The position numbers and the translations under genes are program-made. Below the pieces are notes generated by a model. The model did not search any database. It worked only from the letters and a program-made list of their open reading frames with translations, and was not told the DNA's origin. 40,913 nt of DNA from an uncultured Granulosicoccaceae bacterium. GTDB taxonomy: Bacteria; Pseudomonadota; Gammaproteobacteria; Granulosicoccales; Granulosicoccaceae. How positions within the stretch are numbered: the first letter of the stretch is position 1; each line of letters opens with the position of its first letter. Location: assembly GCA_938003855.1 (NCBI GenBank), contig CALKXD010000160.1:1-40913 (forward strand). Reading direction: 5' to 3'. Positions 1 through 40,913 of the stretch are shown here, piece after piece.

Positions 1-1007
1 CTTTTAAGAACAACAAAAATAACGAAGCGTTTATTGACCGGGTATTTATTGTCAAGGTACCGTATTGCCTGCGCGTCTCCGAAGAGATAAAAATATACGA
101 AAAGCTATTACAGAACAGTTCACTCCACGATGCACACTGTGCACCTGACACATTGAAAATGCTGGCGCAGTTTATTGCTCTGTCGCGATTGAAAGAAACG
201 GAAAATTCCAGCCAGTATTCGAAGATGCGTGTTTATGATGGCGAGAACCTGAAAGACACCGATCCGAAAGCTAAATCGATACAGGAGTATCGGGACACAG
301 CGGGTGTTGACGAAGGGATGACGGGCCTGTCCACTCGATTTGCCTTTAAGATTCTCTCCAAGGTGTTTAACTTTGATTCCAGCGAGGTGGCGGCCAATCC
401 AGTGCATCTGTTGTATGTGCTGGAGCAACAGATAGAAAAAGAGCAATACCCTCAGGAAGTGCGCGACCGGTACATGGCCCATATCAAGGAATATCTGGCG
501 CCTAAGTATATCGATTTCATTGGCAAGGAAATACAGACGGCCTATCTTGAGTCCTATTCCGAGTACGGTCAGAACCTGTTTGATCGCTATGTAACGTATG
601 CGGATTTCTGGATACAGGATCAGGAATATCGCGATCCCGAGACGGGCGAAATGTTTGATCGCGGTTCGTTAAATGAAGAGCTGGAGAAAATCGAAAAAGC
701 AGCGGGTATAAGCAACCCGAAAGACTTTCGCAATGAGATTGTTAACTTTGTGCTGCGCGCCCGTGCCAATAACCAGGGGAATAATCCAGCGTGGACCAGT
801 TATGAAAAACTGCGCGCTGTCATCGAAAAGAAAATGTTCTCCAGCACGGAAGATCTACTGCCGGTAATTTCGTTTAATACTAAAAGCTCTGGCGATGAAC
901 AGAAAAAGCACGATGAATTTGTCAAGCGAATGGTTGAGCGTGGTTACACGGAGAAGCAAGTGCGTTTGCTGGCTGAATGGTATTTACGTGTGCGCAAGTC
1001 GCAGTAA
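1..1007 (+). CDS. prkA: PrkA (YeaG) AAA+ serine protein kinase, 3' part
   Basis: The reading frame is open from base 3 to the stop at 1005-1007, so the gene begins outside the window; the ATG at 153 is internal. About 334 C-terminal residues are visible. They match the PrkA/YeaG family closely from memory: the early stretch with AFIDR and VPYCLRVSEEIKIYEK, then SKMRVYDGE, GLSTRFAFKIL, IGKEIQTAYLESYSEYGQ and ISNPKDFRNEIVNFVLRARA. The family joins an AAA+ ATPase module to a C-terminal kinase-like region, the part seen here. It acts in the cytosol, and in enterobacteria it is linked to stationary-phase and nitrogen-starvation responses. It is followed after 72 bp by yeaH and then spoVR in the same direction, the usual trio in gammaproteobacteria. 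The AAA+ Walker motifs lie upstream of the window and cannot be checked. Confidence 0.95.
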   Translation, partial: FKNNKNNEAFIDRVFIVKVPYCLRVSEEIKIYEKLLQNSSLHDAHCAPDTLKMLAQFIALSRLKETENSSQYSKMRVYDGENLKDTDPKAKSIQEYRDTAGVDEGMTGLSTRFAFKILSKVFNFDSSEVAANPVHLLYVLEQQIEKEQYPQEVRDRYMAHIKEYLAPKYIDFIGKEIQTAYLESYSEYGQNLFDRYVTYADFWIQDQEYRDPETGEMFDRGSLNEELEKIEKAAGISNPKDFRNEIVNFVLRARANNQGNNPAWTSYEKLRAVIEKKMFSSTEDLLPVISFNTKSSGDEQKKHDEFVKRMVERGYTEKQVRLLAEWYLRVRKSQ

Positions 1008-1079
1008 GGCAATGCGTTTAAAGTTAAAACCCGTGCCTGATGGTGCAGGTATTCGGCGCAATCTGATTCGGGGTTTATG

Positions 1080-2366
1080 ATGAGCTACATTGTTGATCGC
1101 CGACTAAACAGCAAGGATAAAAGTGCTGTTAATCGCCAGCGTTTTATCAAACGCTACAAGAAGCATATAAAAAAAGCCGTAGCAGATGCGGTTAGCCGAC
1201 GCAGCATAACTGATATGGAGCGCGGTGAGAGTATCAGCATCCAGCAGGGCGATATCGACGAACCTTCTTTTGGTCACGCCGAGGGCGGATATAGAGCGCG
1301 CGTACTGCCGGGTAACAAAGAATTCAAAGCTGGCGACAGAATTCAACGCCCGGCGGGTCAGCGTGGCGGAGGCTCTGGTCAGGGACAGGCGGGTGATTCC
1401 GGAGAGGGTATGGATGACTTCGTGTTCCAGATTACTCAAAACGAGTTCCTTGAATTCATGTTTGAGGATCTCGAACTACCAAATCTGGTTAAACGGGAAC
1501 TTGCCTCTGTAGAAACCTTCAAGATTGTCAAAGCCGGCATCAGTGAAGAAGGCACGCCGAATCAAATGAATGTGGTTCGGACGATGCGAAGTGCCTATGC
1601 TCGCCGTATTGCGCTGGGAGCAAAGAAAAAACGCCGGCGCCGGGAAATTCTCGATCTATTGGAATCAACAGACTCCGCAGATGACAGCTCTCGGGTGATG
1701 TTGCAGGATGAACTTAAATTACTCGAAAAAAAACTAGCAGGTATTCCGTTTATTGATGATTTTGATCTTAAGTTCAACGTAAACCGGAAAGAACCACAAC
1801 CGAGTTCCAAGGCGGTGATGTTCTGCCTGATGGATGTGTCCGGTTCGATGGATCAGCGCACCAAGGATATCGCCAAGCGATTTTATATCCTGTTGTATCT
1901 ATTCCTGCAGCGCAATTACCAGCATACAGAGATTGTCTTTATCAGGCATCATTCGACCGCCAGGGAAGTAGAGGAAGAAGAGTTTTTCTATTCCCGGGAA
2001 ACCGGGGGAACTGTAGTGTCGAGCGCATTGAAGTTGATGCAGGAGATTATCGCTGACCGATTTCCGGCCGAGGAATGGAATATCTATGGTGCTCAGGCAT
2101 CGGATGGTGATAACTGGACCAACGATTCCCCGATTTGCTACAAGTTGCTTGCCGACGATCTCCTGCCACTGCTGCAGTACTACTGCTACATAGAGATTAC
2201 TGATCGCGGTCATCAGGAGCTGTGGCAGTACTATGAAAAACTGGCCGAGTCTCAGGGTGATGCGTTTGCGATGCGGGGTATCGAGGACTACAGCGATATC
2301 TATCCGGTATTTCGGGACTTGTTCTGTCGCGAGTCAGCGTCCCGGGCGGAGCAGTCGTCACAATGA
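1080..2366 (+). CDS. yeaH: YeaH/YhbH family protein (UPF0229) with VWA-like MIDAS
   Basis: This 428-residue protein matches the YeaH/YhbH family over its full length. The N-terminus has IVDRRLN and [12 protein letters not shown] Gly/Gln-rich linker lies near residues 90-115, followed by [17 protein letters not shown]-terminal von Willebrand A-like domain carries the metal-site motif MDVSGSMDQ (Asp252, Ser254, Ser256) and then [21 protein letters not shown] and AQASDGDNW. Two adjacent ATGs occur at 1077 and 1080. The GGGG at 1070-1073 is better spaced for the second, so 1080 was chosen. It lies between prkA and spoVR and probably acts with them; the molecular role of the family is not settled. 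YhbH in spore formers is a sporulation protein, but nothing here suggests sporulation. Confidence 0.93.
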
Positions 2367-2400
2367 ATAAAATCACCGGTTTGGCGTTGGGTGGCGGTCT

Positions 2401-3912
2401 ATGACTGACAAATTATTATCGGTTGGTTCAGACTGGACCTTTGAATTCATTGAAATATATGACCGCGAAATCGCGCGTATCGCAAAGAAATACCAGCTCG
2501 ATACCTACCCCAATCAGATCGAGATCATTCGCTCCGATCAAATGATGGATGCCTATGCCTCGGTGGGCATGCCCATTGGTTACAATCATTGGTCGTATGG
2601 CAAGCAGTTTCTTAACGTAGAGCGTGGTTATAAGCGTGGGCAGATGGGGCTGGCCTACGAAATAGTGATCAACAGCAACCCCTGCATTGCCTATTTGATG
2701 GAAGAGAACAGCATGACGATGCAGGCGCTCGTTATCGCTCACGCGTGCTATGGCCATAACTCTTTTTTTAAGAGCAACTATTTATTCAAGAGCTGGACCG
2801 ATGCTGATTCCATCATTGATTACTTTGTTTTTGCCCGTAATTTTATAGCGCAGTGTGAAGAGCGCTATGGCGCGGCTGAAGTAGAAGAGCTGCTCGATTC
2901 CTGTCATGCGCTAATGCACTATGGTACCGATCGCTACAAGCGTCCATACCCTATTTCGGCTGCAGAAGAACTGGCCCGGCAGCAGGAGCGCGAAGAGTAT
3001 GTGCAAAGACAGGTAAACGATTTGTGGCGAACCATTCCGCGTAGTAACCGCAGTAGAGAGTCTGATGAAGTGCCGCGATTTCCTGCTGAGCCGCAGGAAA
3101 ATCTGCTGTATTTTATAGAGAAGAATGCCCCGTTGCTGGAGCCCTGGCAGCGCGAGGTTGTGCGAATTGTGCGAAAGATTGCACAGTACTTTTATCCGCA
3201 GCGGCAGACTCAGGTGATGAATGAAGGTTGGGCTACCTTCTGGCACTATACGATTCTCAATGACCTGTTTGATGAAGGGTTGGTTGATGACGGCTTCATG
3301 ATGGAGTTTATCCACTCACACAGTAGTGTGGTGGCGCAACCGGATTTCGACAGCCCCTGGTTCAGTGGTATTAATCCGTATGCGCTGGGGTTTGCCATGA
3401 TGCGGGACATCCGACGAATTTGCGAACACCCAACCGAAGAGGACCGGCGCTGGTTCCCGCAGATGGCCGGTGGTGACTGGTTGGAGAATCTGCACTTTGC
3501 GATGGAGAATTTCAAGGACGAGAGTTTTATACAGCAGTACTTATCACCTCAGGTGATTCGTGACTTTCATCTTTTTTGTATCATTGATGATGATACCTCG
3601 GACACCATTGACGTCAGCGCAATACACGACGATGAAGGCTACCGGGAAGTGCGTGAGGCCCTGGCGCTGCACTATAACCTCAGCACCCGGGAGCCTGACA
3701 TTCAGATTTATGAAATTGATGTTCGAGGTGATCGATCACTAACGCTGCGTCACCAGCAGAGTTCCCGAAAACCGCTTAACGATGATACCGAAGAGGTGTT
3801 AAAGCACTTGTATCGTCTGTGGGGTTTCGATGTGTATCTTTTTTCCTACGACGGTGAGGAGGTTGAACGGTCTTTCCGGGTACCGAAAAAACGGATTAGC
3901 CTGGATTCCTGA
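2401..3912 (+). CDS. spoVR: SpoVR/YcgB family protein
   Basis: The 503-residue length is close to E. coli YcgB. Family hallmarks include the early WTFEFIEIYDREI, the segment MPIGYNHWSYGKQF, GQMGLAYEIVINSNPCIAYLMEENS, the His-rich ACYGHNSFFKSNY, VMNEGWATFWHYTI, and SGINPYALGFAMMRDIRRI. The conserved His and Glu residues in the GHNSFF and NEGWATFWH segments suggest metal binding, but this is inference. It starts 34 bp after yeaH, behind a GGTGG stretch, and completes the prkA-yeaH-spoVR operon. The founding member is needed for spore cortex formation in Bacillus; in non-sporing proteobacteria the trio is tied to starvation and stationary phase. The stop is followed by a convergent gene only 20 bp away, and no clear hairpin terminator is visible between them. 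Confidence 0.93.
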   Translation: MTDKLLSVGSDWTFEFIEIYDREIARIAKKYQLDTYPNQIEIIRSDQMMDAYASVGMPIGYNHWSYGKQFLNVERGYKRGQMGLAYEIVINSNPCIAYLMEENSMTMQALVIAHACYGHNSFFKSNYLFKSWTDADSIIDYFVFARNFIAQCEERYGAAEVEELLDSCHALMHYGTDRYKRPYPISAAEELARQQEREEYVQRQVNDLWRTIPRSNRSRESDEVPRFPAEPQENLLYFIEKNAPLLEPWQREVVRIVRKIAQYFYPQRQTQVMNEGWATFWHYTILNDLFDEGLVDDGFMMEFIHSHSSVVAQPDFDSPWFSGINPYALGFAMMRDIRRICEHPTEEDRRWFPQMAGGDWLENLHFAMENFKDESFIQQYLSPQVIRDFHLFCIIDDDTSDTIDVSAIHDDEGYREVREALALHYNLSTREPDIQIYEIDVRGDRSLTLRHQQSSRKPLNDDTEEVLKHLYRLWGFDVYLFSYDGEEVERSFRVPKKRISLDS

Positions 3913-3932
3913 GCCGCAATGACAACGTGCGA

Positions 3933-4877
3933 TCAGTCGCGCCTGGCCATTTCACGGTAGTGTTGTAAACGGCTCTGGCGATTCATCTTACCGAGGTAGG
4001 TTGGAACGATTTTTCGCACCGGTGTGGGTTGTGGGGTGTCGCACTCTTCGCAAACACTGTCTACCTGAAGCGAGTTGAAGTTATCGCGGCTGAACGGTTT
4101 ACCGGGGATCAGTTCCATCACCATTGCCTGTATTTTTGCAATGCCGTTGGGCAGGGCAATGATCTTTCGATTAATTTCCAGCACCTCGGCGGTGTACTCG
4201 ACGATTTCCCGCAACGTGAATGTCTCGGGGCCACACAGATTGATCGATGCGCCGATTGAGCTCGGGTCGTCAATGGCCTGAGTAATTTCGCGTGCGACAT
4301 CACCGACGTAGACGGGAGCGAATCTGGCGTCTGCACAAGCCAGCGGCATGAATGGCATGGCGCGGAGCAGGTTGGCGAATCGAGTGAACAAACCGTCGCC
4401 GTTGCCGAATATGACCGAGGGGCAGAAAATAGTCAGTGGGAGTCCTGATTCCTGCAACAGGTTGGCGGCTTTGCCCTTGCTGCGCAGGTATTCACTGGGC
4501 CCCTTTTCCGCGTCTGCATGCAGCGAGCTCATTTGCACGACCCGTGTGATCCCTGTCTGCCGGGCAGCGGCAATAATGTTCTCGGCCAATCCGACATGGG
4601 CCTCTTCGAAGGTGCCGCCCTTGCCGATACTGGTATTCAGTATGCCGACCAGGTTGATCACCACGTCCTGACCACGAAGGGCCTCAGTGAGTGCTGCCCG
4701 GTCGTGTGGGTCGACCTGCATTACGTCGACGGTTGGCACCACGCGCAACGACTTCATTTTGCGTAAATCGCGGCTCAGGACCCGGATATTTTTTCCTTGT
4801 CTGGCCAGGTGTGTGGCTAGTTCGGTGCCGACAAATCCGCTTCCGCCAATCAGACAAATGTTTTGTGGTGTTGACAT
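3933..4877 (-). CDS. Atypical SDR, complex I NDUFA9-like NAD(P)-binding protein
   Basis: The 314-residue protein opens with a Rossmann fold: GGSGFVG at residues 11-17 fits the GxxGxxG nucleotide motif. A YxxxK pair is present at Tyr130 and Lys134. The middle part, INLVGIL followed by VQMSSLHAD and SEYLRSKGKA, is typical of the NDUFA9-like branch of extended/atypical SDRs, which bind NAD(P)H and are often not demonstrated to be dehydrogenases. The start is supported by AGGAA seven bases upstream. It runs against spoVR and diverges from the molybdoenzyme operon. Its substrate cannot be read from sequence. A role in quinone or respiratory-chain assembly would fit the family name but is inference. 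Confidence 0.8.
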   Translation of the reverse strand: MSTPQNICLIGGSGFVGTELATHLARQGKNIRVLSRDLRKMKSLRVVPTVDVMQVDPHDRAALTEALRGQDVVINLVGILNTSIGKGGTFEEAHVGLAENIIAAARQTGITRVVQMSSLHADAEKGPSEYLRSKGKAANLLQESGLPLTIFCPSVIFGNGDGLFTRFANLLRAMPFMPLACADARFAPVYVGDVAREITQAIDDPSSIGASINLCGPETFTLREIVEYTAEVLEINRKIIALPNGIAKIQAMVMELIPGKPFSRDNFNSLQVDSVCEECDTPQPTPVRKIVPTYLGKMNRQSRLQHYREMARRD

Positions 4878-5083
4878 GAATTATTCCTGATGTGGCTCAA
4901 CGGGTGCTGGTATTGCCTTGTGACGGTCAATCACTGGGAATCGACCGCGTCACGAATTATTTATTCAAGCTCCGGCGCAAACTCAGCGATAGAGCAGTAA
5001 GTGAATACCGGATTATAGCGATGTTCACCGCACATGTGTCGATATGGCCAGTGAACCCTCAGATATCGGCTGATTGGTCCTTT

Positions 5084-5112
5084 TCGACAGTGGGAAATGC
5101 GTCCATTCTAAA
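5084..5112 (+). promoter_or_regulatory. Candidate sigma-70 promoter for soeABC
   Basis: TCGACA (5084-5089) and TCTAAA (5107-5112) are separated by 17 bases. They match the -35 and -10 consensus at 5/6 and 4/6 positions. The predicted transcript would start near 5119, leaving a leader of about 18 bases before the soeA ATG. No regulator site was recognised. Confidence 0.35.
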
Positions 5113-5136
5113 CTCATTGCTTCCCTTCGGACTTCC

Positions 5137-8019
5137 ATGAGCCAACTTCCCGTATTTGAAGATCATGCTGCGCAGACCGTCAAAACCACCACCTGCTACA
5201 TGTGTGCGTGCCGGTGCGGAATCAAGGTGACGCTCGAGGGCGAACAGATCCGGTTCATACAGGGTAATCCGGATCACCCGATCAATAAAGGCGTGTTATG
5301 CGCCAAGGGTAATGCTGGAATCATGAAGCAGGTGTCGCCTGCGAAACTGACCCAGCCGATGCTTCGCAAGCAAGGCAGTGAGCGAGGATCAGGTGAATTC
5401 GAACCGATCAGCTGGGACGATGCGCTCGATATGCTGACGGCGCGACTGCGCCATATCCGCAATACCGATCCCCGCCAGCTTGCGTACTTTACCGGTCGTG
5501 ATCAAATGCAGGCATTGACTGGATTCTGGGCATCGCAATTTGGCACCATCAATTGGGCCGCTCACGGTGGTTTTTGCTCGGTGAATATGGCGGCCGGCGG
5601 GCTCTATATGATCGGTCAGTCGTTTTGGGAGTTCGGTGACCCGGACTGGGATCACGCCAAGTATTTTATGATGTGGGGCGTGGCTGAGGATCATGCATCC
5701 AACCCGATCAAGCTTGGTTTGGAAAAACTCAAGCGTCGCGGTTGCAAGTTTGTCGCGATTAATCCTGTTCGAACCGGCTACCAGGCCATTGCGGATGAAT
5801 GGATAGGCATCAAGCCAGGCTCCGACGGACTCCTTGCTCTGGCGTTTGTGCATGTATTGATGCGCAATGAGCTGTTCGATAAAGAATTTCTAATACGGTA
5901 TACCAACGGTACGCAGTTGGTCATTTGTGCGCCAGGTCAGAGCAATGACGGTCTGTTGCTTCGCGATGCTGATGGTGCCGCAATGGTGTGGAGTCTTGAC
6001 GCTGACACGGTCAAGGCATGGACCGATGTCGACTGTAATCCTGCGCTATTCGGTGAATACACAGTCACCGACGGCACCCGTGTAAAGACCGCGATGACTC
6101 TGCTGGCTGAGCGCTACCTTGATCAACGGTACGCGCCCGCCACGGTTGCGCCGCAGGTGGGTGTTGATACTGCAACCATAGAGCGCTTAGCGCTGGAAAT
6201 GGCCAATGTGGCGTTTCAGGAATCCATCGAAATACACACGCCGTGGACTGATTGGGCCGGACGTGAGCACGCGTCTTTTGTCGGTCGGCCGGTGGCGATG
6301 CATGCCATGCGAGGTATCTCGGCGCACAGCAATGGTTTTCAGACCTGTCGGGCGATCCACCTGGTGCAGGTGCTGCTTGGTGCGATTGATTGTCCGGGCG
6401 GGCATCTTGCCAAGCCACCTTTCCCAAGGCATTTGCCACCTCCGGTTAAGCCTGCCACCAAAATGGCCCCGAATACGCCACTCAGCGGAGCGCCGCTGGG
6501 TTTTCCGACATCGCCCGAAGATCTGGCTATCGACGAGAACGGACAGCCGTTGAGAATAGATAAGGCGTATTCATGGGAAGCGCCTATAGCCAACCATGGC
6601 CTGATGCACATGGTGATTAAAAATGCCGCTAACGCGGATCCCTATCCGATCGACACGCTGATGCTGTTCATGGCAAACATGGCCTGGAACTCCTCCATGA
6701 ATACTCAGGAGACACAGCGCATGCTGCAGGCCAAAGGCGATGACGGAGAATATAAAATACCCTTTATTGTCACCTGTGATGCTTTTCAAAGCGAGATGGT
6801 GCAGTACTCCGATCTAGTGCTTCCGGACACCACCTACCTTGAGCGTTTCGATACAATCTCGATGCTTGACCGCCCGATCTCCGAAGCCCATATGGCCTGT
6901 GACTCTATACGTCAGCCGGTATTGAAACCTGATCGCGATGTACGGCCATGGCAGGAGGTGATGCTCGATGTGGGTGCGCGGCTCGGGTTTCCGGCGCTGG
7001 TCGATGAAGCAGGGCAGCCAAAGTACAAAGGCTATAACGATTTCATCGTGAACTGGGAAAAGTCACCGGGTATCGGCTTTCTTGCCGGTTGGCGCGGTGA
7101 TGATGGCAGTAAGTCGCTGGTCGGCGAACCGAATCCCGAGCAATGGCAGGCGTACATTGATAACGACTGTTTTTTTGAACACGAGATCCCGCCCTCGCAG
7201 CGCTACTACCGGTTTGCCAACCGCGACTACCTTGCTTGGTCTAAGGAGGTCGGTTTTAACGCGCATGATGGCCCGATAGTGATGGAGATCTATTCCGAGA
7301 CGCTGCAGAAATTCAAGCTGGCCGGCCAGGGTTTGTACGATGGTCCGCAACCGGAACGGGATATCGATCGTCAACGCCTGGTGACATACTTCGATCCCAT
7401 GCCTGACTGGTATCTGCCGCTTGAACAGCAGCACATTGAGTCCAGCGACTACCCGTTTTTTGCCGTCAATCAGCGACCGATGTTCATGTATCACTCCTGG
7501 GATTCACAAAACGCCTGGCTAAGGCAGATCATGTCTCAAAATTACCTCTACATGAATCGCCAGCGCGGTGAGGACCTGGGGTTTGAGGATCTGCAGTGGG
7601 TGTGGGTAGAGTCGCACAACGGCAGGATTAAAGTGCAACTGAAATTGATGGAGGGTGTTAACAGTGACACCGTCTGGACCTGGAATGCCATTGCCAAGCA
7701 GCGTGGGGCGTGGGGGTTGGCGGCCAATGCACCTGAGGCGGAACGAGGTTTTTTGATGAACCACCTGATTGCCGAGACCCTGCCTGATTCCGGTGGACTG
7801 ACTAACTCGGATCCGGTTACCGGTCAGGCGGCCTGGTATGACCTGCGGGTAAAAATCACCGCCGCTGCCGCCGACGATGAAAAATCGTTGCCGCAGTTTG
7901 GCAAGACCTGGAAAGTACCCGGCCAGAAAGAGTCTGCCAGTGTTCTCCGCTACGCAGTGGGTAACTCGGTTAATATTAAACGCGGTTTAAAAGATATTCT
8001 GACACGAGGGTTAAAATAG
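5137..8019 (+). CDS. soeA: Molybdopterin oxidoreductase catalytic subunit, SoeA-like sulfite dehydrogenase
   Basis: This 960-residue protein of the DMSO reductase family starts with a 4Fe-4S site made of Cys20, Cys23, Cys27 and Cys55 (CYMCACRC, then GVLCAKGN). The AHGGFC segment puts Cys147 where the molybdenum ligand sits in related enzymes. The bis-MGD binding modules follow. There is no twin-arginine signal before the iron-sulfur site, so the enzyme should stay in the cytoplasm. That, the 960/241/307-residue subunit sizes and the anchor type match SoeABC, which oxidises sulfite to sulfate and passes electrons to quinone. The ATG at 5137 was preferred to an in-frame upstream GTG at 5074, which adds an unrelated leader. 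Alternatives are another cytoplasmic member of the family such as a polysulfide or formate enzyme; the family call is sure, the substrate less so. Confidence 0.8.
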   Translation: MSQLPVFEDHAAQTVKTTTCYMCACRCGIKVTLEGEQIRFIQGNPDHPINKGVLCAKGNAGIMKQVSPAKLTQPMLRKQGSERGSGEFEPISWDDALDMLTARLRHIRNTDPRQLAYFTGRDQMQALTGFWASQFGTINWAAHGGFCSVNMAAGGLYMIGQSFWEFGDPDWDHAKYFMMWGVAEDHASNPIKLGLEKLKRRGCKFVAINPVRTGYQAIADEWIGIKPGSDGLLALAFVHVLMRNELFDKEFLIRYTNGTQLVICAPGQSNDGLLLRDADGAAMVWSLDADTVKAWTDVDCNPALFGEYTVTDGTRVKTAMTLLAERYLDQRYAPATVAPQVGVDTATIERLALEMANVAFQESIEIHTPWTDWAGREHASFVGRPVAMHAMRGISAHSNGFQTCRAIHLVQVLLGAIDCPGGHLAKPPFPRHLPPPVKPATKMAPNTPLSGAPLGFPTSPEDLAIDENGQPLRIDKAYSWEAPIANHGLMHMVIKNAANADPYPIDTLMLFMANMAWNSSMNTQETQRMLQAKGDDGEYKIPFIVTCDAFQSEMVQYSDLVLPDTTYLERFDTISMLDRPISEAHMACDSIRQPVLKPDRDVRPWQEVMLDVGARLGFPALVDEAGQPKYKGYNDFIVNWEKSPGIGFLAGWRGDDGSKSLVGEPNPEQWQAYIDNDCFFEHEIPPSQRYYRFANRDYLAWSKEVGFNAHDGPIVMEIYSETLQKFKLAGQGLYDGPQPERDIDRQRLVTYFDPMPDWYLPLEQQHIESSDYPFFAVNQRPMFMYHSWDSQNAWLRQIMSQNYLYMNRQRGEDLGFEDLQWVWVESHNGRIKVQLKLMEGVNSDTVWTWNAIAKQRGAWGLAANAPEAERGFLMNHLIAETLPDSGGLTNSDPVTGQAAWYDLRVKITAAAADDEKSLPQFGKTWKVPGQKESASVLRYAVGNSVNIKRGLKDILTRGLK

Positions 8020-8744
8020 TGAAGCTAGGTCTGGTTATCGACCTCGATACCTGTGTTGGCTGCCACGCCTGTGCTGTGGCCTGTAAGCAGTGGAATGCCT
8101 CTGGCACCAGTGGTCCGTTGACTGATTATGATCCTTATGGCGGTGAGCCCAGTGGTGTCTGGTTTAATCGCATCAGAAACTATGAGGTCGATACCTACCC
8201 GAATAATAAAACCATCAATACGCCGATGTCGTGTATGCATTGCGAAGACGCGGCGTGCGTGACTGTCTGCCCCACTGGTGCATCCTATAAGCGTGAGGAA
8301 GATGGCATCGTGCTGGTTGATCAGGACAAGTGCATGGGCTGTAACTATTGTGCCTGGGCCTGTCCCTATGGCGCGCGTGAACTCGATCGTGAATCCGGCA
8401 CCATGAAAAAGTGTACGCTATGCGTTGATCGCATTTACGATGAAGAACTGCCCGAGGCTGAACGACAACCCGCTTGTGTTCTAACCTGTCCTACGCATGC
8501 GCGCTTTTTTGGCGACTTCGATGACCCCGACTCTGCTGTCAGTACGATGGTGCGGGAGCGTGGCGGCTATGCAATGATGCCAGAGGTGGGCTATCAGCCA
8601 ACCAATAAGTATCTACCACCGCGCACCAAACCGGTGGTGGAAACCCATGCTGAAAAACCACCGCAATCGAATGCCGGCGGTACTGAAAAACCGTTGTCCC
8701 AGATTCAGCGCTGGATAGCGCAGCAACTTGCACGGCAGTCCTGA
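8019..8744 (+). CDS. soeB: Four-cluster 4Fe-4S electron transfer subunit, SoeB-like
   Basis: The 241-residue protein carries sixteen cysteines in four ferredoxin-type groups: Cys12/15/18/22, Cys72/75/80/84, Cys105/108/111/115 and Cys132/135/153/157. This is the DmsB/NrfC/PsrB-type electron wire that links a molybdoenzyme to its membrane anchor. It has no signal peptide, which agrees with a cytoplasmic complex. The GTG start overlaps the TAG stop of soeA by one base, so the two are translationally coupled. The C-terminal 70 residues are Pro-rich and lack cysteines. Confidence 0.85.
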   Translation: MKLGLVIDLDTCVGCHACAVACKQWNASGTSGPLTDYDPYGGEPSGVWFNRIRNYEVDTYPNNKTINTPMSCMHCEDAACVTVCPTGASYKREEDGIVLVDQDKCMGCNYCAWACPYGARELDRESGTMKKCTLCVDRIYDEELPEAERQPACVLTCPTHARFFGDFDDPDSAVSTMVRERGGYAMMPEVGYQPTNKYLPPRTKPVVETHAEKPPQSNAGGTEKPLSQIQRWIAQQLARQS

Positions 8745-9667
8745 TGCATCCGGCTATCTCTGTCATTTGCTTTACCCTGCTTTCCGGAGCGGGTTACGGA
8801 TTGCTGTCGCTGCTATGTATGGATAGCTCTGTTGGCATTGGTCTGGAGTTGTCAGCACCGCGGCGAAATAGTCTAGTACTTGTCTCGCTGGTGTTAGTGA
8901 CCGTGGGTCTATTGTGCTCGACGTTCCATTTAGCCAACCCAAAAAATGCCTGGCGTGCGTTTTTTCGCTTTCGTACTTCGTGGTTATCCCGTGAAGGTGT
9001 GTTTGCCGTACTGCTTTATCCGGTGGTACTGATGTGGTTATTTGTCGTGTGGGGAGACGATCCGGCTGCGACTGGTGTGCCTGGCCGATTGCTGGCATTG
9101 CTAACGTTGCTGCTGTCTATGGCAACGTTGTTTTCGACCGGGATGATCTATGCCTGCCTGAAAACCATTCGGCAATGGAACACCGCGCTGACACCAGCCA
9201 ATTACCTGTTACTGGGCTTGATGCTCGGAGCACTGATTTTACTGGTCGTTTCCAGCGCCGGCAGTATTGGAAAAATCGCGCCGGGCTTGATTGTCATTGC
9301 TGGCAGTGCCAAGGCTATCTATTTTTATTGGATCGGTCAGCCCGCCGGGCCCACGATAAACTCGGCACTGGGGTTTACGCGCGCCACTGTGAGGTTGCTC
9401 GATGTAGGCCACGGTACCGGTAATTTTTTAACCGACGAATTCGGCTATCAAGTGGCGCAGGCCAAACTGATGTGGCTCCGTGTTATCTGTCTGTTGTGCG
9501 CCTTTGTCCTGCCGTTGCTGTTGTTGTCCATAGCGGGTACGGACAGCTTGCCGGTCAATATTGTCGCGCTGGTAGTGGCTTTTGGTGGTGTGTTTGTTGA
9601 GCGTTGGTTGTTTTTTGCCGAGGCGCGGCACGTGGTTAATTTGTACCACGGTGCTCAGTCGACCTGA
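8744..9667 (+). CDS. soeC: DmsC-type membrane anchor subunit, SoeC-like
   Basis: The 307-residue polytopic protein has about eight hydrophobic segments and resembles the DmsC quinone-linked anchor family. Recognisable points are the N-terminal FTLLSGAGYGLLSLL, the loop with STFHLANPKNAWRAFFRFRTSWLSREGVF, and the C-terminal FVERWLFFAEARHVVNLYHG. The first loop is a strong DmsC signature. It would hold the SoeAB dimer on the cytoplasmic face of the inner membrane and hand electrons to quinone. The ATG overlaps the soeB stop as TGATG, and a hairpin terminator follows 18 bases after its stop. No separate cytochrome subunit is encoded. Confidence 0.8.
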   Translation: MHPAISVICFTLLSGAGYGLLSLLCMDSSVGIGLELSAPRRNSLVLVSLVLVTVGLLCSTFHLANPKNAWRAFFRFRTSWLSREGVFAVLLYPVVLMWLFVVWGDDPAATGVPGRLLALLTLLLSMATLFSTGMIYACLKTIRQWNTALTPANYLLLGLMLGALILLVVSSAGSIGKIAPGLIVIAGSAKAIYFYWIGQPAGPTINSALGFTRATVRLLDVGHGTGNFLTDEFGYQVAQAKLMWLRVICLLCAFVLPLLLLSIAGTDSLPVNIVALVVAFGGVFVERWLFFAEARHVVNLYHGAQST

Positions 9668-9684
9668 CCACCTACCGATCAACG

Positions 9685-9723
9685 TCGATTGCGCAGTAAC
9701 CTGCGCAATCGAGTTTGCTCTTT
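9685..9723 (+). terminator. Intrinsic terminator after soeABC
   Basis: A perfect 12-bp stem occupies 9685-9696 and 9701-9712 around a TAAC loop. It is followed on the plus strand by a T-rich stretch (GTTTGCTCTTT). On the minus strand no T-rich tract follows, so it mainly serves the soeABC operon, although the antiporter gene converges here. Confidence 0.75.
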
Positions 9724-9727
9724 CGTA

Positions 9728-10996
9728 TTAACCGTTTTTAGGTGCATCGGTCGGAAACTGAGAGGCGGCATACTGAACCAGTGATTTGATGCTCAGGCCC
9801 TGCAGTATCACCGACATAATAACGATCACATAAGTGATGCTGACAATCACGCTGCGCTCCGGCCCCAGTGGTAGAGACAGTGCCAGTGCCACAGAAATAC
9901 CGCCGCGGATACCGCCCCAGGTTAGGATCGATACGACATGCGGATGAAAGCTCTGGCGAAGCTTAAGTAACGATACCGGTATACCCACCGCGATAAAGCG
10001 TGCGCAAACCACGATAACAAACATCAGTACGCCTGCCATCACATGATGTCCGTTTATGTTGAGTACAATAATCTCAAGGCCGATCAGCATAAACAGCACT
10101 GCATTTAAAATTTCGTCAATCAGCTCCCAGAAGGTGTCGAGGTTCTCGCGGGTTTTATCGCTCATCGCGAATCGTCTGCCATGATTGCCGATAAGCAAGC
10201 CCGCAACCACAATGGCGATAGGGCCGGAGATGTGCATGGCGCGAGCCGCCGCGTAGCCACCCATGACCAGGGCCAGTGTTAGCAGGACCTCAACGTGGTA
10301 GTTATCGACGGATTTAAGCAGTCGGTAGCATATCCAGCCAATCAACAGGCCAAACAGTCCACCGCCTATGGTTTCCTGTGCAAACAGCTTGGCAATGCCA
10401 AGCGGGGTTGTGGCGTGGCCATCACCGACGGCAATGCCGAGGATCACCAGAAACACCACAACGGCAATGCCATCATTGAACAGAGATTCTCCTGCGATTT
10501 TGGTTTCCAGTGACTTGCTGGCGCCTGCCGTCTTTAAAATGGCGATTACGGCCACCGGATCGGTGGGTGCGATCAGTGAGCCAAACAGCATGCAGTAAAT
10601 CAGCGGAAGCTCCAGCCCGAAATAGCCAAGCACAAACCAGGAGGCAAAGCCGACGATCAGAGTGCTGGTGATCACACCGACCGACGCGAGTATGCCAACG
10701 ACCCACTGCTTGTTGAGCAATTCGTTCAGGTTGATGTGCAAAGCCCCTGCAAACAGCAGGAAACTCAGCATGCCCTCCATTAAAGTGGCATCAAAGTCGA
10801 CGCCGGAAAGCAGTTTTTCCGTGTATTCCATGCCCACGCTCAGCCCGGCCTTGGACAGCAGAACAAGAATAATAGAAAAAACCAGTGAAATGACCATCAC
10901 ACCAATGGTGATCGGTAGTCGAATAAACCGATAGTTGATGTAGGCGAACAACGCTGTCACGGTCATTAACAGGCTGGCGGTACCAAGTAAGTCCAT
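9728..10996 (-). CDS. CPA1-family Na+(K+)/H+ antiporter, NhaP-like
   Basis: The 422-residue protein is strongly hydrophobic, with about twelve membrane segments. Two family motifs are clear: APTDPVAV with Asp146, and GESLFNDGIAVVVF with Asn174-Asp175, the ND pair that binds and translocates cations in electroneutral CPA1 exchangers. A later WGGIRGGISVALAL segment is also typical. It lacks the long cytoplasmic regulatory tail found in some NhaP proteins. The ATG is preceded by AGAAGG at good spacing. It probably extrudes Na+ or K+ in exchange for protons, which suits a marine or saline habitat, but ion preference cannot be read from sequence. It is a single-gene unit convergent with soeABC. 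Confidence 0.88.
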   Translation of the reverse strand: MDLLGTASLLMTVTALFAYINYRFIRLPITIGVMVISLVFSIILVLLSKAGLSVGMEYTEKLLSGVDFDATLMEGMLSFLLFAGALHINLNELLNKQWVVGILASVGVITSTLIVGFASWFVLGYFGLELPLIYCMLFGSLIAPTDPVAVIAILKTAGASKSLETKIAGESLFNDGIAVVVFLVILGIAVGDGHATTPLGIAKLFAQETIGGGLFGLLIGWICYRLLKSVDNYHVEVLLTLALVMGGYAAARAMHISGPIAIVVAGLLIGNHGRRFAMSDKTRENLDTFWELIDEILNAVLFMLIGLEIIVLNINGHHVMAGVLMFVIVVCARFIAVGIPVSLLKLRQSFHPHVVSILTWGGIRGGISVALALSLPLGPERSVIVSITYVIVIMSVILQGLSIKSLVQYAASQFPTDAPKNG

Positions 10997-11070
10997 TGCC
11001 TTCTTCGAAGTTGAGTAAAGAGGTGAATTCTAACTTTGAGTTGCACGCGATTGCGAGCGTTGAACTATAT

Positions 11071-11089
11071 AACTATGGTAACCATAGTT
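11071..11089. promoter_or_regulatory. Palindrome in the divergent promoter region
   Basis: AACTATGG (11071-11078) and CCATAGTT (11082-11089) form an 8-bp inverted repeat with a TAA centre. It lies in the 108-bp gap between the antiporter gene and the metallopeptidase gene and ends 15 bases before the latter's start codon. It could be an operator or a small RNA hairpin; no known regulator consensus is matched. Confidence 0.3.
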
Positions 11090-11104
11090 TAGAAGAGCAA
11101 ACCT

Positions 11105-11809
11105 TTGATTGCCGATGTCGATTACAATTTGCAGGTTTCCAGCCGGGCCCGCAACGTAACGCTGAAAATAAATCGCGCCAACGGATTGGTGGTAGTGATC
11201 CCCAAAGACTTTGATCACAGCTTGTTGCCCGATATTCTGACGTCGAGACAAAGATGGATAAACCGACAAATGGAGCGGTTTGATGCCATGCCCGGCCGGT
11301 TTGAGCAAAACTGGCCGCCCGCCAGTATTGACTTTACAGGCTCTGCTGAGTGTTTTCGTATTCGCTATCAAAGCTCTGGAAACAATCAATTAAAGATACG
11401 TTGCGATGACAAAGATTTGACTGTTGAGTTGCCAGAGCAGTGGAGCAACGAGGATCTCGCCGCATTGCTGGTGAAGTGGATGAAGCAGTATGGGCAGCAA
11501 TATTGTGATCGATTAGCGCATCGATTATCTGAACAGACGGGATTATTGTTCAACAAGGTTGTGGTTCGAGGACAGAAAACCCGTTGGGGTAGCTTTTCTA
11601 CGCGTGGTACTCTTAGTCTGAATTACAAGTTATTGTTTCTACCTGAAGCGCTGCTCCGCCACGTAATTTTGCATGAGCTGGCTCATTCAATCCATATGAA
11701 CCACTCCAGCGCGTTTTGGGAATTGCTGCAGTCCATTGATCCGGATTCTCAAGCGCATGACCAACAGCTGTCTGACGGCTGGAAATACCTTCCTTCCTGG
11801 CTGGACTGA
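11105..11809 (+). CDS. YgjP-like (DUF45) zinc metallopeptidase
   Basis: The 234-residue cytosolic protein has the zinc motif HELAH at residues 190-194 with a further His at 200. It also has the segment TRWGSFSTRGTLSLNYKLLFLP (residues 159-180), a hallmark of the YgjP/DUF45 metallopeptidase family. The first in-frame start after the stop at 11090 is a TTG at 11105, preceded by AGAAGAG, and no good ATG lies downstream. The length agrees with the family. The biological substrate of these proteins is not established. It is followed after 75 bp by zapE in the same direction. Confidence 0.8.
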   Translation: MIADVDYNLQVSSRARNVTLKINRANGLVVVIPKDFDHSLLPDILTSRQRWINRQMERFDAMPGRFEQNWPPASIDFTGSAECFRIRYQSSGNNQLKIRCDDKDLTVELPEQWSNEDLAALLVKWMKQYGQQYCDRLAHRLSEQTGLLFNKVVVRGQKTRWGSFSTRGTLSLNYKLLFLPEALLRHVILHELAHSIHMNHSSAFWELLQSIDPDSQAHDQQLSDGWKYLPSWLD

Positions 11810-11884
11810 CCCGAGACCTACTGCAGTGCGTGAGTGCCGGGTTAAATGCGTGCGGCTCAGCCGAGTTGAACTACCGAGGGTTTG

Positions 11885-13030
11885 ATGGCGAAGACCAGTG
11901 CGGGCATCGACCCGAAGACTGCCTACCGAAATGCGGTTGATACCGGTGTATTGACGGTCGACCAGCGCCAGGCTGAGGTCGTTGAGCGCTTGCAGGACTT
12001 GCATCAAAGAGTACTCGCAGCAGAGCAGATGCGGCCGGTTAAGCGCACCCGCGGCGGCTTTTTTCAGTCACTGTTTGGCAGGCAGCCTGCTCCTGAGCCG
12101 GCAGCTACTGTCAACGGGTTGTATCTGTGGGGTGGTGTCGGTCGCGGTAAAACATTGTTGTGCGATATGTTTTTCGATGGCTTGCCTATCGCGCGTAAAA
12201 AGCGCACGCATTTTCATCGTTTCATGCGCGGGGTTCATCAGCAGCTGGCAGAGATCAGGCACGCTGAATCTCCGCTGGAGATTGTCGCAGAGCGTTTTGC
12301 CAGCGAGTTCCAGGTGCTGGTACTGGATGAGATGCACGTTAACGATATTGCAGACGCGATGCTCATGAGCGGCTTGTTGAAGGGCTTGTTCAGTCGAGGG
12401 GTCACCGTCGTGACGACATCCAATGTGCTGCCGGACGACTTGTATCGTGACGGCTTACAGCGAGCCAGTTTTTTGCCAGCCATCGAATTACTGAAGCAGT
12501 TTACGGAGGTGATTTTTTTAGGCGGTGATATCGACTATCGGATGCGTTTGCTGTCGAATGCCGAAATTTATCACGCGCCACTCGATGAGCACGGTAACTC
12601 GATGCTTCGGTCTTACTTTATGGGGTTGGCGGGGTCTGCCGTGCACCGGGAGCGGGTTGGGCTGGAGATTAATGATCGTTCCATAGATACCATTTTGCTG
12701 GCCGACGGTGTGGTGTGGTTTGCGTTTGACGCTTTGTGTAATACCACCAGATCTACAGACGACTACATAGAAATTGCACGCTTGTTCCACACGGTTCTGG
12801 TCAGTGATATCGCTGTGATGGACGACAAAAGCAGTGATACGGCCAGGCGATTCATCAATATGATTGACGAGTTTTATGATCGCAACGTAAAACTGGTTGT
12901 CACCGCGGATGCGCTACCGGAAAGCCTGTACCAGGCGCAGCGTTTGAGGTTCGAGTTTGAGCGCACCGCCAGCCGTCTGCGCGAGATGCAGTCTTCGGAA
13001 TACCTGGCTAGCGGGCATAAGTCAATATAG
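11885..13030 (+). CDS. zapE: Cell division ATPase ZapE (AFG1-like)
   Basis: The 381-residue protein is an AFG1/ZapE P-loop ATPase. Walker A is GGVGRGKT at residues 83-90, and Walker B is VLVLDE near 144-149, followed by MHVNDIADAM. HFHRFMRGVH, TTSNVLPDDLYRDGLQR and the C-terminal RFEFERTASRLREMQS are family signatures. ZapE binds FtsZ and modulates the Z ring; related mitochondrial proteins act in quality control. The ATG at 11885 has GAGGG upstream and was chosen over the TTG immediately before it. Its downstream neighbour runs towards it on the other strand. Confidence 0.93.
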   Translation: MAKTSAGIDPKTAYRNAVDTGVLTVDQRQAEVVERLQDLHQRVLAAEQMRPVKRTRGGFFQSLFGRQPAPEPAATVNGLYLWGGVGRGKTLLCDMFFDGLPIARKKRTHFHRFMRGVHQQLAEIRHAESPLEIVAERFASEFQVLVLDEMHVNDIADAMLMSGLLKGLFSRGVTVVTTSNVLPDDLYRDGLQRASFLPAIELLKQFTEVIFLGGDIDYRMRLLSNAEIYHAPLDEHGNSMLRSYFMGLAGSAVHRERVGLEINDRSIDTILLADGVVWFAFDALCNTTRSTDDYIEIARLFHTVLVSDIAVMDDKSSDTARRFINMIDEFYDRNVKLVVTADALPESLYQAQRLRFEFERTASRLREMQSSEYLASGHKSI

Positions 13031-13124
13031 CAATCGTGCCGCAGCGAATCGGAATACGCCAGCCTGGCGTTGTTCTCATCAGTGTTTTGCGTTCATTGGT
13101 TGCTGCAGAAAATCCTGTGTGTTG

Positions 13125-14393
13125 CTAGCTGTCGCCCTTTTCACCAGCGTCGTTTTCCTGCTTGCGCGTTGCCGCCTTTCGTTTAGCTGGCTTGGGAGTC
13201 GCGGTGGTATCTCCGTCTACAGCGGTGGCTTTTTTCCGGGTGGCAGGTTTTTTTTGCGTGCCTGCAGGAGGGGCAGCGGTGGTTTTAGTCGCAGTCGCTT
13301 TGGTCTTGGTAGGCGCGGGACTGTCTGGTGCTGGCTGATTAGTTTTCGGGGTGGCCGGCTTGCGGCGCGCGGCACGGCGTGGCGCCGGTGTTTCGTCAGA
13401 GTCCGCTTTGACCTCAGGTGCTTTTGGCGCCGCAGCGGGTGTCCCGTTATTAGTCGCCTTGGCTGCTGGTGTTTTGTCTGCGTCCGGCTTTGCTGTGCTC
13501 TGGCTGGTCGGAGAGGGGGCAGGAGGCGCTGCTGCAATCGACTGGTCAGCGGTGTTTGCAATCGCGGGGCTGCTGTTGCCCGGGTTGGTTTGTGTTGCGT
13601 CTACATTTTTTGAGTCATTGCTTGCGACGGTCGGGGTGTTGTCAGTAGCTTGCGCGGTGTCAGTGCCGGCTGCAGTGCCCGAGTTTTGATTGTGCTGGCG
13701 CGAATTTGTTCGCTGAGTGCCATTTCTGTTGTTATTGTTATTGTTATTGTTATTGTTGTTTCGGCGCTGCCGGTTATTGCGCTGGCCATTGACCCGTTTG
13801 TTGTCACCCTGTGTGGTGGCACCGTTACTTGACTGGCGAGATGACTGGCTTTCACCTGCTTCGGCTTTTTCCAGCGCAATTTGCCTGGCTGCATAGCGGG
13901 CCTGATCTTCCCGGTACCACTCGCTGCCCTTTGTCTGGCTAATGCCGAAGTAGCTGCCACTGTCAGAGGGCGACCAATATTGGCCGTTCTGCTGAGGTCT
14001 GGCACTGCGCCGATTACCGGAGACATTGCCGTCGTTGCGTCTGCCATTTGCGCGCTGTCTGTTGCCGTTGTTACCAGAGTTTCCACTGAACATATCGTCT
14101 GCGAAGCTGTTGCCGCGGTTGTGATTACCGTTGCCTGCGTTGCGAAAATCAGACTCTGAATCGGGTTTACCGCTGTTGCCGTTTTTCTTGTTTGATCTGT
14201 TGTTTTGAGGTTTGTTGCGACGCTGTGGCTGTTTAGCGTTACGCGCGTTTTCAGGTTTTGGCCCCTGCGCTCCGTCACCACCGCCGCTGCGGTTTCCGTT
14301 GTTTCCACTGCCGTCGTTAGGGCGTGGACGGTTGCGACCGCGCAGTCCTCGTGGCCCCGGATGTCTACGTTGTTTTTCTGGTAATTCTGCCAT
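13125..14393 (-). CDS. Disordered Asn/Arg/Lys-rich low-complexity protein, unknown function
   Basis: No family was recognised for this 422-residue protein. Residues 1-130 are rich in Arg, Asn and Gly. Residues 139-182 form the only mixed-composition segment, including YWSPSDSGSYFGISQTKGS and then EWYREDQARYAARQIALEKAEAGE, which could be helical. A run of eleven Asn follows at 212-222. Residues 230-330 are Ala/Thr/Pro-rich. Residues 335-415 carry repeated Lys/Arg-Pro-Ala patches such as RRKPATPK, KKPATRKKA and PKPAKRKAATRK, reminiscent of histone H1 tails. There is no signal peptide or membrane segment. The basic ends suggest nucleic-acid binding or a ribonucleoprotein role, but this is inference. 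The frame was chosen because it is open for 1.27 kb and its composition is coherent; no strong ribosome site precedes the ATG. Confidence 0.65.
   Translation of the reverse strand: MAELPEKQRRHPGPRGLRGRNRPRPNDGSGNNGNRSGGGDGAQGPKPENARNAKQPQRRNKPQNNRSNKKNGNSGKPDSESDFRNAGNGNHNRGNSFADDMFSGNSGNNGNRQRANGRRNDGNVSGNRRSARPQQNGQYWSPSDSGSYFGISQTKGSEWYREDQARYAARQIALEKAEAGESQSSRQSSNGATTQGDNKRVNGQRNNRQRRNNNNNNNNNNNRNGTQRTNSRQHNQNSGTAAGTDTAQATDNTPTVASNDSKNVDATQTNPGNSSPAIANTADQSIAAAPPAPSPTSQSTAKPDADKTPAAKATNNGTPAAAPKAPEVKADSDETPAPRRAARRKPATPKTNQPAPDSPAPTKTKATATKTTAAPPAGTQKKPATRKKATAVDGDTTATPKPAKRKAATRKQENDAGEKGDS
13728..13761. repeat. TTATTG hexamer tandem repeat inside the low-complexity gene
   Basis: About four perfect TTATTG units with degenerate edges occur here. 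Read on the minus strand they give alternating AAC and AAT codons, the eleven-Asn run of the gene at 13125-14393. Units of six bases keep the frame if the number changes, so length variants would be tolerated. Confidence 0.85.
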
Positions 14394-15224
14394 GGGTATC
14401 GACGTATTTTCGAATGTAGTGGGTTGGTGCTTCTATTACGAGTGATTCAACCGGGTACAGCCATGTATGGGTGCTGTCAGCCCTATTTGTTGCAAGTTAT
14501 CGGTTATTTGCAAATCATCACATCATATCGTTTGGTTACAACGGTGGTTTGACCGCGATGGCTCATGACGGTTGCGGTTTACCGGGCAAGCGTCGGGTTA
14601 ATTCCATTTAAGAATCGAGCCACAAAATATGCAGTGACCAGATTGTGACTGATAACCCAGTGGGCAGGGAGGTAGCCGTTGTGCAGCTTCTCACTTTGTG
14701 CCGTGACGCAATATCCGTTGCATTGTCGCGGTTTTTTCAACCATTACCGTGGCGCCGGGCGTTCTGCCTGTGCTGTGCCCCAACCGTCCATCGCGTGTAA
14801 CTATTTGTTGTTTTCACGTCTGCCCGAAGCAGAAGAAAGGCGCTGCCTCGAGACCGTTGCTTGTTTTTTGCTCTATTGAATTTCGCTAAGCCGAGTATCT
14901 GGTAATTCCAGATTTATCGGATCTGTCAGTGTCGATGGTATTTCCTGCTGTACCAGTGGAATTACGCTGAGCTGGACATTTGTCAGCTTTTCCCCCAAGG
15001 CGAATCCGCAGTATTGCCCGACAGTTATTTTGACTGCATTGCTGATGTCGATTGTCAGTCTCTGGCGTCTTGTCGCCAACCGGATGCAGGCATTCTGTCT
15101 AAATCGACAGCAAGAGTCTAGCAAATTTTAGACACAGCTGGGATGGTCTATTGCCATTTCCCGTCATGTGGCGACAATTTTAAGATTGAATTCAGAGCTT
15201 AGGAACAAGTTTAGCGTGGCCCGG
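14394..15224. other. 0.8-kb region without a secure gene
   Basis: No recognisable gene was found. A plus-strand frame at 14679-14879 has no protein-like pattern. A minus-strand frame at 14873-15124 (83 residues, TTG start, no ribosome site) reads partly protein-like, with VKITVGQYCGFALGEKL and an acidic end, but has no recognisable family. The region must hold the upstream sequence of the low-complexity gene that starts at 14393. No strong terminator or promoter stood out. Confidence 0.5.
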
Positions 15225-15443
15225 CTAGTTGGTGTAAGAGTCAATGGTGGACGATTTTGACGACCGGATGCCAGAGCTGGCTTGCACGTTGGCGGATGCA
15301 TTGGCAATGGTAGTCATTGGAATATTGATGATCAGCGAAGGCTCTTTCTGCACTACCTCTGATTTGGAGGTTAATTCGATAGGCTGTGACGTCAGGTACA
15401 GCAATACCGCTGCGAAGAGCAGCTGCGCGATCGTCAGTGGCAT
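15225..15443 (-). CDS. Possible small single-span membrane protein
   Basis: From an ATG at 15443 this would encode 72 residues. One hydrophobic segment (PLTIAQLLFAAVLLYLTS, residues 2-19) is followed by a Ser/Thr-rich polar tail ending in STIDSYTN. The frame is open further upstream to 15635, and a TTG at 15488 would add the basic, Pro-rich stretch KPLNHTKAPPWLTP in front of the membrane segment, a plausible cytoplasmic N-terminus. No ribosome site supports either start. No family was recognised. A competing plus-strand frame over the same bases is less protein-like. Confidence 0.3.
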   Translation of the reverse strand: MPLTIAQLLFAAVLLYLTSQPIELTSKSEVVQKEPSLIINIPMTTIANASANVQASSGIRSSKSSTIDSYTN

Positions 15444-15639
15444 AGGCGTTAGCCAGGGTGGTGCTTTCGTGTGATTCAGTGGCTTCAAGGTAAATCTGAG
15501 TGTCCCAGCTATTATCGTTATTTTATGCTTAGGGCTACCGCCTCGGCGTACAGCAGCTGACTGCCTGCAGGAAGTGTAATCTGATTTTCGACCGTTTTGG
15601 CACAGGAACGGTCTGTTTAACCGGCATGTAATCACAGGT

Positions 15640-15660
15640 GGGGACCAATCGCTGGTCCCC
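15640..15660 (-). terminator. Stem-loop after amtB
   Basis: GGGGACCA (15640-15647) and TGGTCCCC (15653-15660) form a perfect 8-bp stem with a five-base loop, 26 bases past the amtB stop. No T tract follows on the minus strand, so it may act as an mRNA end protector or a weak terminator rather than a canonical one. Confidence 0.4.
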
Positions 15661-15686
15661 GGGCCTGTGGTGGGCGGTTTGTGGTG

Positions 15687-16934
15687 TCAGCCTTTTGTGA
15701 ATTCCGGATACGCTTCCATGCCGCATTCGGAAATATCCACACCTTCGTACTCGTCTTCCTGACTGACGCGAATACCGAGGATGCCGTCGAGTAGTACCCA
15801 GACCATGATGCTGGTGACAAAGGTCCAGGCGAAAATACTGCCGATGCCAATCAGCTGTGTAACTGTGTTTGCGTCACTGTTGGTAATTGGCACGGCCAGC
15901 AGGCCCCAGATTCCCACGACACCATGCACCGAAATAGCACCGACAGGGTCGTCGAGCCGCAATTTATCGAGCGCCACGATAGATAACACGACCAGCATGC
16001 CGCCAACTGCGCCAATCAGGGTGGCATAGCCGGCGGACGGGGTGAGTGGTTCGGCGGTAATTGCCACCAGGCCGGCCAATGCGCCGTTCAGAGCCATGGT
16101 CAGATCAGCTTTACTGAATAATATCCGCGCCAGCACCAGCGCGGCGATAACGCCACCGGCGGCGGCCATATTGGTATTAACGAAGATTGCGGCGACAGCA
16201 TTGGCGTCGGACACGTTGGAAATTTTTAACTGCGAGCCACCGTTGAAGCCAAACCAGCCAAGCCAAAGAATGAAGGTGCCAAGTGTGGCGAGGGGTAGAT
16301 TAGCGCCCGGGATAGGGCGAACCTGTCCGTTCGGACCGTACTTGCCGGTTCGAGCGCCGAGAATCAATACGCCAGCGAGGGCCGCGGTAGCGCCGCATAG
16401 ATGAACAACACCTGAGCCGGCAAAGTCCTGGAAGCCCAACTCCTGCAGGAAGCCGCCACCCCATTTCCAGAAGCCCTGTACCGGGTAGATGACTGCGGTG
16501 AACACGGTGGCGAAAAAAAGAAATGCCCACAGCTTCATGCGTTCGGCAACAGCGCCTGAGACAATCGACATGGCGGTCGCGACAAACACGACCTGAAAGA
16601 AAAAGTCGGCCCGGCCAGAGTAGTACGGAGCATCCTCAGCACCGGAGATTACATCGGCCTGAGCATTGTCCGGGCTGAGGAGGAAGGAGATGCCGGGCCA
16701 GTAAGCGTTTACCGCTTCCCCCGGGTACATCATGTTATAGCCGCACAACAGATACATGATGCAGGCGATTGCAAACAGTGCAATGTTTTTGGTCAAAATT
16801 TCGGTGGTGTTCTTGGACCTTACAAGACCCGCTTCAAGCATGGCGAAGCCAGCAGCCATCCACATTACGAGAGCGCCGGACATCAGGAAATAGAAGGTGT
16901 CGAGAGCGTAGGAGAGTTCGGTGAGTTGTTCCAT
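15687..16934 (-). CDS. amtB: Ammonium transporter Amt
   Basis: The 415-residue protein of the Amt/Rh family has about eleven membrane segments. The twin pore histidines are seen as His178 (VVHLCGATAAL) and His337 (SVHGVVGIWG). The N-terminal MWMAAGFAMLEAGLVRSKNT, and the loop GWFGFNGGS with FVNTNMAAAGG, are family signatures. It moves ammonium across the inner membrane and is blocked by the PII protein GlnK when nitrogen is plentiful. glnK lies 18 bp upstream in the same direction, the standard glnK-amtB operon, and both should be expressed from the sigma-54 promoter upstream of glnK. Confidence 0.96.
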   Translation of the reverse strand: MEQLTELSYALDTFYFLMSGALVMWMAAGFAMLEAGLVRSKNTTEILTKNIALFAIACIMYLLCGYNMMYPGEAVNAYWPGISFLLSPDNAQADVISGAEDAPYYSGRADFFFQVVFVATAMSIVSGAVAERMKLWAFLFFATVFTAVIYPVQGFWKWGGGFLQELGFQDFAGSGVVHLCGATAALAGVLILGARTGKYGPNGQVRPIPGANLPLATLGTFILWLGWFGFNGGSQLKISNVSDANAVAAIFVNTNMAAAGGVIAALVLARILFSKADLTMALNGALAGLVAITAEPLTPSAGYATLIGAVGGMLVVLSIVALDKLRLDDPVGAISVHGVVGIWGLLAVPITNSDANTVTQLIGIGSIFAWTFVTSIMVWVLLDGILGIRVSQEDEYEGVDISECGMEAYPEFTKG

Positions 16935-16952
16935 TGTTCTATCCCTTATTAT

Positions 16953-17321
<369 letters not shown>

Positions 17322-17326
17322 TTATA

Positions 17327-17342
17327 TGCAATTATGCGGCCA
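17327..17342 (-). promoter_or_regulatory. Sigma-54 (RpoN) promoter of glnK-amtB
   Basis: On the minus strand the sequence reads TGGCCGCATAATTGCA. It has the invariant GG and GC of the -24 and -12 elements (TGGC, then TTGC) at the exact spacing of the consensus. Transcription would start near 17316, leaving a leader of about 25 bases before the glnK ATG at 17291. This is the expected promoter class for glnK-amtB. Confidence 0.8.
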
Positions 17343-17399
17343 ACACGTAAAAAATGTTATAAAACAAGTAGATATAGATTTATCGATGGGTTAATTATA

Positions 17400-17428
17400 A
17401 TTTTACGCACCGTAATGGTGCGTAAAAT
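17400..17428. promoter_or_regulatory. NtrC-type enhancer palindrome
   Basis: Arms ATTTTACGCACC (17400-17411) and GGTGCGTAAAAT (17417-17428) form a perfect 12-bp inverted repeat with a five-base centre GTAAT. The core GCACC-N5-GGTGC is the NtrC (GlnG) binding pattern. It lies about 60-100 bp upstream of the sigma-54 promoter, a normal enhancer distance. It could also fold in RNA, but no transcript is expected to end here. Confidence 0.75.
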
Positions 17429-17542
17429 GGATCGGATGTGAGAAGGTGGTGCGGCAGATTTTCTGATGCGCAGTAGCCGGCAGCGGTATCCTTGGATCAT
17501 CAGCAAAAAGCGTTATTGCAATAGCTATTCAGGAAAAAGTAG

Positions 17543-17785
17543 ATGAGAAAGCCCGGTGTTCTGGATGAAATAGTCGATCGCATCAGTGATGCGCTGCCGC
17601 CCGGGGCTGCAGAGCTGAAATCAGATTTTGAAAAAAATGCCCGTGGCGCAGTGCAGGGCGCTCTGGCAAAGATGGATCTGGTTACCCGCGAGGAATTTGA
17701 TATACAAGTCGCCTTGCTTGAGCGCACTCGCGAAAAACTTGATCGCCTGGAGAAGCTGCTCGAGGAACAGCAAGCCCGGGGCTGA
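17543..17785 (+). CDS. ubiK: Ubiquinone biosynthesis accessory factor UbiK (YqiC)
   Basis: This 80-residue protein is of the YqiC/BMFP family. An amphipathic N-terminal part (LDEIVDRISDALPPGAAELK) is followed by FEKNARGAVQGALAKMDLVTREEFDIQ and a C-terminal coiled coil (LLERTREKLDRLEKLLEEQ). UbiK binds UbiJ and helps aerobic ubiquinone synthesis, probably at the membrane. The ATG is preceded by AGGAAAAAG. comM follows 83 bp downstream in the same direction, a common gammaproteobacterial pairing. Confidence 0.9.
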   Translation: MRKPGVLDEIVDRISDALPPGAAELKSDFEKNARGAVQGALAKMDLVTREEFDIQVALLERTREKLDRLEKLLEEQQARG

Positions 17786-17868
17786 AGCCCGATGCGGTAT
17801 CAGGACTCGCCGCGATAGTCTGAGCCACGCAAGTGGCAGTTGTCTGTTTGAAACTGGTAGTAAGTTGT

Positions 17869-19401
17869 GTGAATTTATCCGTCGTAAATAGCAGGGCGCT
17901 GGTGGGTGTAGATGCCGTACCAGTGACCGTAGAAGTCCATCTTGCCGGTGGTTTGCCAGCTTTATCTATTGTCGGGTTACCGGAAACAGCGGTTCGGGAA
18001 AGCAAGGATAGAGTGCGCGCGGCGCTTCTTAATTCCGGTTTTGACTTCCCGGCCCGGCGTATCACCGTTAACCTGGCGCCCGCTGACCTGCCGAAATCCG
18101 GCGGCCGTTTTGATCTTCCCATCGCTCTCGGTTTGCTGGCAGCCTCCGGGCAGCTCGATCCCGACTGTCTTGCACATTATGAATTTATTGGCGAGCTGGC
18201 GCTGGGGGGAGAGTTGCGATCAGTCGAAGGTGCATTGCCGACCGCGCTGGCAGCACAGCAGCTGGATCGGGGGTTGGTGCTGCCGGACAGCAATGTTGTG
18301 GAAGCCGGGTTGGCCGAGCGCTGTCGGGTCTATGGATGCGCTTCATTGCTGCAGTTGTGCAATCACCTGGCTGAAGCCGGGCGACTGGAGCAACTGCGCC
18401 ACACTCAGTCGGCGGTGGATACCACCGTGCCGCCAGCCACGCTGGATCTGGCGGATGTACGCGGCCAGTTTCAGGCCAGGCGGGCGCTGGAGGTTGCGGC
18501 GGCAGGTGGCCACAATTTGCTGTTGGTTGGTCCGCCGGGCACCGGAAAATCAATGCTGGCGAGTCGCCTGCCCGGAATTTTGCCGCCAATGACGCTTGCC
18601 GAAGCGCTCGAAACGGCGTCCATTGCTTCGATTAGCCACGGCGGACTGGGGCTTGCACACTGGCGTGCGCGGCCCTATCGTGCGCCGCACCATACTTCGT
18701 CGGGAGTCGCATTGGTCGGCGGCGGCAGTCAGCCCAAGCCAGGTGAGGTATCGCTGGCCCACAACGGCGTGTTGTTCCTCGATGAGTTGCCGGAGTTTAC
18801 CCGCAGTGTGCTGGACGTGCTGCGGGAGCCGGTTGAGAACGGTGTTATCACCATTTCCCGGGCCGGTCAGCAGGCGGACTTTCCCGCCCGTATTCAATTG
18901 GTGGCTGCGATGAATCCTTGCCCGTGTGGCTACTACGGCGATACCCGCGAACCCTGTCGATGCGGGCCTGAGATGATTTCACGCTATCAGTCCCGTGTGT
19001 CGGGTCCGTTGCTGGATCGTATCGACATCCAGATATCCGTGCAGAGAATCGAGTACGCGCAGCTTCGTGGCGATGCGGCTCAGGGCGAGCACAGTGCGGC
19101 GGTTGCTGAGCGTGTGAGCAGTTCACATGCGCGGCAAATCGAACGCTGCGGCAAGTCGAATTCGCAGATGACAGCGAAAGAGGTGGAGGCCTGGTGCACA
19201 TTAACAGAGGAGCAGCATGGCTGGCTTGCCGCAGCACTGGAGAAATTCAATTTGTCGGCGCGGGCAATACACCGGACCCTCAAAGTTGCCCGTACCGTCG
19301 CTGATCTGTCCGGATCCGATGCCATACAGCGTGATCACCTGCGTGAAGCGCTAAGCTACCGGTCAACCCTGAATGAGCAATACCGACCGGCAAACAAGTA
19401 G
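17869..19401 (+). CDS. comM: ComM/YifB family Mg-chelatase-like AAA+ ATPase
   Basis: The 510-residue protein has an N-terminal Lon-protease-like S5 fold region (TVEVHLAGGLPALSIVGLPE, then RITVNLAPADLPKSGGRFDL). An AAA+ chelatase domain follows, with Walker A GPPGTGKS and Walker B LFLDELPEF. A zinc-type segment, NPCPCGYYGDTREPCRC, comes next, and then the C-terminal YifB domain. ComM is a helicase that promotes branch migration in natural transformation. The GTG at 17869 was chosen because VNLSVVNSRAL aligns with the family start; a GTG at 17833 would add twelve unrelated residues. Presence of ComM does not prove competence, since the family is widespread. Confidence 0.93.
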   Translation: MNLSVVNSRALVGVDAVPVTVEVHLAGGLPALSIVGLPETAVRESKDRVRAALLNSGFDFPARRITVNLAPADLPKSGGRFDLPIALGLLAASGQLDPDCLAHYEFIGELALGGELRSVEGALPTALAAQQLDRGLVLPDSNVVEAGLAERCRVYGCASLLQLCNHLAEAGRLEQLRHTQSAVDTTVPPATLDLADVRGQFQARRALEVAAAGGHNLLLVGPPGTGKSMLASRLPGILPPMTLAEALETASIASISHGGLGLAHWRARPYRAPHHTSSGVALVGGGSQPKPGEVSLAHNGVLFLDELPEFTRSVLDVLREPVENGVITISRAGQQADFPARIQLVAAMNPCPCGYYGDTREPCRCGPEMISRYQSRVSGPLLDRIDIQISVQRIEYAQLRGDAAQGEHSAAVAERVSSSHARQIERCGKSNSQMTAKEVEAWCTLTEEQHGWLAAALEKFNLSARAIHRTLKVARTVADLSGSDAIQRDHLREALSYRSTLNEQYRPANK

Positions 19402-19653
19402 CAGGCGTGGCAAAATTAATTGGGTGTTCTGCCGCCGGTTCGGTGGCGGCAATCGGCGGTCTCGCACGGACGCTGTTGACAGTGTCCAGTGTCGGCGTGA
19501 ATAGGCAAAACACTGTCCAGAGGTTGTCGGCAGGGTGAGGTTGTTTAATTCACTGGAACTATAAAGCGGCGAATTTAATCAATAAGCGAAAGCCCGTAAA
19601 TGCTATACAGCTGGTCGTGATGAAGCTCTTCGGTCAATTTCAAGGCAAATACC

Positions 19654-20532
19654 ATGGAAAAAATCATTGATGGCAAGGCGTTCGCAGAGAGGTTGCGAGC
19701 CGACGTTGGAACAAAAGTCGCCGCGCTAAAGGCGCGTGACGGAGTAGTACCCGGCCTGGCAGTGGTGCTGGTGGGAGAAGATCCGGCCAGTCAGGTTTAT
19801 GTACGTAACAAAGGTAAGCAGACCGTTGAAGTCGGTATGCAGAGCTTTGAGCACAAGTTGCCCGATACCACCAGTCAGGAAGATCTGATGCAACTGATCG
19901 ACCAGCTCAATGGCGACGATAGCGTGCACGGTATTCTGGTTCAGCTGCCATTGCCAAAGCAGATTGATGAGAAGTCGGTGATCAACCGCATCAACCCCGA
20001 TAAAGACGTCGATGGATTTCACCTCGACAACGTCGGTCGATTATCCATTGGCGAAGAGGGTATTGTGCCCTGCACTCCACTGGGTTGCCTGATGATGATC
20101 AAAGATCAGCTCGGTGATCTGTCTGGTAAGCACGCTGTGATTGTTGGTCGCTCAAACATTGTTGGCAAACCGGTCGCGGCTTTGTTGCTGCAGGAGAACT
20201 GCACCGTAGTCATCACTCATTCCAGAACGGTTAATCTGGAAGAAGAATGTCGGCGAGCCGATATCCTCGTCGCCGCGGTCGGCCGGGCGGAGATGGTCAA
20301 GGGCGACTGGGTTAAGCCCGGTGCGACGGTAATCGATGTTGGCATTAATCGCATTGAGACCGATGAGGGCAAAACCCGTCTGGTTGGCGACGTCGACTTT
20401 GCCTCGGTGGAGCCGGTAGCCGGTAAAATCACCCCTGTGCCCGGCGGCGTCGGACCGATGACAATAGCCTGTCTTCTGCACAACACCTTGCAGCAAGCCT
20501 GTCGCATAAATAACGTGGCCGTACCTGAGTAA
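19654..20532 (+). CDS. folD: Bifunctional methylenetetrahydrofolate dehydrogenase/cyclohydrolase FolD
   Basis: The 292-residue protein has the FolD signatures. The catalytic pair is Tyr49 and Lys53 (YVRNK). [10 protein letters not shown] and the substrate loop PDKDVDGFH follow. The NADP-binding Rossmann part has GRSNIVGKP and a C-terminal [10 protein letters not shown]. It oxidises 5,10-methylene-THF to 10-formyl-THF in the cytosol. It stands alone between comM and a convergent acyltransferase gene. About 250 bp precede it; a TTGACA at 19476 lacks a convincing -10 partner. Confidence 0.97.
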
Positions 20533-20568
20533 CGTCCTGCGCAGAAACACGGGTCTGCCCAAAGCACT

Positions 20569-21519
20569 TCAGTAGCGGGGGTTAAGGCCTTCCGGGGTTT
20601 TGCGAAAGCGCTTGTAGCTCCACATGTATTGTGCCGGGGCGACATCAACGCATCGCTCTACGCATCGGTTTAAAGCGGCGCTGGAAATTTCCGGGTCGGG
20701 GTCATAGATGGCTTTGTCCGGCTGCAGATAATGCAGTCGGTAGCCGCTTGCCTGTCTTTCCATCACCGCAAAGATTACTGCCGCTCCAGTGCGCTGCGCC
20801 AGATTGGGTAGAAAGGTCATGGTGTAGGCCGGCACAGAGTAAAACGGAGCAAATACTCCGTGGTCAATGGCGGGCTCCTGATCAGGCAGTATGCCAATCA
20901 GCTCGCCCTGCTTCAGGGCGCGCACCAGAGCACTGAGGCCTTGTCGGGTAATCGGGTGGCACTTGCCGCCGAAGCGCTCGCGGGCCTGCAATACTGTGCT
21001 GTCAATCTGAGATGTGCGATTAGGTCGATACAAAAAATGCATGGATCGATGGCAGGTCAGTTTCAAGCCGATCAATTCCCAGGCCCCGGCGTGAGGCGCG
21101 GCTATGATGACGCCCTTTTTGTCTGCCAGTGCCGATTGCAGTAACTGCGGGTTGACCTCTTCGGTTACCAGTGACGCAATCTTTGCTTTTGGCCAGCGCC
21201 AGAACGCACCAAGTTCTGTCAGGTTTTTGCCGGTTTCACGCATATTGCGGGCAACGAGACTGGCGCGTTCGGTATCGGAGAGTGTCGGGTAGCACAATTG
21301 CAGATTGCGCTCGATGATTCTGCTGTGGCGATTCGGAAATAAATGTATGGTCCGACCAATCACGCTGCCAAGGCGATGTAGTGCAGGCAATGGCAACCAG
21401 GACAACAGGCGTAGTGCAGCGTTGGCAGATAACCGGACAGTGTTCAAAGGCGAGGGTGCGAGAGCAGAAGTCAGGGTGTATTTTCTGGAAAACAGTAACG
21501 CTGCACCGTTACAATTCAT
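20569..21519 (-). CDS. LpxL/HtrB-family lysophospholipid (lipid A) acyltransferase
   Basis: The 316-residue protein belongs to the lipid A late acyltransferase family. The catalytic H(X)4E motif is HAGAWE in the segment IIAAPHAGAWELIGLKL. Later signatures are FLYRPNRTSQID, IGILPDQEPAIDHGVFAPFYSVPAYTM and the C-terminal QYMWSYKRFRKTPEG. An N-terminal hydrophobic stretch anchors it to the inner membrane. It would add a secondary acyl chain to lipid A, or acylate another lysolipid; LpxL and LpxM cannot be told apart by eye. The start is uncertain: the ATG at 21519 has no ribosome site, and the first 25 residues are not family-like. Confidence 0.85.
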   Translation of the reverse strand: MNCNGAALLFSRKYTLTSALAPSPLNTVRLSANAALRLLSWLPLPALHRLGSVIGRTIHLFPNRHSRIIERNLQLCYPTLSDTERASLVARNMRETGKNLTELGAFWRWPKAKIASLVTEEVNPQLLQSALADKKGVIIAAPHAGAWELIGLKLTCHRSMHFLYRPNRTSQIDSTVLQARERFGGKCHPITRQGLSALVRALKQGELIGILPDQEPAIDHGVFAPFYSVPAYTMTFLPNLAQRTGAAVIFAVMERQASGYRLHYLQPDKAIYDPDPEISSAALNRCVERCVDVAPAQYMWSYKRFRKTPEGLNPRY

Positions 21520-21718
21520 GCAGACGCCGGGCAGGCCCCGAACGGCGTTGTCGTTGGGCGGAAAAGCCCCGATCCAGACGGACCGGGGAACGCGTCCTTA
21601 CATAAAGAAGGTTGGTCCCGGCTAATCTGCCGGCAAGCAGATTAAGGGGTCAAGTGGACTCCATGCCCTGCGGTAATTATCGCTGCAGGCACTGTCGGGT
21701 GCTAACAGGGTACTGTAT

Positions 21719-21744
21719 TTTCTAGCCTGAATTCGGGCTAGAAG
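21719..21744. promoter_or_regulatory. Inverted repeat upstream of dtd
   Basis: TCTAGCC (21721-21727) and GGCTAGA (21736-21742) pair, with flanking bases extending the stem. It lies between the divergent acyltransferase and dtd genes. No T tract follows on either strand, so it is not a standard terminator. Function unknown. Confidence 0.3.
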
Positions 21745-21785
21745 ATGCCTAGGCAACGGGAATTAGCGACATCAATGTCTAATAT

Positions 21786-21801
21786 AGTGATTTACATCAC
21801 A
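21786..21801 (+). promoter_or_regulatory. CRP/Vfr-like palindrome touching the dtd start codon
   Basis: AGTGATTTACATCACA fits TGTGA-N6-TCACA at nine of ten defined positions. Its last base is the A of the dtd ATG, so a bound regulator would block rather than activate expression of dtd. It could equally be a chance match. The FNR/ANR pattern TTGAT-N4-ATCAA is met less well (GTGAT-N4-ATCAC). Confidence 0.3.
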
Positions 21802-22259
21802 TGATAGCTTTGCTGCAACGTGTGACGTCTGCCAGCGTGGATGTCGATGGTATCCGGATTGCCTCTATTGCCAAAGGCCTGCTTGTTTTGGTGGCGGTTG
21901 AGCCCGATGATGATGAGTCTACGGTTAATACGCTGCTTGAGCGTTTTATTCGGTATCGGGTTTTTTCGGACTTGCAGGGGCGCATGAATTTAAGTTTGCT
22001 CGACATCAGTGCCGAATTACTGCTGGTGCCGCAATTTACGCTGGCGGCGGATACCAGAAAAGGTTTGCGTCCCGGTTTCAGTACAGCCGCAACTCCTGCC
22101 GAAGGGCAGCGTCTGTTTGATATAATGGTCAGTCAGGCGACGCAATTGCCTGTGCATGTGGCGGCGGGCCGGTTTGGTGCAGATATGCAGGTTGCGCTGG
22201 TTAACGACGGGCCAGCCACCTTCTGGCTTCAGGAGTCTGGCAGGCGCAAGTCCGTGTAA
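21801..22259 (+). CDS. dtd: D-aminoacyl-tRNA deacylase
   Basis: This 152-residue protein is a complete DTD. It starts MIALLQRVTSASV and has the active-site strand VPQFTLAADTRKGLRPGF and the second motif NDGPATFWLQ with the Gly-Pro pair that excludes L-amino acids. It releases D-amino acids from mischarged tRNAs in the cytosol. Clear ribosome-binding sequence is lacking, and a palindrome abuts the ATG. It is followed by a 133-bp gap and then the histidine operon; whether it is co-transcribed is not certain. Confidence 0.95.
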   Translation: MIALLQRVTSASVDVDGIRIASIAKGLLVLVAVEPDDDESTVNTLLERFIRYRVFSDLQGRMNLSLLDISAELLLVPQFTLAADTRKGLRPGFSTAATPAEGQRLFDIMVSQATQLPVHVAAGRFGADMQVALVNDGPATFWLQESGRRKSV

Positions 22260-22392
22260 TCGTTAGCGGGTCGTTATTTTGTGCACTGGCCGGCACAGGA
22301 ATATCGCCGGTGAGTTGAAGCATGGCAGTGACAATGTAAAGCCTCCGGCTTACCTGAAGAAAACCAATGAAAACATCAGTGAAAAATAGTAT

Positions 22393-22986
22393 ATGAGCCA
22401 ACGTAGCGCCACCGTCGAGCGCAATACCTCTGAAACGCGGATCAAAGTAATGCTGTCGCTCGATGGTAGTGGCACAGCACGTTTCGATACCAAAGTGCCG
22501 TTCTTTGAGCACATGCTTGAACAGGTGGCCAGGCATGGCATGCTCGATCTCGACATCACCTGCGACGGCGATATCGAAATTGATGATCATCACACCGTAG
22601 AAGATGTCGGCATAGCACTCGGACAGGCGTTCAGTATTGCACTTGGAGACAAAGCCGGCATTGGTCGTTACGGGCATGCTTATGTTCCGCTGGATGAGGC
22701 GTTGTCAAGAGTAGTGATCGATTTCTCGGGCCGCCCCGGACTCTATTATCAGTGTGAATTTAAGCGTCACAAAGTCGGCAGCTTCGATGTTGAACTGGCC
22801 TATGAGTTTTTTCATGGCTTTGTCAATCATGCCGCGGCGACCTTGCATGTAGACAACCTCAAAGGGCATAACGAACACCACAAGCTCGAGACTTTGTTCA
22901 AAGCGTTTGGCCGTGCGATCCGAATGGCGGTAACTGTCGATGACCAACTTCAGGGAAAGCCTGCCTCTACCAAGGGCGTGCTTTAA
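22393..22986 (+). CDS. hisB: Imidazoleglycerol-phosphate dehydratase
   Basis: The 197-residue protein is the single-domain dehydratase, without the N-terminal histidinol-phosphatase of the enteric fusion. Metal-binding motifs are seen in [13 protein letters not shown] and DDHHTVEDV (residues 64-72), with a second His cluster in GHNEHHKLE near the C-terminus. It catalyses the sixth step of histidine synthesis. It heads the run hisB-hisH-hisA-hisF-hisI-hisE. hisG, hisD and hisC are not in this window, so the pathway is split. Confidence 0.97.
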
Positions 22987-22991
22987 AACTG

Positions 22992-23630
22992 ATGTCAAAT
23001 ACGATTGCGGTCATCGATTATGGAATGGGTAATTTGCGATCCGTCGCCAAGGCGATTGAGCATGTCGCGCCGAAAAGTAACACGCAAATCACGTCTGATC
23101 CGGTTGTCATAGCGAAGGCGGATCGAGTGGTGTTTCCGGGGCAGGGTGCCGCGCGCGATTGCATGAAGAACCTTGCCTCACATGATCTGTCAGAAGCGGT
23201 GCACAGTGCCTTTAACAATAAGCCATTTCTTGGTATCTGCATGGGCCTGCAAGTGTTGTTTGAGCAGAGTGACGAAAACGATGGTGTCGCGTGCCTGGGG
23301 TTGGTGGCGGGTGGCGTGCAGCGTTTCAAGCGTCTGCTGCATCGTCCAACCGACAAAGTACCGCACATGGGCTGGAATCAGGTCGGGCAGTTACAACCGC
23401 ATGACTTATGGCAGGGAATCAATGATCATGCGCGGTTCTATTTTGTGCACAGCTATTATGTCACACCGGCTGATAATAACTGGATAGCAGCACATACCGA
23501 TTATCTGGTGCCATTCACCAGCGCGGTTGCGCGCGACAATGTGTTTGCTACGCAGTTTCATCCGGAAAAAAGTGCCGACAGCGGTCTGCGTCTGTTGCAA
23601 AATTTTACTCAGTGGGATCCACAAAAATGA
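22992..23630 (+). CDS. hisH: Imidazole glycerol phosphate synthase, glutaminase subunit
   Basis: The 212-residue class I glutamine amidotransferase has the nucleophile Cys83 in [11 protein letters not shown], with His190 and Glu192 in [11 protein letters not shown] completing the triad. YGMGNLRSV at the N-terminus is typical of HisH. It supplies ammonia through the HisF barrel. It starts five bases after the hisB stop, and its own stop overlaps the start of hisA. Confidence 0.97.
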
Positions 23631-24382
23631 CCGGCAGTGTGCAACTTGTTCCAGCCATAGATTTAAAAGATGGTAACTGTGTACGTCTCAAGCAGGGACG
23701 GATGGAAGACGACACGATCTTTTCTGACGATGTCGTAGCGACCGCCGAACGTTGGGTTGAAGCTGGAACCGGGCGATTGCATATGGTTGATCTGAATGGT
23801 GCGTTTGCCGGTGTACCGAAAAATGCAGAAGCCGTGCATGCGGTCTGCAAAGCCTTTCCCGATCTTGATGTGCAGATCGGTGGTGGTATTCGCACCGCTG
23901 AAATTGCCGAACACTATATTCGCGCAGGTGTGCGATGGGTCATTATCGGTACGCAGGCAGTGGTCGATCCTGAGTTCGTCGCGCATCTGTGCAGCGAGTG
24001 GCCGGGTAAAGTGATGGTGGGCCTTGATGCGCGTGACGGAAAGGTGGCTGTTAATGGCTGGGCGGAGGATTCCGGTATTGATGCCGTAGAACTTGCCCGT
24101 TCGTTTGAAGGCAATGGTGTAAGCGGAATAGTCTATACCGATATCAGCCGCGACGGCATGATGCAGGGTTTCAATGCGCAAGCCACCGCGGCACTGGCAG
24201 AGTCAATTTCTATTCCGGTGTTTGCGTCAGGGGGGGTTAGTGATTACACCGATGTTGACCGTTTGTGTGATATCGCTGCCAGCGGTGTGGCGGGTGCCAT
24301 CGTCGGGCGTGCTCTGTACGAGGGCACCATCGATCTGGCCGAAGCGCAGCAGCGCGCCTCTCAACGACTCGCCGGTAATTAA
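23627..24382 (+). CDS. hisA: ProFAR isomerase
   Basis: The 251-residue TIM barrel begins [17 protein letters not shown] with catalytic Asp12. The second catalytic Asp is Asp134 in MVGLDARDG. Phosphate-binding segments are QIGGGIRT and, near the end, FASGGVSD and [10 protein letters not shown]. The ATG at 23627 overlaps the hisH stop as ATGA, so the two genes are translationally coupled; an upstream in-frame GTG at 23612 lies inside hisH. It converts ProFAR to PRFAR. Confidence 0.97.
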
Positions 24383-24385
24383 CGG

Positions 24386-25156
24386 ATGCTTGCCAGGCGT
24401 TTGATTCCCTGCCTTGATGTTGATGCCGGTCGCGTCGTCAAGGGTGTGAATTTTGTTGATATCATTGATGCCGGTGATCCGGTTGAGGCTGCGCGTCGCT
24501 ATGGTGATGCGGGTGCAGATGAATTGACTTTTCTCGATATAACTGCCAGCAGTGATGACCGTGACACCATCCTCGATATTGTCGAGCAGGTCGCCGCTGA
24601 AGTATTTATACCTTTGACCGTTGGTGGTGGGATTCGCAGCGTCGCCGATGTCCGGCGTCTGCTCAACGCCGGTGCGGATAAAGTCGGGATCAATACCGCC
24701 GCCGTGCATACACCGGAATTAGTGCGCGAAGCTTCTGACTATTTTGGCAATCAGTGCATTGTGGTGGCCATCGATGCCAAAAGCGTGCACGCAGAGGGCG
24801 AACCCCCCAGATTTGAAATCTTCACGCATGGTGGACGCAAGGCTACCGGTATTGATGCAGTAGAATGGGCGGTGAAAATGGCCGACTACGGTGCCGGGGA
24901 GCTGCTGTTGACGAGTATGGATCGGGATGGCACCAAGATCGGCTTTAACATTGAGTTAACCCGTGCTGTGGCCGATGCGGTGGATGTGCCGGTGATTGCC
25001 TCTGGTGGTGTTGGCAACTTGCAGCACCTGTGTGCCGGTGTGCTCGACGGGCATGCGGATGCGGTCCTGGCCGCCAGTATTTTCCATTTCGGCGAATTCA
25101 CCATTCAGCAGGCAAAGCTGGAAATGCAGAAAGCCGGCATCGAGGTCCGCTTGTGA
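24386..25156 (+). CDS. hisF: Imidazole glycerol phosphate synthase, cyclase subunit
   Basis: The 256-residue TIM barrel has catalytic Asp11 ([14 protein letters not shown]) and Asp130 (VVAIDAKSV), with phosphate loops TVGGGIRS and IASGGVGN. It joins HisH to turn PRFAR into IGP and AICAR. It starts three bases after the hisA stop and overlaps the following hisI as GTGA. Confidence 0.98.
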
Positions 25157-25581
25157 TTACCCAGATAGATCTGGAATCTGTCAAAGCCGATGGATTGTGG
25201 CTGGATGAAATCGCCTGGAACGAAAATGGATTAGCGCCGGCGATTGCTCAGGATGAGCAAAGTGGTGATATTCTCATGCTGGCCTGGATGAATCGCCAGG
25301 CACTGGCTGCGACGGCGGCGATTGGTCAGGCGGTTTACTGGTCAAGGTCCAGGCAAAAACTGTGGCACAAAGGCGAAAGTTCCGGTCATGTGCAGCAAGT
25401 GTCGGAGATTCGTCTCGACTGTGATGCCGATGCCATTGTTTTGAAAGTGCATCAAAACGGTGGAATTGCCTGTCATACGGGTCGCGTGCATTGCTTTTAC
25501 CGGCGATTGCGCGGAGACAAATGGCAGATTGTAGATCCGGTCGTGAAAGATCCGCGCGAAATCTATCAGGACAAGCCATAA
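25153..25581 (+). CDS. hisI: Phosphoribosyl-AMP cyclohydrolase
   Basis: This 142-residue protein is the free-standing cyclohydrolase. [26 protein letters not shown], the metal motif DCDAD and [13 protein letters not shown] are family signatures. The GTG at 25153 overlaps the hisF stop. The frame stays open upstream inside hisF, but the family starts near here. hisE follows as a separate gene, not fused as in enterobacteria. Confidence 0.96.
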
Positions 25582-25624
25582 TGGCTGACGTGGGCCGTCA
25601 GGCTGAGGCAGGATTGCTGGTAAA

Positions 25625-25942
25625 ATGAACGATCAAACACTACACGAGCTTGCTGCCGAACTCGAAAAACGAAAGCAGGCGGGTGGCAAAGAATCTTACG
25701 TCGCAAGCTTGTATAACAAGGGAACTGACGCCATTCTTCAAAAAGTAGGTGAAGAGGCCGTAGAAACCATTATTGCTGTGAAGTCGGGTAACAAAAAAGA
25801 AATTATCGGCGAAACCGCCGATTTGTGGTTCCACACCCTGGTTATGCTTGCCGAGCAGGGGTTGGGTCCGGCGGATGTGCTGCAGGAGCTGGCGCGGCGT
25901 TCCGGTGTGTCTGGTCACGTCGAAAAAGCGTCCCGGTCTTAA
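25625..25942 (+). CDS. hisE: Phosphoribosyl-ATP pyrophosphatase
   Basis: The 105-residue protein is of the all-alpha MazG-like type. The metal-binding helices contain [36 protein letters not shown]. It hydrolyses PR-ATP to PR-AMP, the second step of the pathway. A short 43-bp gap separates it from hisI and contains a six-base-pair inverted repeat (CTGACG/CGTCAG). It is followed 23 bp later by tatA, the same order as in pseudomonads. Confidence 0.95.
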
Positions 25943-25965
25943 TTTTAAAATAGAGGTCATTAACT

Positions 25966-26217
25966 ATGATGCCAAGTATTCCCCAGCTGTTGATTGTGCT
26001 GGTAATTGTTGTACTAATCTTCGGTGCTAAACGACTGCGCAACCTGGGTGGTGACCTTGGCTCAGCGGTAAAAGGTTTCAAAGATGCGGTCAAAGAACCG
26101 CAGTCAGAAAACGATCAGGACGAGCCGGGTAAGATCGAAGGTGCTACGGTCGTCGAGAGCGTCGCTGAAGAAGCAGCTGATGCTGTTGATGCGGTGAAAG
26201 AAAAGAAAGAAGCCTGA
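25966..26217 (+). CDS. tatA: Twin-arginine translocase subunit TatA
   Basis: The 83-residue protein has one N-terminal membrane helix (residues 6-20), the FG hinge at 19-20 ([15 protein letters not shown]) and an amphipathic helix, then an acidic, Ala/Val/Glu-rich tail. It forms the variable pore component that carries folded proteins across the inner membrane. tatB and tatC follow, in the usual order. Confidence 0.93.
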
Positions 26218-26271
26218 TTCGGCTACTGTGGCGCTATAGGCCTGTGAACGCATATCCAAGAGAGCGTACCG

Positions 26272-26793
26272 GTGTTTGATGTCGGATTTCAGGAAATTGT
26301 CCTGATCAGTGTGATTGCCCTGATTGTTATCGGCCCGGAGAAGCTGCCTGCTGCAGCGCGCAGTGTGGGGCTGTGGGTGGGTAAAATTCAACGCTTTGTC
26401 GCGGGTGTTAAAAGCGATATACAGAGTGAGCTGAAAACAGATGAACTCAGAAGCCTCCTCAACAGCCAGGAAGATCAGATTCGCGAGTTAAAAGAAATGG
26501 TCAATGAGACGCGATCTGATATCGAGCGTACCGCGCAGACCGCCAGCAAGTCATTGTCGGAAGGTATGGACGGTGCGGTGGAGCAGGTGCGTGACGCCGC
26601 TGATGCAGCGCGGGAAAATAACGCCAAAATGCAGGCTATTGCCGATGCTGCTGGTCATGGATACGATGGTGTCGGTTCAACAGACTCTGGCGAATCGGCC
26701 ACTGAGCAGCCGGCGGGTAGTTCACCGGCTGCTGAAAAACCAGCCTCGGAGTCGTCGACCAGCGTCGATCAAGATGCCAGCAAGAGTGCATGA
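26272..26793 (+). CDS. tatB: Twin-arginine translocase subunit TatB
   Basis: The 173-residue protein starts FDVGFQEIVLISVIALIVIGPEKLP: Glu8 in the membrane helix and the Gly21-Pro22 hinge separate it from TatA. The amphipathic helix is long, with a coiled-coil-like stretch (residues 60-130) and a Ser/Glu/Ala-rich disordered end. The start is GTG at 26272, with AGAGAG nearby. TatB binds TatC to form the receptor for twin-arginine signal peptides. Confidence 0.93.
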   Translation: MFDVGFQEIVLISVIALIVIGPEKLPAAARSVGLWVGKIQRFVAGVKSDIQSELKTDELRSLLNSQEDQIRELKEMVNETRSDIERTAQTASKSLSEGMDGAVEQVRDAADAARENNAKMQAIADAAGHGYDGVGSTDSGESATEQPAGSSPAAEKPASESSTSVDQDASKSA

Positions 26794-26830
26794 AGTTGTG
26801 CTACACGGATAATACATTGAAATGCTTTTC

Positions 26831-26851
26831 TGCAGTGTTCACTGCAATTTT
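26831..26851 (+). promoter_or_regulatory. Small hairpin between tatB and tatC
   Basis: TGCAGT (26831-26836) and ACTGCA (26841-26846) form a 6-bp stem with a four-base loop, followed by ATTTTAG. It is too weak for a strong terminator but could reduce read-through or set differential tatC dosage. It ends 16 bases before the tatC start. Confidence 0.25.
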
Positions 26852-26867
26852 AGAGTGCAACCGGTAA

Positions 26868-27782
26868 ATGGCTGACGGAGCGATCGAAAACGGCGGTGCC
26901 GAAATGGGCCTGATGTCGCACCTGGTAGAGTTGCGGGATCGACTGTTACGCATGTGTCTGGCGGTAGGGGTTTTGTTCCTCTGTCTGTTTCCGTTTTCGG
27001 CGACGATATGGAGCTGGCTGGCTGAGCCGCTGACGCGTCACGCCGGAAAAATGATTGCAATTGATGTGGCGTCGCCTTTTCTGATTCCCTTCAAAGTCTG
27101 CCTGATGTTGTCGATTTTTCTTGCAGCGCCTTTTTTGTTGTACCAGATCTGGGCCTTTGTCGCGCCCGGACTCTATAAGCACGAGAAACGTCTGGTCTCG
27201 CCGTTACTGATTTCCAGCACTTTGCTGTTTTATCTTGGAATTGCGTTTGCCTACTTTGTGGTTTTTCCGCTGGTGTTTGGTTTTTTTAACAGTGTGGCAC
27301 CAGAGGGGGTTGAGGTCAGTACCGATATCACCCGCTACCTCGATTTTATACTTACCATTTTTCTCGCTTTTGGTATTGCCTTTGAGGTTCCGGTTGCCAC
27401 CATATTGCTGGTCGCGGTCGGTGCAGCAACACCCGATGGGTTAGCGAAAAAACGCCCCTACTTTATTGTAGCCGCCTTTGTCGTCGGTATGTTTCTCACA
27501 CCACCGGATATCATCTCGCAGACCTTGCTGGCACTGCCGATGTGGTTGCTGTTTGAAGTTGGTATATTTTTTTCGCGGCTGTTTTTAAAGCGCAAGGAAG
27601 AATACGCCAGAGCTGCAGAAGAGAGATACCTGCAGGATGACATCCAGTCGACCAGCGAAACACCTGTGTCAGACAGTTCGACAACAGCGGAGTCACGAGC
27701 GGCCACCGACCTGAAAGACAAAACCGGCAGCGCGGGTACCACTGCTGACGATGAAAAAGACGAAGACAAGCCCGGCCCTTGA
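26868..27782 (+). CDS. tatC: Twin-arginine translocase subunit TatC
   Basis: This 304-residue protein has six membrane segments. [13 protein letters not shown] opens the core, [15 protein letters not shown] carries Phe97, Pro100 and Glu106 of the signal-peptide site, and [10 protein letters not shown] carries the conserved Asp214. About 60 extra C-terminal residues after [12 protein letters not shown] form an acidic Ser/Thr/Asp/Glu-rich tail, making it longer than the usual 250 or so. It recognises twin-arginine signals with TatB. A 74-bp gap separates it from tatB. Confidence 0.95.
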
Positions 27783-27906
27783 TCGATAGCAATCCCGCGC
27801 TGGTGAACCCGGGATCGGTGTGTGGCGGGCTGTGCCTGTAAAAGCCAGCTGTGCATAACACTTGCCTGCTGTATCCATTCCTTTTTTAACAATGCAGTGG
27901 AGCCCT

Positions 27907-29451
27907 ATGAGTCAGCATCAGACTGCACCGCGCCGCAACGTTCTGTTGGTCATTATGGATGGTGTCGGTTTAAATCCCTCCAAGCTCGATAATGCCGTCG
28001 CGCTCGCTAAAACCCCTAACCTGGATAAGCTTTATTCCTCAAACCCGGTGACGGTTCTGGAAGCGTCAGGGGCTGCCGTGGGTCTGCCAGCAGGGCAGAT
28101 GGGAAACTCTGAGGTCGGGCATTCTACCATTGGTTGTGGCAGCATTCTGCGGCAGGATCTGGTGGTGATTAACGACAGTATCGCTGACGGCAGCTTCTAT
28201 AAAAACCAATCGATCCTGAACGCCTGCGATGCTGCGCAGGCGGCAAACCGGCCGCTGCACCTGATTGGTCTGGTGTCCGATGGTGGTGTACATAGCCATT
28301 TGGATCATCTGGTGGCGCTGATCAAAACCTGCGGGCAGAAGGGTGTGCAACCGATGCTGCATATGATCACTGATGGTCGGGATACAGCACCACAATGCGC
28401 GACAGCCTATCTGCCGGAGATAGAACAGGCGTTGCAGCAGGCTGGTGGTCAGATTGCCACTATCTGCGGGCGCTACTTTGCCATGGATCGTGACAATCGA
28501 TGGGAGCGCGTTCAGATTGCGTTCGACGCCATGGTACATGGCAAAGGCCAGGCGATAGAGTCCGCTGCCAGCGGCATTGAAGGTGCGTGGGCACAGGGTG
28601 AAACCGATGAATTTATCAAGCCGCTGTTGCTGCCCGGGGCTCAGTTGATCGACACAGCGGATCATGCGGTTTTTTTTAATTTCCGTAATGATCGGCCACG
28701 TGAACTGGCGAGTGCTCTGATTGGCGATGAATTCGAGCACTTTGAACGCGGCGGATTCTCTGCTATATCGTTAACCACCATGACACTCTATCAGCCCGAT
28801 TTCCCGTGTCCGGTGGCGTTTAAAAAAGACCAGCCGCTGACAACTCTGGGCCACGTGATCGAGCAGGCGGGCGTGGCGCAATTCCATTCTGCGGAAACGG
28901 AAAAATATCCGCACGTAACGTTTTTCTTCAATGGTGGCAGGGAAGAGCCTTACCAGGGCGAACAGCGCATAATGGTGAACTCGCCTTCGGTCGATACCTA
29001 TGATCTGCAACCTGAAATGAGTGCTTATGAACTCCGCGATGAGGTTCGGCAGGCACTTGAATCACAGCAGTGTGGCTTTGTGGTTGTTAACCTTGCTAAC
29101 GGCGATATGGTGGGGCACACCGGTGTGCGCGAGGCAGTTATTCGTGCGGTCGAAGTGGTCGATGACGTTGTTGGAGAACTGGTCAGTGTGGCACGGGCGA
29201 ATGACTACTCAGTGATTCTGACAGCGGACCATGGTAACGCTGATATGCTGGTCGATCCGGTGACCGGCTCGCCCCACACCCAGCATACGATATTCCCGGT
29301 GGCTTGCATGATTCAGGATAGCGTGGCCTGGCACCTTAAAAATGGCAGTGGGCTTTCTGCTATTGCGCCGACGGTATTGCAGCTAATGGGGCTGGCGCAA
29401 CCTGAAGCCATGCAGGGTGCGACATTGCTGCTCGAAGAAAAAACTCACTAG
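27907..29451 (+). CDS. gpmI: 2,3-bisphosphoglycerate-independent phosphoglycerate mutase
   Basis: The 514-residue protein is of the alkaline phosphatase superfamily. The metal ligand Asp18 (VIMDGVGLN) and the catalytic Ser68 (MGNSEVGHSTIG) are visible. ITDGRDTAPQC, FNFRNDRPREL, NLANGDMVGHTG and ILTADHGNADM give further metal ligands. It interconverts 3- and 2-phosphoglycerate in glycolysis, usually with Mn2+. The ATG at 27907 was chosen because the family begins near PRRNVLLVIMDG; an in-frame TTG at 27862 is upstream. It converges on uup with a 27-bp gap. Confidence 0.97.
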   Translation: MSQHQTAPRRNVLLVIMDGVGLNPSKLDNAVALAKTPNLDKLYSSNPVTVLEASGAAVGLPAGQMGNSEVGHSTIGCGSILRQDLVVINDSIADGSFYKNQSILNACDAAQAANRPLHLIGLVSDGGVHSHLDHLVALIKTCGQKGVQPMLHMITDGRDTAPQCATAYLPEIEQALQQAGGQIATICGRYFAMDRDNRWERVQIAFDAMVHGKGQAIESAASGIEGAWAQGETDEFIKPLLLPGAQLIDTADHAVFFNFRNDRPRELASALIGDEFEHFERGGFSAISLTTMTLYQPDFPCPVAFKKDQPLTTLGHVIEQAGVAQFHSAETEKYPHVTFFFNGGREEPYQGEQRIMVNSPSVDTYDLQPEMSAYELRDEVRQALESQQCGFVVVNLANGDMVGHTGVREAVIRAVEVVDDVVGELVSVARANDYSVILTADHGNADMLVDPVTGSPHTQHTIFPVACMIQDSVAWHLKNGSGLSAIAPTVLQLMGLAQPEAMQGATLLLEEKTH

Positions 29452-29478
29452 ATAGCTATTTCCCGGTGCTGGCCGGAT

Positions 29479-31335
29479 CTACGAGCTCTGGCTTTCCAGT
29501 TCGTCCCAGCGCGCGTAGGCGTCACTGATATCTTTATCCAGTGATGCATATTGCGCTTGCAGATTTTGCAATGTGTCGGCATTGCCCTGATAGATATCGG
29601 GGTCAGCAAGCTTGGCCTCAAGGTCAGTTTTTGATTTTTCCAGCTTTTCTATTTTAGCGGGCAGTGCATTGAGCTCGCGCTGAACGGTATAAGAGAGTTT
29701 TTTCTCTGTCTTTTCGACGGCCGCGTTTTTGCTCTTTTGAGATTTGGCTTTTTGCTTGCCGGATTTTTTACCGGATTCGGCGGCCGGCCCGGCCTGGTGC
29801 TGGTAGTCAGTGTAGCCACCGACGTACTCGGCCAGATTGCCTTTACCGTCGAGTACAATGGTGCTGGTGGCAATGTTGTCGATGAATTCACGATCGTGAC
29901 TGACCATCAGTACGGTGCCGTTGAATTGCAGCACGGTGTATTCCAGTAGCTCCAGTGTTTCGACATCCAGGTCATTGGTGGGCTCATCAAGCACCAGCAC
30001 GTTGGCAGGCCGGGTAAATAGTCGGGCCAGCAGCAATCGATTGCGCTCTCCGCCGGATAAAGCCCGAATCGGTGCGCGGGCGCGTTCCGGACTAAATAGA
30101 AACTCCTGCATGTAGCCCATTATGTGCTTTCGCACACCGTGGATTTCGACGAAGTCTGAACCGCCTGATACGTTGTCGGCCGCAGAGCGAGTCTCATCGA
30201 GTTGCTCGCGCAGTTGATCAAAGTAGGCGATCTCCAGGTTGGTGCCGTGCTCGACACTGCCTTCATCGGGTGTCAGTTCACCGAGAATGGTTTTCAGCAG
30301 AGTGGTCTTGCCGCTACCGTTGGGGCCGATGATAGCAATTTTGTTCCCACGCATTACTGTACTGGAAAAATTGCGGATCAGGGTTTTGCCACCAAGGGTG
30401 TGGGTAATTTTGTCGAGCTTGAAGACAATTCGGCCAGACTTGGTTTGGGTCTGCACCTGCATATTCACCTGGCCAATCTGCGCCCGACGCTGTGCGCGTT
30501 CCTCACGCAGTTTTTTAAGTGCACGCACCCGGCCTTCATTGCGGGTTCGTCTTGCCTTGATGCCCTGTCTTATCCAGTCTTCTTCCTGCTTGAGTTTTTT
30601 ATCAAACAGTTTGTCCTGTGTCTCCTGAGCCGCGATGGCCTGCTCGCGGGAGATTAAAAATTTCTCGTAGGTCTGATCCCAGCTGGTCAGGGTTCCCCGA
30701 TCGATTTCGACAATCCGATTGGCTAGATTTTTTATCAGCTGGCGATCGTGTGTGACAAACACCAGGGTGACCGGTAGTTTGATCAAAAATGCCTCGAGCC
30801 AGATCACGGATTCGACATCCAGATGGTTGGTCGGCTCGTCCATCAGCAATACCGTAGGCTCGCTGACGAGTGCTCTGGCAAGCATCACGCGGCGCTTTTG
30901 TCCGCCAGACAGGGTTGACACAATGCTGTCCGGCGATAGCCCCAGACGCGTAATAATGCTTTGTATATCGGCTGACGCACGCCAGATATCGATGTTGGTA
31001 TCGATCTCGGTGCTGCCCTCTGAGTACAGCTGCTGGAGCGCCGTCGCGGTTCGATCATCATGGCCGGTAGCAGCAACGTCATAGACGCTGCGGTTGTCTT
31101 CGCCGCCGGGGACCTCTTGCTGCAGCCGTGACACAGTCACCCCGTCGGAGATGACAATTTCGCCGGTGTCGGCCTGTATTTCGCCATCGAGTACTTTAAG
31201 TAATGTTGACTTGCCCTGGCCGTTGCGTCCGAGCACAGCGATTTTATTGCCGGGCTCGATAACAAGCTCGGCTTTGTCGAGCAGAGATTCGGGGCCAAAG
31301 GCGAGACTAATGTCGCGCAGCCTGATTAATGCCAT
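29479..31335 (-). CDS. uup: ABC-F family ATPase Uup
   Basis: The 618-residue protein has two ABC domains in one chain and no membrane segments. Walker A motifs are GRNGQGKST (36-44) and GPNGSGKTT in the second half. Signatures are LSGGQKRR and LSGGERNR, and Walker B motifs LLMDEPTNHLD and LVLDEPTNDLD. A Lys/Glu-rich C-terminal coiled coil covers roughly the last 80 residues and is typical of Uup. ABC-F proteins act on ribosomes; Uup also binds branched DNA and suppresses precise transposon excision. It lies just downstream of the YjgR-like gene on the same strand. Confidence 0.93.
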   Translation of the reverse strand: MALIRLRDISLAFGPESLLDKAELVIEPGNKIAVLGRNGQGKSTLLKVLDGEIQADTGEIVISDGVTVSRLQQEVPGGEDNRSVYDVAATGHDDRTATALQQLYSEGSTEIDTNIDIWRASADIQSIITRLGLSPDSIVSTLSGGQKRRVMLARALVSEPTVLLMDEPTNHLDVESVIWLEAFLIKLPVTLVFVTHDRQLIKNLANRIVEIDRGTLTSWDQTYEKFLISREQAIAAQETQDKLFDKKLKQEEDWIRQGIKARRTRNEGRVRALKKLREERAQRRAQIGQVNMQVQTQTKSGRIVFKLDKITHTLGGKTLIRNFSSTVMRGNKIAIIGPNGSGKTTLLKTILGELTPDEGSVEHGTNLEIAYFDQLREQLDETRSAADNVSGGSDFVEIHGVRKHIMGYMQEFLFSPERARAPIRALSGGERNRLLLARLFTRPANVLVLDEPTNDLDVETLELLEYTVLQFNGTVLMVSHDREFIDNIATSTIVLDGKGNLAEYVGGYTDYQHQAGPAAESGKKSGKQKAKSQKSKNAAVEKTEKKLSYTVQRELNALPAKIEKLEKSKTDLEAKLADPDIYQGNADTLQNLQAQYASLDKDISDAYARWDELESQSS

Positions 31336-31432
31336 GTCTGTACTATCGTCTGTCGTGGAGTCGGCACAGTACTACTGCCGACGAATAAATGGTGTGGCCT
31401 GTAAGGCAGAGGGCACAATAAAGCGCGCATTT

Positions 31433-32893
31433 TCAGTGGCGCTGTCTGCCGCCGCCAAACAACCCGCCGAGTATACCGCGAGTAATGGGTCTGCCGATCT
31501 GTGATCCCAGTGAACGCGCGACACTTTTTGCCAGCACCTCGGAGGCCGTTTTATGTGATTTCGGGCTGACCGTAACGAGTGAGTCTGTATTTTGCGGCAG
31601 CTCAAAACGCATGGCCTGCACGCGGGACTTGAATTTCCGGTGGGCGCTGTCACGATCGATTTCCTGGTCATAGCGCTGACCCAATGCGCTGTTGTTTAAG
31701 GCCTGTTTGCGTTCGCTGTCGTGGGCCGGTCCGGTTCGAGAGGCCGGCGGGCAGATCAGAACGCGTTCGACCATCGATGGATTGCCGGAGTTATCGATAA
31801 GCGATACCAGTGCTTCACCGACGCCCAGATCGGTGATTGCGCTCTCTGCATCAACCGCCGGGTTCCGGCACAGATAACCGGCGGTGGTTTTTACCGCTGT
31901 TTTATCTTTTGGTGTAAAAGCGCGTAACGCATGTTGCACATGATTGCCCAGCAGGCTTAGCACTTGCGGTGGAATATCCAGTGGGCTTTGGGTAATAAAA
32001 TAGATGCCCACGCCCTTGCCACGGATAAGGCGCACCAGGGTTGCAATTTTATCGAGCAGGGGATCGGGCGTTTGTTTAAAAAGAACATGGGCGTCTTCAA
32101 AGAAAAAAACAATTTTTGGTTTTGTGTGATCCGCGGCGTCAGGTAAGTCCTCGTAGGCTTCAGACAGCAGCCACAGCAGGAAGGTTGTGTATAGTCCGGG
32201 TTTCAGCACTAGTTTGTCGGCAGCGAGTATATTTATATTGCCACAGCCGTCTGTTGATCTAAGCACATCCTGCAGGTCAATCTGAGTCTCACCGAAAATA
32301 TCATCGATGCCGTCCTCTTCCAGTGCAGACAAACGACGCTGAATGGCACCGACCGATGCAGAGCTGATGTTGCCGTAGTCGTTGCGGAATTGCTTGGCGT
32401 TGTCGCCAATGAATTTCAGTGTGGTGCGTAACTCTTTTAAATCCAGCAGCAACAAGCCTTCGTCATCGGCAAAGCGAAACACGATGTTCATGATGTCCTG
32501 TTGTGTTTTGTTCAGATCCATCAGCAGGGACAATAGCGTGGGGCCGAAATCTGATACCGTCACCCGCACCGTGTGGCCTTTGTCTGCAAACAGGTCCCAG
32601 AATACGCAATGGTTGCTTTGAAAACTGAAATTCTCAGTGCCAATTATCTTGAGGCGTTCGGCCACCTTGGGGTGGGGTTCGCCGCGCTGACTGATGCCAG
32701 AGACATCCCCTTTGACATCGGTGATAAAGACCGGCACACCGATCTTTGCAAAATTTTCGGCAAGCAACTGGGCAGTGACCGTTTTGCCGGTGCCTGTGGC
32801 GCCGGCAATCAAGCCGTGGCGGCTAGCGTAGCCGGGGTGCAGGTAGGCGTGATTGTTACCTTTTCCGATGAGTATGTTCGGGACATCCGGCAT
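31433..32893 (-). CDS. YjgR/DUF853-type HerA-like ATPase
   Basis: The 486-residue protein is a P-loop ATPase of the FtsK/HerA clan. Walker A is GATGTGKT (31-38) and a Walker B-like KIVFFFEDAHVLF lies near residue 265. FITDVKGDVSGI, HCVFWDLFADKGHTVRVTVSDFGP and the C-terminal GGLFGGGRQRH are typical of the DUF853/YjgR family. GGGGAA lies nine bases before the ATG. Its biological role is undefined; HerA relatives pump DNA at repair sites. It lies 97 bp from uup in the same direction and may form a unit with it. Confidence 0.88.
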   Translation of the reverse strand: MPDVPNILIGKGNNHAYLHPGYASRHGLIAGATGTGKTVTAQLLAENFAKIGVPVFITDVKGDVSGISQRGEPHPKVAERLKIIGTENFSFQSNHCVFWDLFADKGHTVRVTVSDFGPTLLSLLMDLNKTQQDIMNIVFRFADDEGLLLLDLKELRTTLKFIGDNAKQFRNDYGNISSASVGAIQRRLSALEEDGIDDIFGETQIDLQDVLRSTDGCGNINILAADKLVLKPGLYTTFLLWLLSEAYEDLPDAADHTKPKIVFFFEDAHVLFKQTPDPLLDKIATLVRLIRGKGVGIYFITQSPLDIPPQVLSLLGNHVQHALRAFTPKDKTAVKTTAGYLCRNPAVDAESAITDLGVGEALVSLIDNSGNPSMVERVLICPPASRTGPAHDSERKQALNNSALGQRYDQEIDRDSAHRKFKSRVQAMRFELPQNTDSLVTVSPKSHKTASEVLAKSVARSLGSQIGRPITRGILGGLFGGGRQRH

Positions 32894-32976
32894 CGCTGCG
32901 TTCCCCTGAGTGATCAGTAGCTAATTCGCCATTGGACCATAACGACGATTATCGTGCTATCAGGCTCAACGTCTTG

Positions 32977-33840
32977 TCACGCGGTAATATTGCCGGTTGC
33001 CGGTTCGATCAGTGAATCATTGTCGGACCCGGTATGCGCATAGCTTGGTTGAATCAGGCCGGTGGTATTTTCACTCATCACCATTGAATAGCTGGCTCGC
33101 AGCAAACCGGTATAGGAATCTGTCCCCGGCTGCTTAAAATACGACAGATGCAAGCGCTCTTTGTCGAGGCGGTGTACCGGCAGTGATGCAATTGCAGACA
33201 GGCCAGAGCCACCGCCGATGATCAGATCAACGACATAGTCACGATCAAGCGGATAGGCCAGTGCGCGCAGTGAGTCGGACTCGAAATAGCAGAAAGTTTT
33301 CGCCACCTGCTTGCTGGTGATTACGCAGGCGTATAGGTGTATCTGATTGTCTGTTGCTTCCGGGCTCTGAAGGAATTTGTTGCTCTCTATCTGGAATTGC
33401 CTGCCTTGGGCCTTGACCGTGCAGGACAGGGCGACCAATGAGCTGGCCGGAATTCTAGGGTGTGTTGACCGGAAACTGCTGCGCGCCGATGTGCCGATCT
33501 CCGGTAGTCTGACATTGAGGTTAGGTGCCGCATTATGTATCAGCAGGTTGATCCCCAGTGCGAGCCGTGATTCCGAGTGCCGCCGTCGGCGCAGTTCGGT
33601 CGGTGCGTGGGAGCGGCTCTGCCTGGTACGCAGCGGCATGTTGTTGCTGCTTGCAAACTGCTCGAGCCATGACACGGCATTCGGGTGCACTGTGGTTAGC
33701 TTTCGACCCTGCAGGAGGGTGGCTTCTCCACTGATGAGAGCGCAGCGTATGACATGGCGATCCGGCAGTTCCTCGGTGGACAGCAGATCATTGTTGAGGG
33801 AATCAAGCCATGTGTCATTGGTGTCAGATAGTGGAGGCAT
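32977..33840 (-). CDS. Orphan 287-residue protein, unknown function
   Basis: No family was recognised. The protein starts MPPLSDTNDTWLDSLN and shows no signal peptide or membrane segment. Residues 1-60 look folded, with HVIRCALISGEATLLQGRKL followed by LEQFASSN. Residues 70-92 are Arg-rich (RTRQSRSHAPTELRRRRHSE), and the second half has a possible fold (YACVITSKQVAKTFCYFES, YVVDLIIGGGSGLSAIASL). The IGGGSGLS segment is reminiscent of a phosphate loop but is not diagnostic. The minus frame was preferred to an overlapping plus-strand frame at 33377-33913 because its amino acid mix is more protein-like. No ribosome site is clear. It follows the uup/yjgR-like strand direction but is separated by 83 bp from the latter. 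Confidence 0.6.
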   Translation of the reverse strand: MPPLSDTNDTWLDSLNNDLLSTEELPDRHVIRCALISGEATLLQGRKLTTVHPNAVSWLEQFASSNNMPLRTRQSRSHAPTELRRRRHSESRLALGINLLIHNAAPNLNVRLPEIGTSARSSFRSTHPRIPASSLVALSCTVKAQGRQFQIESNKFLQSPEATDNQIHLYACVITSKQVAKTFCYFESDSLRALAYPLDRDYVVDLIIGGGSGLSAIASLPVHRLDKERLHLSYFKQPGTDSYTGLLRASYSMVMSENTTGLIQPSYAHTGSDNDSLIEPATGNITA

Positions 33841-34327
33841 TTGTCCGTATTTTGTTGCGTCGATGAATCCAGTCGCGCTGGATTGGCAGCCGATTGATTC
33901 CTTACGGGCTTAGAGGATAGTAGATGCCATTGGTGTGGGACGAACCAGATCAAATAACCGGTCAGAATTCTGCGAGCCGTGGCGGCACTGTTGTCGTGAC
34001 CGGTTTAGTTGGCCGGCTCAGCAGGGCACAGTGCAACCTGTCACAGAGCACTATGGGCGGGGGCTTGAGGTACAAGTGCTGTCGGTGATCCGGTATGTTG
34101 GTGGAAGGTATGAGGTTATGTGTGTGACAGCAGCCGGGTCAGTGGATTAGCACGGTTAATAACAATAGCCGGAACAAACAGTTGATCCGGTTGCTGTGCT
34201 TTCAACGGGTCTGTCGGCGCGAGCTATTGCCGCGGGTGTGATGGCTGTCGGGGGCACAGCCGGGTGTCAGTAGATCTGCGGTAAAACGAATAGGGCACTT
34301 GCATTCAGGGTGCCCGTCTCCGGCGCG
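33841..34327. other. 487-bp region with no secure gene
   Basis: It lies between the orphan gene (start 33840, minus) and ibaG (stop 34328, minus). It includes the upstream region of the orphan gene. A 54-residue plus-strand frame at 33924-34088 has a good ribosome site and is listed separately. Loose inverted repeats near 34149-34200 (AGCAC and GTGCT) are too weak to name. No terminator was recognised. Confidence 0.5.
33924..34088 (+). CDS. Possible 54-residue protein
   Basis: The ATG at 33924 is preceded at six bases by AGAGGA, a good ribosome-binding sequence. The frame runs MPLVWDEPDQITGQNS through a small hydrophobic stretch (GGTVVVTGLVGRL) to a Cys/Arg-rich end (LRYKCCR). No family was recognised. 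It is divergent from the orphan gene at 32977-33840. The protein could be an accidental open frame; only the ribosome site argues for it. Confidence 0.2.
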   Translation: MPLVWDEPDQITGQNSASRGGTVVVTGLVGRLSRAQCNLSQSTMGGGLRYKCCR

Positions 34328-34576
34328 CTAATTGGCGGTTTGCTTTTCGCGCCACTCATCGGCGGTAAATGCTTTGATCGACAATGCGTGAATGGCCCCG
34401 GTTTTTATGTGTTCGTCGAGTACCGCATAAACCAGTTTATGGCGCTTGATAGTTGGCAGGCCTGCGAAGTTCTCGCTGATGACCAATGCCTCGAATTTGC
34501 TGCCGTCGCCGGTTACGTCTGCTTTGGCACCGTCGATTGCCTTTTCAATCTGGTCGCTGTAGTAGTCCATTCGCAT
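34328..34576 (-). CDS. ibaG: BolA-family protein, IbaG type
   Basis: The 82-residue protein is a BolA-like protein. TGDGSKFEALVISENFAG, RHKLVYAVLDEHIKTGAIHALSIKAFTADEW fits the IbaG/YrbA branch, with the conserved His in the RHKLVYA helix that can bind a 2Fe-2S cluster with a monothiol glutaredoxin. IbaG is tied to acid resistance and iron-sulfur and envelope homeostasis. The reading frame is open further upstream to 34783, but family length supports ATG at 34576 or 34570. ibaG usually sits beside murA; here it does not. Confidence 0.88.
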   Translation of the reverse strand: MRMDYYSDQIEKAIDGAKADVTGDGSKFEALVISENFAGLPTIKRHKLVYAVLDEHIKTGAIHALSIKAFTADEWREKQTAN

Positions 34577-34712
34577 GATGGAGATCTCGTGTTGCTGGAT
34601 TACCCCAGTATACCGTGTGATGGTGGTGTGGCGTGCAATAGATTCGAGATGTCTTCCGTCTGCACCAGGGTCATTGCTGCAGTGGGCGGGGTGTGCAGGT
34701 TTGCTGTGCCGG

Positions 34713-34740
34713 ATAAAAAGAGGGCCCGCGTGGCGGGCCC
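34713..34740 (-). terminator. Intrinsic terminator of the lipoprotein gene
   Basis: GGGCCCGC (34722-34729) and GCGGGCCC (34733-34740) form a perfect 8-bp GC-rich stem with a three-base loop. On the minus strand it is followed by TCTTTTTAT. It lies about 190 bp after the stop of the lipoprotein gene and about 140 bp before ibaG, so it separates two minus-strand units. Confidence 0.75.
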
Positions 34741-34930
34741 GATATGGGGGTGAGAACGTGACTGTTGCAAACAGGCCACGCACCTATTGTTTTAGTCGTT
34801 GTTTTAAAAAAAACAACTGAAATCGGTAACTAAATACTCAGTATGGTAAATACGTTAACAATAACTCGCGGAGTGCTGGATATTTGGCGTTTTTACGGGT
34901 CTGGTTTCAATTTTTACCGCGTTGCGTGAA

Positions 34931-35275
34931 TCAGGGGTCTTCAAAGAAAATGTAGGACGTCGAGTAGTCACTGAACTCGAAGTAAACGCTTTCTTCATCG
35001 GGATCGACCTTACCGTTTAAATTGGCATCCATCACGCCGTAGCCAAAGCGATACGGCCGATCAACGTCACGGCTGGTACCGGTGGCAGTGGATAGTTTGT
35101 CGATTTTCATGAATCGTTTTACCAGAGTATTTCCGGCGTAGACTTCCAGCACACCGTCGGTGCCTGTCCAGTTTTGTACGGCGCGTCCCAGTTTGTTTTG
35201 TGTTTCCTGTGTGCAGGCGGCCAGACCGGCAAGTGCGATGGCGCTGATCAGGATCGTTTTTGCGTGTAGTTTCAT
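34931..35275 (-). CDS. Small lipoprotein with an EF-hand-like calcium loop
   Basis: The 114-residue protein has a lipoprotein signal with lipobox LAAC and Cys21; Thr at the next position predicts the outer membrane. Residues 83-94, DANLNGKVDPDE, match the EF-hand loop exactly: Asp1, Asn3, Asn5, Gly6, hydrophobic 8, Asp9, Glu12. The rest is rich in beta-like segments (GVLEVYAGNTLVKRFMKID; ESVYFEFSDYSTSYIFF). No named family was recognised, though sequences of this style occur in gammaproteobacteria as hypothetical lipoproteins. Calcium binding is inference. The gene is alone on the minus strand, with a terminator 190 bp downstream and a 350-bp gap without other genes. Confidence 0.75.
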   Translation of the reverse strand: MKLHAKTILISAIALAGLAACTQETQNKLGRAVQNWTGTDGVLEVYAGNTLVKRFMKIDKLSTATGTSRDVDRPYRFGYGVMDANLNGKVDPDEESVYFEFSDYSTSYIFFEDP

Positions 35276-35405
35276 AGAGAGGGTCCGTTATTAATCACGT
35301 TCACTAGACATTGTGTGTCGGGTGCGGCGAATTCAAGAGCGTGGCATCAGCTTGGTGTAGAATATGCCGTATCCAAACTGTCACTATACCCGTTTGAGCA
35401 AATTG

Positions 35406-35624
35406 ATGAAAAAATACGGAATTAAAGTACGCATGCCCAGTGGTGACACCATGGCTGCGGCGCATTTGCTCGGCGAGAACTGGGAATCGTGTCGGTGGTT
35501 TTCAGATGAGCAAAAACGCAATGAAGCGTTGGCAGAGATGGAGCGGCAACCGCCTTACTACCGCAAGGGCGATGTGCCCACTGTGGTACTTGAGAAAGTC
35601 GAATCGGAGGACAACGCGGCCTAG
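35406..35624 (+). CDS. Small conserved hypothetical protein
   Basis: From ATG 35406 this encodes 72 residues: MKKYGIKVRMPSGDTMAAAH, then LLGENWESCRWFSDEQKRNEALAEMERQ and PPYYRKGDVPTVVLEKVE. Similar small proteins are widespread in proteobacteria and unnamed; the Trp/Arg-rich ESCRWF and the YYRKGD motif recur in them from memory. An upstream ATG at 35364 would add 14 residues, but a -10-like TAGAAT sits right before it (35358-35363), so the transcript may begin after that ATG. It is cytosolic and of unknown function. It converges on sixA. Confidence 0.7.
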   Translation: MKKYGIKVRMPSGDTMAAAHLLGENWESCRWFSDEQKRNEALAEMERQPPYYRKGDVPTVVLEKVESEDNAA

Positions 35625-35680
35625 CGCTGCTTGCGGCAGGCTGTCGCCCGCGGCTGTTTAGTGCTCGCGCCTGCCGCTGG

Positions 35681-36175
35681 CTACACGGCGTTTTTCGGGT
35701 AGTCAAACCAGCGCAGCGTGGCGCAATCGCGGTAGACATCTTTCCACTGGTCTATCTCAAGGTCAAAGCAAGCCAATGCGCAGGTTGGCATCTCAAGATC
35801 AGCCTGACTGCTAAGAAAATGACAGGCTGCTGACATACCCGGGTTGTGGCCTACCATCATCGCTATTGTGCAATCGGCGGTCATTTGCTCGATCTGCGTA
35901 ATCAGTGCGCTGACCGGTGCTTCATAAATGCTGCGGGTAGTTGTGAGCTGATTGTTGCGCATTCCCAGGCCATGCAAATAAAGCTCAGTGGTGGCCAGTG
36001 CCCTGACAGCGGTGCTGGAAACAACGCGGTCAGGCAGCGGGCCTTTGCTGCGCAGACGCCCGGCCATCAACGGGGCATCACTTAGGCCACGTTTATTGAG
36101 TGGTCGATCGAAATCGGTCTCAGCGTCGGTTTTCCAGCTGGACTTGGCGTGGCGGGCGAGGATAAGGGTTTTCAT
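35681..36175 (-). CDS. sixA: Phosphohistidine phosphatase SixA
   Basis: The 164-residue protein has the histidine phosphatase motif ARHAKSSW with Arg8 and His9, then DRPLNKRGLSDAP, SSTAVRALATTE and the second catalytic His in MVGHNPGMS. This is the SixA type, which removes phosphate from the HPt domain of ArcB or from the nitrogen-PTS protein NPr. Length agrees with E. coli SixA. AAGG is about nine bases before the ATG. It lies next to a LysM lipoprotein gene on the same strand with a 61-bp gap. Confidence 0.9.
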   Translation of the reverse strand: MKTLILARHAKSSWKTDAETDFDRPLNKRGLSDAPLMAGRLRSKGPLPDRVVSSTAVRALATTELYLHGLGMRNNQLTTTRSIYEAPVSALITQIEQMTADCTIAMMVGHNPGMSAACHFLSSQADLEMPTCALACFDLEIDQWKDVYRDCATLRWFDYPKNAV

Positions 36176-36236
36176 CGTGCTTAGCCTTGTGCGGTAATCC
36201 GGAGCGCGTGAGTGGTGGTATCCGTGACCTGAACGG

Positions 36237-36647
36237 TTAATTTACCGGCTTGATGGTGCTTGGCGTTTGAACCGAATTAACCACGGCATCGGGATGCCCG
36301 GCGATAGAGCGGGTGGTGTCCGCTGTGTCATCCAGAGGTACCAGATCTTTTGGAATCCAGATCGTCTGACCGACTCTCAGGTTGGCGGGATTGGCAATGC
36401 GGTTGAAATCGGCGATACGGCGCCAGTTTTCGCGCTGGCGTGTGATATCCGCTGCAATCAACACCAGATTGTCGCCGGTTTTTACTGTGTACTGAATAGC
36501 GCCCAGCTGATTGCCGTAGGCGGTGCCGGGGTCTTCGGGTGTGGCGCATCCGGCTACAGCGGCAAAGGCCGCCAGCAGCGACCCGAAAAGCAGCGACCTG
36601 TGGCGATGTACCAGAGGCTGGGGGATTGATGTCTTTATTTGGGTCAC
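36237..36647 (-). CDS. LysM domain lipoprotein
   Basis: The 136-residue protein has a hydrophobic signal (residues 17-33) ending in a lipobox with Cys34 (AVAGC). One LysM domain spans about 53-99 (YTVKTGDNLVLIAADITRQR, then NWRRIADFNRIANPANLRVGQTIWIP). LysM domains bind peptidoglycan glycan chains. The tail is Ser/Thr/Pro-rich. It could be a cell-wall-binding scaffold; no catalytic domain is present. It is in the same direction as sixA and glnS. Confidence 0.85.
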   Translation of the reverse strand: MTQIKTSIPQPLVHRHRSLLFGSLLAAFAAVAGCATPEDPGTAYGNQLGAIQYTVKTGDNLVLIAADITRQRENWRRIADFNRIANPANLRVGQTIWIPKDLVPLDDTADTTRSIAGHPDAVVNSVQTPSTIKPVN

Positions 36648-36859
36648 TGCCGGATTCTCCTCGGTGCGATTAATTCAGTGTGCACCTGATGCCTCGTTGA
36701 GATGGCGTTTCGTCAGGCAGCGCGCCGGGCGCCGCCTGAGCAATCACAAAGATGGCCGGTCGGGTAAAAATGATACAGGGTAGGGAAATTTTAGCTGAAT
36801 AGTCAGGGTACGTACCGCTAATTGATTCTGTCCGGGCAGCCGGCTCCTGCACCGGACCA

Positions 36860-38515
36860 TTAGTTTGTCCAGGTATCCCGAAGTCCGACCACACGGTTGA
36901 ATACGGCGCGGCTGTCTGTGGAATCCGGGTCGGTGACAAAATAGCCCTGACGTTCGAATTGATACACGCTGCCAACTTCAGCAGTGCTCAATGCCCCTTC
37001 GGTGCGGGCATTTTGCAGCACGCTTAAAGAATCCGGATTCAATGCGTCCATGAAGTCATCTTCGGCGATCGGGTCGGGGCGATTAAACAGACGGTCGTAC
37101 ACTCTGACCTCAGCGGTTGCCGAATCGTCGGCACTGACCCAGTGAATGACGCCTTTCACCTTGCGGCCCTGAGGCTTTTGACCGAGAGTGTCAGCGTCAT
37201 GACTGCACCGCAGCTCGACGATATTGCCCTGGTCATCTTTGATGACTTCGTCGCAGCGGATTACGTAGCCGCTGCGCAAGCGTACCTCGCCACCCGTCGT
37301 GAGTCGCTTGAATTTTGGTGGCGGTACTTCGGCAAAATCGGATTGCTCGATGTAGAGTTCACGGCTGAAGGTGACTTTGCGAGTGCCCAGATGCTCCTGT
37401 TGCGGGTGGTTGGCGACGTCAAGCGATTCGCTGCTGCCTTCCGCCAGGGTGGTGATCACCACTTTGAGAGGTTCGAGTACGGCCATGCGACGCGGCGCAG
37501 TTTCATTGAGTTCATCGCGAATGCAGTTTTCCAGAACCAGCATCTCAATGGTTGCGGCGTTTTTAGTCACACCGATACGACGGCAGAATTCCTGAATCGA
37601 CGCCGCAGAGTAGCCACGCCGCCGCAGCCCGGCGATGGTTGGCATCCGTGGATCGTCCCATCCAGCCACCTTGCCGCTTTCGACCAGCTGGATCAGCCGG
37701 CGTTTGCTGAGAATAGTGTACTCAAGGTTGAGTGGCCCGAATTCGGTTTGCTCAGGCTTGCCGCGCGGCTGGGTTTTTTCCAGCACCCAGTTGTACAATG
37801 GTCGGTGGTCTTCAAATTCCAGCGTGCACAGTGAGTGGGTAATGCCTTCTATCGCATCAGACAGACAGTGCGTGTAGTCGTAGAGTGGGTAGATATTCCA
37901 TTTGTCACCAGTGCGATAGTGGTGGGTTTTTTTAATCCGGTAGATGGCCGGATCGCGCAAGTTGATGTTGCTCGAAGCCATATCAATCTTTAACCGCAGC
38001 ACGTGCTCGCCTTCGTCGTAGTCGCCGTTTTTCATGCCTTCCAGCAAGGTTAGATTTTCGTCGGCACTGCGGTCACGGTAAGGGCTGTTCTTGCCCGGTT
38101 CGGTCAGTGAGCCCCGGTACTCGCGGATCTCTTCGGCACTGAGGCTGTCAACGTAGGCCAGCCCTTCTTTCACCAGAAAAGTAGCGTAGTCATACAGCTG
38201 ATCAAAGTAGTCCGAGGCATAGCACAGCGACTTCCAGGTAAAGCCGAGCCAGGCAACATCACGTTTGATGGCGCTCATGTACTCTTCGCTTTCCTTGTCG
38301 GGGTTGGTGTCGTCGAAGCGCAGGTTGGTCCAGCCCTGGAATTCTTCAGCGATACCGAAATTCAGACAAATGGATTTTGCGTGGCCCAAATGCAGGTAGC
38401 CGTTGGGTTCCGGCGGGAAGCGGGTCGCCACCAGTTGGTCGTGCTTGTTCGCGGCCACATCCCGCTCAATCATGGTGCGAATGAAATGGCTTGGCGCTAC
38501 GTCTGGTTCGGTCAT
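36860..38515 (-). CDS. glnS: Glutaminyl-tRNA synthetase
   Basis: The 551-residue class I synthetase has the HIGH motif as HLGH (42-45, in [14 protein letters not shown]) and a KMSKS-like ILSKRR near residue 270. [10 protein letters not shown] and the C-terminal beta-barrel anticodon-binding part ([22 protein letters not shown]) are typical. It charges tRNA-Gln with glutamine, the route of most gammaproteobacteria, so GatCAB is not needed for this. No strong ribosome site precedes the ATG. About 210 bp follow it before the LysM gene and hold one imperfect hairpin (36714-36738). Confidence 0.97.
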
Positions 38516-38671
38516 CGTTGGAGTCTAGGGTTGCCGTTAGGTGAAAATATTGGTGATTTGTCAGTAATACAATAGTGTAAGGGGAGGCGATGCAAAAGGC
38601 CGTTACAAACTGCGCCGTATCGGCGTTAGCCGTGTCGGGTGACAATTTATTATTTAAGTGACGTTTTAAGT

Positions 38672-38700
38672 TTGCCCTTCCGGGCGATGTGGACTACAAT
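38672..38700 (+). promoter_or_regulatory. Sigma-70 promoter of tRNA-Thr
   Basis: TTGCCC (38672-38677) and TACAAT (38695-38700) are separated by 17 bases. Transcription would start near 38707, a few bases before the mature tRNA. The match is strong for a stable-RNA promoter. Confidence 0.7.
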
Positions 38701-38712
38701 TGCGAGTTCGGA

Positions 38713-38788
38713 GCTGGCGTAGCTCAGTTGGTAGAGCAGCTGATTTGTAATCAGCCGGTCGGCGGTTCGACTCCGTTCGCCAGCTCCA
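38713..38788 (+). tRNA. tRNA-Thr (UGU anticodon)
   Basis: A 76-base cloverleaf is visible. The acceptor stem GCTGGCG pairs with CGCCAGC, and the CCA end is encoded. The D arm GCTC/GAGC, the anticodon stem GCTGA/TCAGC with loop TTTGTAA (anticodon TGT at 38746-38748), and the T arm around TTCGACT are all in place. The T stem GGCGG/CCGTT uses two G-U pairs. It reads ACA and ACG-type threonine codons. No second tRNA follows. Confidence 0.95.
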
Positions 38789-39529
38789 ATTCTTTTCCCG
38801 CAGTGTTGTGTCAGTCGCACTGCTTTATCTCCAGACGATTGTCGTAGCACCCTGAACACTCCATCGAACTGCACTGTGTTTGCACGCAAGGTTCACTACG
38901 GAGTTTTTGGCCTGGGTTTGCAGTAGCCCGACACCGGTTGTTCCGGTGGCGTGCGTAACTGATCTGTCCCTGGAAAGCTGCAATGCGATAGCCGATGCTT
39001 TGATCAAACAGAAATGTCGCGTTTTGCTCTCTGCAATCAACCAGCGCTATCTGTCCTTGTTGCGCTGTGTAGGATGTTGGTCGCCAAAGTCATGGGGCTG
39101 ACCGGGTAAAGCTGCTTCATTGCTATTTCCAGAGTATTTTATTGCCGTTGTAGTGCAGCGCTTTACTGTAAATCGCATCGATCAACGCAGGGTATAAAAT
39201 CTATTCACGTCCCGGAAAACCTCGCGCCGTAGTGGCGAGCCTGGATTATCGGTTAATATCATTTGTGCCGTTAGACGCTGGCAGTCTAGATGTTATGAGT
39301 GACGGGGGTTTTGTGGCAAGTCAATTTTTCCATAGAAGCCATAGTGTATGGCGCTTGTTCAAAGACAGCGATGCCAGTTTATCGATCGGCAGATAAGCCA
39401 CGTTGAATTTTTATAGTTGATGCGCGCGAGGACGGCTGCCCGGGCGCTGAACTTACACCGCGATCGATCGGCTACAATTGACGGCAAGCGGTTAGCGGAT
39501 CCGGGTTTCTGCCGGAACGCTTCAATGGG
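38789..39529. other. 0.74-kb region with no secure gene
   Basis: Apart from the weak terminator at 38800-38827, nothing was recognised. A plus-strand frame at 38880-39101 starts at TTG without a ribosome site and has no recognisable family. No repeat array and no strongly folded RNA stood out by eye; CTCGC/GCGAG near 39217-39236 is a short stem only. The region also carries the 3' end of the deaminase transcript from the right. Confidence 0.5.
38800..38827 (+). terminator. Weak candidate terminator after tRNA-Thr
   Basis: GCAGTG (38800-38805) and CACTGC (38818-38823) form a 6-bp stem with a 12-base loop, followed by TTTAT. The loop is long and the T tract short, so the call is tentative. Confidence 0.35.
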
Positions 39530-40123
39530 TCAGTTCAGTGGAATACCGTTATTGTCTTTGCCGCTCTGGTATCCGGCAGACAGTAGCTCATAGCGCTGAC
39601 CAATTCGTGTGATTTGTGCGGAAACTGTATCATCGGCGGCACTGGCTGCCAGTTTGCGTATGTTGTGACTGGTCCAGAATTCGTTTTCTTTTTGATACTG
39701 CCCCGGCTCTACATTAAACACCGCTTTGAGTATTTTCAGATCGTGGGGGATCGCGAAAGCATCGCGGGAGTCTTCGTGACTGAAAAAATAATAGAAGTTG
39801 TCAAAGCCGGTCCAGGTGATAGCAGACAGGCACAGGCTGCAGGGTTCGTGGGTTGTTAAAAAAATCAGCTCTGCGGGATCAGGGCGGTCTTCGGCCGGCA
39901 TTTCGTAGTAGCGTTTTAAGGTGTGCATCTCGCCGTGCCAGAGCGGATTTTCCAGCTCATTGTTGGTTTCGGCCAGCAGCGTGCTGTAGTCACTTTTACG
40001 CAGCAGTGCCGCACCGAAAATTTTGTTGCCGGCGGCAACCCCGGCGGTGGTCAGGGGCAGGATATCGTTTTCGATAGTATCCAGTAGTCGTTGCAGCAGG
40101 TGACCGTTGTTAGTATTGGACAT
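39530..40123 (-). CDS. Cytidine-deaminase-fold protein, substrate unknown
   Basis: The 197-residue protein has the zinc and proton-shuttle motif HGE (His63, Glu65 in LWHGEMHTLKRY) and PCSLC (Pro94, Cys95, Cys98 in THEPCSLCLSAI). These are the two catalytic signatures of the CDA/CMP-dCMP deaminase superfamily. A DNFYYFFSHEDSRDAF insertion follows. The length and the C-terminal extension are unlike TadA, CDA or dCMP deaminase, so substrate is not assigned. It could act on a nucleobase, nucleoside or another amine. It is 108 bp from the lytic transglycosylase, both on the minus strand. Confidence 0.8.
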   Translation of the reverse strand: MSNTNNGHLLQRLLDTIENDILPLTTAGVAAGNKIFGAALLRKSDYSTLLAETNNELENPLWHGEMHTLKRYYEMPAEDRPDPAELIFLTTHEPCSLCLSAITWTGFDNFYYFFSHEDSRDAFAIPHDLKILKAVFNVEPGQYQKENEFWTSHNIRKLAASAADDTVSAQITRIGQRYELLSAGYQSGKDNNGIPLN

Positions 40124-40231
40124 GATGACCAGCGTGGTTGTGAATTGGCTAGTTTACCGAGTTCACTGGTCTTTTGAGAAATAGATGTCGCAGAATGATT
40201 GCGGCGTGTCATTGTGCCTGTTGCTGCACGG

Positions 40232-40873
40232 TTAGCCAAAATCCAGATATTCGCGTAAGTACAGCTTGTAGGATTTCATCACTTTCTCGATGTAGCGCTG
40301 GGTTTCAGGGTAGGGTGGCACGCCGTTGTATTTTTTTACCGTGCCGGGGCCTGCGTTGTAGGCGGCCAACGCCAGTACAAGGTTGTTGTCGTACAGGGAG
40401 ATCAGCTCGCTTAAATATTGAATACCACCGCGCAGGTTTTGCTCGGCATCGAAGGAATCTGTTACCCCCAGAGATTTTGCGGTCGGCGGCATGAGTTGCA
40501 TCAATCCTTCGGCGCCGGCAGGGGAGACCGCTTTTTGATCAAAGCACGATTCGTTTTTAACCACCGCTTTCACCAGTTTTTCGTCAACACGGTACTCATG
40601 TGCATATTTGCGAATGCTAGAATCAAAGCGCAGTTCCCGGCTGAGCATTTTTTCGGCAGACAAGCCATTGCATCCTGCTGAAGGCGTAGCGCGCCCGCGA
40701 ACTGAAACCAGCTTGAAGCGACCGGTATCCTGAGCATCGGGTTTGACGTTGGTATACCACACAGTACCGTCAACTTCCTTGTACACGTAGGTCTTCTCTG
40801 CAAGTGCGTTCTGGCTGACCAGACTCCCCAGCAGATACAGTCCCGTCAGTGCCAGTGGTAACTTGGATATCAC
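40232..40873 (-). CDS. SLT-family lytic transglycosylase
   Basis: The 213-residue secreted protein has a signal peptide ending near ALA (23-25). A short DUF4124-like segment (YVYKEVDGTVWYTNVKP, 29-45) is followed by an SLT lysozyme-like domain: catalytic Glu108 in VVKNESCFD, GLMQLMPPTAKSLGV (123-137), and LAAYNAGPGTV (169-179). It would cleave peptidoglycan with 1,6-anhydro product in the periplasm. The start is a GTG at 40873 with a strong GGAGG upstream. Related to the family 1 SLT proteins; the closest subgroup was not determined. It abuts the window end. Confidence 0.9.
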   Translation of the reverse strand: MISKLPLALTGLYLLGSLVSQNALAEKTYVYKEVDGTVWYTNVKPDAQDTGRFKLVSVRGRATPSAGCNGLSAEKMLSRELRFDSSIRKYAHEYRVDEKLVKAVVKNESCFDQKAVSPAGAEGLMQLMPPTAKSLGVTDSFDAEQNLRGGIQYLSELISLYDNNLVLALAAYNAGPGTVKKYNGVPPYPETQRYIEKVMKSYKLYLREYLDFG

Positions 40874-40913
40874 TGGAAATCCTCCGGTAAGTCTATGAAT
40901 AATAAAGTTGTCG

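Follow-up and report, generated by a model that had tools for sequence, protein, structure and literature searches.

The stretch of DNA analysed here (the window, 40,913 nucleotides, contig 160 of a 6.8-Mb genome) encodes an almost wholly disordered 422-residue protein with a single conserved helix. The protein belongs to an orphan family of a marine bacterial lineage that, as far as sequence searches reached, is confined to part of the Granulosicoccaceae. Its RNase E-like composition, taken together with the literature on RNase E tails, leads us to a tentative reading, the likeliest of those considered, at a probability of roughly 0.4: a cytoplasmic disordered scaffold, free-standing and associated with RNA, that uses its single helix for docking, the binding itself being something that we infer. 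Comparison of the members shows that a helix of about 20 residues carries the information in this protein, and some 400 residues of arms drift around it. The protein thereby offers a compact, testable case of bacterial scaffold building outside RNase E. If the arms do bind RNA, it would amount to a degradosome-like scaffold with no enzyme attached.

A conserved gene under selection

Positions 14393 down to 13125 on the minus strand form one open frame of 422 codons, the span including the stop, and a plus-strand reading of the same interval runs into in-frame stops. The original prediction had allowed that relatives might not keep this frame and had suggested comparing synonymous and nonsynonymous change among them. 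The frame proves to be open in each of the 13 members, counting that of the window, and is the only one of which this is true, although sense frame +1 is stop-free in two, G008 and G003. For the closest pair, G006/G013, the Nei-Gojobori method gives a dN/dS of 0.094 (266 codons), with values of 0.009 in the core, 0.096 in the N-terminal arm and 0.109 in the C-terminal arm. Among the 15 next most similar pairs listed, pN/pS ranges from 0.29 to 0.58, synonymous sites being saturated or nearly so in pairs other than G006/G013.

The core is present in 12 of the 14 genomes of the genus, and the two misses are uninformative: the contig of G004 stops 225 bases beyond its zapE match, and G007 has no zapE match. 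A member of a second genus, g2 (G014), carries the gene at the same chromosomal place, and at every genus locus whose contig extends to zapE the two genes are convergent. The spread of the core through the genus, the shared place in a second genus and the low dN/dS together indicate that the 422-residue ORF is a real gene under selection, more than a chance ORF. A spurious frame in compositionally skewed DNA might have been suspected from the extreme composition of the region, where the AT skew reaches -0.477 at 13001-14000, but frame, core and place are kept in 13 genomes and dN/dS lies far below 1; the conservation data refute this explanation and leave it next to no probability.

Distribution and family searches

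Disordered proteins mostly escape family searches, and this one, for which no family had been recognised in the original prediction, again has no relative in the larger collections. None of Pfam, NCBIfam and PHROGs has a model for it or gave a match to the window protein; extending the Pfam search to all 13 members, with E up to 1, returned 0 families, histone-like profiles included, and PDB profile searches gave a best E of only about 0.5 and no relative. NCBIfam likewise finds no RNase E/G catalytic domain (TIGR00757) in the protein, the RNase E/G family matches in G000 lying on other contigs, C1 and C284.

A search with the core through 48 genomes of the family (the order comprises the same 48) matched 14, including G029, whose match (E 0.0096) falls in an unrelated ORF, presumably YceI-like, and was dropped. 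The other four genera, 33 genomes in all, gave no true core match. In a class-wide draw of 369 genomes the core occurs in G000 and in none of the 368 others, viral contigs gave no core match, and a scan of GTDB contigs yielded 12 loci, all of this lineage and deposited as Granulosicoccaceae or Chromatiales. The genus mates are deposited under the same two names, one of them being the bryozoan symbiont 'Chromatiales bacterium (ex Bugula neritina AB1)'. With a core of 40 residues behind these searches, a far-diverged relative could escape them. In the open-access literature nothing was found on intrinsically disordered proteins in Granulosicoccus, and among the papers listed on Asn/Arg-rich condensate proteins and trans scaffolds none is recognisable as dealing with this protein.

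Disordered arms and the core helix

A disordered, almost wholly low-complexity protein with an eleven-Asn run and a single mixed-composition core at residues 139-182 had been predicted, and each of these features is borne out. Nearly all of the sequence is low-complexity; Ala (57), Asn (57) and Arg (40) are its most frequent residues, and Lys occurs 30 times. In a charge/hydropathy plot the protein lies far into the disordered side (H 0.318 vs a boundary of 0.441), and disorder prediction, also proposed at the outset, gives the same picture: AlphaFold2, run with 13 sequences, assigns pLDDT below 50 to 308 of 422 residues and predicts disorder outside one lone helix. The Asn/Gly/Arg-rich arm formed by residues 1-137 (13983-14393, minus strand) has a net charge of +17, and the Asn/Arg-rich residues 184-230 add +8. 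Net charge was computed for 10 complete members and for G003, which its contig end truncates (G005 and G014 were left out), and is positive in every one; the length of complete members ranges from 269 to 429 residues. The Asn run is present in the translation (13728-13760, minus strand), where it coincides with a tandem repeat of the hexamer TTGTTA (13729-13757). It measures 11 residues in G000 and G001, 18 in G003 and 2-4 in the others; because the run is encoded by a tandem repeat and varies in length, the hexanucleotide repeat is likely a slippage site.

The core holds the sole predicted helix, residues 158-183 (13845-13922, minus strand), with the invariant pattern W-Y-R-E-D-Q-A-R-x-A-x-x-Q-x-A-x-E. 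AlphaFold2 pLDDT is 91 and 83 in blocks 161-180, and a model of the G009 protein shows the same single helix at 141-166 (pLDDT about 73-76). Mean pairwise identity reaches 0.68 in the helix vs 0.23-0.35 elsewhere. Residues W159 to R166 (WYREDQAR), A168, Q171, A173 and E175 are invariant in all 13 members, as are D99, N111 and G137 outside the helix. A membrane amphipathic helix is disfavoured by the low hydrophobic moment of 0.06-0.14, compared with 0.34 for an RNase E stretch of the same genome taken as membrane-helix-like, and docking to protein or RNA therefore fits better than membrane binding.

The C-terminal module

Eight of the 13 members end in K-x-RRAPWRTQKH-x3-R, invariant across all eight, and the window's species lacks this motif. 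A Lys/Pro/Ala tail takes its place in G000, G001, G002 and G011, four of the 12 readable C-termini (G003 is cut by the contig end). In the window protein this Ala/Thr/Lys/Pro-rich tail spans residues 331-422 (13128-13403, minus strand), has a net charge of +11 and contains 0 KPAA repeats. The H1-like tail, which the original prediction had emphasised, thus does not define the family but belongs to a minority of it, the other eight readable members ending in RRAPWRTQKH; within one genus, a second conserved motif has been swapped for it.

The presence of the RRAPWRTQKH motif in G014, a member of the second genus, makes it probable that the motif is ancestral. The tree prefers two independent losses, but a one-loss tree grouping the four motif-less species with the truncated G003 is not rejected (AU p 0.302). 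A motif search matched 12 of the 48 genomes, with eight true matches at 53-63 bits; five places with scores of 15.8-17.9 bits, in G014, G031, G034, G036 and G047, were set aside as chance matches. In the G009 model the motif is disordered.

Likeness to RNase E and a possible mode of action

Composition was compared over 307 kb of the same genome, namely the window and 20 further stretches, one of them picked for holding RNase E. The segments compared were low-hydrophobic and at least 90 residues long, and 16 were left after removal of the protein itself (two rows) and of a masked stretch. The closest is the RNase E noncatalytic segment, at a Jensen-Shannon distance of 0.024, and the other 15 lie between 0.064 and 0.275. 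This ranking lends support to the resemblance to RNA-protein scaffolds that had been put forward at the start. Gammaproteobacterial RNase E noncatalytic regions are described as ANR-rich and then AEPV-rich with embedded microdomains (PMC4435900), and in the Pseudomonas aeruginosa RNase E tail both REER repeats and Arg-rich motifs have been shown to bind RNA and to drive foci (PMC11964227). Like such a region, the orphan is disordered and Ala/Asn/Arg-rich, with Arg-rich patches and a short conserved microdomain in a fast-changing background; unlike RNase E, it is free-standing and lacks a catalytic domain. Neither its helix nor the RRAPWRTQKH motif was seen in the five RNase E tails read, and family searches found neither outside this gene.

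As an RNA-associated scaffold, the disordered, positively charged protein would act in the cytoplasm, its floppy arms holding RNA or DNA while the helix at 158-183, the only ordered piece, docks on one particular partner protein that evolves slowly. The C-terminal module, whether RRAPWRTQKH or the Lys/Pro/Ala tail, might supply a second basic contact with a lineage-specific evolution of its own, and the assembly might form foci. Against this proposal, compositional likeness is not homology and cannot tell RNA from DNA, and the neighbouring genes (those for ZapE, YgjP, AmtB/GlnK and ComM) give no pointer to RNA.

A narrower version would make the protein a lineage-specific counterpart of the RNase E scaffold, with Arg/Asn arms that bind RNA, an invariant helix that recruits one RNA-decay or translation factor, RNA-protein foci and a long, constrained 5' leader that could allow self-control of synthesis; we consider it improbable. 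The idea that the orphan replaces a lost RNase E scaffold in trans finds no support. Of the 16 genomes searched, 14 carry RNase E open frames of 1012-1340 residues, whether or not their genus has the orphan, the exceptions being G002, with one short RNase E/G match, and G046, with frames of 451 and 491 residues only. As RNase E keeps its long C-terminal region in these genomes, the orphan is no stand-in for it. The Asn content of orphan and RNase E shows no convincing tracking over 7 genomes.

Alternative explanations

Positive charge throughout the members computed would also suit an H1-like nucleoid protein, whose basic tail and arms would coat or bridge DNA and whose helix would recruit it to the nucleoid or to a division factor. 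The four members with a Lys/Pro/Ala tail add to this case, the window's species resembling AlgP and Hc2 in having a Lys/Ala/Pro-rich basic tail. This explanation is nevertheless unlikely, since the tail is missing in 8 of the 12 members with a readable C-terminus, none of the 13 members has a Pfam match, and Asn and Arg both exceed Lys in the window protein; a tail that is not family-wide and has no KPAA repeat, Asn/Arg-rich arms and a conserved helix all separate the orphan from AlgP and Hc2. The protein might instead be an adaptor for one particular partner, with the arms serving only as linkers and the work done by the helix, together with the C-terminal motif where there is one; it might, for example, bring a client to a protease or to ZapE. 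Conservation concentrated on the helix, the wide range of lengths among complete members and the convergent arrangement with zapE at every locus whose contig reaches it are all consistent with such a role. The arms, however, likewise have a low dN/dS, close to 0.1 for G006/G013, and retain an Arg/Asn character, and zapE occurs without this gene in several g5 genomes, where a different gene, presumably for a TypA-like GTPase, follows it. An adaptor of this kind seems rather unlikely.

The layout of the protein also recalls SutA, an RNA polymerase-associated factor, and a SutA-like role would have the single middle helix docking on the polymerase beta subunit. SutA shares with the orphan a single middle helix (20-26 residues) flanked by disordered tails, but its N-terminal region is D/E-rich (PMC9300723), whereas the arms of the orphan are basic and an acidic N-terminal region is not found in residues 1-137. 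SutA is also small (its PDB chain has 109 residues), and profile comparison shows no sequence relation: hhalign against a 41-residue SutA piece, covering the helix end and the C-terminal part, gave a probability of 0.1, on which ground identity with SutA was rejected. A SutA search of the 48 genomes gave no match and, having no positive control, is no evidence of absence. In Pseudomonas, sutA adjoins glnK-amtB, and the orphan has a similar chromosomal spot next to this pair in G000, G002, G003, G008, G011 and G014, but the pair is missing there in G001, G006, G009, G010, G012 and G013. A SutA-like function is on balance very unlikely. PopZ is a disordered protein with a conserved helical piece and an acidic linker; the likeness to PopZ-like scaffolds consists in the disorder and the conserved helical piece.

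Upstream element and leader

Of the 12 upstream regions examined, 10 contain a promoter-like element, AAAATTTGCTAGACT (15115-15129 in the window, minus strand), at 0-1 mismatches, placed 423-721 nt ahead of the ATG. Nine of these are exact copies of the 15-base element AAARTTTGCTARACT, and that of G002 has one mismatch; within 900 nt upstream the element was not found in G008 or G014, and G005, whose contig begins near the gene, lies outside the 12 regions. The element is the only match in the window at up to 2 mismatches (0.26 expected), and exact matches among 159 loci are limited to the loci around this gene. We take it to resemble an extended -10 or sigma-S type promoter, and it may be the promoter of the orphan gene.

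The long upstream leader that follows (14394-15114, minus strand) contains no recognised gene or Rfam family. In the G006/G013 pair the first 330 alignment columns of the leader after the element show 91% identity, compared with a synonymous divergence of 0.31-0.58 in five neighbouring genes, which indicates that the leader is constrained in this pair. No consistent fold emerged, with z at -0.96 for the window's leader and at -2.26 for that of G013, and a structured leader RNA is not claimed.

Genomic neighbourhood

One flank of the gene holds zapE (11882-13030, convergent), a gene for a YgjP-like metallopeptidase and a Na+/H+ antiporter gene, named by family-profile search (ZapE/AFG1_ATPase, YgjP and antiporter). 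On the other flank are a small ORF and genes that we take, from their translations, to be amtB, glnK and comM. The small ORF (15225-15635, minus strand; L098:6503-6730) lies between amtB and the gene for the disordered protein, contains the hydrophobic stretch FAAVLLYLT and is a candidate small membrane protein with an uncertain start codon. Counterparts are found upstream of the gene in G001, G009, G010, G012 and G014, with partial tblastn matches in G011 and G013. The amtB-glnK pair (15687-17303, minus strand) is present at this spot in six genomes and absent from it in six, as named above. Elsewhere in the window, a three-gene molybdopterin oxidoreductase operon (5074-9667, plus strand) occurs also in G005, G006, G008 and G013 and is missing at the spot in G001, G002, G009, G010, G012 and G014, and is thus a variable insertion, flanked by an epimerase-like gene on one side and the antiporter gene on the other.
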